A program made the translations under genes and the position numbers. Under the pieces are notes generated by a model. That model was not told where the DNA came from. It searched no databases and worked only from the letters and a program-made list of their open reading frames with translations. Shown one piece after another: positions 1 to 64,000 of a DNA stretch of 64,000 nt. Each line of letters opens with the position of its first letter. Position 1 is the stretch's first letter. The DNA is from Thioalkalivibrio sp. ALJ3 (GTDB taxonomy: Bacteria; Pseudomonadota; Gammaproteobacteria; Ectothiorhodospirales; Ectothiorhodospiraceae): the NCBI RefSeq assembly GCF_000377205.1, contig NZ_KB897906.1, positions 216,272 to 280,271 of the forward strand. The letters run 5' to 3'.

Positions 1-410
1 AAGCCCTCGGGCGGGGTTTCCGGATCGCGGGGCTGGGCGCTGCGGACGGTACGAATCATGCGGGTCATCAGGTCGGGGCCGACCCACAGCCCGCCACCCG
101 TTACGGTCGCGGCGATCGTGCGCAACTGGGTGGCGTTGGCCAGCGTATGGCAGTAGCCGTGGGCCCCGGTATCGAACGCACGAATGCCTTCCTCGTCGTG
201 CGGGTGGCGCGAGTGCACGATGACCCGATGCACCCGGGTCCTTTGCTCGACGTGCACCTCCCAGTCGGCCAGGTCCGTGCCGATCCAGCAGGCCTCGGCG
301 CCCTCCGGCAACGTCGCCGGAAACGGCGGGCGCAGCACCTGGGCGTCCGGGAAGGCCTCTTCCCAGCGCGGTGAAGGCCGCGACGCCCGGTCCACCATGA
401 AGATCTGCAT
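1..410 (-). CDS. LuxR/response-regulator-like protein, partial
   Basis: The reading frame opens with ATG at 410, five bases after the HlyD stop, and runs off the left edge, so only about 136 N-terminal residues are present. They look like a receiver-type fold: the late segment AFDTGAHGYCHTLAN resembles the beta5-alpha5 region (GAxGY) of LuxR-family response regulators, and the next residues run toward where a LuxR HTH linker would begin. The N-terminal acidic pair and the phospho-acceptor Asp are not recognisable, so phosphorylation is doubtful. Regulators of this kind are often the third gene of type I secretion operons. The HTH itself lies outside the window, so the family call is inference. 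Confidence 0.55.
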   Translation of the reverse strand, partial: MQIFMVDRASRPSPRWEEAFPDAQVLRPPFPATLPEGAEACWIGTDLADWEVHVEQRTRVHRVIVHSRHPHDEEGIRAFDTGAHGYCHTLANATQLRTIAATVTGGGLWVGPDLMTRMIRTVRSAQPRDPETPPEG

Positions 411-415
411 ATCGA

Positions 416-1840
416 TCAGCGCTCCGTAAAAGCCAGCTCGCCCGCGCGGAGGATCGGCTTCAGCAGGTACTGCAGGATGGTGCGACGCCCGGTGATGATA
501 TCCACCTGCGTGACCATCCCGGTCATGATCGGGTGTTCCTCGTCGAAGCCTGTTTCCTCGGTTCGTACGCGGACCTTGTAGTAGGTGTTGCCGTCGTCGT
601 CGGTAATGGTGTCCGGGCTGATGTGCTCCACGGTGGCATCCAGGCCGCCGTAGATGGCGAAGTCATAGGCCGTGAACTTCACCTTGGCGTTGAGTCCCGG
701 ACGCAAGTAGGCAATGTCCCGCGGCGAGACCCGCGCCTCGATCAGCAATTCGTCCTCCAGCGGCACCACCTCGGCCACCTCGCGCCCGGGCGAGATCACG
801 CCACCGCGCGTGGTGATGAACATCCGCTGCACAATACCCGCCATGGGCGAGCGCACCTCGGACAGCCGCACACGGTCCTCCAGGCCCTCGGTGCCCTCGG
901 CCAGTTCCTGCAGCCGCCCAAGGGTGTCGGCGAGCTCCGAACGCCACTGATTGCGGAAATTCAGCCGCACCTCTCGGATCTTCTCTTCCGCTTCCTCGAT
1001 CGCGGCGTCCAGACGGGCGATCTGCGCCGTCGCCTGATCGCGGTCGCCGCGGGCGTTGGAGACCTCGCGGCGCAAGCGCAGGATCTCCACTTCGGATACC
1101 GCCCCGCTTTGCACCAGCGGTTCGGTAACCTCCAGCTCGCGACTCGCCAGCTCCAGGGCTCGGATGGCCTGGCTGCGTCGCGCCCTTACCTCGTTCAGCT
1201 CCTCACGTCTTTGCCGCATCTGCTCCTCGGCAATGCGAATCCGCGAGCGCAGCTCGTCCAGGCTTTCTTCGTAAAGCTGTTGCTCCTGCTCGACGATGGC
1301 CTGCGGCCCTTCCTGCAGGTCTGGTGTAATCAGGAACGGGGTTTCCGTCAGCAGCGCCATCAGGCGCGCCCGGCGCGCCTTCAACGCGAACTCGCTGGCC
1401 CTCGCCTCGCCCAGGTCGGACAGGAATCGCGTCGGGTCCACACGCACGAGCACATCGCCCTGTTCCACGACATCGCCTTCTCGCACCAGCACATCGGAGA
1501 CCACGCCCCCGTCCATGGACTGCAGCACCTGAAGGTTCTGCGACGGAATCACCCGCCCGTCCGCGCGGGCCACCTCGTCGATCTCGGCAATGGAGGCCCA
1601 GTAAACCAGCAGGCCCAGCGTGATCAGGATCCCGTAGAGGAGCGCGCGGGCGCGGATCGGACGCTCCTGTATCTGCGTCCAATCGGCGTCCGATGCCCAG
1701 TTGCGGTGGTCGCCCCCACCCTTGGTCAGCCAGGGGCGAAAGATCCGGTCCACCATCGGCGCACCGACCTTTCCGGTGTGGTCCATACCGCGGCCGAGTG
1801 CCTCGAACCCCTGGCCGTCCCTGCGCGTGCGTTTACTCAT
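416..1840 (-). CDS. HlyD-family type I secretion periplasmic adaptor
   Basis: This 474-residue protein is the membrane-fusion subunit that would link the inner-membrane ABC exporter to a TolC-type outer-membrane channel. A cytoplasmic N-terminus of about 60 residues is followed by one membrane helix (about 64-82) and a lipoyl-like half motif (GRVIPSQNLQVLQSMDGG...VREGDVVEQGDVLVRVD). A long Glu/Arg-rich coiled coil spans about 150-310, and a beta-barrel return segment begins near RSPMAGIVQRMF. The start ATG at 1840 overlaps the ABC-gene stop by four bases (ATGA), so the two are translationally coupled. The size is normal for the family. The secreted substrate is not in the window. Confidence 0.93.
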   Translation of the reverse strand: MSKRTRRDGQGFEALGRGMDHTGKVGAPMVDRIFRPWLTKGGGDHRNWASDADWTQIQERPIRARALLYGILITLGLLVYWASIAEIDEVARADGRVIPSQNLQVLQSMDGGVVSDVLVREGDVVEQGDVLVRVDPTRFLSDLGEARASEFALKARRARLMALLTETPFLITPDLQEGPQAIVEQEQQLYEESLDELRSRIRIAEEQMRQRREELNEVRARRSQAIRALELASRELEVTEPLVQSGAVSEVEILRLRREVSNARGDRDQATAQIARLDAAIEEAEEKIREVRLNFRNQWRSELADTLGRLQELAEGTEGLEDRVRLSEVRSPMAGIVQRMFITTRGGVISPGREVAEVVPLEDELLIEARVSPRDIAYLRPGLNAKVKFTAYDFAIYGGLDATVEHISPDTITDDDGNTYYKVRVRTEETGFDEEHPIMTGMVTQVDIITGRRTILQYLLKPILRAGELAFTER

Positions 1841-4008
1841 GCCTGCGCCTTGCCTACGCGGCCTTCCCGCAGGGCTTGAATCACCTGATCCTTCGGCCCG
1901 TCGGCCACCACTCGGCCCTGATCCAGCACGATAATTCGGTCCACCAACTCGAGCAGCGAGGTACGGTGCGTCACGATCACGGTGGTGCGTCCCTGAATGA
2001 ACTCCGCCAACCGACGCTTCATCCCCTGCTCGGTGGAGTTGTCCATGGAGCTGGTCGGCTCGTCCATCAGCAGCATGCTGGGCTCATGCAGCACGGCCCG
2101 CGCCACGCCGACACTCTGCTTCTGCCCGCCAGACAGCCGGCCCCCGCGCTCTCCGACCTGCAGGTCGACACCTTCTGGATGGGTATTGATCAGATCCTCG
2201 ATGCCCGAGATTGCTATCGCCTTGCGGATGGCCTCGTCGCCGGCCAGCGGATCGGCCGTCACCAGGTTCTCGCGCAGGCTTCCGTAGAACAGCGTGACCT
2301 CCTGGCCCACATAGCCCAGCGACCGCCGCAGCTCGGCCGGGTCCAGCTGGCGCACATCGATTCCGTCCACCAGCACCGCCCCGGAGGTCGGCTGATAAAG
2401 ACCCATGATCAGCTTGGCCAGGGTACTCTTGCCGGAGCCCACGCGCCCCAGCACGGCGACGTGTTCGCCCGGCTCGATCTTCAGCGAAACACTCTGCAAC
2501 GCCGGCGTGGCGGACTCGGGATAGGCGAAACCGACATTGCGAAACTCGATGGCGCCCTCGAACCGCTCACGGCTCAGGAAGTGCGAGTCCGCCGGGCGCT
2601 CCACCGGCAGCGCCATGATCTCGTTCAGCGAGCCGAGTGCAGTCGAGGCCTGGTGATACTGCATCAGCAGCCCGGCCGTCTGACTGATGGGCGCCATCGC
2701 GCGCGAGGAGATCAGGTAGGCGGCAATCAGCCCACCCATGGAGAGATCTCCCTCCATTAACAGGAACACACCGAGCACAATGATGGCGACGCCCACCGTG
2801 TGCTGTGCCCACATCGCCGTGTGGGTCACGCTTGCGGTCAGCAGGCGGTTCTGTGCACTGGTCCTTGCCAGATGGGTCGTTGCACGCTCCCAGGTTGCCT
2901 GCACCCGCCCCTCCGCCCCAAGGGCCTTGAGAGTCTCGGCGCCCGCGAGGCTCTCGACCAGGGTCGAGTTGCGTTGCGCGGCAACGCGGTAGCTTTCTTC
3001 CGCGAGTGCATGCAGCTTGCGATGGATCGCCGTGGCGTAAAACAGCAGTAGCAGCGCACCGATCGCCACGGGGATCGCCAGCGGCCAGGCGATCAGCGCG
3101 ATGATGGCAATGAACATCAAAGCGAACGGCAGATCGACAAAGGCAATGATGGTCGCCGACGATATAAAGCTGCGCACCGACTCGAACGCGCCAATGTTCG
3201 ATGCAAACGAACCCACCGAGGCCGGTCGATTCTCCATGCGCAGCCCCAGCACACGCTCCATGATGTGCGAGGAGAGTTTTACATCCGCACGCATCGCCGC
3301 CTTGTCGACAAAGTGGCTGCGCATGGTGCGCAGGATCAAGTCCGCGATCAGCACGATGACCACACCCGCCGCGAACATGAACAGCGTCTCGGTCGCGTGA
3401 TTCGGGACCACGCGGTCGTACACGTTCAGCACGAACAGCGGCATCGCCAGTGCGAAGAGGTTGATCATCACCGCCGCGATCAGCACATCGCGATATAGCG
3501 GCCGGTTCTCGCGAATGACCCGCCAGAACCAGTGCCCCTTGCTCTCCTTCGAGACCCGCGGCGCGCGCGCGTCCATACGGAATTCGGGGCGTACATAGAT
3601 GGCTCGGCCTACGTAGCGTTCTTTCAGCCGGTTCAGGGGGACTTCGACGACCGCGTCACCCAGCTCCGGATCGATGACCCTGGCGACGCTCTTGTCTTTG
3701 TTCCATCCGACCAGCACCCAGGCTTCGTTCTGGTCCAGCAACAACAGTGCGGGCAGCAGGTCGTCCTTCAGGCCGCGCGCGTCACGGGTGACCGTCCGTG
3801 TCGTCAGGCCTGCGCGCTGCGCAACGCGTGGTACCAGGGAGGGACAGAGCCGCCCGTCATCCAGCGGCAGACCGGCAAGCGCGGAGTCCGGCGTCAGGCG
3901 CAGCCCGTGCATGCGGGCAATCAGAATCAGCCCACCGAGAAGGGTGTCGGCTCGACCTTCCGTGTCGACAACGGGCAGTTCCGGTTCGAGAGCGTCAGCG
4001 TCGTCCAT
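1837..4008 (-). CDS. Type I secretion ABC permease/ATPase (LapB/HlyB-like)
   Basis: The protein combines an N-terminal C39-peptidase-like domain, a six-helix ABC exporter membrane domain and a C-terminal nucleotide-binding domain. The NBD carries Walker A GRVGSGKST, signature LSGGQKQ and Walker B LLMDEPT. The peptidase-like region (DTLLGGLILIARMHG) has no cysteine at the usual catalytic place, as in the non-cleaving exporters of RTX toxins and LapA-type adhesins, so it probably binds substrate without cutting it. I chose the ATG at 4008 (723 aa), just before the conserved domain. The frame stays open to 4146, and no convincing ribosome-binding site decides between the starts. It heads an operon with the adaptor and the regulator. 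Confidence 0.9.
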   Translation of the reverse strand: MDDADALEPELPVVDTEGRADTLLGGLILIARMHGLRLTPDSALAGLPLDDGRLCPSLVPRVAQRAGLTTRTVTRDARGLKDDLLPALLLLDQNEAWVLVGWNKDKSVARVIDPELGDAVVEVPLNRLKERYVGRAIYVRPEFRMDARAPRVSKESKGHWFWRVIRENRPLYRDVLIAAVMINLFALAMPLFVLNVYDRVVPNHATETLFMFAAGVVIVLIADLILRTMRSHFVDKAAMRADVKLSSHIMERVLGLRMENRPASVGSFASNIGAFESVRSFISSATIIAFVDLPFALMFIAIIALIAWPLAIPVAIGALLLLFYATAIHRKLHALAEESYRVAAQRNSTLVESLAGAETLKALGAEGRVQATWERATTHLARTSAQNRLLTASVTHTAMWAQHTVGVAIIVLGVFLLMEGDLSMGGLIAAYLISSRAMAPISQTAGLLMQYHQASTALGSLNEIMALPVERPADSHFLSRERFEGAIEFRNVGFAYPESATPALQSVSLKIEPGEHVAVLGRVGSGKSTLAKLIMGLYQPTSGAVLVDGIDVRQLDPAELRRSLGYVGQEVTLFYGSLRENLVTADPLAGDEAIRKAIAISGIEDLINTHPEGVDLQVGERGGRLSGGQKQSVGVARAVLHEPSMLLMDEPTSSMDNSTEQGMKRRLAEFIQGRTTVIVTHRTSLLELVDRIIVLDQGRVVADGPKDQVIQALREGRVGKAQA

Positions 4009-4223
4009 GGGTTCCGTCTCGGGAGCACTCGAGGCGGAATCCAGGACGGGATCCCCGCGGTCATCGTTGGAAGGAGGCTGGCTAATCGGTACACCCCGGC
4101 ATCTGGACGCAGAATCCCGGCGGCCCCGCGCACCCAGTCGGTGCAAAACGTGAACGCCGTCTCATATTGATTTGATTCTGCGCCTCAATGCGCCGGTGGG
4201 CAACGGCCTTGGATCACGCGGAT

Positions 4224-5236
<1,013 letters not shown>

Positions 5237-5247
<11 letters not shown>

Positions 5248-5896
5248 CCATGCCCCCGACCTCTTCCAGGATTGCGTCTTCCAGGTCAACCAGAACCTCG
5301 GCCGTGGCACGCGACAGAGCCCCCACCAGCTGCGACGCAGAGCGCCGTTCCAGGGGCTGCTCGGATTCCAGGTGCACCAGACGGCTTCGCTCGCCCTGAC
5401 TCAACTGGGCGCGCAGTCCCATATGCCCGGTGCCCGAGGCCGCCAGCCCATTGGATTCGATCCCGTTCGCACCGTCCAGATCGCCGTACAAAGCCGTAAT
5501 CAGCACGTGGACCCGAATCGCGGGACGTCCCTGTTCGCGTACAGCGGCCGCATTATCGACCAACTCGATTGCCGCACCGCTGCGCGTCCAGCGTTCGCGC
5601 AACAACTGCTCGACCTGCTCCGAAGGCCTCAGGAACCACTCGTTGTAGTAGTCCGACTCGTACTGATGGTTTCCCAAACGGTACACCAGCCCATTGCCGG
5701 CATAAGCCGGGGCGACACGGACCGAGCCCAGTTCCACTGCCACAGGTTCGTCGGCCGTACGTGCCGCGGGCTCGTCTGGTAGTTCCAGCAGATACCAGGC
5801 GCGATCGACCGGTTCGCGTTCGGGCAGCAGGGTGCAGCCGCCCAGTAACAGCGCCACAAGCATCAGGATCGGGGTTTTCCACCAGTTCATGCTCAT
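5237..5896 (-). CDS. ABC-type transport auxiliary lipoprotein (PqiC-like)
   Basis: This is a 219-residue lipoprotein. The N-terminus MSMNWWKTPILMLVALLLGG-C ends in a clear lipobox, with the lipidated cysteine at residue 21. The residue after it is Thr, not Asp, which favours outer-membrane sorting. The body (YLLELPDEP..., VRVAPAYAGNGLVYRLG, DYYNEWFLRPSEQVEQLLRERW) matches the PqiC/YmbA-type family that works with MCE proteins. The start overlaps the MCE gene by four bases (ATGA). Its position after permease, ATPase and MCE subunits points to a role at the outer-membrane end of a phospholipid-shuttling system. That role is inferred from family and context. Confidence 0.88.
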
Positions 5897-6906
5897 TCCT
5901 TGTCCATACGGCTGCGCGGGGGTGGCGCACCAAACAACGCACCACCGGGGTTGCGGCGAACATCATCGGACAGGCTGCGCAGGCCCGAGATCGCACCTTG
6001 CAGTTCGTCCATTGTCTCCAGGAGCTTCGACTCGCTGACATCCATGCCACGATCAAGCCGCTCGACCATCGAGTCCATGCGATCGATCAGACCCGCGACA
6101 TCGGCTGCCTCGGCCGTACGGCGCAACTCGCGGATGGCCTCACGGGTTTCCGTCGGCAAAGCCTGCGTATCCGGATGGTCGACGAGTTGCTCGACCGACT
6201 GCATCACGCGGTCCGCGGTGCGCATGGTCTGCTCAAGCTCCGAAATCAACTCATCGGCTCGTTGATTCAGACCCGCCGTATCCAGGCTCGACACGGTTTC
6301 GTCAACGGTGATCAATACCGAATTCAGGTTTTCGATCACCCCCTCGATATCGAGCCCGTCGATCCTCATGAGCAGGTTTTCCGCGTACTCCATGAACCGG
6401 ACGGCGATGCTCGGGGAGGACGGAATGTAAATTGACCGGGGCTCCCAGTCGTGTTCCAGCGGCGGGTGTTCTTCCGGGTCCGAGAAGTCCGCTTCCAGAT
6501 AGTTCATCCCTGTAATGCCCTGTGCCGCGATCCGCACGCGCAGCCCGGCGTCGACCAGGCTCTTGAGGATCTCTGGCTCGAACTCCTGCTCGCGGGCAGT
6601 GGCCGCAAACCGGTCGGGCCACAGGCGCGCCTGCACCATCACATAGCGTTTGCGATCGCGCGGGTCGACATCGCGCTGGTATTCCACAGACGTAAATCCA
6701 AGCTCGGTAATCTCGCCGATGGTCACGCCCCTGAATTTCACGGGTGCTCCGACCTCCAGTCCCTGGACCGACGAGTCGATGTAGGTTTCGATCGGGATGG
6801 ACGCACGAAAGAGATTGCCCGCGGTCATGATGGTCAATGCGACCACCAGCGCCACCAGGCCGCCTACGATGAACAGTCCAAGGCCAAAATGTTGTCGGGC
6901 ACTCAT
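5893..6906 (-). CDS. MCE-domain (MlaD-like) phospholipid-binding protein
   Basis: The 337-residue protein has one N-terminal membrane helix (about 8-28), then an MCE domain (about 38-115, including VQGLEVGAPVKFRGVTIGEITELGFT). A long predicted helical region follows (about 190-310), rich in heptad-like Leu/Val and Glu/Arg. MCE proteins form periplasmic hexamers that carry lipids between membranes. The protein is longer than E. coli MlaD (about 180 aa) and nearer to the MCE proteins paired with PqiC-type lipoproteins. I chose ATG 6906 because it overlaps the ATPase stop as ATGA and starts directly before the membrane helix. The frame stays open to 6963. Confidence 0.92.
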   Translation of the reverse strand: MSARQHFGLGLFIVGGLVALVVALTIMTAGNLFRASIPIETYIDSSVQGLEVGAPVKFRGVTIGEITELGFTSVEYQRDVDPRDRKRYVMVQARLWPDRFAATAREQEFEPEILKSLVDAGLRVRIAAQGITGMNYLEADFSDPEEHPPLEHDWEPRSIYIPSSPSIAVRFMEYAENLLMRIDGLDIEGVIENLNSVLITVDETVSSLDTAGLNQRADELISELEQTMRTADRVMQSVEQLVDHPDTQALPTETREAIRELRRTAEAADVAGLIDRMDSMVERLDRGMDVSESKLLETMDELQGAISGLRSLSDDVRRNPGGALFGAPPPRSRMDKE

Positions 6907-7682
6907 GTGGATCTCTCTTCGGAGTCGGCCGAATCGGCCCGTTGCAGGAAGCGCTGTACCCACGGGTGATCGGATGTGTCGCGCAGAGTCGCCGGGTTCC
7001 CTTCGGCAACGATGCTCTTGCTTTCCTTGTCGAGCATAATGACCCGGTCGGCAATCGCAAAAATACTGGCCAGTTCATGGCTGACGATCACAATGGTCAT
7101 GTCCAGGCTGCGCGCCAGGCGCAGGATCAGCCGGTCGAGCCCCGCCGAGGTGATCGGGTCCAGCCCGGCTGAAGGTTCATCCAGAAACAGCACTTCCGGG
7201 TCCAGCACCATCGCACGCGCGATCGCAGCGCGTTTCTGCATCCCGCCACTGATTTCCGAAGGCATGAAATTCGCGAACTCGCCCAGCCCCACCAACTGAA
7301 GGCGTGCCTGCGCAATCGCATCCATCGCCTCGCGCGGCAGGTCGGTGTGGACCTCCAGCGGTAGCCGCACGTTCTCCAGCAGGGTCATGGACCCGAACAG
7401 AGCGCCCATCTGATACATCACGCCCACCCGTCTCAATATGCTTTCGCGCGCCTTGCCCTCTGCGGTGGTGATATCCGCGCCAGCAATCCAGATGTGGCCC
7501 TGCTGTGGCGTGTAAAGCCCGATCATGTGCTTGAGCAGGGTACTCTTGCCGCTGCCGGACCCCCCGAGAATCACGAAGATCTCGCCACGCTGGACATCGA
7601 AGTCGAGGTTCCTCATCAGTACAAAATCACCGAACCCCATGGTGAGCTCGCGAACCTTGATCACCGGCTCCGTATTCGCCAT
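6903..7682 (-). CDS. MlaF-like ABC transporter ATP-binding protein
   Basis: This 259-residue ATPase would power the permease and MCE complex at the inner membrane. Walker A is GGSGSGKST (40-48), the signature is ISGGMQKRAAIARAM and Walker B with the D-loop is LFLDEPSAGLDP. The ISGGM-QKR form of the signature is typical of the MlaF/Ttg2A/TagD subfamily. The ATG lies three bases from the permease stop, and the stop overlaps the next start, so the genes should be co-expressed. Confidence 0.94.
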   Translation of the reverse strand: MANTEPVIKVRELTMGFGDFVLMRNLDFDVQRGEIFVILGGSGSGKSTLLKHMIGLYTPQQGHIWIAGADITTAEGKARESILRRVGVMYQMGALFGSMTLLENVRLPLEVHTDLPREAMDAIAQARLQLVGLGEFANFMPSEISGGMQKRAAIARAMVLDPEVLFLDEPSAGLDPITSAGLDRLILRLARSLDMTIVIVSHELASIFAIADRVIMLDKESKSIVAEGNPATLRDTSDHPWVQRFLQRADSADSEERST

Positions 7683-7685
7683 TCC

Positions 7686-8834
7686 TCACACCCCCATGTG
7701 GTAGAAGAGGACGGCAAACAAACCGTCAAACACCACGATCAGGATGATCGAGGTGACCACCGCGCTGGTGGTCGAGATCCCCACAGCGGCCGCACCGCTC
7801 GCCGTTTGCAGCCCGCGCAGACAGCCCACGCCCGCGATCAGCAGACCAAAGATCACCGCCTTGAATAACCCGGAGAACAGGTCCGACAGGCTGAGTGCCA
7901 TCGTTACCTGATTGAAGAATGCGACCCAGGGAATCCCGAACCCCTGCATGACCACCGCGGCGCCCAGCAGGCCGATCATGTTCGCGTACATTGCGAGCAA
8001 CGGGGCAACCACGATGCCAGCCAGCACCTTGGGCAACACCAGGAAACGCACCGGGTCGAGCCCCATCGTTTTCAGGGCGTTGACCTCCTCGTTGACTTTC
8101 ATCGTGCCGATCTCGGCGGCAAATGCGGCCCCGGAGCGGCCGGCCAGCAGGATCGCCATCATCAATGGCCCCAGCTCGCGGAACAACGATACGGCCACGA
8201 GATTGGCGACGAAGATCTCGCCGCCGAACTGGCGCATCGCAATCGCAGACTGGAATGCCAGGATCACGCCCAGCAGGAAGGCAATCAGGGAGACAATGGG
8301 CAGCGCCTGGAAACCAGCCGCCTCGGCGACCCGAAAAGTATCGCCCCAGCGCACCTGGCGGGGATTCAGCAGCGCCGCCCCCAGCGCCCGCGTCAGCTCG
8401 CCAACGAAGCCGAACTGCGAATAGGCCGCCTGCCCCACTCGGGAAACGGCCTGAAGCGCCTGTGCCAGGGCACCTCCACGATCTTCATGGCGTGCGGGCT
8501 CTACGGTTTCCAGTTCGCGGTACGGTGTCAGCTGTTCTTCCACCAACCCCTGAACACCGACCAACTCAACGCCCCTGCCCGCACGCTCGATATCGCGCTC
8601 CAGCGCGTGCAGCAACGCAGCGCCCGCGCCGTCGCAGTACACGAGGTCACTGACATCCAGTGTTACGGCGGTCTGCGTACCCTGTGCAAGTTCTCGCACC
8701 CGGCGACGCAGAGGCGACCAGACACGCTCCACTGCATGCACGTCCAGCCGACCGGCCAGATGCAGGCGGGCATCCGGCGAGGCTGTGGCATCATAGTGAA
8801 ACGTCTGGCCCGAATCGGCGGCCTGCTTGTCCAT
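7686..8834 (-). CDS. MlaE-family permease with N-terminal STAS domain
   Basis: The protein has 382 residues. Residues of about 12-105 form a STAS-like domain (LHLAGRLDVHAVERVWSPL..., VTLDVSDLVYCDGAGAALL). Residues of about 130-380 form the MlaE permease with five or six hydrophobic segments and the family block GRSGAAFAAEIGTMKVNEEVNALKTM. In E. coli the STAS protein MlaB is a separate subunit that binds MlaF. Here the two functions are fused, and no separate mlaB follows. It is the first gene of the operon, with about 125 bases to the divergent moxR gene. Confidence 0.93.
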   Translation of the reverse strand: MDKQAADSGQTFHYDATASPDARLHLAGRLDVHAVERVWSPLRRRVRELAQGTQTAVTLDVSDLVYCDGAGAALLHALERDIERAGRGVELVGVQGLVEEQLTPYRELETVEPARHEDRGGALAQALQAVSRVGQAAYSQFGFVGELTRALGAALLNPRQVRWGDTFRVAEAAGFQALPIVSLIAFLLGVILAFQSAIAMRQFGGEIFVANLVAVSLFRELGPLMMAILLAGRSGAAFAAEIGTMKVNEEVNALKTMGLDPVRFLVLPKVLAGIVVAPLLAMYANMIGLLGAAVVMQGFGIPWVAFFNQVTMALSLSDLFSGLFKAVIFGLLIAGVGCLRGLQTASGAAAVGISTTSAVVTSIILIVVFDGLFAVLFYHMGV

Positions 8835-8959
8835 ACTGTCGCTCGTGGGGCAATTGCGGCCATGGTAGCCGTAAAGTCACCCGACACGCGAAACGGGGAT
8901 GAGCCAACCCTGCTCGTCTGCCTCTTGGCCACCCGACACCATCCACTACGAGGAGCCCA

Positions 8960-9886
8960 ATGCCTGCGGCCAACGAAGCTCTACACCAGGTCGAAAGCGC
9001 ACTGAACGATATCCTGCTAGGCAAACCGGATCGCGTCCGGCTGGCGCTCACCTGCCTGCTGGCCAATGGCCACCTGCTGATCGAGGACCAGCCGGGCGTT
9101 GGCAAGACGACCCTCGCGCACGCGCTGGCCGCGGCGATGAACCTCGATTACCGCCGCGTGCAGTTCACCAGCGATCTCCTGCCCGGCGATGTCCTCGGGG
9201 TTTCCGTATTCGAGCAGGGCTCCGGCGAATTCCGCTTCCATCCCGGGCCGATCTTTACCCAGATCCTGCTGGCGGACGAGATCAATCGCGCGCCCCCCAA
9301 GACCCAGAGCGCGCTGCTCGAGGCGATGGAAGAACGCCAAGCCAGCGTGGAGGGCACCACCCGCCCCCTGCCCGAGCCATTCTTCGTAATCGCCACGCAG
9401 AACCCGGAAGAACAGGTCGGCACACATCCCCTTCCGGAATCCCAGATGGATCGCTTTCTGATGCGCATCGAACTGGGCTATCCCGACACCCGCGCCGAGC
9501 GCGCGTTGCTCGAGCGCGGCGGTGCCGCGGTGGCGCCCGTCGCCCATCCTGCCCCGAGTGCGATCGTCACACCCGACGACCTGCAGGGATGGCAGTCCCG
9601 GATCGCCCAGCTGCATGCCGAACCGGTCGTGCTGGACTATCTGCAGGACCTGATTCAGGCGAGCCGCGACCGCGCACGCTTTGCCCACGGGCTCTCGCCA
9701 CGCGCCGGGCTGGGTCTGCTGCGCGCCGCACGAGCCCATGCCTACCTCGACGGACGCGACTACGTGACCCCGGACGACCTGGCGGACGTCCTGCCGGCCG
9801 TGGCCGGCCATCGTGTCCGTGCCCGCGAACCGGACACCCCCGCACGCACGGTGGAACGGCTGCTGGAATGCGTGCCGGTTCGTTAG
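8960..9886 (+). CDS. MoxR-family AAA+ ATPase
   Basis: This 308-residue AAA+ protein has Walker A PGVGKTT (about 45-51), Walker B/MoxR block LLADEINRAPPKTQSALLEAMEE (about 103-126), sensor 1 FFVIATQNPEEQVGTHPLPESQMDRF and the MoxR C-terminal lid ending near DLADVLPAVAGHRV. A ribosome-binding site (GAGGAG, about 8950-8955) precedes the ATG. MoxR ATPases act as chaperones for the maturation of partner protein complexes and are commonly linked to DUF58 proteins, as here. The actual client is unknown. Confidence 0.94.
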   Translation: MPAANEALHQVESALNDILLGKPDRVRLALTCLLANGHLLIEDQPGVGKTTLAHALAAAMNLDYRRVQFTSDLLPGDVLGVSVFEQGSGEFRFHPGPIFTQILLADEINRAPPKTQSALLEAMEERQASVEGTTRPLPEPFFVIATQNPEEQVGTHPLPESQMDRFLMRIELGYPDTRAERALLERGGAAVAPVAHPAPSAIVTPDDLQGWQSRIAQLHAEPVVLDYLQDLIQASRDRARFAHGLSPRAGLGLLRAARAHAYLDGRDYVTPDDLADVLPAVAGHRVRAREPDTPARTVERLLECVPVR

Positions 9887-9906
9887 GGAAACATCTGCCC
9901 GAAGGC

Positions 9907-10878
9907 ATGATCCGCTGGGTCACGCGGCGCCATCGCGCCGACGGGGCGCAGACCACGCTTGGCCGCGACCGTATCTACATCCTGCCGACCCGGGCCGGTT
10001 ACACCCTACTGGCGATCCTCGGCGTGATGCTGCTCGGGGCGATCAACTACTCCAACAACATGGCGTTTCTGCTGACCTTTCTCCTGGTGGGGATCGGCCA
10101 CAATGCCATCTGGTACACCCATCGCAACCTGCTCGGGCTCAAGGTGTCGGCGCTTTCCACAACACCGGTGTTCGCGGGCCAGCCGTTGTCTGTCTCCCTG
10201 CGCTTGGAGGATACACGCGGGCGCGACCGTGAGTCCTTGCACCTGAGCATCGGCGGATACACAAGCGAAGCCGTTGCGGTACCGGCCAACGGGCGGCAAG
10301 TGGCCACTGTGCCCCTGCCGGTGCTCGGACGCGGGGTGTACCGACTACCCCGCCAACACCTGGGCACCCGGTACCCGCTCGGTATTCTGAATGCTTGGAG
10401 TTGGCTTGGGCTGACCAGCGAGATGCTCGTGTATCCGCAACCCGTCGATCCAGGCGCCGCCCATACTGGCCTCGGAGACGAGGCCGGCGTCCAGCGCCGT
10501 CAGGATGATGCGTCCACACCCGATCACATCCGTCCGTACCGCCCCGGAGACCCGCCCGGCCGTATCTTATGGAAGGCGCTGGCCCGCACCGGCAAGCTGC
10601 ACATACGCGAGACGGTCGAGGGAGCCCGCGACACGTTCTGGATCGACTGGTCCGCAATGCCGGCCAGCGACACCGAGACGCGCCTTTCCATGCTCTGCCA
10701 TCAAATCCTGGCTGCCGAGGCGGAGGGCCGCGCATGGGGGCTGCGCCTGCCCGACCAGATCCTTCCACCCGGGCGGGGCCCCGCGCAAAGGGAACGGGGC
10801 CTGCGCGCCCTCGCCGAATACCGCTTCGAGCCGATCCCCTTGCCGATTCCGGAAACAACCAGGGGAACGAAGAAGTGA
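9907..10878 (+). CDS. DUF58 domain-containing membrane protein
   Basis: This is a roughly 323-residue protein. After a basic N-terminus come two adjacent hydrophobic segments (YTLLAILGVMLLGAINYS and NMAFLLTFLLVGIGHNAIW). A beta-rich region follows, then the DUF58 signature HIRPYRPGDPPGRILWKALAR. The C-terminal part resembles a degenerate von Willebrand A fold, as is common in this family. ATG 9907 is chosen. ATG 9868 in the same frame would overlap moxR by 19 bases and give 336 aa. The stop overlaps the GTG of the next gene. The MoxR-DUF58-TgpA order is widespread in proteobacteria, but its biochemical role is unsettled. Confidence 0.88.
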   Translation: MIRWVTRRHRADGAQTTLGRDRIYILPTRAGYTLLAILGVMLLGAINYSNNMAFLLTFLLVGIGHNAIWYTHRNLLGLKVSALSTTPVFAGQPLSVSLRLEDTRGRDRESLHLSIGGYTSEAVAVPANGRQVATVPLPVLGRGVYRLPRQHLGTRYPLGILNAWSWLGLTSEMLVYPQPVDPGAAHTGLGDEAGVQRRQDDASTPDHIRPYRPGDPPGRILWKALARTGKLHIRETVEGARDTFWIDWSAMPASDTETRLSMLCHQILAAEAEGRAWGLRLPDQILPPGRGPAQRERGLRALAEYRFEPIPLPIPETTRGTKK

Positions 10879-12917
10879 ACCGTGTGCGCCGGCATCATTC
10901 GCCAGAATTGCGGGGCCTTGAACTCGCCCTGCTGGCCCTGCCGGTAGCCGCCCTTCCGCATGCCTGGTACCAGCCACCGTGGGTCACGCTGATCGTGGCG
11001 GCCGCCGTCCTGCTGCGGACCTGGCTCCATCTGAGCGACCGCAAGCCTCCTTCCATTGGCCTGATGGCCATACTGGCGGCGTTCGCGGGCGGGATGACCT
11101 TCCTTCAATACGGCACCCTTTTCGGACAGGAGGCGGGCACCGCGCTATTGCTGGTCATGATGGCGCTCAAACTGCTCGAGACGCGCAACCGCCGGGATAT
11201 CGTGATCGGCCTGTTCCTCGGATATTTTGTGGTGGTCACCACCTATTTCTTCGACCAGTCGTTGGTGATCGCCGCCTGGTCCCTACTGTCCACCTGGCTG
11301 CTCACCGCCGCACTGATCCAGGTGCATGCTGGGCGAACCCTCGAACGACGCCGTCTCGCGAAGCAGTCCGGCTGGATGATCGTCCACGCTCTTCCGTTCA
11401 TGCTGATCCTGTTCGTGGCCTTCCCGCGTGTACAGGGGCCACTGTGGGGCGACCCACAGCGTGACGACGTAGCCACCACGGCCCTCTCGGGCGAGCTCAA
11501 TCCTGGTGACATCGCGGAACTCCTGCAGGACCAAACCACTGCGATGCGTGTCCAGTTCCATGACGCCGTGCCACCGCCCCGGGCTCAGTATTGGCGCGCA
11601 CTGGTCATGACGAACTTTGACGGGCGCCGCTGGCAGGCCGAGGGCGGGGAATCCAGTATTGAGCTGCCCTCGCCCGGCAAGCCGGACGAGGTAGTGGCCT
11701 ACACCGCCACGCTGGAACCCACCCGTGTGCGTTACCTGCCGGTGCTCGACTATCCCGTTTCCCTGCCGGACAACGCCGAATACCGCGACAACCACCAGGT
11801 CATACGTGATCGGCGGATCGTGAACCGTATCCAGTACGTCGCCGAGGCGGACCTGACGCGCCCACCGGGCGGCGATGCCCCCCTCAGCGAAAGCGCCCGT
11901 GAACGCGCCCTCGAGCTTCCGCCCAGTGCGGCTCCCCGGGCCCGCGCCGAGGTCGCCCTCTGGCGCGCCACGCATGGCGACGATGACCGCGCGATCATCC
12001 AGGCGGCTCTTGATCGCTTCGCGGCTGCACCGTACCGGTATACCCTGCAGCCACCTACTCTCGAGGGCGATGTCACCGACCAGTTCCTGTTCGAGACTCA
12101 GGCGGGTTACTGCGAGCACTACGCCTCCGCGTTCGCCGTGCTAATGCGCTCGGCGGGGATTCCCACCCGCGTGGTTACGGGCTACCAGGGCGGAGAATGG
12201 ATGCAGCGGGGCGAGTACCTGCGCCTGCGCAATGCCGACGCACATGCCTGGAACGAGGTATGGCTGGATGGCGAGGGCTGGATTCGCGTCGACCCCACTG
12301 CGGCGATCGCACCGGAACGCATCGAAGCCGGCATTGGCGGCCTGACCGGTGGCGAGGGCGAACCCGTGCCCGATTTCCTGCGCCGCGATGGACTCGGCTG
12401 GGTGCAGCAACTCCGGTTTGGATTCGAGGACTGGCGCGATTTCGCCCGGTTCCGCTGGGAGAGCTGGGTGCTGGCATTCGATCCCGAGCGCCAGCGCGAA
12501 CTCTTCGCGCGTTTCGGGCTCGACGCGACCGATTGGCGCGACATCGTCATTGCACTCGGCACCGGGTTTGGCCTGCTTGCCGTCGTGGCCCTGGCCTGGA
12601 GTGTGTGGCGTCGGCCTCGCCGCCCTCGCGCTGCGCCGGACCGGCTCCTGCAGCACCTATCCCGGCGGATCGAACGGCAGCAGGCAGGACTGGGCCGACA
12701 CGCGCACGAGCCCGTCGTCACATGGACCCGACGGGTCAAGGCTGCACGGTCCGATCTCGCGCCGATCGTCGATGCCTTCGCCGAGCACTACAATCAAACC
12801 CGCTTCGCCCCCACTCGGCCCGATGACCGGGCCAGACATCTGACGGCCCTGCGGCGACTGGCTGCATCCGACCTGCGGAAGCCAGCCGCCGGCCACCCCG
12901 TACCACGGATGACGTAG
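10875..12917 (+). CDS. tgpA: TgpA-type membrane transglutaminase
   Basis: The 680-residue protein starts at GTG 10875, overlapping the DUF58 stop (GTGA). The N-terminal third has several membrane helices (DUF3488 type). The periplasmic core carries the transglutaminase triad: Cys413 in AGYCEHYASAFAVLMRSAGIP, His457 in NADAHAWNEVW and Asp473 in WIRVDPTAAIAPERIE. One more helix follows (GFGLLAVVALAWSVWRRPRR) and then a DUF4129-like cytoplasmic tail. P. aeruginosa TgpA is described as important for viability. The substrate is not shown by the sequence. A bidirectional-looking hairpin follows the stop. Confidence 0.92.
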   Translation: MNRVRRHHSPELRGLELALLALPVAALPHAWYQPPWVTLIVAAAVLLRTWLHLSDRKPPSIGLMAILAAFAGGMTFLQYGTLFGQEAGTALLLVMMALKLLETRNRRDIVIGLFLGYFVVVTTYFFDQSLVIAAWSLLSTWLLTAALIQVHAGRTLERRRLAKQSGWMIVHALPFMLILFVAFPRVQGPLWGDPQRDDVATTALSGELNPGDIAELLQDQTTAMRVQFHDAVPPPRAQYWRALVMTNFDGRRWQAEGGESSIELPSPGKPDEVVAYTATLEPTRVRYLPVLDYPVSLPDNAEYRDNHQVIRDRRIVNRIQYVAEADLTRPPGGDAPLSESARERALELPPSAAPRARAEVALWRATHGDDDRAIIQAALDRFAAAPYRYTLQPPTLEGDVTDQFLFETQAGYCEHYASAFAVLMRSAGIPTRVVTGYQGGEWMQRGEYLRLRNADAHAWNEVWLDGEGWIRVDPTAAIAPERIEAGIGGLTGGEGEPVPDFLRRDGLGWVQQLRFGFEDWRDFARFRWESWVLAFDPERQRELFARFGLDATDWRDIVIALGTGFGLLAVVALAWSVWRRPRRPRAAPDRLLQHLSRRIERQQAGLGRHAHEPVVTWTRRVKAARSDLAPIVDAFAEHYNQTRFAPTRPDDRARHLTALRRLAASDLRKPAAGHPVPRMT

Positions 12918-12934
12918 GATTTTCCCAACAAGAA

Positions 12935-12969
12935 AAGGCCCGGCCGGATCCAGCATCCGGTCGGGCCTT
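12935..12969. terminator. Hairpin terminator between tgpA and iscR
   Basis: A 15-base arm (AAGGCCCGGCCGGAT, 12935-12949) pairs with ATCCGGTCGGGCCTT (12955-12969), with one mismatch, across a five-base loop. Read on the minus strand the stem is followed by TTTTCTTGTTGGG, a fair U-rich tract, so it mainly fits termination of iscR. On the plus strand the downstream side is not T-rich, so any effect on the tgpA operon would be weaker. Confidence 0.8.
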
Positions 12970-13028
12970 CGGGTCTTCCAAGGCGGCGCCGGGAGGGAGT
13001 CCCGGGCCGCTGCGTCGTCCGGCCGTTA

Positions 13029-13508
13029 TCAGGCCGCGTCGTTACGGAAGATGAAGTGGTGCCGGGCACCGCGGCGCTCGTCCTGACGGCGAGCGACCTT
13101 CTGCACTTCCGGGCGGTTGGCGAACTGCGCCAGTGTAATGCCGTCCAGGAAGTCGTACAGCTGCTGGCTCAGGTCATCCCAGAGCTCGTGCGTCAGGCAG
13201 CGTTCCCCATCCTGGCAGTCCTTGTGGCCCTTGCAGCGGGTCACGTCCACCGACTCGTCAACCGCTGTAATGATGTTGGCAATGCTGATCTGATCCGCGC
13301 GCTTGGCCAGGCGGTAACCCCCGCCGGGACCCCGCACGCCTTCCACCAGGTCGGCCTTGCGCAGCTTCGCAAACAGTTGTTCCAGATAGGACAACGAGAT
13401 GCCCTGGCACTGCGAGATGTCGGCCAGGGTCACCGGTCCCACCCGATCATGGATCGCAAGATCCATCATGGCGGTCACCGCGTAGCGGCCCTTGGTTGAG
13501 AGTTTCAT
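13029..13508 (-). CDS. iscR: Iron-sulfur cluster regulator IscR (Rrf2 family)
   Basis: This is a 159-residue Rrf2-type DNA-binding protein that senses Fe-S status. The N-terminal winged helix begins [18 protein letters not shown], and the cluster ligands Cys92, Cys98, Cys104 and His107 fall at the same numbers as in E. coli IscR ([20 protein letters not shown]). I chose ATG 13508 because the family begins exactly there. The frame is open to 13559. No iscS, iscU or other Fe-S assembly gene is adjacent, so iscR stands alone here between tgpA and an L,D-transpeptidase-like gene. Its upstream region carries paired palindromes that fit autoregulation. Confidence 0.95.
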
Positions 13509-13583
13509 GTCTAAAGCCTCCGAGAAACCGTGATTGTGCGTGTCGAGGTCGACATCCATTCACAGAATCGAATCCGTTCACCT

Positions 13584-13641
13584 TTCCTGACAATGATAGT
13601 CAGGAATAATTCCCTTCTTACCTGACAGTTGTTGTCAGGAA
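13584..13641 (-). promoter_or_regulatory. Tandem palindromic operator upstream of iscR
   Basis: Two dyads lie 75-135 bases upstream of the iscR start. Site 1 is TTCCTGAC-N7-GTCAGGAA (13584-13606). Site 2 is CCTGAC-N7-GTCAGG (13621-13639). Each is followed by AATAATTCC, so the whole unit repeats with a 35-base offset (13586-13613 and 13621-13648). The CCxGAC-N7-GTCxGG layout matches the general form of IscR type 1 sites, so feedback control by IscR is the natural reading. This was inferred from sequence only. Confidence 0.75.
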
Positions 13642-13806
13642 TAATTCCATGATTGTATCAGGCGATTGCCGGGAATTCACGTACACCAGACGCAGGTTAT
13701 TGTGAGAGCCGTCAGAGACTCTCGGAGTTCCCTCGGAAATAGTTAGAAAATTAGGAACTTCTGGATCAATGCCGACTTCGGCCCGATGGGGGCAGCAAAG
13801 TCGGGC

Positions 13807-14403
13807 TTAGACAGGCAGGACGCGACCCGCTTCGTAATCCGGGCCGTTCAGGATCACGACGAGGGTGCCCACCGGGAGGCGAGGAAACAGTTCGATGACC
13901 TCGTCGTTACGCATGCGCACACAACCTTCTGAGGCTGGCTCGCCAATGCGTCCCTCTTCATCCGTACCGTGGATGTATATGTAACGCTGATAGGAATCGA
14001 TACTGCCCCCGCGGTTCAGGCCAGGCTCCAGCCCCTCGAGCCAGAGGATCCGCGAGGTGATGTTGTCCCGGCGACTACGCTCGCCTTCGCCCGTCAGGAT
14101 CTCGGCAATCTCGCCGGTATTGGCGCGCGCCCGGAACACAGTACCCGGCGCGGCACCATCGCCGAATCGTTCGGCAATACGATGGAGGCCCAGCGGGGTC
14201 TTGTAGGTTCCATCCTGGTTTCCGATGCCACGCTCCGAAGTCGAGACATCGAAGACATCCGTGACCTTGCCGCCTTCCCAGACATAGAGGCGTTGCTGGT
14301 CGACACGCACGACGACCGTCGGCAGCGTCGCTGCGCCGCCGCCGGCCTGTTTTCGTGCCGCTTCGATGACCGGCTCGATCCACTGCAAACTCGGCAACGT
14401 CAC
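13807..14403 (-). CDS. L,D-transpeptidase-family (YkuD) protein
   Basis: This protein of about 198 residues has the YkuD catalytic signature IHGTDEEGRIGEPASEGCVRM, with the cysteine at about residue 161 and the expected His and Arg around it. Earlier blocks (QQRLYVWEGGKV, FDVSTSERGIGNQDGTYKTPLGLHRI) are also typical. These enzymes make or remodel 3-3 peptidoglycan cross-links or attach proteins to the wall. The start chosen is GTG 14403, ten bases after the purF stop. From that start there is no signal peptide or membrane helix, which is odd for a periplasmic enzyme. A longer frame into purF does not supply one. Confidence 0.85.
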   Translation of the reverse strand: MTLPSLQWIEPVIEAARKQAGGGAATLPTVVVRVDQQRLYVWEGGKVTDVFDVSTSERGIGNQDGTYKTPLGLHRIAERFGDGAAPGTVFRARANTGEIAEILTGEGERSRRDNITSRILWLEGLEPGLNRGGSIDSYQRYIYIHGTDEEGRIGEPASEGCVRMRNDEVIELFPRLPVGTLVVILNGPDYEAGRVLPV

Positions 14404-14413
14404 TACTCTCTCG

Positions 14414-15922
14414 TCATTTCTTGTTGGCCAGATCCAGTACCTCGCCCGCCACTGGTGTGTTGACGAGTCCCTCGCCGCGCAGCGACGCCAGGTGTTCGAG
14501 GTAGTCGTGGGGCAAACCCGTAACGTACTCGCCGGTAAACACGGAGCAGTCAAAGGTCTCGATGCTCCGGTTACCCCGCCGCACGGCTTTTTGCAGGTCT
14601 TCCAGGTCCTGATAGATCAGGCGGTCGGCGGCGATCGCCTCACATACTTCTTGTTCGTCTCTTCCATGGGCGATGAGTTCATGCGCCGCGGGCATGTCGA
14701 TGCCATAGACATTCGGGTAGCGCACCGGGGGGGCGGCAGAGGCGAAGTAGACCTTCCTGGCGCCGGCCTCTCGCGCCATCATCACGATCTCGCGCGACGT
14801 GGTACCGCGTACAATGGAGTCATCGACCAGCATTACGTTCTTGCCGCGAAACTCCAGCGAAATCGCGTTGAGCTTCTGGCGGACCGATTTCCGCCGCTTG
14901 GTCTGCCCCGGCATGATGAACGTACGGCCGATGTAGCGGTTCTTGATGAACCCTTCTCGGTACTTGATGTTCAGTTCGTGCGCCATCTCCAGCGCAACCG
15001 TGCGCCCGGTATCCGGAATGGGCACGATGACGTCGATGTCGTGATCCGGCCAGACACGGCGGATCTTTTCACCCAGCGCGGTGCCCATCCGCATCCGCGC
15101 GCGATGCACGAACACGTTGTCGATCACCGAATCCGGTCGGGCAAAATATACGTGCTCGAAGATGCAGGGGTTGAGCTGCGTGTCTTCCGCACAAACACGC
15201 GTCGAGAGCTCGCCCTCGGGTGTAATGAACAAGGCCTCGCCGGGTGCCAGATCGCGCTCCAGTTCGAAGCCTTGCGACTCCAGCGCCGCACTCTCGGAGG
15301 CGACCATCCATTCGCGCCCCCCCTCCTCGCCTTCACGCGAGCCGTAGACGATGGGGCGGATACCATGCGGATCACGAAAGGCCAGCAGACCGCGACCGGC
15401 GATCATCGCGACGACGCCATATGCGCCCTTGGCGCGCTCGTGCACACGCTCGACCGCGTTGAACACGGAGTCGGCGGTCAGGCCGTTGTCCAGATAGCGC
15501 AGGAGCTCCTGTGCGAAGACGTTCAACAGGATCTCGGAGTCGGAATCAGTATTGATGTGCCGACGATCGGTCGCGAACAGGGCCTGCTTCAGTTCTCGGG
15601 CATTGATCAGGTTGCCGTTGTGTCCGAGCGTGATCCCGAACGGGGAGTTCACGTAGAACGGCTGGGCCTCGGCGGAGCTCGAGCTGCCGGCCGTCGGATA
15701 CCGCACATGACCGATGCCCATGTTGCCGATCAGACCCTGCATGTGCTGATTGTTGAAGACGTCCCGCACCAGACCGTTGTCCTTGCGCAGGTGCAGCCGG
15801 CCTAAGTCGTCGCAGGTCACGATGCCGGCGGCATCCTGTCCACGGTGCTGCAGCACCAGCAGGGCATCATAAAGCGGCTGATTCACCGGGCCACGCCCGA
15901 CGATTCCGACTACTCCACACAT
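14414..15922 (-). CDS. purF: Amidophosphoribosyltransferase PurF
   Basis: This enzyme catalyses the first committed step of purine synthesis, from PRPP and glutamine to 5-phosphoribosylamine. The N-terminal nucleophile is Cys2 (MCGVVGIVG), followed by the glutaminase blocks [14 protein letters not shown] and HNGNLINA. The PRPP loop [18 protein letters not shown] marks the phosphoribosyltransferase domain. At 502 aa the length is normal. It follows cvpA, the usual arrangement in gammaproteobacteria. Confidence 0.98.
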
Positions 15923-15951
15923 ACGGTTCAGGGCTCCAACAAGGCGGTCGA

Positions 15952-16530
15952 CTAGCGTTGGTCGGCGGGGGGCTCGGTTTCCGGTGCCGATGGTTCACCG
16001 GCCGGCTCATCCACGGCGGGATCGGCTGGGTCGTCGGCCAGTAGGCTGCCGATCTGTTCCTGCCAGCTGTCAGGCAACTGCGCGACCATCCACTCGACCA
16101 GGCGTTCGAACTCGGGAATCAGGCGACTGTTCTCCCACCAGCCCTCCTCGGGCATCAGTGTCAGAGAGGCCGCAAAGACAAGTACCGCGACCAGAACCAC
16201 GCCGCGCAGCAGACCGAAGATCACGCCCAGCGAACGGTCGGTGCCCGTCAGGCCGCTGCCGCGCACCAGACGATTGGCCAGCACCCCCAGGATGCCGCCC
16301 ACGATCAGCACTGCGATAAAGATCAGCGCGAACCCGACCCCCAGGCGCAATGTGGCATCCGACAGCGCCTCGGGCAGCACTTCGGCGACCTCGGCTGCAT
16401 GCCGAATACCCAGCCAGATGCCCACAATCCAGGTGGCAAGCGAGAACGCCTCGCGCACAAACCCACGAAACAGACTGATAAGCCCCGAGACGACAATCAG
16501 GGCGATAATGACCAGGTCGATCCAGTTCAC
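15952..16530 (-). CDS. cvpA: CvpA family membrane protein
   Basis: This 192-residue protein begins at GTG 16530 with [41 protein letters not shown], the CvpA family signature. About four membrane helices follow, then an acidic, proline-rich tail ([19 protein letters not shown]). CvpA is needed for colicin V production in E. coli and for envelope stress tolerance in several species. Its molecular role is not settled. It lies 29 bases upstream of purF and likely shares its transcript. Confidence 0.93.
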
Positions 16531-16624
16531 GCGCGGCGGACTTCCGGTGCGAAAAGGCTGCGTAGTGTACCGCAGCGCCTCGAAGTTCGCAGGCGGCTGC
16601 CTGCGTGTCCACGGTCGTGGGAGA

Positions 16625-17206
16625 TCATGGGAAGGTCACCACAATGCCCGTGATATCGAAATCGTCCTTCAGTTCCTCGACCAGCTTCTGGGCCTCGTCG
16701 CGCTGAGCCACCGGACCCACCTTGACCCGATAGATGCTGCGACCTTCGGCCTCGGACTCGTCGATAAAGGCTGGCCAGCCGGCGTCACGCAAGCGTGATT
16801 CCTCTTCCCGCGCATTCCCACCGGCCCGATAGCTGCCCACCTGCACGGCCCAACCCGCTTCGATCGCGCGCGACTCCGGGGCTCGTGTCAGCGGTTCCGG
16901 AGTGTCGGCTTCATCGTTGTCCGCCGCGTCTTCCCGGTTCTCCTCGCCATTCTCCAGTGCCTGAAGATCGGCGATTCGCACTTCCTCGCCCCGCTCCCGC
17001 TCGGCTCTCGGAGGCGCATCCTCACGTTCGGAAGGAAGCGCGATATCCGGTGCCGCAAAGGTCGGAGCGTCGGGAACCGGGTCATCGATGCCGCTCATGT
17101 ATTCGTAACCGGCACCGTCGAACAACCACGGGAGAAAGATCACGGCGATCACAATCAGGATCACCGCGCCCGTCAGGCGAAAACGAATGGGACTGTCCGT
17201 GGTCAT
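16625..17206 (-). CDS. SPOR-domain (DedD-like) cell-division protein
   Basis: This protein of about 193 residues starts at ATG 17206 with a short cytoplasmic segment and one membrane helix (FRLTGAVILIVIAVIFLPWLF). A low-complexity acidic linker follows, rich in Glu, Asp and Arg. The C-terminal SPOR domain includes AGWAVQVGSYRAGGNAREEESRLRDAGWPAFIDE and IYRVKVGPVAQRDEAQKLVEEL. SPOR domains bind denuded septal peptidoglycan, and DedD acts in late cell division. The place between folC and cvpA is that of dedD in other gammaproteobacteria. The frame is open to 17284, but the upstream part has no similarity to the family. Confidence 0.9.
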   Translation of the reverse strand: MTTDSPIRFRLTGAVILIVIAVIFLPWLFDGAGYEYMSGIDDPVPDAPTFAAPDIALPSEREDAPPRAERERGEEVRIADLQALENGEENREDAADNDEADTPEPLTRAPESRAIEAGWAVQVGSYRAGGNAREEESRLRDAGWPAFIDESEAEGRSIYRVKVGPVAQRDEAQKLVEELKDDFDITGIVVTFP

Positions 17207-17308
17207 GCCGTGATGGTATTGGAATCCCGCATGTCGGGTCTTGTCCGCGACATTACGCCGCGTCCACCCAGTCGGGCAAGGCAAGTGTGCGAAAGCTTTC
17301 TTGCGTCC

Positions 17309-18640
17309 CTAGCCATGAGCGATGCCTTTCGGTACGGAATCGGGTGGCAATGACTCGCGCAGAGCCGAAGCCGCCAGGTCCGGGGCCTGTTCGAGGATCG
17401 CCGCCACCGTGTGGAACGAGCCGAACACGACACACCGTCCCTGGGCTCCGGCCAATTCCTTCGTTTGTTCAAGCGCTTTCTGGATCTCGCCCACCGGCCG
17501 GACGTCCGGCTGGCCGGCCTCTTCCAGTTCCGCCGCCAGGTCGTGTGCAGGGAGTGCACGCGGGAGATCAAGCGGGATCGGGACCCAGACATCGACCAGA
17601 CCGTGCAGCTCGCGCCACATGGCCCTGCGTTCCTTGTCGGCCATGACCGCCACCAGCGCGACGGTCCGCCCTGCGGAGGGATTGTCACGCAACCAGCGCG
17701 CGAGCTCGGCGACTGCCTGCGTGTTGTGGGCCACATCCAGTAGCCACTCCGGAGACCCGCCCAGACATTGCAGACGACCGGGCGGGCGAACCTGAAGCGC
17801 CCGCTCCAGCGAGGCCGAGCTTAGCCCGGTGCCCATGCCAAGCGACTCGACCACGGCCAGCGCGGTTGCGGTATTCGCGAGGACGGCACCGCTCAGCCCC
17901 CGCGCCAGCGGGACATTCCACTCCACCTGAGCGCCATTCCAGCACCAGACGAGCCGTTCCTGTTCGACCAGCAGGTCAAAATCGCGCCCCAAGCGGACGG
18001 TAGGACACCCAAGCGCCCGAGCCTGGTCCAGCACGCTCTGTGGAGGCGACAGCTCCCCGATTACCACTGGGTGCCCTGCGCGCATGATGCCGGCCTTCTC
18101 GCGTCCGATCACCTCGCGCGAATCCCCCAGCCAGGCTTGGTGGTCGAGATCCACGGCGGTAACCGCCGCCACATCCGCGTCCCAGATGTTCACCGCATCC
18201 AGGCGCCCGCCAAGCCCGACCTCCAGCACCTGCACATCGACGCGGGCCTCGCGGAAAAGCCAGGCCGCGGCCAAAGCGCCAAACTCGAAATAGGTCAGCG
18301 AATCGTCACCCCGGGCCTGGTCGATCGCCTCGAAGGACCTGCACAGGTCCACGTCCGCGGCCGGCACGCCGTTCAGGCGGATGCGTTCGTTGTACTGAAG
18401 CAAATGCGGGGAGGTGAACAACCCCACATTCAGACCCTGCGCCTGCAACAGCGCCGCCGTACGCGTGGTTACGGTGCCCTTGCCGTTGGTGCCGGCCACA
18501 ATGACCGTACGGGGCGTCCCCGGGCCGCGCAGCCCCAACCTGTCGGCGACCAGGGCAATACGCTCCAGGGTGAGGTCCATGCCAACCGGATGCAGTCGCT
18601 CCTGGAAGGCCAGCCATTCAGCCAGTGTGGCGTTGCGCAC
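17309..18640 (-). CDS. folC: Bifunctional dihydrofolate/folylpolyglutamate synthase FolC
   Basis: This enzyme adds glutamate to dihydropteroate and to folates, with ATP hydrolysis. It is a Mur-ligase-like protein of 443 aa with the P-loop GTNGKGT (50-56) and the block VGLFTSPHLLQYNERIRLNG. Also visible are TYFEFGALAAAWLFREARVDVQVLEVGLGGRLDAVN and, in the C-terminal domain, DVAHNTQAVAEL. The start is GTG 18640, eight bases after the accD stop. The accD-folC-SPOR linkage is the classic one. Confidence 0.97.
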   Translation of the reverse strand: MRNATLAEWLAFQERLHPVGMDLTLERIALVADRLGLRGPGTPRTVIVAGTNGKGTVTTRTAALLQAQGLNVGLFTSPHLLQYNERIRLNGVPAADVDLCRSFEAIDQARGDDSLTYFEFGALAAAWLFREARVDVQVLEVGLGGRLDAVNIWDADVAAVTAVDLDHQAWLGDSREVIGREKAGIMRAGHPVVIGELSPPQSVLDQARALGCPTVRLGRDFDLLVEQERLVWCWNGAQVEWNVPLARGLSGAVLANTATALAVVESLGMGTGLSSASLERALQVRPPGRLQCLGGSPEWLLDVAHNTQAVAELARWLRDNPSAGRTVALVAVMADKERRAMWRELHGLVDVWVPIPLDLPRALPAHDLAAELEEAGQPDVRPVGEIQKALEQTKELAGAQGRCVVFGSFHTVAAILEQAPDLAASALRESLPPDSVPKGIAHG

Positions 18641-18648
18641 GGAGGGAG

Positions 18649-19605
18649 TCAGGTCGAGCGCGGGGCATCCGACGATTCGCTGGCATCATCCGCGCGAATC
18701 ACTTCCACCTCCGGCTCTTCCTCTTCGACCGGGGCCGCCTCAGGGGCCGGAGCCGGCCCATGAGTCAGCATTCCCAACACGGAGGCCAGACGGCGGCGCA
18801 TCTCGCCGCGCTCAATGATCATGTCGACCGCCCCGTGTTCGAGCAGAAATTCTGACCGCTGGAAGCCCTCGGGCAGCGTCTCGCGGACGGTCTGCTGGAT
18901 CACGCGCGGACCGGCAAAACCGATCAGGGCATTGGGCTCCGCGACATTGACATCGCCGAGCATCGCGAGGCTCGCGGAGACACCGCCCATGGTGGGGTCG
19001 GTCATCACGGATATGAACGGGATACGCTCCTCGCGCATCCGCGCCAGCACCGCGCTGGTCTTGGACATCTGCAACAGCGAGAACAAGGCCTCCTGCATCC
19101 GCGCCCCGCCGGACGCGCTGAAACAGACGAGCGGAATACGCTGTTCCAGCGAACGGTTGGCGCCACGGACAAAGCGCTCGCCCACGGCCGAGCCCATGGA
19201 CCCCCCCATGAAGCGGAAGTCGAACGCAGAGGCCACCAGCGGGCGCCCCATCAACTGGCCCTGCATGACGACCAGCGCGTCGCGTTCGCCGGTCGACTTC
19301 TGCGCGGCGACCAGGCGGTCCTTGTATTTCTTGGAGTCACGGAACTTCAGGACATCGGAAGATTCGATCTGGGCGGCGATTTCCTCGCGCCCCTCCTCGT
19401 CGAGGAAGGTTTCCAGCCGCCGCCGCGCACTCATCCGTCGGTGATGCCCGCACTTCGGACAGACATCGAGATTGCGTTCCACCTCGGGGCGATACAGCGT
19501 GGCGTCGCAACCCTCGCAGCGCACCCACAGCCCCTCGGGCACGCCCCGTTTGTTGCTGTTGTCGGTACGGATGCGCGAAGGCATCAGCTTTTCGAACCAG
19601 CTCAT
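18649..19605 (-). CDS. accD: Acetyl-CoA carboxylase carboxyltransferase beta subunit
   Basis: AccD and AccA together transfer the carboxyl group from biotin to acetyl-CoA to make malonyl-CoA. The 318-residue protein has the N-terminal zinc ribbon with Cys30, Cys33, Cys49 and Cys52 ([15 protein letters not shown]..., CPKCGHH). The carboxyltransferase core includes [26 protein letters not shown] and [40 protein letters not shown]. An acidic Pro/Glu-rich tail of about 35 residues follows the catalytic domain. Such tails vary among species. Confidence 0.98.
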
Positions 19606-19640
19606 CCTGAATCCCTCAGTCCTGCGAGCGCTGCATTCTA

Positions 19641-20474
19641 CTACACCGACGCCTCGACGCCGGACGCACGCACGCGGTCCATTTCCACGCGCATTCCCGC
19701 TACGACTTCGGACGCCGCATGGGCGAACCCGGCCGGATCACCGTCGAACTCCTCGGCGAGACGCACGATCGCGCTGCCCACCACGACGGCATCCGCTACG
19801 CGCGCGACCTGCCCGGCCGTCTCCGCATCGCGAATACCAAAACCCACGCCCAGCGGAAGATCCGTGTGCTGGCGGATGGCTTCCAGGCGCTCGGCCAGCG
19901 CCGAGGTATCCAGCGTCTGCGAGCCGGTCACGCCCTTGAGCGACACGTAGTAAATGAAACCCCGCGCCGCGCGCGCCACATGACCAATACGCTCGTCGGA
20001 GGTCGTGGGCGCTACCAGAAAGATCGGTGCAATCTGCGCGCTCTCCAGTAGTCCCGCAACTTCGTCACACTCCTCGGGCGGCAGATCCACCGTCAGCAGA
20101 CCGTCCAGCCCCGCCTCACGGGCCTTTTCGACAAAGGTCTCGTAACCCATGCGTTCGACCGGGTTGAGATAGCCCATCAGCACCACCGGCGTCTCGGCGT
20201 CGGTCTTGCGGAACTCGGCCACCATGTCCAGCACGTCCCGCAGGCTGGTGCTATAACGCAGCGCCCGTTCGCAGGCCTTCTGGATCACCGGCCCATCTGC
20301 CATCGGGTCGGAGAACGGGACCCCCAGCTCGATCAGGTCCGCACCCGCCTTTACCAGCGCATGCATCAGCGGAACGGTGGCGCCCGGCTCCGGGTCACCC
20401 GCGGTCACATAGGGCACCAGCGCCGCGCGGTTCTCCGACCGCAACTTGCCAAAGCGTTGCTCGATGCGAGTCAT
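19641..20474 (-). CDS. trpA: Tryptophan synthase alpha subunit
   Basis: TrpA cleaves indole-3-glycerol phosphate to indole and glyceraldehyde 3-phosphate. The 277-residue TIM barrel shows Glu49 and Asp60 in [19 protein letters not shown], matching the catalytic pair of the family, and the phosphate-binding loop region [13 protein letters not shown]. The ATG overlaps the trpB stop (ATGA), giving the usual tight trpB-trpA coupling. Confidence 0.98.
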
Positions 20475-21679
20475 AGCGTGATTCCTTCGCGTTCCGCCAC
20501 GGTGTTGAGGTCCTTGTCGCCCCGACCCGACAGGTTCACGATAATGCTCTGGTCCGGACGCATCGTCGGGGCCAGTTCCAGGACATGCGCAATCGCGTGT
20601 GAGGTCTCCAGCGCCGGGATGATGCCCTCGGTACGGGTGAGCCGATGAAAGCCCTCCAGCGCTTGGTCATCGGTCACGGCGACATAGCGCGCACGGCCTG
20701 TGTCCTTCAGCCAGGCGTGTTCCGGCCCGACGCCCGGATAATCCAGCCCGGCCGAGACCGAATGCGTCCCGACGATCTGCCCATGCTCGTCTTCCATCAG
20801 GTAGGTGCGGTTGCCATGCAGCACGCCCGGCTGCCCGGCACAAAGCGGTGCCGAATGCCGGCCGGACTCGATGCCCGCGCCTGCGGCCTCGACGCCAATC
20901 ATTTCCACGGACTCGTCATCCAGGAACGGATGGAACAGGCCGATCGCATTCGATCCGCCGCCAACACAGGCCACCAGCGCATCCGGCAGCTTGCCGGTCA
21001 TCTCCAAGTGCTGCGCCCGCGCCTCGCGGCCGATCACGGCCTGGAAGTCTCGCACCATGGCCGGATACGGATGCGGGCCTGCAACGGTACCGATGATGTA
21101 GAAGGTGTCGTCGACATTGGTGACCCAGTCGCGCATCGCCTCGTTCAGGGCATCCTTCAGCGTACGCGTGCCCGATTTCACCGCCACGACCTCGGCCCCG
21201 AGAAGACGCATCCGATAGACGTTCGGTGTCTGCCGCCGCGTGTCCTCTTCGCCCATATAGATCACGCATTCCAGCCCCAGACGCGCAGCCACGGTAGCGG
21301 TGGCCACGCCATGCTGGCCGGCACCGGTCTCCGCGATGATCCGGGTCTTGCCCAGGCGCTTCGCGAGCAGGGCCTGGCCGATGGTGTTGTTCACCTTGTG
21401 CGCGCCGGTGTGGTTCAGGTCCTCGCGCTTGAAGTACACCTGTGCCCCGCCAAGCTCTCTCGAAAGACGCTCGGCGTGATACAGCGGATTGGGACGACCG
21501 ACAAACTGCTGCAGATCATGGTCCAGCTCCGCCATGAAGTCGGCATCGCCCATATACTGCTCGTACGCCTTTTGCAGCTCGTCCAGCGCGCCCATAAGGG
21601 TTTCGGATACAAAGCGCCCGCCATAGGGCCCGAAATGCCCGCGGGCATCCGGGAACGCCGCCCAGTCGATCTTGCTCAT
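20471..21679 (-). CDS. trpB: Tryptophan synthase beta subunit (canonical copy)
   Basis: TrpB is the PLP enzyme that condenses indole with serine. The PLP lysine is Lys95 in [41 protein letters not shown] and [13 protein letters not shown] are standard blocks. ATG 21679 (402 aa) overlaps the trpF stop as ATGA and matches the usual family start. Six upstream residues in frame are discounted. Together with trpF and trpA it forms the second half of the tryptophan pathway. A second, divergent TrpB lies at 45115-46314. Confidence 0.98.
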
Positions 21680-22305
21680 TCGTTCACCTCGCATTGGCGC
21701 ACGGCCTTCACGAAGGCCTCCATGCGCCGTGCATCCTTGATCCCCGGGGCACTCTCGACTCCGGAGCTTACGTCGACCCCGTACGGGCGCAGGTGTTCCA
21801 GCGCCTCGCGTACCGAATCCTCGTCCAGTCCCCCGGCCAGCAGCCAGGGCCGGTCCAGCGCCTCGGGCACCGTGTCCCAGTCGAACCGGTGGCCGGATCC
21901 GCCGCTGCGCCCGGCTCCATGGCTGTCCAGCAGAAAGCCCTGCGCCTGGGGGTGGGCGTCCATCACCGGCCGCGGATCACCCCCCTCGTTCATCGACACG
22001 GCCCTGAGATAGGGATACCCGAAACGCGTACATTCCGCTGCCGACTCATGACCGTGAAACTGCAGGCAGTCCAGGCGTACCCCGGCCAGGACCTGCTCGA
22101 CGTGTGCCGGGTCCGGGTCGACGAACAGTCCGACCGTGGTCACGAACGGGGGCAATGCCGCCGCGATCTCCGCCGCCTGGTCGGACTCGACATAACGGCG
22201 GCTGGGCGGATGGAACACCAGGCCGATCGCGTCGGCCCCGGCACGTGCCGCGGCCTCCGCCTGTTCCGGCGTCGTGATTCCGCAAATCTTTACCCGATAG
22301 CGCAT
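21676..22305 (-). CDS. trpF: Phosphoribosylanthranilate isomerase
   Basis: TrpF performs the Amadori rearrangement in tryptophan synthesis. The 209-residue barrel begins [11 protein letters not shown] with the catalytic Cys8. Further family blocks are [43 protein letters not shown] and [14 protein letters not shown]. The start ATG at 22305 gives the normal length. It lies about 70 bases after truA. Confidence 0.97.
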
Positions 22306-22374
22306 CCCGCTCCGGCCTCAATTATCAAGCGGCAAAGCGTACCAGAAGCACGGCGGCTAGCCTCTTTCCCGCAA

Positions 22375-23220
22375 TCAGACCGCCCCATTGCCCGGGATCC
22401 CCTCCAGTACCGGCCCCTCGGCACTGGGGAGAGCGAATTCGGGCGGGTAGTCTACGTGAACGAAATAAAGCCCCCCGGCCGGGGCCGTGATGCCCGAGAC
22501 TCGCCGGTCGCGGGCGGCGAGGATCCGCGCGGCCCAGCCTGGCTCCTCGCGTCCGTCTCCGATCGCCAGGAGAACTCCGGCAATGTTCCGCACCATGTGA
22601 TGCAGGAAGGCATTGGCATGGATATCCAGGATCACGTAGGAACCGCGCCGCTGGACACCAATCGAATGTATATTCCGAATTGGTGATTTCGCCTGGCATC
22701 CGGCGGCACGGAGGCTGGAAAAGTCGTGCTCGCCAACAAAGGTCTGCGCCGCGTCATGCATCCGTGCAGCATCCAGTGGGCGTCGCCACCACGCCACCCG
22801 CCCGGCCTCCAGTGCGGGGCGTACCGGTCGATTCGCGATCACATAGCGATAGCGACGGCCGAACGCCTTGAAGCGTGCATGAAAATCGTCGTCGACCGGC
22901 TCGGCCCAGCGCAGGGTGATCCCGTCCGGCAGACGACTGTTCACCCCCAGCACCCAGGAATGCCGTTCCCGGACCGCCGCAGTATCAAAGTGCGCCACCT
23001 GAGCGGTCGCATGGACCCCCGCATCCGTGCGTCCCGCGCAGGTGAGCTCAATCCCCTCGTTTGCCACGAAACTCAGCGCCGCCTCCAGGTGCCCCTGGAC
23101 GCTGGCCCCGTCCTTCTGGCGCTGCCAGCCCAGCAACCCGCGCCCGTCGTACTCGATTCCCAACGCCCAGCGTTGACGGGCCGGATCCGTATCACTTGCC
23201 GTCAATGTTGTCCTTGGCAT
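22375..23220 (-). CDS. truA: tRNA pseudouridine synthase A
   Basis: TruA makes pseudouridine at positions 38-40 of the tRNA anticodon stem. The catalytic Asp66 lies in CAGRTDAGVHATAQVAHFDT. YRYVIANRPVRPAL and HAFLHHMVR-type segments (HANAFLHHMVRNIAGVLLAIGDG) confirm the family. I chose ATG 23220 (281 aa), which follows a GGTGGTGATCAGG-type leader. The frame remains open to 23361, but that would cover most of the end of the next gene. Confidence 0.96.
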   Translation of the reverse strand: MPRTTLTASDTDPARQRWALGIEYDGRGLLGWQRQKDGASVQGHLEAALSFVANEGIELTCAGRTDAGVHATAQVAHFDTAAVRERHSWVLGVNSRLPDGITLRWAEPVDDDFHARFKAFGRRYRYVIANRPVRPALEAGRVAWWRRPLDAARMHDAAQTFVGEHDFSSLRAAGCQAKSPIRNIHSIGVQRRGSYVILDIHANAFLHHMVRNIAGVLLAIGDGREEPGWAARILAARDRRVSGITAPAGGLYFVHVDYPPEFALPSAEGPVLEGIPGNGAV

Positions 23221-23227
23221 CACCTGA

Positions 23228-23941
23228 TCACCACCACCAGGCAAGCCCGCCGACTGCAACCGCCACAATCCACAACCACACCACCGCCCCCGCACCCCCT
23301 TGGGGAACTGTGCTGCTGCGCCCGGTGAACGCGTCGGTCGCCAGCTCCGGCACCTCGCCACTCAGGGCACGATCCAGACGCACGATCAGCCAGTCCCGCG
23401 CCCCATGCAGCCGCTCGCGCCACCCGCCACGAAGCCCCTCACGCTCCCGTTCAATATCCACCCGGTCCGACTCGAACAGCGCCAGAGCAAGAAACAGCCG
23501 TTGCGCGAACCGCTCACCCCACCCGCCAAAGCAACCACGAGGACCCGCCAGAAACGAAGACAGCGCCCGAACCAGCTCGCCTCGCGAGAACCGCTCCGTC
23601 AGCCAGACGACCAGGACTACCACCAGGGCCAGCGCCCCAATCCGCCAGAATGCCTCGATCAAGCCAGCCAGCGCGGGGCCTTCTGGTGTTTCGACCGGCC
23701 AGACCCCGAAGAACACCAGTAAAGACAGATAAAACCATTTCAGTCGCCAGAGCAGGCGTCCGCAGCGTTCCCAGGCAAAGGGCCCCGCCCACACAAGTCC
23801 GGCAACCCCCAGCAGCACCGCCAGCACCACGACCGGTTTAGCAGTCGCCAGCACCGCCGACAACAGCAAAACGGCCGGGAGCGCCCACAGGGACGCCGAT
23901 CCGGCCGTCTCGTACTTGATGTCGAAACCCCGTCGCCTCAT
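23228..23941 (-). CDS. Membrane protein, possibly CbiQ/EcfT-like
   Basis: This is a 237-residue protein with about five hydrophobic stretches: residues 15-50 (ALPAVLLLSAVLATAKPVVVLAVLLGVAGLVWA), near WFYLSLLVFFGVW, ALALVVVLVVWLTERFS and a C-terminal VVWLWIVAVAVGGLAWWW. A charged cytoplasmic-looking region (ESDRVDIEREREGLRGGWRERL) lies between them. The segment FSRGELVRALSSFLAGPRG and the following helix resemble the coupling part of CbiQ/EcfT transporter subunits, but I cannot confirm this. No ECF ATPase or substrate subunit is nearby. The start is ATG 23941. It sits between fimV and truA. Confidence 0.55.
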   Translation of the reverse strand: MRRRGFDIKYETAGSASLWALPAVLLLSAVLATAKPVVVLAVLLGVAGLVWAGPFAWERCGRLLWRLKWFYLSLLVFFGVWPVETPEGPALAGLIEAFWRIGALALVVVLVVWLTERFSRGELVRALSSFLAGPRGCFGGWGERFAQRLFLALALFESDRVDIEREREGLRGGWRERLHGARDWLIVRLDRALSGEVPELATDAFTGRSSTVPQGGAGAVVWLWIVAVAVGGLAWWW

Positions 23942-23978
23942 CGCGACAGGATACTGCTTCAGCAGATCCGATGGCGGA

Positions 23979-26450
23979 TCACGACCCGTCCAGTTGTTGG
24001 CGAATCGCTTCCGCCTTTGCCTTCTGCTCCTCGGTGCCGGAGGCGACGATCTCGTCAATCAATTCACGCGCCCCCTCCTCGTCGCCCATGTCCGCATAGG
24101 CCTGGGCGAGGCTCAGACGCGTTTCATTGTCATCATCCGCGCCAACCGGTTGGGCGTCGCCCGGTGCCGACGAAGCCGTCTCCGCTTCGGCAGACGGGGT
24201 ATCCTCGTCGCCCAGATCCAGGGCTGGAATATCGCTTCCGGCCTCCGTGTCCTCCCGCCCGTCATCATCCAGGTTGGGGAGATCACTGTCATCGATATCG
24301 AACGAGAGGTCGTTCAGGTCATCCCCGCCCTCGTCTGCCTTCTCGGGGGCCGACGGCTCCACGCCATCCCGGTCGAACGAGTCTTCAAAATCGAAGGAAA
24401 GGCCGGAATCCACCTCATCGGGCTGTCTGGCGGATTTCGCTGTTTCATCGGCGCCGGATTCCACATCCGGCAGTTCCAATCCGGAAAAGTCAATTTCGTT
24501 GCGGGCATCTACGTCACCGCTTGGTGTCGGCTCTGCAGCCGGCACCTGCTCATCGTCATCAGCCGGGGAGCTGCTCGACCCGGGACCAACATCACCGGCC
24601 CCACCGATACGCGACTCAAGCTCGGCCAACTGATTCCGGGTATCCAGGTCATCGGCCGCCATGCGCTCACGCAGGCCTGATGCAGCCTCGCGCGCCCCCG
24701 CCTCGTCGCCAAGCGCCACGCGCGCCTCGACCAGTTTCAATCGATACCGGGTGTTCTCCGGATCGCGCTCGATGGCCTGGGTGAGCGTCTCTTCGGCCTG
24801 ATCGTTCATCCCGTAGGCAAGGCAGACATCCACTTCGGCCAGCACATCGTCCACTGAGGAGTCCCCACTGGAACTGACCACCACCGGTTCGCCGACCGAC
24901 TCTTCCGGCTCATCGGGCTCGACCGGCTGATCACGATCGTCTTCTTTTCCGGCGACCGCACCAGCGGCCATGCCGGTCACGGCGCCACCAACGGCTGTCG
25001 CAGCCCCGGCAACGGTCGAACCGCTCCGAGCTTCATCGACTTCGCGCGCCTCGTACCCCGCCGGTTCCACTGCCGATGCCTGCACACGGCTGTTGTCCGC
25101 ACGCCCCGGCATGCCAGCGGCGCGCTCTTCGACCACCATCTCACGCCGACCGCCCCGCGCGAACGCCATTAGTACCAGCAGTAGCAGGATCACCAGCGCG
25201 ATCGCCATCATCAACAGCAGCGGGTCGTTCATGATCCGTTCGTGCAGCGGGGCGTTGCGTTCTGCGTCCGCCCGGTCGAGTCGCGCCATCAACTCGTTGC
25301 GTTCCGCGCGCAGCTGGCTCAGCTGTTCCTCCAGCTCGGCCATGTTCTCGCTCGAGATCTCCGCGAGACGGCCGCGCTCACCGAGCTCCTCGCGCAGTTC
25401 GGAAATCTCATCGCGCATCCCCTCCATCTCCGCGCGCTGGGACAACATCGCTTCCTGGAGCAGATCGGGGGACTCGGCTGCGGCAACCGCGCCTTCATCC
25501 GTCTCGGGGAGGAGCTCCGTCACGATCTCCAGCCGGTCGTCGGCAACTGCCGCCTCGTCTTCCTCGTCCACCGCGGCCACGTCGTCCTCGGCCGCGACCT
25601 CGTCTTCCTCGGGAACGGCTTCATCGTCTTCCGCAACGACCTCGTCCTCTTCCGGGACCGGCTCGACTTCCGGCTCCACCTCGGCCGCTTCTTCGGGCTC
25701 TGGCTCCTCGCGCGCGGCCGTCACGGTGCCGTCACGCCAGACCTGCGTCTGGCGCTGGACTTCTGCGCGCGCCTCCGACGCGCTTCGCTGTTCGAGTTCG
25801 GAACGCGACGGGACCGTCAGTTCTGCACCCGCACGAAGAGTGTTGATGTTCTGCTCGGCGAACGCATCGGGGTTGGCCTCCAGGAAGGCCAGCATCGCCT
25901 GATCGGCCATACCGGCAAGACCCGCGCGTTCTACGATGCGATACAGCGTGTCACCACTGCGTACGGTGTACGATTCGCCCTCGCGCGGCATCGGTGCATC
26001 CCGGCGCGCGGGGGCGTCGCGGGCGGTTTCTCGCGGCACCGGCGCGGCTGCATCCGCGGGCATAGTGTCGGGCGGGTCCAGGAGCAGGGAGACTTCGCGC
26101 ATCGAGCGTCCGCCATCCCAGCGAGCCTCAAGGAGAATCCCCACATATGGCTCGCGAACCGCCTGACGGGTGGTCAGCACCACGCGTCGATCCGCACCCT
26201 GTCCCTGAACCTGGATATTCAGATCCCCCGGTACACTTCCGCGGTTCATGCCGGAGCGACGATAGTCGCTTTCCGAAGCCTGCCGCACCTGCAGCGAGTC
26301 ACTGGCCGCGGCACCGCCTCGCAGAGGAATCTCCGCGCGCAGGGCCTGATTCAGATGGGATTGCAGGCTGACCTCACCAAAACTCACCGAGTTCGATGAT
26401 GCCGGTGCAACCAGCAGCAAGAGCAGTAGCCCGAGAAGTAACTTGCGCAC
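23979..26450 (-). CDS. fimV: FimV/HubP polar landmark protein
   Basis: The protein has 823 residues. A signal peptide (LLLGLLLLLLVAPASSNS) is followed by the FimV N-terminal domain (VSFGEVSLQSHLNQALRAEIPL...). Next come a LysM peptidoglycan-binding domain (SYTVRSGDTLYRIVERAGL...) and a very acidic repeat-rich linker (about 245-320). A coiled coil (about 335-400), one membrane helix (PLLLMMAIALVILLLLVLMAF) and a long acidic cytoplasmic region complete the protein. It ends in the FimV C-terminal TPR-like motif LSLAQAYADMGDEEGARELIDEIV. FimV organises type IV pili and pole identity in Pseudomonas. The start is GTG 26450. Confidence 0.95.
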   Translation of the reverse strand: MRKLLLGLLLLLLVAPASSNSVSFGEVSLQSHLNQALRAEIPLRGGAAASDSLQVRQASESDYRRSGMNRGSVPGDLNIQVQGQGADRRVVLTTRQAVREPYVGILLEARWDGGRSMREVSLLLDPPDTMPADAAAPVPRETARDAPARRDAPMPREGESYTVRSGDTLYRIVERAGLAGMADQAMLAFLEANPDAFAEQNINTLRAGAELTVPSRSELEQRSASEARAEVQRQTQVWRDGTVTAAREEPEPEEAAEVEPEVEPVPEEDEVVAEDDEAVPEEDEVAAEDDVAAVDEEDEAAVADDRLEIVTELLPETDEGAVAAAESPDLLQEAMLSQRAEMEGMRDEISELREELGERGRLAEISSENMAELEEQLSQLRAERNELMARLDRADAERNAPLHERIMNDPLLLMMAIALVILLLLVLMAFARGGRREMVVEERAAGMPGRADNSRVQASAVEPAGYEAREVDEARSGSTVAGAATAVGGAVTGMAAGAVAGKEDDRDQPVEPDEPEESVGEPVVVSSSGDSSVDDVLAEVDVCLAYGMNDQAEETLTQAIERDPENTRYRLKLVEARVALGDEAGAREAASGLRERMAADDLDTRNQLAELESRIGGAGDVGPGSSSSPADDDEQVPAAEPTPSGDVDARNEIDFSGLELPDVESGADETAKSARQPDEVDSGLSFDFEDSFDRDGVEPSAPEKADEGGDDLNDLSFDIDDSDLPNLDDDGREDTEAGSDIPALDLGDEDTPSAEAETASSAPGDAQPVGADDDNETRLSLAQAYADMGDEEGARELIDEIVASGTEEQKAKAEAIRQQLDGS

Positions 26451-26566
26451 GAATCCCCCCTGAATGTGCCGCGCGGCCTGTCATCGCCTGGGCCACCTTA
26501 CTGCCCCAGCGCCCCCTGGCCGCGGTTTGCCGGGTATGAGTTTTCCCGGACTTTCACCGGATTAAA

Positions 26567-27592
<1,026 letters not shown>

Positions 27593-27638
27593 CGTTCATT
27601 CCCGGTTTAATTTTAGCCTTCAAGCTACTGATATTTAG

Positions 27639-28712
27639 TTAGTCATCCAGCGCGGCCACCAGGGCATCACCCATCCCCTGGGTACCCACCAGTGTCATGC
27701 CCTCGCCGAAGATGTCCGGCGTGCGCAAGCCCTGATCCAGCACCCGCCCCACGGCCTGCTCAATGCGTTCGGCCAGGTCATTCCGGTTCAGGCTGTGGCG
27801 CAGCAGCATCGCGACCGACAGCACGGTTGCCATCGGATTGGCCTTGCCCTGCCCGGCGATATCCGGCGCAGAGCCGTGGATCGGCTCGTACAGACCGACC
27901 CCCTCGCTGTTCAGCGAGGCCGAGGGCAGCATGCCGATGGAGCCGGTCAGCATGGCCGCGGCGTCGGACAGGATGTCGCCGAACATGTTGCCGGTCACCA
28001 TCACGTCGAACTGCTTGGGATCACGCACCAGCTGCATGGCCGCGTTGTCCACATACATGTGAGACAGCTCGACCTCGGGGAATTCCTTCCCGACCCGCTC
28101 GACCACTTCGCGCCACAGCTCGGAGACCTCGAGAACGTTGGCCTTGTCCACCGAGCACAGGCGCTTGCCGCGCTTCATCGCGGCCTCGAAGCCCACCCGT
28201 GCGATGCGCTCGATCTCCGATTCGCTGTAGGCGGCGGTATTGAAGCCGTAGCGCTCGCCACCTCGCTCCTCGATTCCGCGCGGCTGACCGAAGTAGATCC
28301 CGCCGGTCAGCTCGCGCACGATCAGGATATCCAGCCCGCTGACGACCTCCGGTTTCAGCGTAGAGGCCGAGGCCAGCTGCGGATACAGGATCGCCGGTCG
28401 CAGATTCGCGAACAGGCCCAGGTCCGAACGGATGCCCAGCAGCCCGCGCTCGGGGCGCAGGTCACGCTCCAGCGATTCGTACTGCGGGCCGCCAACCGCA
28501 CCCAGCAGGATCGCGTCGGCGCGGCGCGCTGCCCCGCGGGTAGCCTCCGGGTAGGGATGTCCGGCCGCATCATGCGCCGCGCCCCCGATCAGGCCCTGGT
28601 CAATCTCCAGATCGAGCCCGCCGATCTCGCCCACACGCTCCAGCACCTTCAGCGCCTCGGCCACGATCTCGGGCCCGATCCCGTCCCCGGGCAATACCAG
28701 AATTCGGCTCAC
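27639..28712 (-). CDS. leuB: 3-isopropylmalate dehydrogenase
   Basis: LeuB oxidises and decarboxylates 3-isopropylmalate in leucine synthesis. The 357-residue protein begins at GTG 28712, behind a strong AGGAGAGG site. It shows [13 protein letters not shown], the substrate loop [14 protein letters not shown], and the metal and cofactor block [25 protein letters not shown]. It follows leuD, with a REP-like palindrome between the two genes. Confidence 0.98.
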
Positions 28713-28755
28713 AAACCTCTCCTAACTATCAGATCAATCCCATTTCTTTTCTACC

Positions 28756-28827
28756 TGTAGGAGGCCAGCCCTCTGGCCGATGGGGCGCCAGGACAGGCCC
28801 TATCGGCCAGAGGGCTGGCCTCCTACA
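28756..28827. repeat. REP-like long palindrome, copy 1 (leuD-leuB gap)
   Basis: A 26-base arm (28756-28781, beginning TGTAGGAGGCCAGCCC) is matched perfectly by its inverse complement (28802-28827) across a 20-base loop. The same arms recur at 30973-31039 with a different loop. Conserved arms with variable loops and an intergenic place are typical of REP/BIME elements. It lies inside the leu operon, so it could act as an mRNA hairpin between leuD and leuB. Confidence 0.9.
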
Positions 28828-28838
28828 AGGGGCACCAT

Positions 28839-29489
28839 TCAGCCCTGCGAGTGTTCCGCCATCCACGGCCACTCGCGGCGCTGGCGCTCCTCGTAGGCGC
28901 GGATGTCATCGGCGTACTGCAGCGTCAGCGCGATATCGTCAAGGCCGTTCAGCAGGCGGTGGCGCCGGTCCTCGTCGAGCGTGAAACGAAACACCGTACC
29001 GTCCGGCGCCGTTACGGTCATCTCTTCCAGGTTCACCTCGACCTGCGCGCCCGGGTTCGCCTCAACCTGATCGAACAGCGCCTGTACCTCATCCTCGGCC
29101 AGCACCACCGGCAGCAGCCCGTTCTTGCAGCTGTTGGAGAAGAAGATGTCCGCGAACGACGGCGCGATCACCGCGCGAAAACCGAAGTCGGTCAGCGCCC
29201 ACACCGCGTGTTCGCGCGAGGAGCCGCAGCCGAAGTTCTTGCGGGCCAGCAGGATGCTTGCCTGGTCGAACGGCGCCTGGTTGAGCACGAAATCCGGGTT
29301 GATCCGGCGCTGCGAGCTGTCCATGCCGGGCTCGCCCGGGTCGAGGTAGCGCCAGTCGTCGAAGGCGTTGGGCCCGAAGCCCGTGCGCTTGACCGACTTC
29401 AGGTACTGCTTCGGGATGATCGCGTCGGTGTCGACATTGGAGCGATCCAGCGGCGCGACAATCCCCTTGTGAACGGTAAAGGCCTGCAT
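28839..29489 (-). CDS. leuD: 3-isopropylmalate dehydratase small subunit
   Basis: LeuD pairs with LeuC to isomerise 2- to 3-isopropylmalate. The 216-residue protein has the LeuD swivelling-domain blocks [68 protein letters not shown] and [23 protein letters not shown] 29489 lies just three bases after the leuC stop. Confidence 0.98.
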
Positions 29490-29492
29490 CGC

Positions 29493-30905
29493 TTACGCCT
29501 CCTTCAGTGCCGACGGTTCGATGAAGTGCCCGGCCACGGCGGCCGCGGCGGCCAGCGCCGGGCTGACCAGGTGGGTACGCCCGCCCTGCCCCTGACGGCC
29601 CTCGAAGTTGCGGTTCGAGGTCGAGGCGCAGCGCTCACCCGGCTCCAGCCGGTCTGCGTTCATCGCCAGGCACATGGAACACCCCGGCTCGCGCCACTCG
29701 AAGCCGGCGTCCAGGAAGATCCGGTCCAGCCCTTCCTGCTCCGCCTGCTGTTTCACCAGCCCGGAGCCCGGCACCACCATTGCCAGCTTGATGTTGTCGG
29801 CCTTCCTGCGGCCCTTGACCACCTCGGCAGCCGCACGCAGGTCCTCGATCCGCGAGTTCGTGCAGGAGCCGATGAACACCTTGTCCGGACGGATCTCCGC
29901 CATCAACGTGTTCGGTTGCAGGTCCATGTACTCCAGCGCACGCTTCATACCCTCGGCACGCACCGGATCGGACTCGGCCGCCGGGTCCGGCACACGGCCG
30001 TTGATCGGCGCGACCATCTCCGGCGAGGTGCCCCAGCTCACCTGCGGGGCGATCTCGGCGGCATCCATCTCCACCACCGCGTCGAACTCGGCATCGGGGT
30101 CGGAGACCAGCGTGCGCCAGTAGGCGGCGGCCTGCTCGAACCGTTCGCCGGACGGCGCCTGCGGCTTGCCACGCACGTACTCGATCGTCTTCTCGTCCAC
30201 CGCGACCATGCCCGCGCGGGCCCCGGCCTCGATGGACATGTTGCAGATGCTCATGCGGCCCTCGATCGACAGGCTGCGGATCGCCGATCCGGCGAACTCG
30301 ATCGCATAGCCGGTGCCGCCAGCGGTACCGATGCGGCCGATGATCGCCAGCACCACATCCTTGGCGGTCACGCCAGGGCGCAGCTCGCCCTCCACGCGGA
30401 TCTGCATGGCCTTGGTCTTTTTCTGCCACAGGCACTGCGTGGCCAGCACGTGTTCGACCTCGGAGGTGCCGATGCCGAAGGCCAGCGCGCCCAGCGCACC
30501 GTGGGTGGAGGTATGCGAATCGCCGCAGACGACCGTCATGCCCGGCAGGGTGGCCCCCTGCTCGGGGCCGATCACATGCACGATGCCCTGGCGCACATCG
30601 GCCATCGGGAAGAACTTCAGCCCCAGGCTCGTGACGTTGGTCTCCAGCGTCTCCACCTGGGTGCGCGAGACTGGATCCTCGATCCCGCGGTCGCGATTGG
30701 CGGTGGGCACATTGTGGTCCGGTACCGCCAGTACGGAATCCCCGCGCCAGGGCTTGCGCCCGGCCAGACGCAGACCCTCGAAGGCCTGCGGGCTGGTCAC
30801 CTCATGCACCAGGTGGCGGTCGATGTAGAGCAGCGTCGAACCATCCGGCTCTTCGCGCACCACATGGGCCTCCCACAGCTTGTCGTACAGTGTCTTGCCT
30901 GCCAT
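29493..30905 (-). CDS. leuC: 3-isopropylmalate dehydratase large subunit
   Basis: LeuC is the aconitase-like catalytic subunit that carries a 4Fe-4S cluster. The start ATG 30905 gives 470 aa. Cluster cysteines are visible in [13 protein letters not shown] and [11 protein letters not shown]. Substrate blocks include [32 protein letters not shown]. The frame is open to 31013 through the second REP-like palindrome, which argues against an earlier start. It heads leuCDB and is divergent from a LysR regulator. Confidence 0.98.
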
Positions 30906-30972
30906 TACCTGCTCCCGCGGCCACGCCGCGATGTTCCAGCCATGTTTTCGGTGAGCGGCCGCCAAAGCCCCC

Positions 30973-31039
30973 TGTAGGAGGCCAGCCCTCTGGCCGATTC
31001 GACGCCGGTGCAAATCGGCCAGAGGGCTGGCCTCCTACA
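30973..31039. repeat. REP-like long palindrome, copy 2 (leuC-lysR gap)
   Basis: The same 26-base arm as at 28756 (here 30973-30998) faces its perfect inverse complement (31014-31039) across a 15-base loop. One more base pair (30972/31040) extends the stem. The loop differs from copy 1. It lies in the divergent leuC/lysR intergenic region, 68 bases upstream of the leuC start. Confidence 0.9.
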
Positions 31040-31110
31040 GACGGGCGGCACCACCGCATTGCCAGTCTGCGGCCGCCCCTCTATTCTTTCAAATCCGATT
31101 TATTATCTTT

Positions 31111-31130
31111 ACCATTCCATATGGTTATGG
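31111..31130. promoter_or_regulatory. Candidate LysR-type operator, leuC/lysR divergent region
   Basis: The AT-rich core of the divergent region contains overlapping dyads: ACCAT-N5-ATGGT (31111-31125) and CCAT-N6-ATGG (31117-31130), with CCATATGG in the middle. On the minus strand GATAAT lies just beside it and could be a -10 element for leuC. LysR regulators usually bind such dyads between themselves and a divergent target. No experiment or consensus supports this particular site. Confidence 0.4.
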
Positions 31131-31187
31131 ATTGGCGATCCGGCACCGCATCAGTCAGCCGGTCATTATCCCACGGAGGCCGCGGAA

Positions 31188-32060
31188 ATGCGCCCGGAAC
31201 AGCTCAGCATCGAGTCCCTGCAGGCCTTCGTGGCAGTGGTCGATACCGGCGCCTTCTCCGCCGCGGCCGAGCATCTGCACCTGACCCAGCCGGCGATCAG
31301 CAAACGCATCCAGTCGCTGGAGGCAACGCTGCAACGTCCCCTGTTCGAGCGCCAGGGGCGCCGCGTGCGGCCCACCGAGGTCGCCGAACGCCTGCTACCC
31401 GAAGCACGCGAGATCCTGGCCCGCCTGCACGCGATCGAGCAGCAGGTGGCGGACCTCGACCAGGTCGTTCGTGGCCGCATCCGCCTGGCCACCTCGCACC
31501 ACATCGCCCTGCACCGCCTGCCCGCTCCCCTGGCTCGCCTGCGCACCCGTTACCCCGAGCTGGAGCTGGAACTCGCATTCATGGATTCCGAAGCCGGCAT
31601 CGAAGCGGTAATGCACGGCGACGCCGATCTGGCGCTGGCCACCCTGCCAGACGACCTGCCAAAGGACTCGGAGGCCCAGCCCGTCTGGACCGACGAATTG
31701 GTCCCGATGGTTGCCCGCGACCGTGCGAAGGATGCCCCGCAGCACACCCTGCAGCGCCTTCATGACTGGCCGGCGATCCTGCCGCCGGTGGACTCCACCA
31801 CCCGCCGCCAGATCGACCGGGCGCTGGCCGCACAGGGCCTGCACCCCGCCGCCGCCCAGGAGAGCCCGTACCTGGAGGTCATCCGCATGATGATCGCGGC
31901 CGGCCTCGGCATCGGCTTCCTCCCCCGCACCATGGCCACCGACGACCTGGCCATCCTCGAATGGTCCGCCCCACCCATCACCCGCCAGCTCGGCTGGGTC
32001 CGTCATGCGCACCGCTACCGCTCGCGAACCCTTGAGGCGGTCATCGAGGAATTGCAGTAA
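31188..32060 (+). CDS. LysR-family transcriptional regulator
   Basis: This 290-residue regulator has an N-terminal winged HTH (LSIESLQAFVAVVDTGAFSAAAEHLHLTQPAISKRIQSLEATLQRPLFERQGRRV) and a C-terminal periplasmic-binding-like effector domain. The effector domain includes GRIRLATSHHIALHRLP and MIAAGLGIGFLPRTMA. ATG 31188 follows GGAGG at 31175-31179. Since it is divergent from leuCDB, control of leucine synthesis is the likely role, with a pathway intermediate such as isopropylmalate as a plausible effector. This is inferred from position only. Confidence 0.93.
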   Translation: MRPEQLSIESLQAFVAVVDTGAFSAAAEHLHLTQPAISKRIQSLEATLQRPLFERQGRRVRPTEVAERLLPEAREILARLHAIEQQVADLDQVVRGRIRLATSHHIALHRLPAPLARLRTRYPELELELAFMDSEAGIEAVMHGDADLALATLPDDLPKDSEAQPVWTDELVPMVARDRAKDAPQHTLQRLHDWPAILPPVDSTTRRQIDRALAAQGLHPAAAQESPYLEVIRMMIAAGLGIGFLPRTMATDDLAILEWSAPPITRQLGWVRHAHRYRSRTLEAVIEELQ

Positions 32061-32085
32061 TCGGAACCCTGCGAGGGCCGCCTTC

Positions 32086-33321
32086 TCAGACCCGAGCAGG
32101 TTCCCGAGGAAGGAGGGAGGAGATCATCCAGGTGGCGAAGATGAACAGGGTGGAGGCGACCAACGCGCCCTCCAGGCCCCAGACCATGAAGATGGCCCCG
32201 GAGGCGACGGTGCCGACCAGACGCCCACCGGCATTGGCCATGTAGTAGAAGCCGACCTTCATCGCGACCCGGTCGGTCTCTGCGTAGTCGAGGATCAGGA
32301 ACGAGTGCACGGCGGAGTTGATCGCAAACACCACACCGAACACGCCCAGGCCGACCATCAGGACCCAGGCCGGATCCAGGCCCGTCTCCAGGCCGATCAC
32401 GATGCCGATGGGCAGCAGCATCAGGATGAAGGCCCACAACCGCGCGGTGAGACCGGTCGGGTGCAGCCCGCCCCGGCCCAGCAGACGGGGCACAGAGGCC
32501 TGTACGATGCCGTAGCCAATCACCCACAACGCCAGAAACGCCCCCACCTGCATGTGGTTCCAGTGCAGTGTCGCGCTCAGGAACACCGGCAGGGCCACCA
32601 CGAACCAGACATCGCGCGCGCCGAACAGGAAGAACCGCGCGGCCGAGAGCACGTTGATCGCAGCGGAGTTGGAGAACATCTGGGTGAATGTCGGCTTGCC
32701 GCCGACCCGGCCCAGCCCGCGCGGCAGGCCGACGATGGAGAGCAGCATCACCATAGCCAGCATCCCGGCCAGGATCACCAGCGCCATCTGGAACCCGACC
32801 GAGTACAGCAGCGCACCGCCGACAAAGAAGCCCACCCCCTTCAGCGCGTTCTTCGAGCCGGTGAGCACCGCGACCCAGCGAAACAGCCGCCCCTCCCCGT
32901 CGCCGGCGACCAGCTTCACGCCGGACTTGGCACTCATCTTGTTCAGGTCCTTGGCGATGCCCGACAGGGCCTGCGCGAACATCACGTAGGCCACGCCCAG
33001 CCAGGCCTCCGGCACCGTGAGCATCAGCAGCGCGGCGACCTGCAGCAAGGTCCCGGCGATCATCGTCGTGTTCACCCCCAGCCGCGCGGCCAGCCAACCC
33101 CCAGTCAGGTTGGTGATCACTCCGAACAGTTCGTAGAACAGGAATAGAAGCGCGATCTCGAGCGGGCTGTACCCCAGTTGGTGGAAGAACAGGACGACCA
33201 GCATGCGGATCGCGCCGTCGGTGACGGTAAAAGCCCAGTAGTTTGCGGTGATGCGCGCATAAGCACCCAGCCCCAGTGTAGGCGGGCTGCCCGGGTCTGG
33301 CTGTCCTGGTACGCTGCTCAT
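32086..33321 (-). CDS. ArsJ-like MFS transporter
   Basis: This protein of about 411 residues has roughly 12 membrane helices. Several stretches are those I know from ArsJ, the organoarsenical efflux permease: ANYWAFTVTDGAIRMLVVLFFHQLGYSPLEIALLFLFYE, QALSGIAKDLNKMSAKSGVKL, AVLTGSKNALKGVGFF and SAARFFLFGARDVWFVVALPVFL. ArsJ exports 1-arseno-3-phosphoglycerate made by a partner glyceraldehyde-3-phosphate dehydrogenase. No GAPDH, arsR or other ars gene is adjacent, so substrate is uncertain. The start is ATG 33321. The frame extends upstream through a TTG at 33390. The neighbouring TspO gene is on the same strand. Confidence 0.8.
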   Translation of the reverse strand: MSSVPGQPDPGSPPTLGLGAYARITANYWAFTVTDGAIRMLVVLFFHQLGYSPLEIALLFLFYELFGVITNLTGGWLAARLGVNTTMIAGTLLQVAALLMLTVPEAWLGVAYVMFAQALSGIAKDLNKMSAKSGVKLVAGDGEGRLFRWVAVLTGSKNALKGVGFFVGGALLYSVGFQMALVILAGMLAMVMLLSIVGLPRGLGRVGGKPTFTQMFSNSAAINVLSAARFFLFGARDVWFVVALPVFLSATLHWNHMQVGAFLALWVIGYGIVQASVPRLLGRGGLHPTGLTARLWAFILMLLPIGIVIGLETGLDPAWVLMVGLGVFGVVFAINSAVHSFLILDYAETDRVAMKVGFYYMANAGGRLVGTVASGAIFMVWGLEGALVASTLFIFATWMISSLLPREPARV

Positions 33322-33444
33322 CCTGCTCTCGGACACCTCGTCACCATCCGCCGATAGTGCTGATCCCTCGCTGCCGAACCACACCTCCAAGGCATGGGCC
33401 TGCGAAAGCGCGCGTCAGGCTACCGGATTCATGTGACGCTCGCG

Positions 33445-33921
33445 TTAATTGAGGACGACGATCGCCGCATTCAGGTAGATCGCAAAGCCCACCCACAGCA
33501 GATACGGCACCAGCAACGCGCTCGCGATCCGGTCGTGGCGCCAGAAAGCGATCAGGGTCCCCAGAATCAGCGGCCACAGGATCAAGATCTCGATCAATGC
33601 CAGATCGGGCCGCTGCATGCCGAAGAACAGTACGGACCAGCCCAGGTTCAGCACCAGCTGGGCGAGAAAGAGCCCCATCGCGACCGGCGCCCCCGCGACG
33701 CCCACGCGACGCCATACGCGCCAGGCGGCCACGGCCATCAGCGCAAACAGGACGGTCCAGACCGGGCCGAATACGGCATCCGGTGGATTCAGCTCGGGCC
33801 GCTCCAGCGTCCGGTACCAGTCCTGTACTGACAGGCTGGTGGCATACCCGCCCGCGGAAGCGACCAGGAACACCAGGCCCACCCAGCCCACCAGTCCGAC
33901 CCCATCCCTTGTATTGATCAT
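33445..33921 (-). CDS. tspO: TspO/MBR family membrane protein
   Basis: This 158-residue protein has five membrane helices and the TspO signature. WYRTLERPELNPPDAVFGPVWTVLFALMAVAAW is followed by QLVLNLGWSVLFFGMQRPDLALIEI and a final LLVPYLLWVGFAIYLNAAIVVLN. TspO binds porphyrins and related tetrapyrroles and has been tied to oxygen, light and stress responses. The ligand and role here are unknown. It lies upstream of the ArsJ-like gene and diverges from the RND operon. Confidence 0.93.
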   Translation of the reverse strand: MINTRDGVGLVGWVGLVFLVASAGGYATSLSVQDWYRTLERPELNPPDAVFGPVWTVLFALMAVAAWRVWRRVGVAGAPVAMGLFLAQLVLNLGWSVLFFGMQRPDLALIEILILWPLILGTLIAFWRHDRIASALLVPYLLWVGFAIYLNAAIVVLN

Positions 33922-33995
33922 CGACCCTCCTCACGCGCCTCGCGCACCGTTGCTATTGGACGTCCACCCGAGGGGTTTGAACCGAAATAAGCAAA

Positions 33996-34010
33996 ATGAA
34001 CGAGGTTCAT
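33996..34010. promoter_or_regulatory. Perfect dyad upstream of the RND operon
   Basis: ATGAAC-GAG-GTTCAT is a perfect 6+3+6 inverted repeat. A weaker dyad with a GGTT-N2-AACC core lies about 20 bases upstream (near 33975-33984). The region separates divergent tspO and the efflux operon, where a TetR- or MarR-type operator would be expected. No such regulator gene is in the vicinity. Confidence 0.5.
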
Positions 34011-34079
34011 GCGCGATTCAGCGGCTTGCGGCACACTCGCAGCATATCGTGATCCCGTTCACCAATTTCGAGCCCCCGC

Positions 34080-35309
34080 ATGCCCAAGGCCTCCACTGCA
34101 ATCACGCTGGTCCTGTTTCTCCTGGCGGGCGGCGTACTGGCCTGGCTTGTATGGGGCGTCGATGACGAACAGGCCACCTCCGCGCGCCCTGGCACCGGTG
34201 AAACGCGGCCCGTGGCCGTCGCCGTGGCTACCGTCCAGCAGCGGGATCTGGTGGAACGCCGCCGTTTCACCGGCAGCATCGAGGGTGCCGATCGTATCGC
34301 GGTCACGCCGCGAGTCGGCGGACGGGTGGCCGAGGTCTTCGTGAACCTTGGTGATCGAGTGGAACCGGGCGACCCTCTGCTGCAACTGGACACCGAGGAG
34401 TTCGAACAGGATGTTACCCAGGCCGAGGCCGAACTCGAGGTGGCCGAGGCCAGCCTGGCCGAGGCGGTGGCGAGTCGCAACGCCGCCCAACGCGATCTGC
34501 AACGCACCCGCGAACTGCGTGACCAGGGGATCGCCTCGCGCTCGGAGCTCGAGGCCGCCGAAACCGAGCTGGCCCTGGCCCAGACCCGGGTGGCCCTGGC
34601 CGAGTCGCAGATTCGGCAGCGGCGCTCCGCTCTTCGTACCCGAGAGATACAGCTCGGTTATACCCGCATCGACGCCGATGCCGGGAGTACCACCCGCTGG
34701 GTAGCCGAGCGGCTGGTCGATCCCGGCTCGGTGATCAGCGCGAACGAACCTGCCCTAGCACTCGTCAACCTGCAACCGGTGCGCGCCATCCTGGCGGTTA
34801 CCGAGGCCGATTACGCGCGGATCTCGCGCGGCCAGGACGCCACCGTGCGCACGTCCGCACACCCCAACGAGGTATTCGAGGGCACGATCACGCGAATCTC
34901 CCCGGAGTTTCGTCCGGGCTCGCGCCAGGCACGGATCGAGGTGGAAGTCGCCAACGAAGACGGACGCCTCCGTCCCGGCATGTTCGTCGAAACCGCGATC
35001 ACCCTCGGGCAACGGTCGGAGACGCTGGCCGTACCCCGGGATGCCATCATCCAGCGCGAGGCCGGTCCCACGCTGTTCAGCGTTGACCGCAGTGGCGACC
35101 GCCCCGAGGCGCGCCGGCACATGGCAATCACCGGCGTGCGTGACGGCGACTGGATCGAGCTGCTGGAACCTGAACTGCCCGAGGGCACCGAGGTAGTGGT
35201 GTTGGGGCAGCACCTGCTCGCCGACGGCACCCCGCTGCGCCTGACCGACCCGCGCAGCGTGCCGGGCACAGACTTCGCCCCGGGCATCTCGGAGACCGAA
35301 GAGCCGTGA
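34080..35309 (+). CDS. RND efflux periplasmic adaptor subunit
   Basis: This 409-residue membrane-fusion protein has an N-terminal anchor helix (ITLVLFLLAGGVLAWLVWGV) rather than a lipobox. The first lipoyl half contains GRVAEVFVNLGDRVEPGDPLLQLDTEEF. A long Glu/Arg coiled-coil hairpin follows (about 115-185), then the beta-barrel domain (PVRAILAVTEADYARISRGQDATV). It would bridge the RND pump and the TolC-like channel encoded next. Its TGA stop overlaps the GTG start of the pump gene. Confidence 0.94.
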   Translation: MPKASTAITLVLFLLAGGVLAWLVWGVDDEQATSARPGTGETRPVAVAVATVQQRDLVERRRFTGSIEGADRIAVTPRVGGRVAEVFVNLGDRVEPGDPLLQLDTEEFEQDVTQAEAELEVAEASLAEAVASRNAAQRDLQRTRELRDQGIASRSELEAAETELALAQTRVALAESQIRQRRSALRTREIQLGYTRIDADAGSTTRWVAERLVDPGSVISANEPALALVNLQPVRAILAVTEADYARISRGQDATVRTSAHPNEVFEGTITRISPEFRPGSRQARIEVEVANEDGRLRPGMFVETAITLGQRSETLAVPRDAIIQREAGPTLFSVDRSGDRPEARRHMAITGVRDGDWIELLEPELPEGTEVVVLGQHLLADGTPLRLTDPRSVPGTDFAPGISETEEP

Positions 35310-38300
35310 ATCCGGCTCGCCTCACTGTCCACCGCCCCGTGCTGACCAGCATGGTCGCCCTGATCGTGGTGATCTTGGGCCTGACCGCACTGACCCGCCT
35401 GCCGGTCGACCTCCTGCCTGACATCACCTACCCGGTGGTCACGGTGATGACCTCCTACCCCAATGCCGGGGCCGAGGAGGTCGAGCAACTGGTCACGCGC
35501 CCGGTGGAACAGGCGGCGGCCGCGATTACCGGGGCCCAGGAGATCCGTTCCACATCGGCCGAAGGCAACAGCAACGTACGCGTCAACTTTGCCTGGGGCA
35601 CGGACATCCGCCAGGCCGTCGACGATCTGCGTGATCGTCTGGCGCGTATCGAAGGCCGATTGCCTGAAGGGGCCGATCGTCCACTGGTGCGCCAGTTCGA
35701 CACGCAGGACTCGCCCATCATGCGCCTGGGCGTGGGCTCGCAGCTCGACGCCATCCACCTGCGCACGCTGATCGACAACCGCATTGCCCCACGCCTGGAG
35801 CGCATCCCCGGCGTGGCCGCGGTGGACACATTTGGCGGACTGGAACGCGAGGTGCGCGTGGAGGTCGATCCGGACCGCATTCAGGCGATCGATCTGGGGC
35901 TGGATGAACTGCGCAACCGAATCCGCGATGCCAACGTGATCACCCCCGGCGGCCCCATCATGGACGGTCGCCGCGAATACCGGCTGCGGACACCTGCCGA
36001 GTTCCGCTCCGTGAGCGAGATTCGCGACACCGTGGTTCAGCGCAGCGACGATGGCGTCACTTACCTGCACCAGGTCGCCGAGATTCGTGACACTCACCAG
36101 CGGGTAACACGCCGTTTTCGGGTCAATCACGAAGAAGGCGTCCAGTTGGCCGTGCGCAAACTGGCGGATGCCAATACGGTCGAAGTCTCGGAGGCGGTCC
36201 ACGCCGAACTGATCCGCCTCAACCGCGATTTCCCCCAGATCGACATCCGCGCCGTCACGGACGAGGCGGGATTCATCCGCAGCTCCATCACCAACGTCGG
36301 CCAGGCGATCCTGTACGGTAGCGCGCTGGCCGTACTGGTATTGCTCGTCTTTCTGCGCAACATCCGCTACACGCTGGTCGCCGCCACCGCGATCCCACTC
36401 GCGGTCATCTCGACGTTCGGACTGGTCTACTTCGGCGGCCATTCGCTCAACCTGATGACCATGGGCGGCATCGCGCTGGGCGTGGGTCTGATGGTCGACA
36501 ACGCGATCGTGGTGATCGAGAGCATCGCCCGAAGGCGAGAGGAGCATACGGAGCAAAGCGCCACTGAGGCCGCCATCAGCGGTACCGGCCGCGTGGCCCC
36601 CGCGATCATCGCCAGCACACTGACCACCGTGGCCATCTTCCTCCCGCTGTTCTTCGCCCAGGAGCTGGCCGGGCAATTGTTCAAACCACTCGCCGCCGTG
36701 GTGGCCTTCGCTCTGGCCGCCTCGCTGATTGTGGCCCTGACGGTGGTGCCGATGCTGATGGCCCGTGCCCCGATGCCGAAGCGCGACACGAGCGCCCTTG
36801 CCCGTATGGAGCGGCGTTATCAGGGGCTGCTGCGCGGCACCCTGGCCCATCCCTGGATGGTAATCGGGATCAGTGCCTTGCTCCTGGTCGTGGCGCTGGC
36901 CGGTCTGCGCGGCGTCGGCACCGAGTTTCTGCCGGCCACCGACGAGGGCGAACTGCGCGTGAATGTCTCCATGGAGCCCGGGACCCCACTCAACGAACTG
37001 TACTCCACCATGGCGGGCCTGGAAGAAATCATTCGCGACGAGGTACCCGAGCTCGAGAACCTCGTCTCCAGTTCCGGCGCATCCGCCTTTCGGGCTTCCT
37101 CCCCCGCCTCTGGAAACATGCGTGTCATGGTTGGCTCGCGCGACAGCCGCAGCCGTTCCTCCGAGGAGATTGCCGCTGCCCTGCGCGAAGCCCTGGGCAA
37201 CCCACCCGGGACCGAGATCCGGGTTCGTGCTTCCAGCGGCATCTTTTTCCGCGGTTTCGGCCGAGGTGATGACGAGGAGCGCTTGTCGGTGGAGGTGCGC
37301 GGCTTCGAGCTGTCGACCATGAATGCCGTGTTGCAGCGCTTCGAGGAGGCACTGGCCGATGTCCCCGGTATCACCGACACGCGCGTGGGAACCGATGGCG
37401 GACAGCCCGAGTTCGCCACCCGTATCCACCGCGACCGCGCGGCGGACCTCGGCGTGGATGTTCGTACCATCGCCCAGACGCTGGAAACCGCGCTGGGGGG
37501 CTCCAGCGCCGGGGAGCTGCGTGCCGGTGGCGACGAAACCCGCATCTGGGTGCAGTTGCGCGACGCCGACCAGAGCTCGCTGGACGACCTGCTGAACCTG
37601 ACCGTGCGCAGCGAGGAAGGCGAACGGGTCGCCTTGCGCAGTCTTATTTCCTTCGACACCGAGATCGGCCCGGACAGCATCGAGCGGCGCGAGCAGGCCC
37701 GCGTGCGCACGCTGTTCATCAATTTGGGAGATCGCTCACTGGGCGAGGTCGCCGCATCGGTCCGCGAGGCGCTGGCGGAAATCCCGCTGCCCGAGGAGAT
37801 CGACTACTCCGTCACCGGCGATATCGAAGAACAGGAAGCGGCATTCTCGGAATTGCTCCTGGGTACGATGCTCGCGACACTGCTCGTGTACATGGTGATG
37901 GCCAGCCTTTACGAATCGCTGCGCGATCCCCTGATCGTGATGTTCTCGATCCCGCTGGCGATCATCGGGGTCACCGGCGCGCTGATCGTCACCGACACCA
38001 CGCTCAATGTGCAATCACTGATCGGGATCCTGCTACTGGTTGGTATCGTCGTGAACAACGCGATCCTGCTGGTGGACCGCATGGCCCGTCGGCACCGCGA
38101 CGACGGCATGGACCTGCACGAGGCGGTCGTGGCCGCCGCGGGCGAGCGGCTACGGCCTATCCTGATGACCACGCTCACCACGATACTGGCCCTCTCGCCG
38201 CTGGCCATTGGCATGGGCGATGGCGGCGAGGCGCAGGCCCCAATGGCGCGGGTGGTGATCGGCGGACTGCTGTCGTCTACCCTGATTACCCTGGTGCTGA

Positions 38301-38380
38301 TCCCGACGCTGTACCTGCTGTTCCACCGTCGTGGCGAACGCCCACAACCCGTCTACCGAGTCGGAACCGAAGATGCCTAG
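35306..38380 (+). CDS. RND-family efflux pump (AcrB/HAE-like)
   Basis: This proton-driven exporter of 1024 aa starts at GTG 35306. It begins with a typical first helix (LTVHRPVLTSMVALIVVILGLTALTRLPVDLLPDITYPVVTV). The porter domain repeats and the TM4 block GGIALGVGLMVDNAIVVIESIARR with its conserved acidic residue are present. In the second half are SLIGILLLVGIVVNNAILLVDRM and LRPILMTTLTTILALSPLAIGMGDGGEAQAPMARVVIGG. The sequence suits the hydrophobe/amphiphile efflux branch rather than heavy-metal pumps, although the substrate cannot be read. It forms a three-gene operon. Confidence 0.95.
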   Translation: MNPARLTVHRPVLTSMVALIVVILGLTALTRLPVDLLPDITYPVVTVMTSYPNAGAEEVEQLVTRPVEQAAAAITGAQEIRSTSAEGNSNVRVNFAWGTDIRQAVDDLRDRLARIEGRLPEGADRPLVRQFDTQDSPIMRLGVGSQLDAIHLRTLIDNRIAPRLERIPGVAAVDTFGGLEREVRVEVDPDRIQAIDLGLDELRNRIRDANVITPGGPIMDGRREYRLRTPAEFRSVSEIRDTVVQRSDDGVTYLHQVAEIRDTHQRVTRRFRVNHEEGVQLAVRKLADANTVEVSEAVHAELIRLNRDFPQIDIRAVTDEAGFIRSSITNVGQAILYGSALAVLVLLVFLRNIRYTLVAATAIPLAVISTFGLVYFGGHSLNLMTMGGIALGVGLMVDNAIVVIESIARRREEHTEQSATEAAISGTGRVAPAIIASTLTTVAIFLPLFFAQELAGQLFKPLAAVVAFALAASLIVALTVVPMLMARAPMPKRDTSALARMERRYQGLLRGTLAHPWMVIGISALLLVVALAGLRGVGTEFLPATDEGELRVNVSMEPGTPLNELYSTMAGLEEIIRDEVPELENLVSSSGASAFRASSPASGNMRVMVGSRDSRSRSSEEIAAALREALGNPPGTEIRVRASSGIFFRGFGRGDDEERLSVEVRGFELSTMNAVLQRFEEALADVPGITDTRVGTDGGQPEFATRIHRDRAADLGVDVRTIAQTLETALGGSSAGELRAGGDETRIWVQLRDADQSSLDDLLNLTVRSEEGERVALRSLISFDTEIGPDSIERREQARVRTLFINLGDRSLGEVAASVREALAEIPLPEEIDYSVTGDIEEQEAAFSELLLGTMLATLLVYMVMASLYESLRDPLIVMFSIPLAIIGVTGALIVTDTTLNVQSLIGILLLVGIVVNNAILLVDRMARRHRDDGMDLHEAVVAAAGERLRPILMTTLTTILALSPLAIGMGDGGEAQAPMARVVIGGLLSSTLITLVLIPTLYLLFHRRGERPQPVYRVGTEDA

Positions 38381-39962
38381 GTTTCTCCGCGCCGCCGTGC
38401 CGCTACTGGCCTTGCTGGCTCTGATCGTTTCTTCTGCCAGCGCCGAGGAAGACGAATCCTCCGGCAACGGGCTGCGCCTGTCCCTGCCGGCCGAGCAGTT
38501 GATGGCGATCGACCCGTTTGCCCGCGAACCCGTCGGCGAGGAAACGCTATCCCTCGAGGAGGCCGTGGCCCGGGCGCTGGAAGGCAACCGAGGCCTGCGC
38601 GCCGAACGTCTGCAGACCGCGATCGCGGGCACCTTCGAGGCACAGGAGCGAGCCGTGTTCGACCCCGAGCTGTTCGCCGAGATCGAGGTCAGCCGTGACC
38701 AGAGCGTGCGCCTGCTGGAGGAGGCCGAAGAAGATACCGACGAGGTCACCTCCACCCGGCGTTTCGGTGAGGCGGGCATCCGCCAGCAGCTCCCGACGGG
38801 TACGGACTTGAGCCTGTCCGTGCGCAGCCAGCGCGCCAGCAGTTCACGCGTCGACCAGACTCAGTTCTCCTCGCGCGCAGGCCTGACGCTGACACAAGCC
38901 CTTCTGCGCGGGGGCCGGATCGAGTCGAACCTCGTACGCCTGCAGCAGGCCGGGCTGGACGTCGAGGCCACGGAGTACGAGGTAAGGGCCTTCGTCGAAC
39001 AGCTGATCACCGACGTCGAGACCGCCTACTGGGACCTGGTTCTGGCGGGCGAGCAGATCGAGATCTTCGAGGAGGCCCTGGCGGTGGCCAGCCAGCAGCT
39101 GGACGAAACGCAGCGACGCATCGATGCCGGCGACCGGCCGGAAACCGAGGCCGTGTCCGCACGCGCCGAGGTGGCCCTGCGCCGACAGGGGCTGATCGAC
39201 GCCCGCAGCGAGCGCGCCCGCGCGCAAGACACCCTGGCGCGCCTGATCCAGGGCGACGGGGGCCTTTGGGACACGCGCCTGCTAACCAGCTCCGAACCAG
39301 CCCTGGACCGGTACGAGATCGAGCCACTCGACAACTACGTAGCACTGGCCCGCGACCATCGCGCCGACCTGAACGAGACCCGGTTGCGGGTACAGCGCGA
39401 CGAGCTCGAAGTGATCCGCACTCGCAACGGGCTCCTGCCCCGGCTGGATTTCTTTGTCACGCTGGGACAGTCGGGTTATGCGGACAGCTTCGGCCGCACC
39501 TTCCGCGACGCCCAGGGCGACGGCTACGACCTCGCGGCCGGACTGCGCTTCGAGATGCCAATCGGCAACCGCGCCGCGGAGGCCGAACACACACGCGCGC
39601 GCCTCACCAGACAGCAGATCATCGAAACGCTAGCCAATCTGGAACAACTGGCAATCGAGGACGTGCGTTCGGTCTGGTTCGACGCCGCCCGCGTGCGCGA
39701 ACAGATTCGCGCTCAGGAAGAGACCATCGAACTGCAGGAGGAGCTCCTGCGCGTGGAACAGACCCGCTATCGCGTCGGTGCCGGGACGGCGCTGGCCGTG
39801 GCCCAGGCTCAACGTGACCTGCTGGAGAGCCGCCTGCGCCTGACCGAGACGGTTGTGCGCTTTCGCCAGCTGAGCACTGAACTGCTGAACGCAAGCGGTA
39901 CGCTGTTGCTACACCGCGGGATCGATGCGCCAGGCTCCGAACGCGTGGACCTGCGCATGTAA
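38373..39962 (+). CDS. TolC-family outer-membrane efflux protein
   Basis: This protein of about 529 residues has a signal peptide (MPRFLRAAVPLLALLALIVSSASA). Two long TolC-like repeats of alpha-hairpins and beta strands follow, including TDVETAYWDLVLAGEQIEIFEEALAVASQQLDETQRRIDAGDRPETE and VRSVWFDAARVREQIRAQEETIELQEELLRVEQTRYRVGAGTALAV. ATG 38373 lies within the end of the pump gene (8-base overlap). It is somewhat longer than E. coli TolC (493 aa including signal). It would give the RND pump its own outer-membrane channel. Confidence 0.93.
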   Translation: MPRFLRAAVPLLALLALIVSSASAEEDESSGNGLRLSLPAEQLMAIDPFAREPVGEETLSLEEAVARALEGNRGLRAERLQTAIAGTFEAQERAVFDPELFAEIEVSRDQSVRLLEEAEEDTDEVTSTRRFGEAGIRQQLPTGTDLSLSVRSQRASSSRVDQTQFSSRAGLTLTQALLRGGRIESNLVRLQQAGLDVEATEYEVRAFVEQLITDVETAYWDLVLAGEQIEIFEEALAVASQQLDETQRRIDAGDRPETEAVSARAEVALRRQGLIDARSERARAQDTLARLIQGDGGLWDTRLLTSSEPALDRYEIEPLDNYVALARDHRADLNETRLRVQRDELEVIRTRNGLLPRLDFFVTLGQSGYADSFGRTFRDAQGDGYDLAAGLRFEMPIGNRAAEAEHTRARLTRQQIIETLANLEQLAIEDVRSVWFDAARVREQIRAQEETIELQEELLRVEQTRYRVGAGTALAVAQAQRDLLESRLRLTETVVRFRQLSTELLNASGTLLLHRGIDAPGSERVDLRM

Positions 39963-39989
39963 TCCCGGAGGAGCCCTTCTCCTGAGCCT

Positions 39990-40754
39990 CTATCCCCGGG
40001 CCAGACGCCGATTCAGGGCCCAGACCGATAGCGGTGCAAAAATCACCGCAATCGCAGCAGCCCAGACGAGGGTCCACAAAACAGGCTCCAGCGCGTGACC
40101 CCCACTCAACAGGGCGCGCGAGGCATCCGCAAGCAGCGAGACGGGGTTGGCTTGCACGAAGGGCTGCAGCACGGCGGGCATCGTCTCTAGTGGCACGAAA
40201 GCGGTGGAGACGAACGTCACCGGGAACAACGCTGTAAAGCCGAACAGTTGTACATGTTCAGGATCGCGCGACAGTACGCCGACCAGCACCATGATCCACG
40301 ATGCGGCCGAAGCGAAGACCAGTACCAGCGCCACCATCCCCAATACCTCCCAGGGGGAGGTCTCGATCCGGAAGCCCAGCAACACCCCCACGATCAGCAA
40401 CAGCGCGATACAAAGCGCCTGTTTCAGCAGGTCGGCCAGAATCCTCCCGGCCAGGGGCGCCCAGCGCGGAATGGGCAGGGCGCGAAAGCGGTCGAACACG
40501 CCGCGCGTGAGATCCGTATTCAGACCGTGCCCGACATACACGGTGACGAACAACATGTTCATCGCGATCACGCCCGGCAGCACGAACGGCAGGTAGGCTT
40601 CGGTCGAGCCCGCCACCGCGCCGCCGAACACGAACAGGAACAGCACCAGAAACAGGATCGGCTGGATGGAGTAATCCCCCAGCTCCCAGGGATTGCGACG
40701 CACCTGCACGAGACTGCGCCAGGCCAGCGCCAGCGTCTGGTCCAGTGCCTTCAT
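39990..40754 (-). CDS. ABC-2 type permease (DrrB-like)
   Basis: This is a 254-residue permease with six hydrophobic segments. Family blocks are RRNPWELGDYSIQPILFLVLFLFVFGGAVAG, YVGHGLNTDLTRGVFDRFRALPIPRWAPLAGRILADLLKQAL and FVPLETMPAVLQPFVQANPVSLLADASRALL. This fits the DrrB type of ABC-2 exporters. Its ATG overlaps the ATPase stop (ATGA). It converges with the RND operon, with only 27 bases between them. Confidence 0.92.
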   Translation of the reverse strand: MKALDQTLALAWRSLVQVRRNPWELGDYSIQPILFLVLFLFVFGGAVAGSTEAYLPFVLPGVIAMNMLFVTVYVGHGLNTDLTRGVFDRFRALPIPRWAPLAGRILADLLKQALCIALLLIVGVLLGFRIETSPWEVLGMVALVLVFASAASWIMVLVGVLSRDPEHVQLFGFTALFPVTFVSTAFVPLETMPAVLQPFVQANPVSLLADASRALLSGGHALEPVLWTLVWAAAIAVIFAPLSVWALNRRLARG

Positions 40755-41713
40755 ACGCCCTCCTCTGCCATCTCGGACGTGGCCTCGGCCGCATGCCCAG
40801 TCAGCGCCAGAAAGACATCGTCCAGGCTCGCGGTGCGCAGACCGAGTTCGACCGCCTCGATCCCCACCTGATCCAGGGCCCTCAGCACCCTCGGTACCAC
40901 GGCACTGCTCGTCACGGCGACGTTCAGGGTGTTGTCCCGCGTCTGCGGGCGCTCACCGACGATACGTGCGATCTCCTTGGCCGCTTCATCGACCCGGGCC
41001 GAGTCCGCCACCACCACGAACAGCGAGCGGCCACCCACGCGCTCCTTCAATTCCGCCGAGGTTCCCTCGGCAATGATCCGCCCGCGATCCAGCACCACGA
41101 TCCGATCTGCCAGGGCGTCCGCTTCATCCAGATACTGGGTCGTCAGCAACACGGTGGTGCCCTGCTCCCGCAGTTCCCCTACCAGGCGCCACAGAGCGCG
41201 GCGCGCCCGCGGGTCCAGCCCCGTGGTCGGCTCGTCGAGAAAGAGAATGGCGGGATCCCCGACCAGACTGGCCGCTAAATCCAGTCGGCGGCGCATCCCC
41301 CCGGAATAGGTCTGTACCGGCCGCTTCGCAGCATCCTGTAGATGAAACTGCCCCAACAACTCGTCCGCACGGCGGCGCGCGTGGCGACGCCCAAGACCCA
41401 GCAGCCGCGCGATCAGCAACAGGTTCTCGCGCCCGGTAAGCTTCTCGTCTACCGATGCATACTGTCCGGTCAGCCCGATAATCTCTCGCACCCGTTCCGC
41501 ATCGCGCACGACATCAAAGCCGCCGACCTCGGCCATGCCCGCATCCGGGGCAATCAGGGTGGAGAGCATGCGCACGATGGTGGTCTTGCCGGCTCCGTTG
41601 GGCCCCAGGAGCCCCAGTATGCTTCCGGGCGGGACTTCCAGATCGATGCCATCAACGGCGCGGATGCCGTTGTAACTGCGCACCAGTCCCTGCAGGCGAA
41701 TTGCGATTTCCAT
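40751..41713 (-). CDS. DrrA-like ABC transporter ATPase
   Basis: This ATPase of about 320 residues has Walker A LLGPNGAGKTT, signature YSGGMRRRLDLAASL and Walker B ILFLDEPTTGLDPRARRALW. The C-terminal extension after about residue 220 (GRSLFVVVADSARVDEAAKEIARIVG..., ELGLRTASLDDVFLALTG) is characteristic of the daunorubicin-resistance DrrA family. I chose ATG 41713. Nine more residues are open upstream. It forms an exporter with the following permease. The drug or metabolite exported is unknown. Confidence 0.92.
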   Translation of the reverse strand: MEIAIRLQGLVRSYNGIRAVDGIDLEVPPGSILGLLGPNGAGKTTIVRMLSTLIAPDAGMAEVGGFDVVRDAERVREIIGLTGQYASVDEKLTGRENLLLIARLLGLGRRHARRRADELLGQFHLQDAAKRPVQTYSGGMRRRLDLAASLVGDPAILFLDEPTTGLDPRARRALWRLVGELREQGTTVLLTTQYLDEADALADRIVVLDRGRIIAEGTSAELKERVGGRSLFVVVADSARVDEAAKEIARIVGERPQTRDNTLNVAVTSSAVVPRVLRALDQVGIEAVELGLRTASLDDVFLALTGHAAEATSEMAEEGV

Positions 41714-41758
41714 CGCCGTAGCATTCACTGCACCAAGCAATGGCGCAACAGCTACACG

Positions 41759-42229
41759 TTATAAATGGCGACTGAAGAGTCCCTGCCGACTTGGCCTTAA
41801 CAACTCCCGCCAGGTAACCGCCGGCAGCTTGATCAGAGTTTCGTGATCGCCACCCTCCAGGTAGACATCCCCTTCGGTTGGCACGTGTTCATCGACGATG
41901 CTCTCCAGCCCATAGGGCGCTCCCAGTGCGGGGATCGCCCCACGGGCACAGTCTGCAAAGGTTTCGACGACCTCTTGTTCGGTCGCCAGCCCGACATGCT
42001 CCCCGATCAGGTGATGTAGCTGCCCAAGATGCAAGCGCCGCGACGCTGGCAGAATGGCCAGCATGTAGTGGCCCGCATCCTCGACCAGTACGCCCTTCGC
42101 CAGACGGTCACCCGGCACATGGGCGGCCTCCGCCGTGCGCGTCGCGGTGCTTGAATACGGGTGTTGGACTCTCGCATAGACAATGCCCTGATCAGCGAGA
42201 TACTGGCTAAGACGCCTCGCGACACTCAT
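41759..42229 (-). CDS. YbaK/ProX-family aminoacyl-tRNA deacylase-like protein
   Basis: This 156-residue protein has the YbaK/EbsC fold. The conserved lysine is in GDRLAKGVLVEDAGHYMLAILPA, and the later GAIPALGAPYGLESIVDE and DVYLEGGDHETLIKL blocks fit. Members hydrolyse mischarged aminoacyl-tRNAs (for example Cys- or Ala-tRNA-Pro). Which substrate this one uses cannot be told. It lies 45 bases upstream of the DrrA-like gene on the same strand, with no clear functional tie. Confidence 0.85.
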   Translation of the reverse strand: MSVARRLSQYLADQGIVYARVQHPYSSTATRTAEAAHVPGDRLAKGVLVEDAGHYMLAILPASRRLHLGQLHHLIGEHVGLATEQEVVETFADCARGAIPALGAPYGLESIVDEHVPTEGDVYLEGGDHETLIKLPAVTWRELLRPSRQGLFSRHL

Positions 42230-42275
42230 CCGAAAATCCTCCTGCGCTTCCCACCTGGACTATAGACGCAGAGGA

Positions 42276-43418
42276 TTACACTGGGATGATATTCGGGGGC
42301 TTCGCGGCCAGATTTGACGGGACAACCGCCGACCCCGAAGGCGGCGTGTCATCATCAGAGTGCAAGGGCATTTCATCCGCTTCGGCGACCTGAAGATGAT
42401 TGCGACCGTCGTTTTTCGCGCGGTACAGGCTTTGATCGGCGTCCGCCAATGCCCGCTCAAAGGCGCCAGCAGACTCCAGGCTTGCCAGGCCGGCACTAAA
42501 CGTCAAGCGCAGTCCGTTATCGCCAATGGGCAGGGTGGTCCTCGCGAAGTCCATCCGGATGTCGTCGACGATCGCCAACGCCTCGGCACACTGCGCATCC
42601 GTAATGACCAGGACGAACTCTTCTCCACCCCAGCGGCACACGATGTCCTGTGCCCTGACGCTGGAACGCAGGTGCCTGGCAAAAGCCGAAATCGCCCGAT
42701 CACCGGCATCATGCCCGTGTGTGTCGTTCACCGCCTTGAAGTGATCCAAGTCCAGGATCGCAAGGGATGCCGGAAAGCGTGGCGGCGGCAGAGCGGCAAG
42801 AGCACCTTCCAGACCTCGACGATTCAATAGCTTGGTCAATGCGTCGTGGCGAGCATCCACGCAAACCTGTTCATGTATATCCACCGTCGCCGAATACGAT
42901 CGCAAACGAATCCATTCGGACACTATTGCCAGCAGCATAAGGGCCGCGAGCGCCACCAGGATGAGTACCTTTTCAACAAAGCTGTACGGATAAACCCAAT
43001 GCTGGGACACCGAGCCAAAAAGCCCCATGGCCACGGCCACCAGAAAAAGCCCGCAAATGGACATCGTCACCCGGATATTCGTGAACCCGGCCATCACCAT
43101 GATGATCACGATGGCAAACGCGAAGTAGGCCCCGGTTCCTTCGACGCCGCCATGCATGATCAGGAAACTTGCGAGCAGAAAAGCCAATGCCGACAACAGA
43201 AAGCTGACGTTACGGAAATCACCGGTAAGCCTGCTGTAAAGCATCAACGACAGACACAGCACCGCGGTGGTCAAGAGCACGGTTGCCAGAACCGCTCGCC
43301 CGGTCGACATGGCCAGGACTCCAAATGCAACCAGCAGCACTGATCCCAGAGTGGCAAATATCGACACGAGCAGAACGCGATGTTCGGCCTCAATTTCTTC
43401 CGGTGCCCTTACGGTCAT
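42276..43418 (-). CDS. Membrane-bound GGDEF diguanylate cyclase
   Basis: This 380-residue protein has six hydrophobic segments in the first 170 residues (ILVSIFATLGSVLLVAFGVLAMS to LMLLAIVSEWIRL). A GGDEF domain follows. The active loop reads CRWGGEEF and the product-inhibition site RxxD is intact (RAQD, five residues before GGEEF). It should make c-di-GMP from GTP with feedback inhibition. The sensor part has no named domain that I recognise. It is transcribed away from the AT-rich gap at 43.4-44.0 kb. A proline-rich tail follows the catalytic domain. Confidence 0.92.
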   Translation of the reverse strand: MTVRAPEEIEAEHRVLLVSIFATLGSVLLVAFGVLAMSTGRAVLATVLLTTAVLCLSLMLYSRLTGDFRNVSFLLSALAFLLASFLIMHGGVEGTGAYFAFAIVIIMVMAGFTNIRVTMSICGLFLVAVAMGLFGSVSQHWVYPYSFVEKVLILVALAALMLLAIVSEWIRLRSYSATVDIHEQVCVDARHDALTKLLNRRGLEGALAALPPPRFPASLAILDLDHFKAVNDTHGHDAGDRAISAFARHLRSSVRAQDIVCRWGGEEFVLVITDAQCAEALAIVDDIRMDFARTTLPIGDNGLRLTFSAGLASLESAGAFERALADADQSLYRAKNDGRNHLQVAEADEMPLHSDDDTPPSGSAVVPSNLAAKPPNIIPV

Positions 43419-44033
43419 CCGCTCTCCTCAAACACGTTGATTCGCACTCTGGTCATGGCTCGAGAGTGGCACTTTTTGTCTACGCAATACCCTTCACAAA
43501 TGCCGCTCCGGGAGCCTTAACAGCACAGAACATGCTGCTACCTCTATTAACTTAAGTTAAGACCCATTCATTACACTTGAACTTAACCCAAGTTAATGCG
43601 AACCCACTACATTACCAACGGATGAATCTACACGAATCGTCAACGATTTTTCTCTTCGCACCACCACTTTTTGTGACGCGGAACCGAAAATCGAGACTGA
43701 CTCAGAACCAACACTGCAGGTCCAGGCTGATCTTTCCCGACAACCCCGGACGACTGGATTCAGCATAATCACATTCGGTTGGCATAGCGCCCCTGACCGC
43801 CAACAACTGCAGGATACGGGCCGCAAAAATGACGCTCCCTTTTTATGCTAAGGATATATATTTTCTGAGAATTGCCTGTTCAGGCTAACCAGACGCGCCA
43901 ATCGCCAGGGCCACCACGTTTGCCGCACTACCACGGCATCGTGCACTCGAATGTTGATTAGTCAGGGAATATGGATTGACCTTTCGGAGCGAATCATTCG
44001 AAGGAGGCCCAAGGCGCGAGATACAATGATCGG
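43419..44033. other. Gene-free AT-rich intergenic region
   Basis: No credible gene lies in these 615 bases between two divergent genes. It is AT-rich compared with the surroundings: a hand count of 43541-43600 gives 21 G+C of 60. It contains two palindromes of the form TTAAC-N4-GTTAA (listed separately). A TTTTATGCTAAGGATATATA stretch near 43841-43860 could hold a -10 element, and a GGAGG lies about 30 bases upstream of the plus-strand start at 44034. A 63-codon frame (43577-43768) has no recognisable features. Confidence 0.7.
43547..43596. promoter_or_regulatory. Paired TTAAC-N4-GTTAA palindromes
   Basis: TTAACTTAAGTTAA (43547-43560) is a perfect 14-base palindrome. TTAACCCAAGTTAA (43583-43596) keeps both outer arms with a different centre. 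The start-to-start spacing is 36 bases, about 3.4 helical turns. They lie about 130-180 bases upstream of the diguanylate cyclase gene at 42276-43418. Identical arms and variable centres suggest a dimeric regulator, but I know of no named protein with this site. Confidence 0.55.
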
Positions 44034-45041
44034 ATGACTACATTTTCCATACTTGACCTCGCCCCGATCACGGTCGGTTCAGATGCTCGTGAGGCACTGC
44101 ACAGAACGCTGGACCTCGCGAGACTCGCCGATAAATTGGGATTCACGCGGTACTGGCTCGCCGAACACCACAACATGCCGGGGATCGCCAGTGCGGCGAC
44201 CGCAGTGCTCATCGGCCAGGTCGCGGCTGCTACGACGCGCATCCGCGTGGGCGCTGGCGGCATCATGCTGCCCAACCATGCGCCGCTGATCGTGGCCGAG
44301 CAGTTCGGCACCCTGAATGCCCTCTTTCCCAGTCGGATCGATCTGGGACTGGGCCGCGCACCGGGCACGGACCCCGCCACGGCCCGTGCCCTGCGTCGCA
44401 GCACGCAGAGCGACCCTGAGCAGTTCCCGCGGGATTTGGTGGAACTGCAGGGCTACCTGGCCGACCCCGCTCCGGACCAGGCCATTCGGGCGATACCGGG
44501 CGCCGGTTCTCATGTTCCTGTCTGGATCCTTGGCTCCAGCCTGTTCGGGGCCCAGCTTGCGGCGCACCTGGGACTGCCCTATGCCTTTGCCTCCCATTTC
44601 GCGCCGGGACAGCTGCACGACGCGATCGCGATCTACCGCCGCGAATTCCGGCCGTCCCCGGACCTGGATGCGCCCTGGGTGATGGCCGGGTACAACGTTT
44701 ATGTGGCCGACACCGATATCGATGCACAGACGCTGGCCAGTTCCATGGAGCAGGCTTTCATCAGCCTGCGGCGCGGCCGACCAGAACCGATCCAGCCTCC
44801 GATCCCGCACTACCGCGAACAGCTCGACCGCGCCGAACGGGCGATTGTCGAGCAGACCATGGCCTGCTCCGCGATCGGGGCACCCGACACCGTCGAGCAG
44901 AAAATGCGCCGCTTCCTCGAGGCCACGCAGGTCGACGAGCTGATCCTGACCACCACGACCTTCGATCACGACGCCCGCTGCCGCTCCCTGGAGCTCACCG
45001 CCCAGGTCTGCGACCGCCTCTCTCCCTCCCGAGGCCCGTAG
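44034..45041 (+). CDS. Luciferase-like (LLM) flavin-dependent oxidoreductase
   Basis: This 335-residue TIM-barrel enzyme belongs to the bacterial luciferase-like monooxygenases. Recognisable blocks are [77 protein letters not shown], and near the C-terminus [29 protein letters not shown]. This is the subgroup close to E. coli YhbW. It needs FMNH2 or F420-like cofactors, but the substrate is unknown. A divergent TrpB follows 73 bases downstream on the same strand. Confidence 0.9.
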
Positions 45042-45114
45042 TTCTCGAACGGGCTTGGCAAAGGGCGCCCGGCACAGGATCATTCGCCCTTTCGAACATG
45101 CACGAGGGCGGGCG

Positions 45115-46314
45115 ATGCCGTACCTGAAGGATTTTCCGAACCAGGAAGGTTATTTCGGCGAGTTCGGGGGTGCGTTCCTGCCCCCCGAACTGGAACCCCA
45201 TTTTGCCGAGATCAACCGCGCCTACCTGACGCTCGCCCGCTCGGCCGACTTCCTGAACGAGCTGCGCTACATCCGCAAGCACTACCAGGGCCGCCCCACC
45301 CCGGTGTACTACGCGCACAACCTGAGCCGCGAGGCCGGCGCGCATATCTATCTGAAGCGCGAGGACTTGAACCATTCCGGGGCGCACAAGCTGAACCACT
45401 GTATGGGCGAGGCCCTGCTGGCCAAGCACATGGGCAAGCGCAAGTTGATCGCGGAGACCGGCGCCGGCCAGCACGGGGTCGCGCTGGCCACTGCGGCCGC
45501 GTACTTCGGCATGGAATGCGAGATCCACATGGGCGAGATCGACATCGCCAAGGAAGCGCCCAACGTCACCCGCATGAAGCTGATGGGCGCGCAGGTCGTG
45601 CCGGTGTCCTTCGGCGGCCGTTCACTCAAGGAGGCGGTGGACTCGGCCTTCCAGTCCTACCTGTCGCAGGCGGACGAGGCCCTGTTCGCGATCGGCTCCG
45701 TGGTGGGCCCGCACCCGTTCCCGCTGATGGTGCGCAACTTCCAGTCGGCGGTCGGCATCGAGGCGCGCGAGCAAGTCATGGAGATGACCGGCGGCGAACT
45801 GCCCGATCACGTCGTGGCCTGCGTCGGCGGCGGCTCCAACGCGATGGGGATGTTTGCCGGCTTCATCGAGGACGCCGGCGTCCAGCTGAACGGGGTCGAG
45901 CCACTCGGACGCGGCACGAAGCTGGGCGAACACTCCGCCACCATGACCTACGGCAAGCCCGGCATGATCCACGGCTTCAAGTGCATGCTGCTGGCCGACG
46001 AGGAAGGCAACCCGGCCCCGGTCCACTCCATCGCCTCGGGCCTCGACTACCCCGGTGTCGGCCCGGAACATTCCTACCTGAAGACCATCGAACGCGTGGC
46101 CTACCATGCGATCAGCGACGACGAGACCCTGGAGGCCTTCTATCGCCTGTCGCGTGCCGAAGGCATCATCCCGGCGCTGGAGAGTGCCCATGCCGTTGCC
46201 TGGGCGATGAAATACGGCCGCGAGAACCCCGGCGTCACAATCCTCGCCAACCTGTCCGGCCGGGGCGACAAGGACATCGACTACGTCGTCCGCGAATTCG
46301 GCCACGGCGACTAG
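45115..46314 (+). CDS. Second tryptophan synthase beta-like protein (TrpB paralogue)
   Basis: This 399-residue PLP enzyme is related to TrpB but clearly differs from the copy at 20471-21679. The PLP lysine is Lys92 in [15 protein letters not shown] (HTGAHKVNN in the canonical copy). [51 protein letters not shown] and [16 protein letters not shown] follow. ATG 45115 is preceded by a purine-rich GAGGGCGGGCG. No trpA partner is adjacent. It may act as a stand-alone indole-scavenging synthase or on another substrate. I could not assign it to a named TrpB subgroup. Confidence 0.9.
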
Positions 46315-46379
46315 CACCTCGGGAACTCCCTGCCAGGACCCGGGTATCTAACACCCACAGGTTTTGACGGAGGGGTGTG

Positions 46380-46646
46380 ATGGCGGGTGGCTGGTCCAAA
46401 GACGGTGCGGAACAGGAGCAGATCGACGACACCGTCGAGGACGCGCTGGCGCGTGTGCGCAGCCAGCTCCCCGAGGGCGAGAGCCTCGAGGCGTGCGAGG
46501 AATGCGGGGCCACGATCCCCGAGGCCCGCCGCCGCGCCCTGCCCGGCGTACGCCTGTGCGTCCCCTGCCAGGAAGCGCATGACGAGGCGGACGCGGCCTT
46601 CAGCCCCTACAACCGGCGCGCCTCCAAGGACAGCCAATTGCGATGA
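46380..46646 (+). CDS. DksA/TraR-type C4 zinc-finger protein (short)
   Basis: This 88-residue protein has a C4 zinc-finger with Cys39, Cys42, Cys60 and Cys63 (EACEECGATIPEARRRALPGVRLCVPCQE), the TraR/YbiI type. A GGAGGGG ribosome-binding site precedes GTG 46377 and ATG 46380. I chose the ATG. Short DksA-like proteins can bind RNA polymerase through the secondary channel, but the coiled-coil arm that carries the acidic tip is very short here. Its function is therefore open. Confidence 0.85.
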   Translation: MAGGWSKDGAEQEQIDDTVEDALARVRSQLPEGESLEACEECGATIPEARRRALPGVRLCVPCQEAHDEADAAFSPYNRRASKDSQLR

Positions 46647-46688
46647 CTCCCCTCGGACTTCGCAGCCAGCCAGCAGAGGTCGAAGCCC

Positions 46689-47612
46689 ATGGCGCGAACC
46701 CTGTACATCACCCATCCCTCCGGCCGGCTTCACGATCCCGGCTCCGGACACCCTGAATGCCCCCAGCGGCTGGCCGCCATTGATGCCGCGCTGCAGAACC
46801 TCGATGGACTTGAACGCGTCGAGGACCCGCCACCGGCGGCGAACGAGGACCTGACGCGTGCCCACACCCGCGCCCACGTGGACGCGATTCAAGCCGCACA
46901 ACCCGGGCCCGGCGTTCGCGTCGCAGTGGACCCCGACACCCGCATCAACCAGCACTCGATCCTCGCGGCACATCATGCGGCCGGCGCGGCGATCGAGGGC
47001 GTTCGCCGGGTCCTGGACGACAAGGCCGCCCATGCCTTTTGTGCGATTCGCCCCCCCGGCCACCACGCGGAGCGGGATCGGGCGATGGGTTTTTGCCTGT
47101 TCAACAACGTGGCCGTCGCTGCACGCTGGGCGCTGGATGTACACGGCCTTGACCGTGTCGCAATCGCCGACTTCGACGTCCATCACGGCAACGGGACCGA
47201 GGACATCTTCCGCGACGATCCCCGAGTGCTTTTCTGCTCCAGCTTCCAGCATCCGTTCTATCCGGACCGTCCCCTGTCCCGTCGCGAGCACCTCATCCAT
47301 ACGCCGCTCGCGGCGGGCACCGACGGCCGCGCCTTCCGCACTGCGATCGAACTCGACTGGCTGCCCGCCCTGGAGCGATTCCGGCCGGAGCTGATCCTGG
47401 TGTCCGCCGGCTTTGACGCGCATCGGGAGGACCCGCTCGCCGGGCTCAATCTGGTCGAAAGTGACTTCGAATGGGTTACACGCCAACTGCTAGCAATCGC
47501 CAATCAATCCGCGGCGGGCCAGCTGGTTTCGGTTTTGGAAGGCGGGTATGACCTTGCCGCGCTTTCGCGCAGCGTGCGCAGCCATGTCCGGGCATTGATG
47601 GACTTCAGATAG
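46689..47612 (+). CDS. Histone-deacetylase-fold amidohydrolase
   Basis: This 307-residue member of the arginase/deacetylase superfamily has the active-site pair His125-His126 in RPPGHHAERDRAMGFCLFNN and zinc ligands in DFDVHHGNGTEDIF. The block LILVSAGFDAHREDPLAGLNL and the tail GGYDLAAL are also present. Bacterial relatives (AcuC, HdaH, polyamine deacetylases) remove acetyl groups from proteins or polyamines. Which substrate applies is not shown. It follows the zinc-finger gene by 42 bases. Confidence 0.93.
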   Translation: MARTLYITHPSGRLHDPGSGHPECPQRLAAIDAALQNLDGLERVEDPPPAANEDLTRAHTRAHVDAIQAAQPGPGVRVAVDPDTRINQHSILAAHHAAGAAIEGVRRVLDDKAAHAFCAIRPPGHHAERDRAMGFCLFNNVAVAARWALDVHGLDRVAIADFDVHHGNGTEDIFRDDPRVLFCSSFQHPFYPDRPLSRREHLIHTPLAAGTDGRAFRTAIELDWLPALERFRPELILVSAGFDAHREDPLAGLNLVESDFEWVTRQLLAIANQSAAGQLVSVLEGGYDLAALSRSVRSHVRALMDFR

Positions 47613-47649
47613 CAGCGTCTCGACCCCGTACCTGCGGTACCCTGCGCCC

Positions 47650-48207
47650 ATGAACCTGCGCAGCCATCCCCTCTTGGTCGGCCTGATGTTCCAGGCTGCC
47701 CTGATTCCTCTCGCTCTCCTTCTGGCCGCGCTCGCGGGGATCCCGCTGGGCGAACATCTCCACTGGGATCCGGATCATGTGTTGATCGGCTTGATAGCGG
47801 TCCTTCCGATGCTGGCAATGCTCGGACTGGTCGCGCATTTCGGCGGGACCGCCTACGACACCCTGTCCAGTCAGGTACGCGAGTTCATCGGCAGGTTGTT
47901 CGGAAACGCTTGGCCCGGAGCGATACTGTTGATCTCGCTTCTGGCCGGGCTCGGCGAAGAGCTCCTCGTGCGTGGTGTCCTGCAGACCTGGCTGGACACC
48001 CGAATGCCCGCCGGCCTGGCAATCGTGATCGCGGCTGTCGTCTTCGGCCTGGCCCACGCGATCACCCGCCTGTATTTCGTCTTTGCCACGGCCATCGGCC
48101 TTTATCTGGGGCTGCTCTATTACCTGACGGGTAACCTGCTGGTGGTCGTCATCACCCACGCGCTGTATGACTGGATCGTAATCCACTGGTACCGGCGCAA
48201 GCTTTGA
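47650..48207 (+). CDS. CPBP-family intramembrane metalloprotease
   Basis: This 185-residue protein has about five membrane helices. The CPBP (Abi) motifs are Glu103-Glu104 with Arg108 (GLGEELLVRGVLQTWL), the second-helix FGLAHAITR and the C-terminal His in VVVITHALYDW. These match the Rce1-like glutamate-dependent intramembrane proteases. Bacterial members act in protein processing or self-immunity to peptides. No peptide gene is visible nearby. It may be co-transcribed with the preceding deacetylase gene. Confidence 0.9.
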   Translation: MNLRSHPLLVGLMFQAALIPLALLLAALAGIPLGEHLHWDPDHVLIGLIAVLPMLAMLGLVAHFGGTAYDTLSSQVREFIGRLFGNAWPGAILLISLLAGLGEELLVRGVLQTWLDTRMPAGLAIVIAAVVFGLAHAITRLYFVFATAIGLYLGLLYYLTGNLLVVVITHALYDWIVIHWYRRKL

Positions 48208-48273
48208 CTCTAGTTTGCGAAGTGCGCGGCCCATTTCCATACTCGAGTAACGGACATCCTCAAGGGCGCTGCC

Positions 48274-49566
48274 GTGAACCAACTCCACCGGGGCGATCTT
48301 CTACTGCTGCTGGCACTGGTCGTCCCGCTCTGGGCCGGCGGCCATTTCGCGCCCATCATCTGGGAACGCGACGAGGTCATCCGCTGGCTGACCCAGGCCT
48401 CCGGTGTGCTGGCGCTCACCTGTATGCTGCTGGCTGGAATTCTGAGCACCCGGCTTCCGCGCGGCGACCGGCTGTTTGGAGGCCTCAACATCCTCTGGAC
48501 ACGCCACCACGCCCTGGGAGCCGCATCCCTGCTCCTCGCCATCGTGCATGTCTGGTTCGTCGCGGCAAGCGGACTGGGGCATTCCGTGACGTCGGCCGTT
48601 CAGCGCCTGTTCCCGGGCCCTGACCACTGGCCCATCGTCGCCGGATGGCTCGCGCTGGTCGTCCTCGTCATCGTGCTGGCCCCGACCTTCAAGTTCTTCG
48701 GTGAACCCGGCTACGCCCGCTGGAAACGCCTGCATGTGTTCTCCGGGCTCGCACTGCTGCTGGGGATTGTCCATGCCTGGCCGCTGGCTCAAGCCACCTG
48801 GCCCTGGTGGGTGCTTGGCCTACTGGCCCTCTCCGCCTACCTCTGGCGCAAGCTGATCTCGCCGCGAATCGGGCGGCATACCTATCGGGTGGAAGGTCTG
48901 GACCGACTGACCCCGACCATGGTCGAGTTGTGTCTGCGCCCCGAAGGAAAGCCACTGGATTACCAGCCGGCGCAGTTTGTCTATCTGACACCGCTCGACC
49001 CGGGACTGGCCAACGGCCAGGGCGAGGAACACCCATTCACCCTTGCCTCCGCACCCGGCGAGGAACACCTGCGCATCGGGATCAAGGCGCTGGGGGACGG
49101 GTCGCGTGCGTTGCAGGGGATCGCCACGGGCAGCACGGTCCAGGTAGAGGGCCCGTACGGGACCTTCCTGCAAGGTCATGATCGCAAGCGCCCGGCAGTC
49201 TGGCTGGGCGCGGGAGTGGGCATCACCCCCTTTGTGTCCGTGGTGCGCGATCTGGCGCACGAAGGACGCTCGGCTGCCCCTCCCGTGCATCTCTTCCAGT
49301 TGGCCGATCGGCGGGAGGCGGCGGCCTACCATGACGAACTCGAGCGTCTCGCCGACACGATCGAGGATCTGGACCTGACGTTGCACCTGCGCGAACGGGA
49401 CGGCCTGCTCAGCGCCGATTTCCTGCGGCAGCACTGTGCGGATTTCGCATCCGCCGAATTCTGGATCTGCGGCCCGGAGGTCGTCGACCGTTACGTGCGC
49501 GGACTACTGCATGCCGAAGGCGTACCGAACTCACGTATCCACTCCGAGGCCTTCCATTTACTGTGA
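48274..49566 (+). CDS. Ferric-reductase-like transmembrane flavoprotein
   Basis: The 430-residue protein starts at GTG 48274. The N-terminal half has six membrane helices of the ferric-reductase type, with histidines that could bind haem (RHHALGAASLLLAIVHVW, RLHVFSGLALLLGIVHAW). The second half is a ferredoxin-reductase module: FAD-binding PAQFVYLTPL and HPFTLASAPGEEHLRIGIKALG, NAD(P)H-binding WLGAGVGITPFVSVVRDL and a final WICGPEVVDRYVRGLL. It would move electrons from NAD(P)H across or into the membrane. A membrane-anchored cytochrome b5 follows seven bases later and is a natural partner. Confidence 0.92.
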   Translation: MNQLHRGDLLLLLALVVPLWAGGHFAPIIWERDEVIRWLTQASGVLALTCMLLAGILSTRLPRGDRLFGGLNILWTRHHALGAASLLLAIVHVWFVAASGLGHSVTSAVQRLFPGPDHWPIVAGWLALVVLVIVLAPTFKFFGEPGYARWKRLHVFSGLALLLGIVHAWPLAQATWPWWVLGLLALSAYLWRKLISPRIGRHTYRVEGLDRLTPTMVELCLRPEGKPLDYQPAQFVYLTPLDPGLANGQGEEHPFTLASAPGEEHLRIGIKALGDGSRALQGIATGSTVQVEGPYGTFLQGHDRKRPAVWLGAGVGITPFVSVVRDLAHEGRSAAPPVHLFQLADRREAAAYHDELERLADTIEDLDLTLHLRERDGLLSADFLRQHCADFASAEFWICGPEVVDRYVRGLLHAEGVPNSRIHSEAFHLL

Positions 49567-49573
49567 GCACGCC

Positions 49574-49942
49574 ATGACAAAAACCGGCCAGACTGTTTAT
49601 ACGCTCCTAGTCGCGTTCATCGCGAGCCTGCTGACCCTCCTGGCCGTGCATCTGCTGCGCCCGGACACCACGCCACCGGTCGTGGAGGGTGACAAGGGCA
49701 TCACACACGAAGAACTGGCCCGCCACGCCACCGAAGACGACTGCTGGATGGCGATCCATGGCGTGGTCTATGACTTCACCGAGTACCTGCCGCGTCATCC
49801 GACACCGATTGAGGACGACTGCGGAACGGATGCCTCGCACGGGTGGGATACCAAGGGGGTCGGCCGTCCCCACAGCCGCCGTGCCCACGACATGCTCCCC
49901 GACTACCGCATCGGCGTACTCGCCGGTGACGACCAGCCTTGA
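49574..49942 (+). CDS. Membrane-anchored cytochrome b5-like haem protein
   Basis: This 122-residue protein has one N-terminal helix (TVYTLLVAFIASLLTLLAVHLL) and a small cytochrome b5 domain. The domain begins GITHEELARHATEDDCWMAIHGVVYDFTEYLPRHP. Likely haem ligands are His75 (RHPTP in place of the usual HPGG) and His100 (GRPHSRRAHDMLPDYRIGVL). Two cysteines (57 and 83) are present. The gene lies seven bases after the ferric-reductase-like gene, so the pair probably forms a short electron-transfer chain. Confidence 0.88.
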   Translation: MTKTGQTVYTLLVAFIASLLTLLAVHLLRPDTTPPVVEGDKGITHEELARHATEDDCWMAIHGVVYDFTEYLPRHPTPIEDDCGTDASHGWDTKGVGRPHSRRAHDMLPDYRIGVLAGDDQP

Positions 49943-49959
49943 TTCGGGCCGGACACGCG

Positions 49960-52332
49960 TCAGGAGCGCGCTTCGCAGATTGCCAGTGCCAGCTGGTTCC
50001 GAACCGATTTCAGTGCACGCAGGACCAGCGGATCCAGCTCCGTACTTTCTGATGGCAACTCCAGATAGAGCAGTCCCACACAGCGCTCGCGCACCCCGAG
50101 AGGGAGTAGCAGAAAGCTGCGCGCATCCAGCGCATCGCGGAACTCGCGCGGGATATAGCGGCTGATTGCCGGATCCGAACTGTCGCTGATCACCATGTCC
50201 TTGCGCTGGGTCATCGCAAGGGACAGCACGTTTCCCGACCCCGTCAGGGACAGGCGCAGACGCCCGGACAGCGACTCGGCTTCGTGCCCAAACGCCGTGT
50301 GTGCCACCAGCGTGCGGCGCTCACGGTCCGCCAGCATCAGCATTGCCCGCCGCAAACCCAGCACCTGGTAGATGTTCTCCAGGGTTGTCTGCACCAGCGG
50401 GTGCAGCTCAAACCCGTCAACCATCGCGTCGAGCATGTCCGTAAGCGATTCCATCAGCGCCGCAGCCTGCTCGGTCGGCGGTGCGGGCACGGAGTCCGGA
50501 CCCTCGGCTGACGGATCATCGGTGACATCGAGCAGGACCGCTTCGTCCGGGGTGTCGTGTCCGCTTCCGGACTCACGAACCCCGAGATTGTGGCGCAGTT
50601 GACGCAAGTGTTCCTGTCCTTCGCGAGGCAGCTTGACCACACGCAGAAACTGATCCAGGTGGTCCCGGCCCTCATGAATCGCCCGGCGCATACCCGCGGC
50701 CTCGACATCCAGCGAGGCCTTGTAACGGCGTCGCAGCTCGGCCAGCGCCAGTTCCTGTTCGGACGGTTCATGGTGAATGATGCGGCCCGCCATCTCCGAG
50801 GCAAGTGTGACAATTCGGTGCAAGCGTCGGTCGGCATCATGAACGGGCGGCAACGCGCCCTCGGGCGCTCGCTCCACCGCCTGAACGATCTCGCGGGGAA
50901 AATTCCAGTCCTCGAGTACGGACCGGCCCAGTGCCTCATAGGAAATGCCGAGGACCTGGCGGGCCGCCGTCTCCTCCGATACGCCCTGGGTCTGCCGTAT
51001 CTGGATCTCGTCCGCCTCCTCGGGGAGGTAGTACAGAGCGAGCATCCGCCCAATGTCGTGGAAGAGCGCACAGACGAAGGCCTGTTCGCTCTCGACGCCA
51101 CCAAGCTGGCGGGCCAGGTTGCGCGCCAGCATGGCGCTGAACAACGTCTGTACCAACGCCTGCATCAGGCGAGTGGACTGGCTCCCGCCCTTGAGATTTT
51201 CCAGTAGCACCAGGCCCAGCGCAGCCGTGCGCACCTGTTCGAACCCGAGCAGCACCACGGCCCGGGAGACCGTGCGGATATTGCCGCCAAAGTTGCTGTA
51301 GAACGGCGAATTCGCCAGTCGCAGGAGCTTCTGGGTCGTGGCGTAGTCCTTCAACACGGCATTCGACAACTCGGCGACCGAGCGCCGCTGGCTGTCATCC
51401 GAACACTGAGTAATCTCGCGAATATGGGCGGACACTCCGGGGAAATCGGGCTTGCGACGGATCCGGCGCAGAATGAAGTCACCCGCATCGCCCTCCTCGT
51501 TCTCTCGACCCTCGGCGACGGCCAGAAACGCTTCACGCAGGCTGTGGGCTGTCGCGTATCGGTCGTGTGGGTCGGGCTGCAAGGCCCTCAAGACAATGGC
51601 ATCCAGGCGTTCGTCACCCTCCCCCGCAACCCTTGAAGGAGGTTCGGACACACCCGTTTCGATTGCGTCCGCAATCTCCTTTTCGGAGTCCCCTGAAAAG
51701 GCCCGCTGGCCTGCCAACAGCTCGAAAAACAGTGCGCCCAGCGAGAACACGTCCGCTGCACACGAGGGGACCCCACCTCGAAGCTGCTCCGGGGCCAGGT
51801 AATGCCGCGTGTGGGTCTGATGCCCAGCGGTTTGTTCTCCGCCTCGAGGCAAGGCGAGACCAAGACCCGTTACCCGCGCATGGCCGTCCTTTCCAACCGT
51901 AATATTGGCCGGCTGCAGGCTGCCATGAACAATTCCCTGATCGTGCGCCGCCGCGAGCGCATCGACAATCTCGCGCATCAGCGTCAGGGCGCGGTCCAGC
52001 GGGAGACGGGCTCCTTCCAGAAACACATCCAGCGTCTCGCCTTCGATGTACTCGAACACCAGATAGAGGCCGGCTTCATACGGCCCCGCTTCGAAGATCG
52101 CGGCGCAATGGGGGTGCCTGAACCGGCTCACCGCTCGGGCCGAGCGCATCAGCTCATCGCGAGCTTCGGTATCACCCAGGGCATGGTGGGTTAGCGTACG
52201 CACCATCACACGCCGATCCAGCACCCCATCATGCGCGACGTACAACCCATCACGTGTGCTCTCGCCCAGCGTCTCCAGAACACGAAAACGATCGATCCAC
52301 CGTTCCTGGGTCGCATCACGCGAACTCGCCAT
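49960..52332 (-). CDS. Pseudokinase-HDOD-GAF signalling protein
   Basis: The 790-residue protein starts at ATG 52332, directly after a GGGAGGGGG stretch. Residues of about 15-260 have the fold of a Ser/Thr kinase: LGESTRDG glycine loop, LVFEYIEGETL, YLAPEQLRG and AADVFSLGALFFELLAG. Its catalytic residues are replaced: Arg45 for the ATP lysine (VMVRT), HGS (136-138) for HRD, and Gly156-Leu-Gly for DFG. Residues of about 270-490 form an HDOD domain (LLRLANSPFYSNFGG, CALFHDIGRMLALYYL). Residues of about 600-780 form a GAF domain. It is probably a regulator without kinase activity. Its ligand is unknown. Confidence 0.88.
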   Translation of the reverse strand: MASSRDATQERWIDRFRVLETLGESTRDGLYVAHDGVLDRRVMVRTLTHHALGDTEARDELMRSARAVSRFRHPHCAAIFEAGPYEAGLYLVFEYIEGETLDVFLEGARLPLDRALTLMREIVDALAAAHDQGIVHGSLQPANITVGKDGHARVTGLGLALPRGGEQTAGHQTHTRHYLAPEQLRGGVPSCAADVFSLGALFFELLAGQRAFSGDSEKEIADAIETGVSEPPSRVAGEGDERLDAIVLRALQPDPHDRYATAHSLREAFLAVAEGRENEEGDAGDFILRRIRRKPDFPGVSAHIREITQCSDDSQRRSVAELSNAVLKDYATTQKLLRLANSPFYSNFGGNIRTVSRAVVLLGFEQVRTAALGLVLLENLKGGSQSTRLMQALVQTLFSAMLARNLARQLGGVESEQAFVCALFHDIGRMLALYYLPEEADEIQIRQTQGVSEETAARQVLGISYEALGRSVLEDWNFPREIVQAVERAPEGALPPVHDADRRLHRIVTLASEMAGRIIHHEPSEQELALAELRRRYKASLDVEAAGMRRAIHEGRDHLDQFLRVVKLPREGQEHLRQLRHNLGVRESGSGHDTPDEAVLLDVTDDPSAEGPDSVPAPPTEQAAALMESLTDMLDAMVDGFELHPLVQTTLENIYQVLGLRRAMLMLADRERRTLVAHTAFGHEAESLSGRLRLSLTGSGNVLSLAMTQRKDMVISDSSDPAISRYIPREFRDALDARSFLLLPLGVRERCVGLLYLELPSESTELDPLVLRALKSVRNQLALAICEARS

Positions 52333-52459
52333 TCCCCCTCCCAACATAGGTTCGCTACTGTTCTGACCTGAGCCCGGCGGCCAGCCACATCGACGATGAT
52401 TCGTCCATCGCCCCTTCACGCCAGGGCTTCCATGATGACACGAGCCGGGACCGTTGGCG

Positions 52460-53485
52460 TCAGATGCCGCGCGATTGCTTGTCCAGATAGGCCTTGAGGT
52501 TCCGCGGACGGTAATCGCGGAAATGCTTGTAGCGCCCATCGACCGAGGGGTGCAGCCGGGTCGGCGAATCCTCGGGATCGAGATCCCGGATCAGTGTGCG
52601 GCGCAGACGATAGATATGCCGCCGGGACTGGTGAATGACGGCGCGTGGGTCAGGCTGCAGGCCTGCAGTCAGGTGCGGCTCGAACTCCAGCCCCGCACTG
52701 GCGGCCTCGTCCAGCATCCAGCTCAGGGCGATATCCGCGACCTGCAGCCCCTGGTCATCGGGTGGATAGCCGCCCCCGATATCAGCGTGAACCCCGGCGA
52801 ACCACTGCTGGTCCAGATCTAGCCCCTCGCGTGGCTCCCACAGGGTAGGTTCAAAATCCGCGCGACGTTCGTCGATCGCCAGGGCATGGCGGGCAACCCG
52901 GACATTTGGCCCCAGCTTGGTGTCGTAGAACTCGTCGGTGCGGTCGAACAGCCCGAGCACCGAAAACGGGATGCCCAGGGCCCCGACGGTATCCCATGCA
53001 CCAACGAAGCGGATCTCCCGCGAGGGATGGCTGTGCGCCTCACGAAACGCGCGCGAGCGCTCGCCCTCGGGTTTGTGCGTCACCCCGGTCCGCTTGTAGA
53101 GCCGAAATGCCTCCTCGATGAGGCGCGCGTCCGGGCGCCTGAGAATTCCGCAGTTGTTGATCAGACCGCACAGGCTGCGCACGGTATACGCACCTCGGCT
53201 GAATCCAAACAGGAAGAGCTCTGTGCCCGACGCATAGTTCTGCACGATGTAGCGATAGGCATCGGTGATGTTCTTGTGGATGCCCCGCCCGATCACGCCA
53301 CCGCTGACCCGGGCGTGGTATGAGCCCACACCCCAGTCATAGAACACCTGCTGGGTGTCGCCGGCGGCGTCCACGGGCGCCACAGCCCGGGCCAGGCGCA
53401 ATACGTTCGTCGGGACGTCGGACTCGACATCCTCCTCCGGACGGTTCCAGGTCCCGTCCGCGCAGATCACGATACGACGCGTCAT
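52460..53485 (-). CDS. DUF2235 alpha/beta-hydrolase-like protein
   Basis: This 341-residue protein has the DUF2235 (T6SS phospholipase-like) layout. It begins RRIVICADGTWNRP, then LFLFGFSRGAYTVRSLCGLI with the nucleophile elbow G-F-S-R-G (Ser96). Next come RFVGAWDTVGALG and WFAGVHADIGGGYPPD, which supplies the Asp/His part. The catalytic triad looks complete. Some relatives are type VI effector lipases (Tle1), others are chromosomal proteins of unknown role. No T6SS, VgrG or immunity gene is nearby. It is upstream of the pseudokinase gene on the same strand, with 127 bases between. Confidence 0.88.
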   Translation of the reverse strand: MTRRIVICADGTWNRPEEDVESDVPTNVLRLARAVAPVDAAGDTQQVFYDWGVGSYHARVSGGVIGRGIHKNITDAYRYIVQNYASGTELFLFGFSRGAYTVRSLCGLINNCGILRRPDARLIEEAFRLYKRTGVTHKPEGERSRAFREAHSHPSREIRFVGAWDTVGALGIPFSVLGLFDRTDEFYDTKLGPNVRVARHALAIDERRADFEPTLWEPREGLDLDQQWFAGVHADIGGGYPPDDQGLQVADIALSWMLDEAASAGLEFEPHLTAGLQPDPRAVIHQSRRHIYRLRRTLIRDLDPEDSPTRLHPSVDGRYKHFRDYRPRNLKAYLDKQSRGI

Positions 53486-53566
53486 CCATGGCCTCCCTGC
53501 CGCCTAATTCTTCTTCAGCCTAGACTGCACGGTACCGGTGCGCACATGCCAATCGGCTCTCCCTGA

Positions 53567-54097
53567 CTAACGGCCAATCTCGATGCGCCGCACCCCGGGG
53601 CGCTCGCCATCCTTGCGGCGGGGCACATGGATATCCAGCACGCCGTTCCTGAAACGCGCGGATATGCCGTCTGTGTCGGCGTCGCCGGGCAGGCTCAGGA
53701 CGCGACGAAACTGGCCATAACTGCGCTCGACCCGATAGTAGCCCTCCTCGTCCTCCTCGTGTTCCTGTCGTTTCTCGCCCGAGACGATCAGATCATCACC
53801 ATCGATCGCGAGATCAATCTCCTCCTGCGAAATCCCGGGCACCTCCACCGATATCCGATAGGCCTTGCGACCCTCGGCAATGTCCACGCTGGGCTTCAGC
53901 CACAGGGGACCGGGACTCCCTGCGAGCGCACCACCGGGGGCACGACCGAAGAACTGCTCGAACATACGGTCCATCTCCTGGTGCATCCGCACCAGAGGAT
54001 CGAGGTTGGTGTCCTCTCGCCGCGCGGGCAGGACCTCGGGCCGCTCCTGTTCCTCTCGCTTGAACCAGTTCCACGGCTTGAGCTTTTGCAGGTCCAT
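53567..54097 (-). CDS. Small heat-shock protein, Hsp20/alpha-crystallin family
   Basis: This 176-residue holdase chaperone has the alpha-crystallin domain at about 75-165 (KPSVDIAEGRKAYRISVEVPGISQEEIDLAIDGDDLIVSGEKRQ...). The end of the domain reads SYGQFRRVLSLPGDADTDGISARFRNGVLDIHVPR. ATG 54097 has an excellent ribosome-binding site, AAGGAGGTGAGCAC. The N-terminal arm has the charged, Met-rich MHQEMDRMFEQFFG segment common in this group. A heat-shock-type promoter sequence lies upstream. A rhomboid gene diverges. Confidence 0.94.
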   Translation of the reverse strand: MDLQKLKPWNWFKREEQERPEVLPARREDTNLDPLVRMHQEMDRMFEQFFGRAPGGALAGSPGPLWLKPSVDIAEGRKAYRISVEVPGISQEEIDLAIDGDDLIVSGEKRQEHEEDEEGYYRVERSYGQFRRVLSLPGDADTDGISARFRNGVLDIHVPRRKDGERPGVRRIEIGR

Positions 54098-54157
54098 GTG
54101 CTCACCTCCTTGATCCCGGTCAGCCCGGGTACCTTGCATTCGGGTGTTCTATTCCAA

Positions 54158-54186
54158 TAACTAGGTTGTAGCACGGATTTTTCAAG
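54158..54186 (-). promoter_or_regulatory. Candidate sigma-32 promoter of the hsp20 gene
   Basis: On the minus strand CTTGAAA (54186-54180) is followed after 14 bases by CCTAGTTA (54165-54158). The -35 is a perfect match to the sigma-32 form CTTGAAA, while the -10 only partly resembles CCCCATnT. It lies about 60-90 bases upstream of the small heat-shock gene, a sensible place. Confidence 0.5.
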
Positions 54187-54240
54187 CCGGAGGCAAGGAA
54201 ACAGTTGGCGATAACTGGCCGAGGAACATACTACTCTTCA

Positions 54241-54858
54241 ATGGAATACGACTTTTATATAACGTTATTTATTATTGCTGGCACGGTGGCCGCCTCGGTC
54301 TGGGCCTGGCAGCGTCCGCGTGTGATGGAGCGGATGATCTACTGGCCACCGGCGGTGGCCCGCGGCGAATACTGGCGGCTGGTCACCCACGGGTTCATCC
54401 ACGCGGACGGGACCCACCTCGCGTTCAACATGATCACCCTGTTCTTCTTCGGGATGGCCATGGAGCGCGTACTCGTCCCGGCAATCGGCGTACTCGGCTT
54501 TGTGGCGTTCTACCTGGCCGGCATCGTGCTGGCGATCCTGCCCACCCACCTGCGCCATCGGGACAACCGCTTCTACCGCAGCCTGGGCGCCTCGGGGGCG
54601 GTCTCGGCCGTTTTGTTCGCCTATATCCTGCTTCAGCCCTGGTCGATGCTGTTCGTGTTCTTCATTCCGATGCCGGCGATCGTGTTCGCGGCCGCCTACG
54701 TGGCCTATTCGTTCTGGGCGCAGCGGCAGGCACGCGACAATGTGAATCACAGCGCCCACCTGTGGGGCGGCGCCTGGGGCGTAGGCTTCATGCTCCTGCT
54801 GGAACCAGCGCTGTTCGGGCGTTTCTTCCAGGAACTGCTGTCGCCGCTTGGAGGATAG
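54241..54858 (+). CDS. Rhomboid-family intramembrane serine protease
   Basis: This 205-residue protein has six membrane helices. The catalytic serine is Ser118 in SLGASGAVSAVLFAY. The catalytic histidine is probably His173 in NHSAHLWGGAWGVGFML. The WRLVTHGFIHADGTHLAFNMITLFFFG block is the usual rhomboid segment with its loop-1 region. ATG 54241 is chosen, while a TTG 36 bases upstream is also in frame. The substrate is unknown. It is divergent from the hsp20 gene. Confidence 0.92.
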   Translation: MEYDFYITLFIIAGTVAASVWAWQRPRVMERMIYWPPAVARGEYWRLVTHGFIHADGTHLAFNMITLFFFGMAMERVLVPAIGVLGFVAFYLAGIVLAILPTHLRHRDNRFYRSLGASGAVSAVLFAYILLQPWSMLFVFFIPMPAIVFAAAYVAYSFWAQRQARDNVNHSAHLWGGAWGVGFMLLLEPALFGRFFQELLSPLGG

Positions 54859-54939
54859 AGGTGAATCCTTCCGGGCACCCGGTGGTCCCATAAAGCGCAG
54901 TTACACGAGACTGGGCCCGATTTCGCCACAGGAGGTCGC

Positions 54940-56307
54940 ATGCCTCGAACCACATACGCACACGCCTGGCCGGCCATTGGTCTCTTCGCCGGGTTGGCTC
55001 TCGCCTTTGGACCCACACCCACTCTGGCGGATGACGGAGCCGGGAGCCGGGTCGTCTGGCAGGAACCCATCGAGGTGGCCCGCGGCGAGGCCTACCGAGG
55101 CCCCTGGCGCATGAATGCCTCCGACTTTCGCTATGTGGACGACGCCTCGGTGGCGATTAACGATCATGGCGAGGTGGTCGTCGTTTGGGTTGACCAGGTG
55201 GAGCAGGCGATCCTGCTGCAACGCTACAACCGGGACGGTCAGGCCGTCCTGGATGAACCCACCCGTATCGGCGGGGAACCGGACACCTTCTCCTGGCTGC
55301 CGCGCGTGGCGATCGAGCCGGCACCGGATGACGAGGACGACTTCACCGTGCATCTGCTCTGGCAGGAGATCCTGTTTACCGGGGGCGACCACGGCGGGGA
55401 GATCTTCTATGCCCGCTCCCGGGACGGCGGACGCTCCTTCGAGGGTCACCAGAACCTTTCGAACTCCCGCGATGGAGCCGGCAAGGGGCGCATCACCGCG
55501 CACCGCTGGGACAATGGCAGCCTGGACCTGCTCCTGGCCGGGAATGGACAAGTCGTCGCGGCCTGGACCGAATACCGGGGTCCACTGCGTGTCACCTATT
55601 CGTCCGACAACGGGGAAAGCTTCGCGGAGCCCGAGACGATCAACGACGGGGCCGACAAACCGGCCCGCGCACCGAGTCTGGCTCGGGCTCCCTCGGGGCG
55701 GATCCTGCTCGCCTGGTCGGAGGGCGACAGCCCGTATGCCGATATCCGCATCGCAACCTCGGATGAGCTGGGCGACGGTTTTACCGCACCCGCGACGGCG
55801 CTTGAAACGCCCGGTCACGCCGACGCCCCTTCGCTGGCCGTGGATGACGAAGGCACCGTGCATCTGGCGTTCGGGGCCATCCCAGCGAACGACCTGGAGG
55901 ACTACCGGCAACCCTACCACCGTCGACTGCACATCACCCAGGCCGATGCGGACACCCTGGAGTTCACCCCGCCGACCCAACTCGACGCGGACGACTGGCC
56001 GGGCGGCTTCCCCACGCTGGCGCGTTCTAACGAACGGCTCTATCTCATCTGGCAACGCTATCAACACCCGACCGATCGCCCGTACGGCCTCGCGTTTACC
56101 CACGCCCCACTGGACACCCTGGCGTTCGCGCCCGTCGAACCCGTCCGGGGGACCGTCGACCGGCCCTACAGCGGCGGGCTTCAGGGACAGCTGAAACGGC
56201 GGATGGCCGCCAACGCGGCTGGCGAGATCGCGATTGCCCAGAGCCGCTTCGTCCCGGGCAGCCACAGCGACATCCTGTTGATCCGTGGACAGACTCAGGA
56301 CCGCTGA
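54940..56307 (+). CDS. Secreted Asp-box (BNR) beta-propeller protein
   Basis: The 455-residue protein has a signal peptide (WPAIGLFAGLALAFGPTPTLADD). Repeated propeller-like blades follow, with Asp-box motifs ARSRDGGRSFEG and TYSSDNGESFAEP, as in sialidase-fold proteins. Between them are repeated AW-x-E/D strands (VVVWVDQVEQAILLQRY, VVAAWTEYRGPL, ILLAWSEGDSP, LYLIWQRYQH). I do not see the arginine triad of a true sialidase, so enzyme activity is doubtful. Its stop overlaps the ATG of the isoaspartyl peptidase gene. Confidence 0.75.
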   Translation: MPRTTYAHAWPAIGLFAGLALAFGPTPTLADDGAGSRVVWQEPIEVARGEAYRGPWRMNASDFRYVDDASVAINDHGEVVVVWVDQVEQAILLQRYNRDGQAVLDEPTRIGGEPDTFSWLPRVAIEPAPDDEDDFTVHLLWQEILFTGGDHGGEIFYARSRDGGRSFEGHQNLSNSRDGAGKGRITAHRWDNGSLDLLLAGNGQVVAAWTEYRGPLRVTYSSDNGESFAEPETINDGADKPARAPSLARAPSGRILLAWSEGDSPYADIRIATSDELGDGFTAPATALETPGHADAPSLAVDDEGTVHLAFGAIPANDLEDYRQPYHRRLHITQADADTLEFTPPTQLDADDWPGGFPTLARSNERLYLIWQRYQHPTDRPYGLAFTHAPLDTLAFAPVEPVRGTVDRPYSGGLQGQLKRRMAANAAGEIAIAQSRFVPGSHSDILLIRGQTQDR

Positions 56308-57230
56308 TGGCCTCGGAGTCCTTCTCGCTGATGATCCATGGCGGGGCCGGGCGCATCCGCGAGGCGCAGGACCCGCTGGTTGCCGAGCAGTACCACGCCG
56401 CGATACTGCGGGTACTGGAAGCCGGCCGCGAGCACCTGACCCGTGGCGAGCGCGCACTCGATACCGTTGAATACTGCGCGGCGCTACTTGAGGACGACCC
56501 GCTGTTCAACGCCGGGACCGGAGCCGCGCTGACGCGCGAGGGCACGGTCGAGCTGGATGCCGCGATCATGGACGGTACAACCCTCGGTGTGGGGGCCGTG
56601 GGTGCGGTTCGCGGCATCGCCAACCCCATCCGCCTGGCCCGCGCGATCCTGGAGGACGGCGCGCATGTGCTGCTGGTTGCGGAGGGTGCCGCAAGCTTTG
56701 CCCGGCAGGCCGGACTGCCCCTGATCGACGAACGCCGACTGATCACGGCGCAGCGGCGGGAGCAACTGGGACGAACGCTGCGGCGTGGCACAGTCACGCT
56801 GGACCATGACGAGCCCGCCCCGGGGACCATCGGCGCCGTCGCCCGCGATCAGCACGGCCACCTGGCGGCGGCGACCTCCACCGGCGGCATGAATGGCCAG
56901 CGCCCCGGACGCGTCGGGGACTCGCCCATCGCGGGGGCGGGCGTCTATGCGGACGATCACACTGGCGCCATCTCGGCGACCGGACTCGGCGAACATTTCC
57001 TGCGCAGTGTCTTCGCCAAGGATCTGGCCGACCGTATCGAGCTGCTGGGTCTCAGCGCCGCCGAGGCCCTGTCCGCAAGCCTGCAACGGCTGCACGAACG
57101 ACTGGATGGCTACGGTGGGGCGATCGTGATCGACTGCGAGGGGCGCTGTGCGGCCGGCACCACCACCCCGCGCATGCTCCATGGCTGGATCGAGCACGGC
57201 GGCCCCAGCGAGACCCGTATCGAGCCGTAA
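56307..57230 (+). CDS. Isoaspartyl peptidase/L-asparaginase (Ntn hydrolase)
   Basis: This 307-residue plant-type asparaginase begins with the family block LMIHGGAGRIR. Self-cleavage is expected before Thr174 in PGTIGAVARDQHGHLAAATSTGGMNGQRPGRVGDSPIAGAGVYAD, giving the nucleophile of the beta chain. Such enzymes clear isoaspartyl dipeptides from damaged proteins and hydrolyse asparagine. No signal peptide is seen, so it should be cytoplasmic. The one-base overlap with the upstream gene couples them. Confidence 0.94.
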   Translation: MASESFSLMIHGGAGRIREAQDPLVAEQYHAAILRVLEAGREHLTRGERALDTVEYCAALLEDDPLFNAGTGAALTREGTVELDAAIMDGTTLGVGAVGAVRGIANPIRLARAILEDGAHVLLVAEGAASFARQAGLPLIDERRLITAQRREQLGRTLRRGTVTLDHDEPAPGTIGAVARDQHGHLAAATSTGGMNGQRPGRVGDSPIAGAGVYADDHTGAISATGLGEHFLRSVFAKDLADRIELLGLSAAEALSASLQRLHERLDGYGGAIVIDCEGRCAAGTTTPRMLHGWIEHGGPSETRIEP

Positions 57231-57305
57231 TCGCGGCCCATGAAGCGCGATCCAGAACAAGCCGTTACCATTCCTCGCCCACGCACGAAACCACAGGCCG
57301 CCACC

Positions 57306-58313
57306 ATGCAAGACGCCATCGCCCGCCTCCCCAAGGTAGAGCTGCACCTGCACATCGAGGGCGCCCTGGAACCCGAACTCATGTTCCGGCTGGCCGAGCG
57401 CAACAACGTGGAACTACCCTATGCCTCGATCGACGAGGTGCGCGCGGCCTACCAGTTCCAGGACCTGCAGTCGTTTCTGGATATCTACTACGCGGGGGCC
57501 CGCGTGCTGCTGACCGAGCAGGACTTCTACGACCTGACGTGGGCCTACCTGAAACGCTGCCAGCAGGATCACGTACGCCACACGGAGATCTTCTTCGATC
57601 CCCAGACGCATACCGAACGCGGCGTGTCGTTCGCAACGGTGATCAACGGCATCACCCGCGCCCTGGACGACGGCGAACGCGAGTTGGGTATCTCCAGCCG
57701 GCTGATCCTGTGCTTTCTGCGCCACCTGAGCGCCGAGGCCGCGATGGAGACCTTCGAAGCGGCTCTGCCCTACCGCGACCGCATTGCGGCGTTCGGCCTG
57801 GACTCGGCAGAACAGGGCAACCCGCCGGAGAAATTCCGGGCGGTATTCGATCGCGTGCGCGAGGCCGGCTTCCGCGTCGTCGCCCACGCTGGCGAGGAGG
57901 GCCCGCCCGAATACATCCACCAGGCACTGGACCTGCTGCAAGTCGATCGCATCGACCATGGCGTGCAGGCCGAACAGGACCCCGCCCTGCTGCAACGGCT
58001 TGCGAAGGAGCAGATCCCGCTGACCGTCTGCCCGTTGTCGAACATCAAGCTCTGCGTGTTCGACCGGCTTGAGGACCACAACCTCAAGCGCCTGCTCGAT
58101 GCCGGGCTGCGGGTCACCATCAACTCCGACGATCCCGCCTACTTCGGCGGCTACATCGGCGAGAACTTCCGCGCGACTACGAACGCGCTGGGACTGTCCC
58201 TAGACGACCTGGAGAAGCTCGCCCGTAACGCGGCCGAAGCCGCCTTCCTGAACGATTCCGCCCGCCAGCACCTCCACGACGAAATCACGGACTGGCGCCG
58301 CAGCATCGCCTGA
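57306..58313 (+). CDS. Adenine deaminase (adenosine-deaminase-like family)
   Basis: This purine deaminase of about 335 residues has metal ligands in VELHLHIEG (His14, His16), [17 protein letters not shown] and [10 protein letters not shown]. The segments [30 protein letters not shown] and [10 protein letters not shown] are the form I associate with the bacterial/fungal adenine deaminase (ADE) branch rather than classical adenosine deaminase. ATG 57306 matches the family start. An ATG at 57240 in frame adds 22 residues, and neither has a good ribosome-binding site. It would feed adenine into hypoxanthine salvage. Confidence 0.88.
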
Positions 58314-58360
58314 CCGGACACGGTGCCAGGACGTCTCCCTCAGCCCTGGCGAGTGTCCGG
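58314..58360. terminator. Hairpin between convergent adenine deaminase and amidase genes
   Basis: CCGGACAC (58314-58321) pairs with GTGTCCGG (58353-58360). Inside, CCAGG pairs with CCTGG. There is no T-rich tail on either side, and the right arm falls within the last codons of the amidase gene. It could block read-through between convergent genes, but is not a classic intrinsic terminator. Confidence 0.45.
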
Positions 58361-59878
58361 CAGGGCTGGCGGCACCCGGTCAAACCACGGCTGCGCGGTT
58401 TCCAGCTGGGTCGCCAGCGAGAGCAGCCGCCCCTCCTCGCCCCAGGGCGCCATAAATTGCACACCCACGGGCAGCCCGGCACGATCCCAGTGCAGCGGTA
58501 CCGACATCGCCGGGATACCGGCCAGATTGGCCGCCAGGGTAAACGGGGTGCGCTCGAGGTTCTCGAAGGTCATCCGCTCCAGAAAGCGGCTGTTGAGCAT
58601 CCAGCGGCCCACCGGGAGGTACAGGGCAAGCCGCTGCAGGGTGCGGACCAGGGGAGCCGGCTCCAGCTCGCCGATCCGCGGCGGCGGCATCGCCACGGTG
58701 GGCAGGAGCAGGAGATCGTAGCGCTCGAACAGCGTCGCCAGCGCCAGCCTGACGCGATGCCAGCCCTGCCGCGCACGGGCGTATTCCCCCGCGGTCAAAG
58801 CCCGCCCCAGCCGCGCCAGCGTACGCGTATCCAGCTCGAATTCGTCCCAGCGGGCACCCCGTTCGCGCGCTCGCGCCACGAAAGCCGCCGCCTGCCCGTA
58901 AAGCAACGCCAGCACGGCCCGCGCTACGCGCTGTCCGTCCACCGGCCAGTCCGCCACCCGCTCGACAACGTGCCCCTGACCCTCCAGCAAACCGGCGGCG
59001 CGCTCCACTGCTTCCACACTGTCGCCATCGACCCGTCCACCAACGGGCGAATCGACGTTCCAGCCGATCCTCAGACGACCCGGCTCGCGTTGCGCGAGCT
59101 CCTCGAAGCTCGCGGGGGGCGCCTCCACACGAAAAGGTGCGGAAGCACTCTGTCCCGAGGACAGAACATCGAGCATTCGAGCACTGTCACGCACGCTGCG
59201 CGAAAGCACACCCTCGCTCACTGCACCCTCCCAGGCCTCGCCCGCCAGTGGCGTGGTCGGCACCCGCCCGCGGGAAGGCTTGAGTCCGAACAGCCCGCAG
59301 TAAGAGGCCGGTATGCGAATCGATCCTGCCCCGTCATTGGCCCCAGCCATGGGCACGATCCCGGCGGCTACGGCCGCAGCCGCCCCACCGCTGGAACCAC
59401 CGGGCGACCGATCGGTATCCCAGGGGTTCCGCGTTGGCCCCCAAAGCGCGGACTCCGTAATCCCCTTGAGCCCGAATTCCGGCGTGGTGGTCTTGCCGAG
59501 GATCACCAGCCCCGCCTCCTCGGCCCGGCGCACGGTGTCGGCACTGACCGGCGCAATCAACCGACGGCAGGCTCGACTACCCGAGGTCGTGGGAAGCCCC
59601 TGCACGTCCTGCAGAAGGTCCTTGACCAGGTACGGGACCCCGGCGAATGGTCCCTTGATCTCCTCGCCGATTCGCGCCTGAGCACGCGGACGGGCATCGA
59701 TGCAAACCGCATTGAGCACCGGATTGACCGCATCCAGCCGTTCCAGCGCGCAACGAAGCAGGGACTCCGGCGTCACCTCCCGCTCGCGTACAGCGAGCGC
59801 ACAGGCGCAGGCATCCAATCCACGGTAGAAGCGCAGGTCCAACGGGAGCCTCTTCGGTTTCCACACTGACCGTGGCAC
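58340..59878 (-). CDS. Amidase signature-family hydrolase
   Basis: This 512-residue enzyme of the GatA-like amidase family has the Ser-Ser-Lys catalytic set. Lys86 is in [12 protein letters not shown], the cis-serine is in [16 protein letters not shown] (Ser162/163) and the nucleophile Ser186 is in [27 protein letters not shown]. The start is GTG 59878. A later GTG twelve bases in is also possible. It stands alone, not with gatB/gatC, so it is more likely a catabolic amidase than the Glu-tRNA amidotransferase. The substrate is unknown. Confidence 0.92.
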
Positions 59879-59941
59879 TATAGCCTCTCCGGCCCCGTAG
59901 GGTCAGGGAGCGGCCCCACATACCCCACGAGAGCCCGGCTG

Positions 59942-61414
59942 GTGAATCGGAATCCCACCGCAGCAAAATCCGGAGAACGGCCTCTACCCGCATACCCCGA
60001 CTGGCTGCTCCGCTTGCCCCGCCTGCAGGTCGGGATCGGCGTCGCGCTGTGCTACGCAATCGCCGTAGCTATCAGCATTCTGTTGGCCCAGGTCTCGCTA
60101 CAAACCAGTACCATCTGGCTGGCCAGCGGCGTCGGGCTTGCGGCGGTGCTGATCTGGGGCTACTGGCTGCTGCCAGTCCTCGCCATCGTGCACCTGCTGA
60201 CCAGCCAATGGCTCGGCAGTGACCTCGGCTGGCTGGCCCGCAGTGGCTGGGCGCTTATAGCCGTGGCCGAGATGGGACTGGCATCGCTGTGGCTGCAACG
60301 CGGACGGCCCGGCCTCGCACCCCGTCTGAATCTGCGCGGCACGGCCCGCTTCACGTTCATCGCACTGCTGGTCGTCCCGCTGGCAGGTTCCCTGCTGGCG
60401 GCGAGCTGGCTCCTGCTGCTGGGCCTGATTGATGGCGACACCTTCTATCTCATCGCCCGTAACTGGTTCGTGGCCGTGGTCCTGGGAATCGCCTCGATCG
60501 TGCCTCTGGTCAGCAATCTGCTGGTCCACGGTGTTCCCCGCTTTCACGGTCGCGGCGTCGAGGCACGCATTGTCCTGATGGGGCTATTGATCCCGACTGG
60601 CCTGATCCTTGGTTACCAGCTCACCCAGCACAACCCCGTGGAGGCGATGCTGTACGCCTCTCTCCCTTTATTGCTCTGGGCCAGCGTGTTCCTGCGCGAG
60701 ACGGGTGCGGCGATTGCAGTCACGCTATTGGTCCTGGGTGTGGTCGGGATCAATGGCGTGTCCCCCGACCACGCCTTGCCGATCTGGATCATCGGGGCCC
60801 ACATCATCGCGTTCGGCCTGATGGCTCTCATTATCGGAAGCGCTCAAAGCAGCCTGGAGGAGGCAATTACCGACCGGGCACGACAAGCCGAACTTGAATA
60901 TCTCGCCTACCACGACGCCCTCACCGGCCTGCCAAACCGTGCCCAGCTGCTGCGCGCACTGGATGGGCTGACAGATATGCAACCGAAAGGCGGCCCGCCG
61001 TTCGCCGTGTTGATGATGGACCTCGATGGTTTCAAACCCGTGAACGATCGACTGGGTCATGCAGCCGGCGATGCGGTTCTGCGCATCGTGGCGGAACGCC
61101 TGCAACGCCATTGCAAGGCCGCGGACCATGTCGCTCGTTTCGGCGGCGACGAGTTCGTGATCGTGCTGCCGCACTGTCCCGATTACGAACAGGCCCGCAA
61201 AGCCGGCGAGCGCCTGCGCGAGGTGATCCGTCAACCCATCCAGCTTCCCGCTTCCAAAGCCACGGACGTGGCCCACGTCGACGCCAGCATCGGTATTGTG
61301 CATTCTGGCCAGGTGCCACCGGATCCGGATGCCCTCCTGGCCGCTGCCGACCAGGCCCTATACCAGGCCAAGGCAACCGGACGCGCCCGGATCACGGCAT
61401 ACGCTACGCATTGA
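59942..61414 (+). CDS. MASE1-type membrane diguanylate cyclase
   Basis: The 490-residue protein starts at GTG 59942. The N-terminal 310 residues hold about eight to ten membrane helices of the MASE1 kind (STIWLASGVGLAAVLIWGYW, NWFVAVVLGIASIVPLVSNLL). A GGDEF domain follows (YHDALTGLPNRAQLL, MMDLDGFKPVNDRLGHAAGD, VARFGGDEFVIVLP). The active site is intact. The inhibition site reads KAAD instead of RxxD, so product feedback may be weak. The next gene downstream is a second diguanylate cyclase. Confidence 0.92.
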   Translation: MNRNPTAAKSGERPLPAYPDWLLRLPRLQVGIGVALCYAIAVAISILLAQVSLQTSTIWLASGVGLAAVLIWGYWLLPVLAIVHLLTSQWLGSDLGWLARSGWALIAVAEMGLASLWLQRGRPGLAPRLNLRGTARFTFIALLVVPLAGSLLAASWLLLLGLIDGDTFYLIARNWFVAVVLGIASIVPLVSNLLVHGVPRFHGRGVEARIVLMGLLIPTGLILGYQLTQHNPVEAMLYASLPLLLWASVFLRETGAAIAVTLLVLGVVGINGVSPDHALPIWIIGAHIIAFGLMALIIGSAQSSLEEAITDRARQAELEYLAYHDALTGLPNRAQLLRALDGLTDMQPKGGPPFAVLMMDLDGFKPVNDRLGHAAGDAVLRIVAERLQRHCKAADHVARFGGDEFVIVLPHCPDYEQARKAGERLREVIRQPIQLPASKATDVAHVDASIGIVHSGQVPPDPDALLAAADQALYQAKATGRARITAYATH

Positions 61415-61566
61415 CAGGCCGCAAATGGCGCGCGGTTGTTGAAAACGCATGCGACGCGCATTATACGGAGCGGCAGCAAGGACGCTGGCGTTACGGAACG
61501 GACTCGGGAGCAAGGCATGCGCGGGCACAGGACGCCATCGATGGATCGGCAGCCAGGGCCGGGATC

Positions 61567-62877
61567 ATGAGGATCCTGGTGGTGGACCGTTCACGCGTGT
61601 TCCGCGCCCTGTGGAGCCGCATGGTGGGAGCCGCCGGACACGAAGCGAGCATGGCCGGCACCGGCGCCGAGGGCCTCGCACGCCTGGACATCTTTCGCGC
61701 GGAGCTGGCCTGTGTTTCGCTGAGCCTGCCCGACATGGATGGTCTGGAATTTTGCCGCGCGGCGCGCAAGAAGCGCTATGGCCGCGGGCTCCCGCTGATC
61801 ATCCTTACGTCCAACCCCGACCTGCGGATTCGCGAACGCGCCTTCGCCGCGGGGGCCACGGACGTGCACGACCGAACCAACATCGGCGATCTGTTCCAGC
61901 AGGCCGAACGCTACGCACAACCGCTGGAGACGCTCCACAGCGGGCGGGTTCTGTATGTCGAGGACAGCCCCACTGCCGCACGCTACCTGAGCCGTGCACT
62001 GGAGCCCATGGGACTCGATATCGTGCACTACACCAATGCGTCCGAAGCCCTCGCGGCCTTCGACCCGTCTCACTTCGACCTGGTCCTGAGCGATGTTCTC
62101 GTGGAGGGCGAACTCAGTGGCATGGGCCTCGTAGGGTGTATCCGACAGCAATGCCCGGACATGACGGCGATGCCGATCGTTGCGATGTCGGGCCTGGATG
62201 ATCAGCATCGACGGGCGGAATTATTTCGCTTGGGTGTCAACGACTTTATAACGAAACCCGTTCAACGAGATGAGCTACGTGCTCGTCTGAGCAACCTCTT
62301 GAACAACAAGCGCCTGATGGACGAGGTCCGCCTCCAGCGCCAGAAGCACTACGAGATGGCCATGGTGGATCCCCTGACCGGGCTCAGCAATCGCAATGCC
62401 CTGAGCGACTTCGCCAGCCGATTTTTCGACGAGCCCGGCAGCCAGGAACAACCGATTGCACTGATATTGATGGATCTCGACCGCTTCAAGGACATCAACG
62501 ACCGCCACGGACATCTGGTTGGCGACGAGGTCCTCGCGGCCATTGGTGAACTTCTGCGCACGGTGGCCACTCCTGGCGAGGTCCCTATCCGCTTCGGTGG
62601 CGAAGAGCTGCTGATCCTGATGCCGGGCAGTGACCTGTTCGACGCGCATACGCGTGCCGAGGACCTGCGCCAGCGGATCCAGGAGCTGCATCCAGCCGGC
62701 CTCCCGCTGACCGCTTCGTTCGGCGTCACCAGCCGGGAGCCCGGAAGCAACGCCGGAATCAACGACCTGTTCCGCGCGGCCGACGAAGCGGTCTACAACG
62801 CCAAGGCCCGAGGACGAAACTGCGTGGTTTCACTCCCCAGCCGGCATGACAGCCCTGCAGTGGAGTACTACGGCTGA
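61567..62877 (+). CDS. Two-receiver response regulator with GGDEF domain
   Basis: This 436-residue PleD-like protein starts at ATG 61567. The first receiver (about 1-125) has Ser51 where the phospho-acceptor aspartate should be (VSLSLPDMDG). The second (about 130-255) keeps it (FDLVLSDVLVEG), and its conserved Lys is in FITKPV. The GGDEF domain carries MDLDRFKDINDRHGHLVGDEVL and a RFGGEELLIL active loop, without an RxxD inhibition site. It should make c-di-GMP when the second receiver is phosphorylated. The cognate kinase is not obvious. It may be encoded by the gene cut at the right edge. Confidence 0.92.
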   Translation: MRILVVDRSRVFRALWSRMVGAAGHEASMAGTGAEGLARLDIFRAELACVSLSLPDMDGLEFCRAARKKRYGRGLPLIILTSNPDLRIRERAFAAGATDVHDRTNIGDLFQQAERYAQPLETLHSGRVLYVEDSPTAARYLSRALEPMGLDIVHYTNASEALAAFDPSHFDLVLSDVLVEGELSGMGLVGCIRQQCPDMTAMPIVAMSGLDDQHRRAELFRLGVNDFITKPVQRDELRARLSNLLNNKRLMDEVRLQRQKHYEMAMVDPLTGLSNRNALSDFASRFFDEPGSQEQPIALILMDLDRFKDINDRHGHLVGDEVLAAIGELLRTVATPGEVPIRFGGEELLILMPGSDLFDAHTRAEDLRQRIQELHPAGLPLTASFGVTSREPGSNAGINDLFRAADEAVYNAKARGRNCVVSLPSRHDSPAVEYYG

Positions 62878-62959
62878 TCGCGGTCACAGAATCCGCCCTG
62901 TTTTCTCAGGGTTCGATCCTTTAGGGTCACGAGTTAGAGATTCGAATGGGAACAATGGA

Positions 62960-63508
62960 ATGAAAGGCATTGTGTTTAACGTCCTTGAAGATATCGTGAC
63001 GGAACACTACGGCGAGGCTGGCTGGGACGACGTCCTGGGCAGGGCGGAAGTCAGCGGCGTCTATACCTCGCTCGGGAATTACGAAGATGACGAGATGATG
63101 CGACTTGTCAGCGCCGCCTGCGAGATCACGGGCCTCGATACCTCCGACTGTCTGCAATGGATCGGGCGCGAGATGCTTCCGCGCTTCGAACAGGCCTACC
63201 CGGGTGTATTCGATCCCTACCCCGATTCGATGGGGCTTCTCCAGGCCCTGAACGACGTGATCCACCCGGAGGTCGTGAAACTCTACCCGGGCGCTCAAGT
63301 CCCTGTGTTTGACTGTGAGCAAACTGGACCCCACGAGTTGTCGATGGACTACCGTTCCGAACGCGGACTTTGCTCACTGGCACACGGGCTTATGCTGGGC
63401 ACTGGCGATCGCTACGGGCAAACCGTCCATGTCGATCACCCCGAGTGCCAGCATCGAGGCGACACCCGCTGCCATTTCCAGATCCATATCGAGCCGCGCG
63501 TTGGCTGA
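62960..63508 (+). CDS. H-NOX haem nitric-oxide sensor
   Basis: The 182-residue protein begins MKGIVFNVLEDIVTEHYG. The haem ligand is His102 in NDVIHPEVVKLYPGA. The propionate-binding YxSxR is Tyr131-Ser133-Arg135, at the family-standard numbers. Residue 140 is Leu, not the Tyr found in O2-binding H-NOX, so it should prefer NO. A putative zinc site Cys138, His160, Cys163, Cys171 resembles that of Vibrio/Shewanella H-NOX. The frame is open to 62846, but homology starts at ATG 62960. It follows a diguanylate cyclase and precedes a GAF protein. Confidence 0.96.
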   Translation: MKGIVFNVLEDIVTEHYGEAGWDDVLGRAEVSGVYTSLGNYEDDEMMRLVSAACEITGLDTSDCLQWIGREMLPRFEQAYPGVFDPYPDSMGLLQALNDVIHPEVVKLYPGAQVPVFDCEQTGPHELSMDYRSERGLCSLAHGLMLGTGDRYGQTVHVDHPECQHRGDTRCHFQIHIEPRVG

Positions 63509-64000
63509 CCCGCACCACCAAGAGGATGCAAGGGCTGCGACGGCACAACGTGATCGCCGCCTGCATCGCGAGCGGCAGGCTCGGCAGGAAGCCGAGCGGA
63601 TCGCCGAAGACGCTACCCGGCGCCTGTATCGAGAACAGATCAAGCTCGCAACCATCCTGGAAGTCACGCGACTGGCCAATGCCAGCGACAGTCTGGAAGA
63701 CACCACGGCTCAGGGGCTGCAGCAGCTCGCCGCCCACACCGTCTGGAAGCGCGGCCATGCCCTTTACCGCAACCCGGAGGGACACCTGCGGCGGATTGCC
63801 GAGCTGAACCTCCCCGCACAGGATGGTGCGATCGAACCTACACCCGCAGGTCGGGTACTACTGGACTCGGCCAGCGGCATCGAAAGCCAGCTTGGGCTCG
63901 CTGCCCAATCGCCCAACGACCCGGTTCGCTGCTGTATCTGCAGCATCTATGTCCATGGCCATTGCTATGGCCTGATCGAGGCCTTCGCCGACACCCCGGA
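63501..64000 (+). CDS. Coiled-coil/GAF signalling protein, partial (right edge)
   Basis: An open frame runs from about TTG 63501, overlapping the H-NOX stop by eight bases, to the window end (about 166 codons, no stop). It begins with a charged coiled coil (ARAATAQRDRRLHRER, EAERIAEDATRRLYREQIKLATILEV). A GAF-like domain follows (LQQLAAHTVWKRGHALYRNPEG, CCICSIYVHGHCYGLIEAF). No in-frame ATG is seen, so the TTG start is provisional. H-NOX genes are usually followed by a histidine kinase or a c-di-GMP enzyme. The output domain lies beyond the window. Confidence 0.6.
   Translation, partial: MADPHHQEDARAATAQRDRRLHRERQARQEAERIAEDATRRLYREQIKLATILEVTRLANASDSLEDTTAQGLQQLAAHTVWKRGHALYRNPEGHLRRIAELNLPAQDGAIEPTPAGRVLLDSASGIESQLGLAAQSPNDPVRCCICSIYVHGHCYGLIEAFADTP

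Follow-up and report, generated by a model that had tools for sequence, protein, structure and literature searches.

A probable nitric oxide-to-c-di-GMP switch in Thioalkalivibrio: an H-NOX gene and its coil-fronted GGDEF-EAL partner

How does H-NOX control kinases as well as c-di-GMP enzymes, which have no common catalytic domain? An H-NOX gene adjoining that of a GGDEF-EAL enzyme is an arrangement already known from Legionella pneumophila (Hnox1/Lpg1057) and Shewanella woodyi (SwH-NOX/SwDGC), listed in Table 1 of PMC8738867 as LPG1056/LPG1057 and SWOO_2751/SWOO_2750. NO-bound Legionella Hnox1 inhibits the cyclase, according to PMC8738867. The H-NOX of Shewanella oneidensis acts via a kinase on a response regulator, and the H-NOX side of the interface is formed by helices A-C and F, as described in PMC7108781. 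A zinc site is reported for Shewanella and Vibrio H-NOX, and their NO-bound form inhibits the kinase (PMC12329717, PMC7108781); in Caulobacter, cysteine oxidation of H-NOX inhibited HnoK and the NO-bound form did not (PMC12329717).

The H-NOX pair of Thioalkalivibrio, a soda-lake bacterium, would bring haloalkaliphilic sulphur bacteria into the range of the known NO-to-c-di-GMP switch. Going by published descriptions only, it resembles the S. woodyi pair in combining a stand-alone H-NOX with one enzyme that holds both GGDEF and EAL (PMC8738867; PMC8846402, Table 4), and the Legionella pair in joining H-NOX to a DGC/PDE (PMC8738867). With the H-NOX/HnoK/HnoB systems of S. oneidensis and Vibrio cholerae it shares the zinc-site cysteines of H-NOX; their partner, however, is a histidine kinase acting via a response regulator (PMC7108781), whereas in the present pair the c-di-GMP enzyme is itself the partner. 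The unexpected element, judged from sequence, is a short N-terminal coil in that enzyme that appears common to this enzyme and to the quite different kinases that serve as H-NOX partners. This coil was not found described in the H-NOX literature searched, although the partner side may be covered by the 2017 and 2018 HDX papers on the interface or by the original studies of Legionella and S. woodyi; titles and abstract openings on Thioalkalivibrio with nitric oxide or c-di-GMP yielded no H-NOX work.

The H-NOX gene and its partner

The window, by which we mean the whole stretch of 64,000 nucleotides analysed, ends with four genes that Pfam identifies, in the order originally predicted, as MASE1-GGDEF, REC-REC-GGDEF, H-NOX and a gene cut by the window's end. 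The domain E-values at the locus are too low for chance matches.

59942..61414, + strand: MASE1-GGDEF gene (Pfam MASE1 2.6e-13, GGDEF 6e-42; GGDEF motif intact)
61567..62877, + strand: REC-REC-GGDEF gene (GGDEF 1.9e-36; Response_reg 2.2e-31, two stretches)
62960..63508, + strand: H-NOX gene, 182 aa (Pfam HNOB 1.2e-41)
63501..64000, + strand: beginning of the partner gene, which encodes coil-GAF-GGDEF-EAL (catalytic motifs of both GGDEF and EAL intact)
63555..63662, + strand: N-terminal coil of the partner, 36 residues (profile match E 6.9e-14, its own training row)
63930..63965, + strand: Cys-rich stretch C144-C145-x-C147...C155 within the partner GAF

The HNOB match of the H-NOX protein scores 142.8 bits (cut-off 25.5) and covers positions 1-163 of 163. 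H-NOX proteins contact heme through a proximal His and a Tyr-x-Ser-x-Arg motif. His102 and Tyr131-x-Ser133-x-Arg135 align with these residues in structures 2kii and 4u9b, and Cys138, His160, Cys163 and Cys171 fall by alignment at the Cys/His positions of the zinc site in those structures. The latter four residues are invariant across four Thioalkalivibrio H-NOX proteins, and identity to the three relatives is 64-88%.

The partner gene begins at a TTG at 63501, so that the previously noticed overlap with the 3' end of H-NOX measures 8 bases; this start is a putative one, because the reading frame is open further upstream. Read past 64000, the frame continues to window-equivalent position 65381 (L002:6653) and encodes 626 amino acids. 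Its output is a signalling enzyme with GGDEF (1.1e-37) and EAL (6e-69) domains, both above the Pfam cut-off, and the motifs lie at 280 (GGDEF), 271-274 (RxxD) and 409 (EAL); the conserved EAL-domain residues are invariant in the seven rows aligned. A kinase downstream of H-NOX was considered and rejected, since GGDEF and EAL were found and neither HisKA nor HATPase matched in the partner. Two diguanylate cyclases had been proposed for the locus, correctly for the genes upstream of H-NOX; the partner brings the GGDEF domains to three. The expected wiring of H-NOX to c-di-GMP would be provided by a partner with GGDEF and EAL, and in gene arrangement and motifs the two genes conform to an H-NOX/HaCE pair, the kind in which H-NOX adjoins a c-di-GMP enzyme.

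The GAF domain assigned to the cut gene is evident at the level of predicted fold but falls short of the Pfam threshold, where GAF gives no row for the partner at E<=5 and GAF_2 reaches 0.0036, under the cut-off, in the orthologue of genome G024. In the predicted structure of an 85%-identical orthologue (L067; pLDDT 81.9) the GAF fold is recognisable, the best PDB match by VIA-align 2 being GAF 3ci6 (Z 17.8, rmsd 2.7, 154 residues), and the coil sits within a helix spanning 4-60. The Cys-rich stretch of the GAF domain is present in the proteins of the host genome (G000), G001 and G024, and absent from L069-L071 and from four paralogues (L063-L066). HNOBA has no match at E<=0.001 anywhere in the host genome. 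Scans of L002:2500-7000 found no promoter (1.1 expected) and three terminators (2.5 expected).

Neighbouring cyclases and the history of the pair

Do the four genes form one unit? The two cyclases upstream of H-NOX are mere neighbours outside the H-NOX unit. MASE1-GGDEF is matched at E<=1e-40 in 1 of 30 genus genomes, and because it is matched only here, the full four-gene order, which was to be sought in relatives, occurs in none of the 29 others. REC-REC-GGDEF has orthologues in 13 of the 30, beside H-NOX in three and without an adjoining H-NOX in ten. A four-gene NO operon was accordingly rejected, given the single MASE1-GGDEF and the matching flanks in G025 and G020, which enclose no H-NOX pair.

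The pair itself holds together: H-NOX and partner occur side by side in four of the five genus genomes with an H-NOX match, which, with the 8-base overlap, supports the original choice of the cut gene as likely partner. G024 carries the pair elsewhere, on a different contig from its REC-REC-GGDEF gene. In G029 the partner gene is interrupted by an in-frame stop; with the pair also missing from two close relatives, it is dispensable. Seven of these 30 genomes do not satisfy the quality limits of >=90% completeness and <=5% contamination, and single absences among those therefore carry little weight. In the flank tree, (G000,(((G001,G029)98,G025)100,G020)76), the pair is present in G000, G001 and G029, a pattern compatible with one gain and two losses. 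By eye, the empty sites of G025 and G020 are alike over ~40 bases that are missing from the occupied sites, and these shared bases argue for a single empty state spread by recombination.

The coil among H-NOX partners

We searched 398 Pseudomonadota genomes with a 37-residue profile made from the coils of H-NOX partners (consensus RRxxRERxARxxAExLLExKSRELYxxNxxL). All 28 matches at E<=1e-8 begin 86-125 bp after an H-NOX match; 26 of them lie outside the training set, and the other two, from G000 and G391, were used to build the profile. The matches come from 27 genomes in 13 families, yet eight of these genomes belong to one genus (g278), and the matches are therefore not independent events. 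At E<=1e-5 there are 41 matches, of which 32 are downstream of H-NOX, one follows an H-NOX remnant and eight are in genomes with H-NOX elsewhere. A 96-genome run gave eight strong matches, each in a gene adjoining H-NOX; it is not independent evidence, because these are training rows or their orthologues. It also gave five matches at E 0.002-0.007 away from H-NOX, and a ninth H-NOX genome (G087) had no coil match. Seen from the sensor, the coil is downstream of 35 of 64 H-NOX match rows (frames <300 aa), a broken gene in G677 contributing two of the 64; the H-NOX rows total 116 and split 64/51 after one (G579, E 6.6e-7) is dropped. The genome samples for the H-NOX and coil scans were drawn alike, and the listed genomes agree.

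Behind the coil, the 28 loci read comprise 21 kinases and six GGDEF-EAL enzymes, labelled by single reference proteins; Pfam confirmed eight labels, namely five H-NOX-adjacent coil loci, L180, L203 and the hybrid kinase of G006. L145, an unlabelled coil locus, shows a GAF alone in the stretch read. Kinases adjoining H-NOX in the surveyed genomes bear the same coil as the partner, contrary to the prediction's remark that the beginning of the cut gene was not the usual one of HnoK. HNOBA-type partners resemble the partner here in having a partner-side domain beside H-NOX that precedes the output domains (kinase, GGDEF or GGDEF-EAL), but carry HNOBA where the latter has its coil. Twelve H-NOX genes are followed by HNOBA, 35 by the coil and none by both (62 genomes for HNOBA); the HNOBA matches are mostly weak ones, at E 1e-6 to 5e-4, and a second, same-frame HNOBA piece in G443 was left out of this comparison.

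Could the 37-residue coil be a transferable docking module for H-NOX, such that a coil or HNOBA placed before a kinase or c-di-GMP enzyme confers a response to NO? On these sequence patterns we would give the idea even odds. If true, it would supply the partner-side complement to the known H-NOX side of the interface, H-NOX partners would be predictable from sequence even elsewhere in the genome, and a ready tag would be at hand to render enzymes NO-responsive. The serious but somewhat less probable competitor is that the coil is a mere dimerisation or signalling helix, co-inherited by H-NOX-linked enzymes and without a docking role. Coils are common ahead of GAF, GGDEF and kinase domains, diverged coils occur in the Thioalkalivibrio paralogues L063-L066 with no H-NOX among the matched frames beside them, and at E<=0.01 as many as 22 of the 57 matches do not adjoin H-NOX. 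Nineteen of these 22 are nevertheless in genomes with H-NOX, against a base rate of 103/398, although 13 of the 19 come from a single family (f223). A generic helix also sits poorly with the adjacency of all 28 strong matches to H-NOX, with a coil common to unrelated outputs, and with the finding that coil and HNOBA never follow the same H-NOX gene.

The data on FIST lend no support to the coil as a marker of partners of NO sensors in general: among L078-L107, the top 30 of the 51 genomes that match FIST, none of the FIST loci carries the coil at E<0.01 within 1.5 kb flanks. Conversely, none of the 20 non-adjacent coil loci examined (of 22, without G625 and G684) matched a FIST reference in the stretch read; one of the ten references (L088) resembles an antisense frame, and in L213 it matched on the strand opposite FIST.

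A switch and its alternatives

We propose that H-NOX and its partner form a NO-to-c-di-GMP switch working through a coil-docked GGDEF-EAL enzyme, with no need for phosphotransfer, and assign this reading a probability of roughly 0.85. By family resemblance, NO would bind at the heme held by His102. H-NOX would sit on the N-terminal coil of the partner, as the near-exclusive association of coil and H-NOX suggests. NO binding, or possibly oxidation of the Cys/His zinc site, may then shift the balance of GGDEF against EAL through the coil and GAF. By analogy with SwH-NOX/SwDGC and Hnox1/Lpg1057, NO would be expected to lower c-di-GMP synthesis.

Alternatively, H-NOX might sense oxidants through its zinc-Cys site instead of NO, with the partner unchanged. 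The four residues at the zinc-site positions of 2kii and 4u9b and the Caulobacter precedent (PMC12329717) speak for such a sensor; we nonetheless consider it unlikely, since a zinc site is also reported in the Shewanella and Vibrio proteins that inhibit their kinase when NO-bound (PMC12329717, PMC7108781). The phosphotransfer originally envisaged, from an H-NOX-controlled kinase to the second receiver of REC-REC-GGDEF so that both cyclases would respond to NO, has in its favour the S. oneidensis precedent (PMC7108781), the retained Asp of that receiver and the position of the regulator gene, which in three genomes precedes a co-oriented H-NOX by ~82 bp, but is very improbable, as there is no kinase domain in the partner and no HisKA or HATPase in the 18 proteins scanned around the locus (window 54940 to L002:18911), ten of the 13 regulator orthologues lack H-NOX alongside, and in G024 regulator and pair are on separate contigs.

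The regulator scores 201 bits with the NCBIfam PleD equivalog model, well short of the 474 that the model demands. It has the layout of PleD, whose structure 1w25 (E 1.8e-45) is its match second to 2wb4 (1.4e-45), and differs from PleD in its GGEEL output motif and in its first receiver, which reads LACVSLSLPDMDG at the position of the expected acceptor Asp and has no Asp there; the second receiver reads DLVLSD and keeps it.

The H-NOX/partner pair and its neighbours

The four genes that the original prediction read as a single NO and c-di-GMP cluster are all present at the window end, the last being read on in L002, the stretch of the same genome (G000, 2.63 Mb) that runs past that end. In this genome the window spans G000:C2:216272-280271.

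Genes at the window end (window coordinates)
59942-61414: MASE1-GGDEF gene
61567-62877: REC-REC-GGDEF gene
62960-63508: H-NOX gene
63501 to window-equivalent 65381: cut gene, the H-NOX partner

With the sequence past position 64000 included, the cut gene's 626-residue product has GGDEF and EAL domains (Pfam) with intact motifs (GGDEF at residue 280, RxxD at 271-274, EAL at 409), a long helix at the N terminus and a GAF domain, the latter seen in the predicted fold of an orthologue (pLDDT 81.9; GAF 3ci6 matched at Z 17.8). HisKA and HATPase were found in none of 18 proteins in a Pfam scan from window 54940 to L002:18911; the partner is no kinase. Inside the GAF of the Thioalkalivibrio partners lies a cysteine cluster, CCxC...C (residues 144-155, window 63930-63965), a possible metal or redox site that is absent from the other proteins in the alignment. 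A methyltransferase gene follows the partner. Genes for c-di-GMP turnover are dense in this region, with a CSS-motif EAL gene (L002:15876-17444) and a further GGDEF gene (L002:18162-18914) within about 14 kb downstream.

Which of these genes belong together? Among 30 genomes of the genus, 23 of which reach 90% completeness with contamination no higher than 5%, five encode H-NOX. The next gene is coil-GAF-GGDEF-EAL in four of them (G000, G001, G029, G024), whereas G006 has a hybrid kinase in that place. Orthologues of the REC-REC-GGDEF regulator occur in 13 of the 30 (62-100% identity, best per genome; G006, with only a 33% match, is left out); G001 carries an additional copy, 58% identical. 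The regulator adjoins H-NOX in 3 of these 13 genomes. Nine of the ten in which it stands apart lack any HNOB (Pfam H-NOX domain) match, and in G024 regulator and H-NOX pair are on separate contigs. The relatives G025 and G020 share the flanks (IsoAsp, ADA, regulator, methyltransferase, T2SSE, QOR, ThiI) with no H-NOX pair between them, the gap from regulator to methyltransferase frame being 143 bases. MASE1-GGDEF is found in 1/30 genomes at E<=1e-40. Because the regulator is mostly apart from H-NOX, the flanks occur pairless and MASE1-GGDEF is matched in one genome, the unit is the H-NOX/partner pair, and the other two GGDEF genes are neighbours. The original observation is confirmed and its interpretation partly supported. 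In G029 an in-frame TAA interrupts the partner gene (L014:9763-11727) beside an intact H-NOX gene, and the switch may be decaying there.

A coil shared by H-NOX partners

A motif within three substitutions of an RE..AR..AE.L.E.KSR.LY-type pattern occurs in a frame of 18 of 34 H-NOX loci. From 13 such coils, 12 at the protein start and one internal (G074), we built a 37-position profile and searched 398 Pseudomonadota genomes, joining the results to an HNOB search over 398 genomes drawn likewise. At E<=1e-8 all 28 matches, 26 of them outside the training rows, begin 86-125 bp downstream of an H-NOX match and share its strand. At E<=1e-5, 32 of 41 are downstream of H-NOX; eight more come from genomes whose H-NOX is elsewhere, and the last (G316) follows an H-NOX remnant. 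At E<=0.01, 35 of 57 adjoin H-NOX, and 19 of the 22 that do not are in genomes with H-NOX, against a base rate of 103/398. In another set of 11 H-NOX loci, ten match the profile at E<0.01, two of these weakly (0.006); two of the ten come from training strains or orthologues, and one from an Acidimicrobiia MAG, outside Pseudomonadota. Pfam over the coil of four proteins gave a best overlapping match of E 0.027, and the literature searched, which did not include key interface papers, yielded no description of it.

The G316 remnant (L214:6293-6433), which covers about 47 residues of the C-terminal region, lies upstream of a coil-GGDEF-EAL gene (4365-6284); tblastn aligns it to H-NOX residues 129-175 (38% identity, E 1.8e-5), and HNOB has no match in that genome. 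G746 (L215), of the same genus, has a complete pair. Judged by these sequences, the intact G316 partner is an orphan after sensor loss. The kinases at L180-L193, mostly of family f223 (hybrids and one plain kinase), match the coil moderately to weakly away from H-NOX, and are candidate unlinked partners of H-NOX proteins encoded elsewhere in their genomes. Four genus loci (L063, L064, L065, L066) hold coil-GAF-GGDEF-EAL paralogues, 33-34% identical and with a diverged coil; no H-NOX matched beside them, and the single one scanned has GAF_2 (1.6e-12).

What lies behind the coil? At the 28 of 35 adjacent loci read (L121-L146, L148, L149; 26 strong matches) the outputs are 21 kinases, 6 GGDEF-EAL proteins and 1 unclassified, with Pfam in agreement at all five labelled loci scanned. 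The start of the cut gene, originally held to be unlike that of the H-NOX-linked kinase HnoK, is one that H-NOX-adjacent kinases share. In G074 a REC-GGDEF-coil-kinase protein (L016:6236-8284; domains by eye) beside H-NOX has its coil mid-protein, directly ahead of the kinase part; apparently the coil moves together with the output domain.

Coil and HNOBA partners

In total, 35 H-NOX genes have the coil downstream: 35/64 rows in frames <300 aa (a broken G677 gene giving two rows), among them 30/38 rows with HNOB E<1e-28, and 1/51 longer frames (G606, 327 aa). Three kinases without a profile match (G184, G728, G710) show a diverged coil by eye. HNOBA, known from other H-NOX partners, was sought at E<=0.001 in the 62 genomes carrying the shorter frames; it lies 85-219 bp downstream of 12 H-NOX genes, with one further piece elsewhere (G467:C3), and the coil follows none of the 12. 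Behind the remaining H-NOX genes neither was found at these thresholds. Most simply, the coil would be the docking module for H-NOX on the partner side and HNOBA its alternative, each heading different outputs. On the H-NOX side, published exchange mapping assigns helices A-C and F to the interface with HnoK (PMC7108781, where the name HaCE is used). At this locus the coil is the feature that merits bench work. G467, with one coil-type and one HNOBA-type partner for its two H-NOX genes (G467:C1:786381 and G467:C1:2227533), offers a natural pair for studying partner specificity.

The sensor and known systems

HNOB spans the full H-NOX length (142.8 bits, cut-off 25.5). His102, Tyr131-x-Ser133-x-Arg135, Cys138, His160, Cys163 and Cys171 align with the solved structures 2kii and 4u9b; for the zinc site, PMC12329717 relies on 4u99, a related entry for the H-NOX of S. 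oneidensis. The same paper reports a Caulobacter H-NOX whose kinase is inhibited by cysteine oxidation only. The signal here could be NO, oxidants or both.

Like LPG1056/LPG1057 and SWOO_2751/SWOO_2750 (PMC8738867, Table 1), the Thioalkalivibrio pair joins a stand-alone H-NOX to a GGDEF-EAL enzyme, and it belongs to an already known kind of system. Stand-alone H-NOX with such partners also appears in Table 4 and accompanying text of PMC8846402, where NO in S. woodyi decreases cyclase activity and increases that of the phosphodiesterase; by analogy, the response here would run in the same direction.

G000 also encodes a FIST-FIST_C protein, the NosP domain pair (G000:C1:696568-697116; L213:6101-7231; Pfam 4.3e-16 and 1e-23). 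No kinase matching reference proteins lies within the surrounding 13 kb, and the gene is possibly a second NO sensor.
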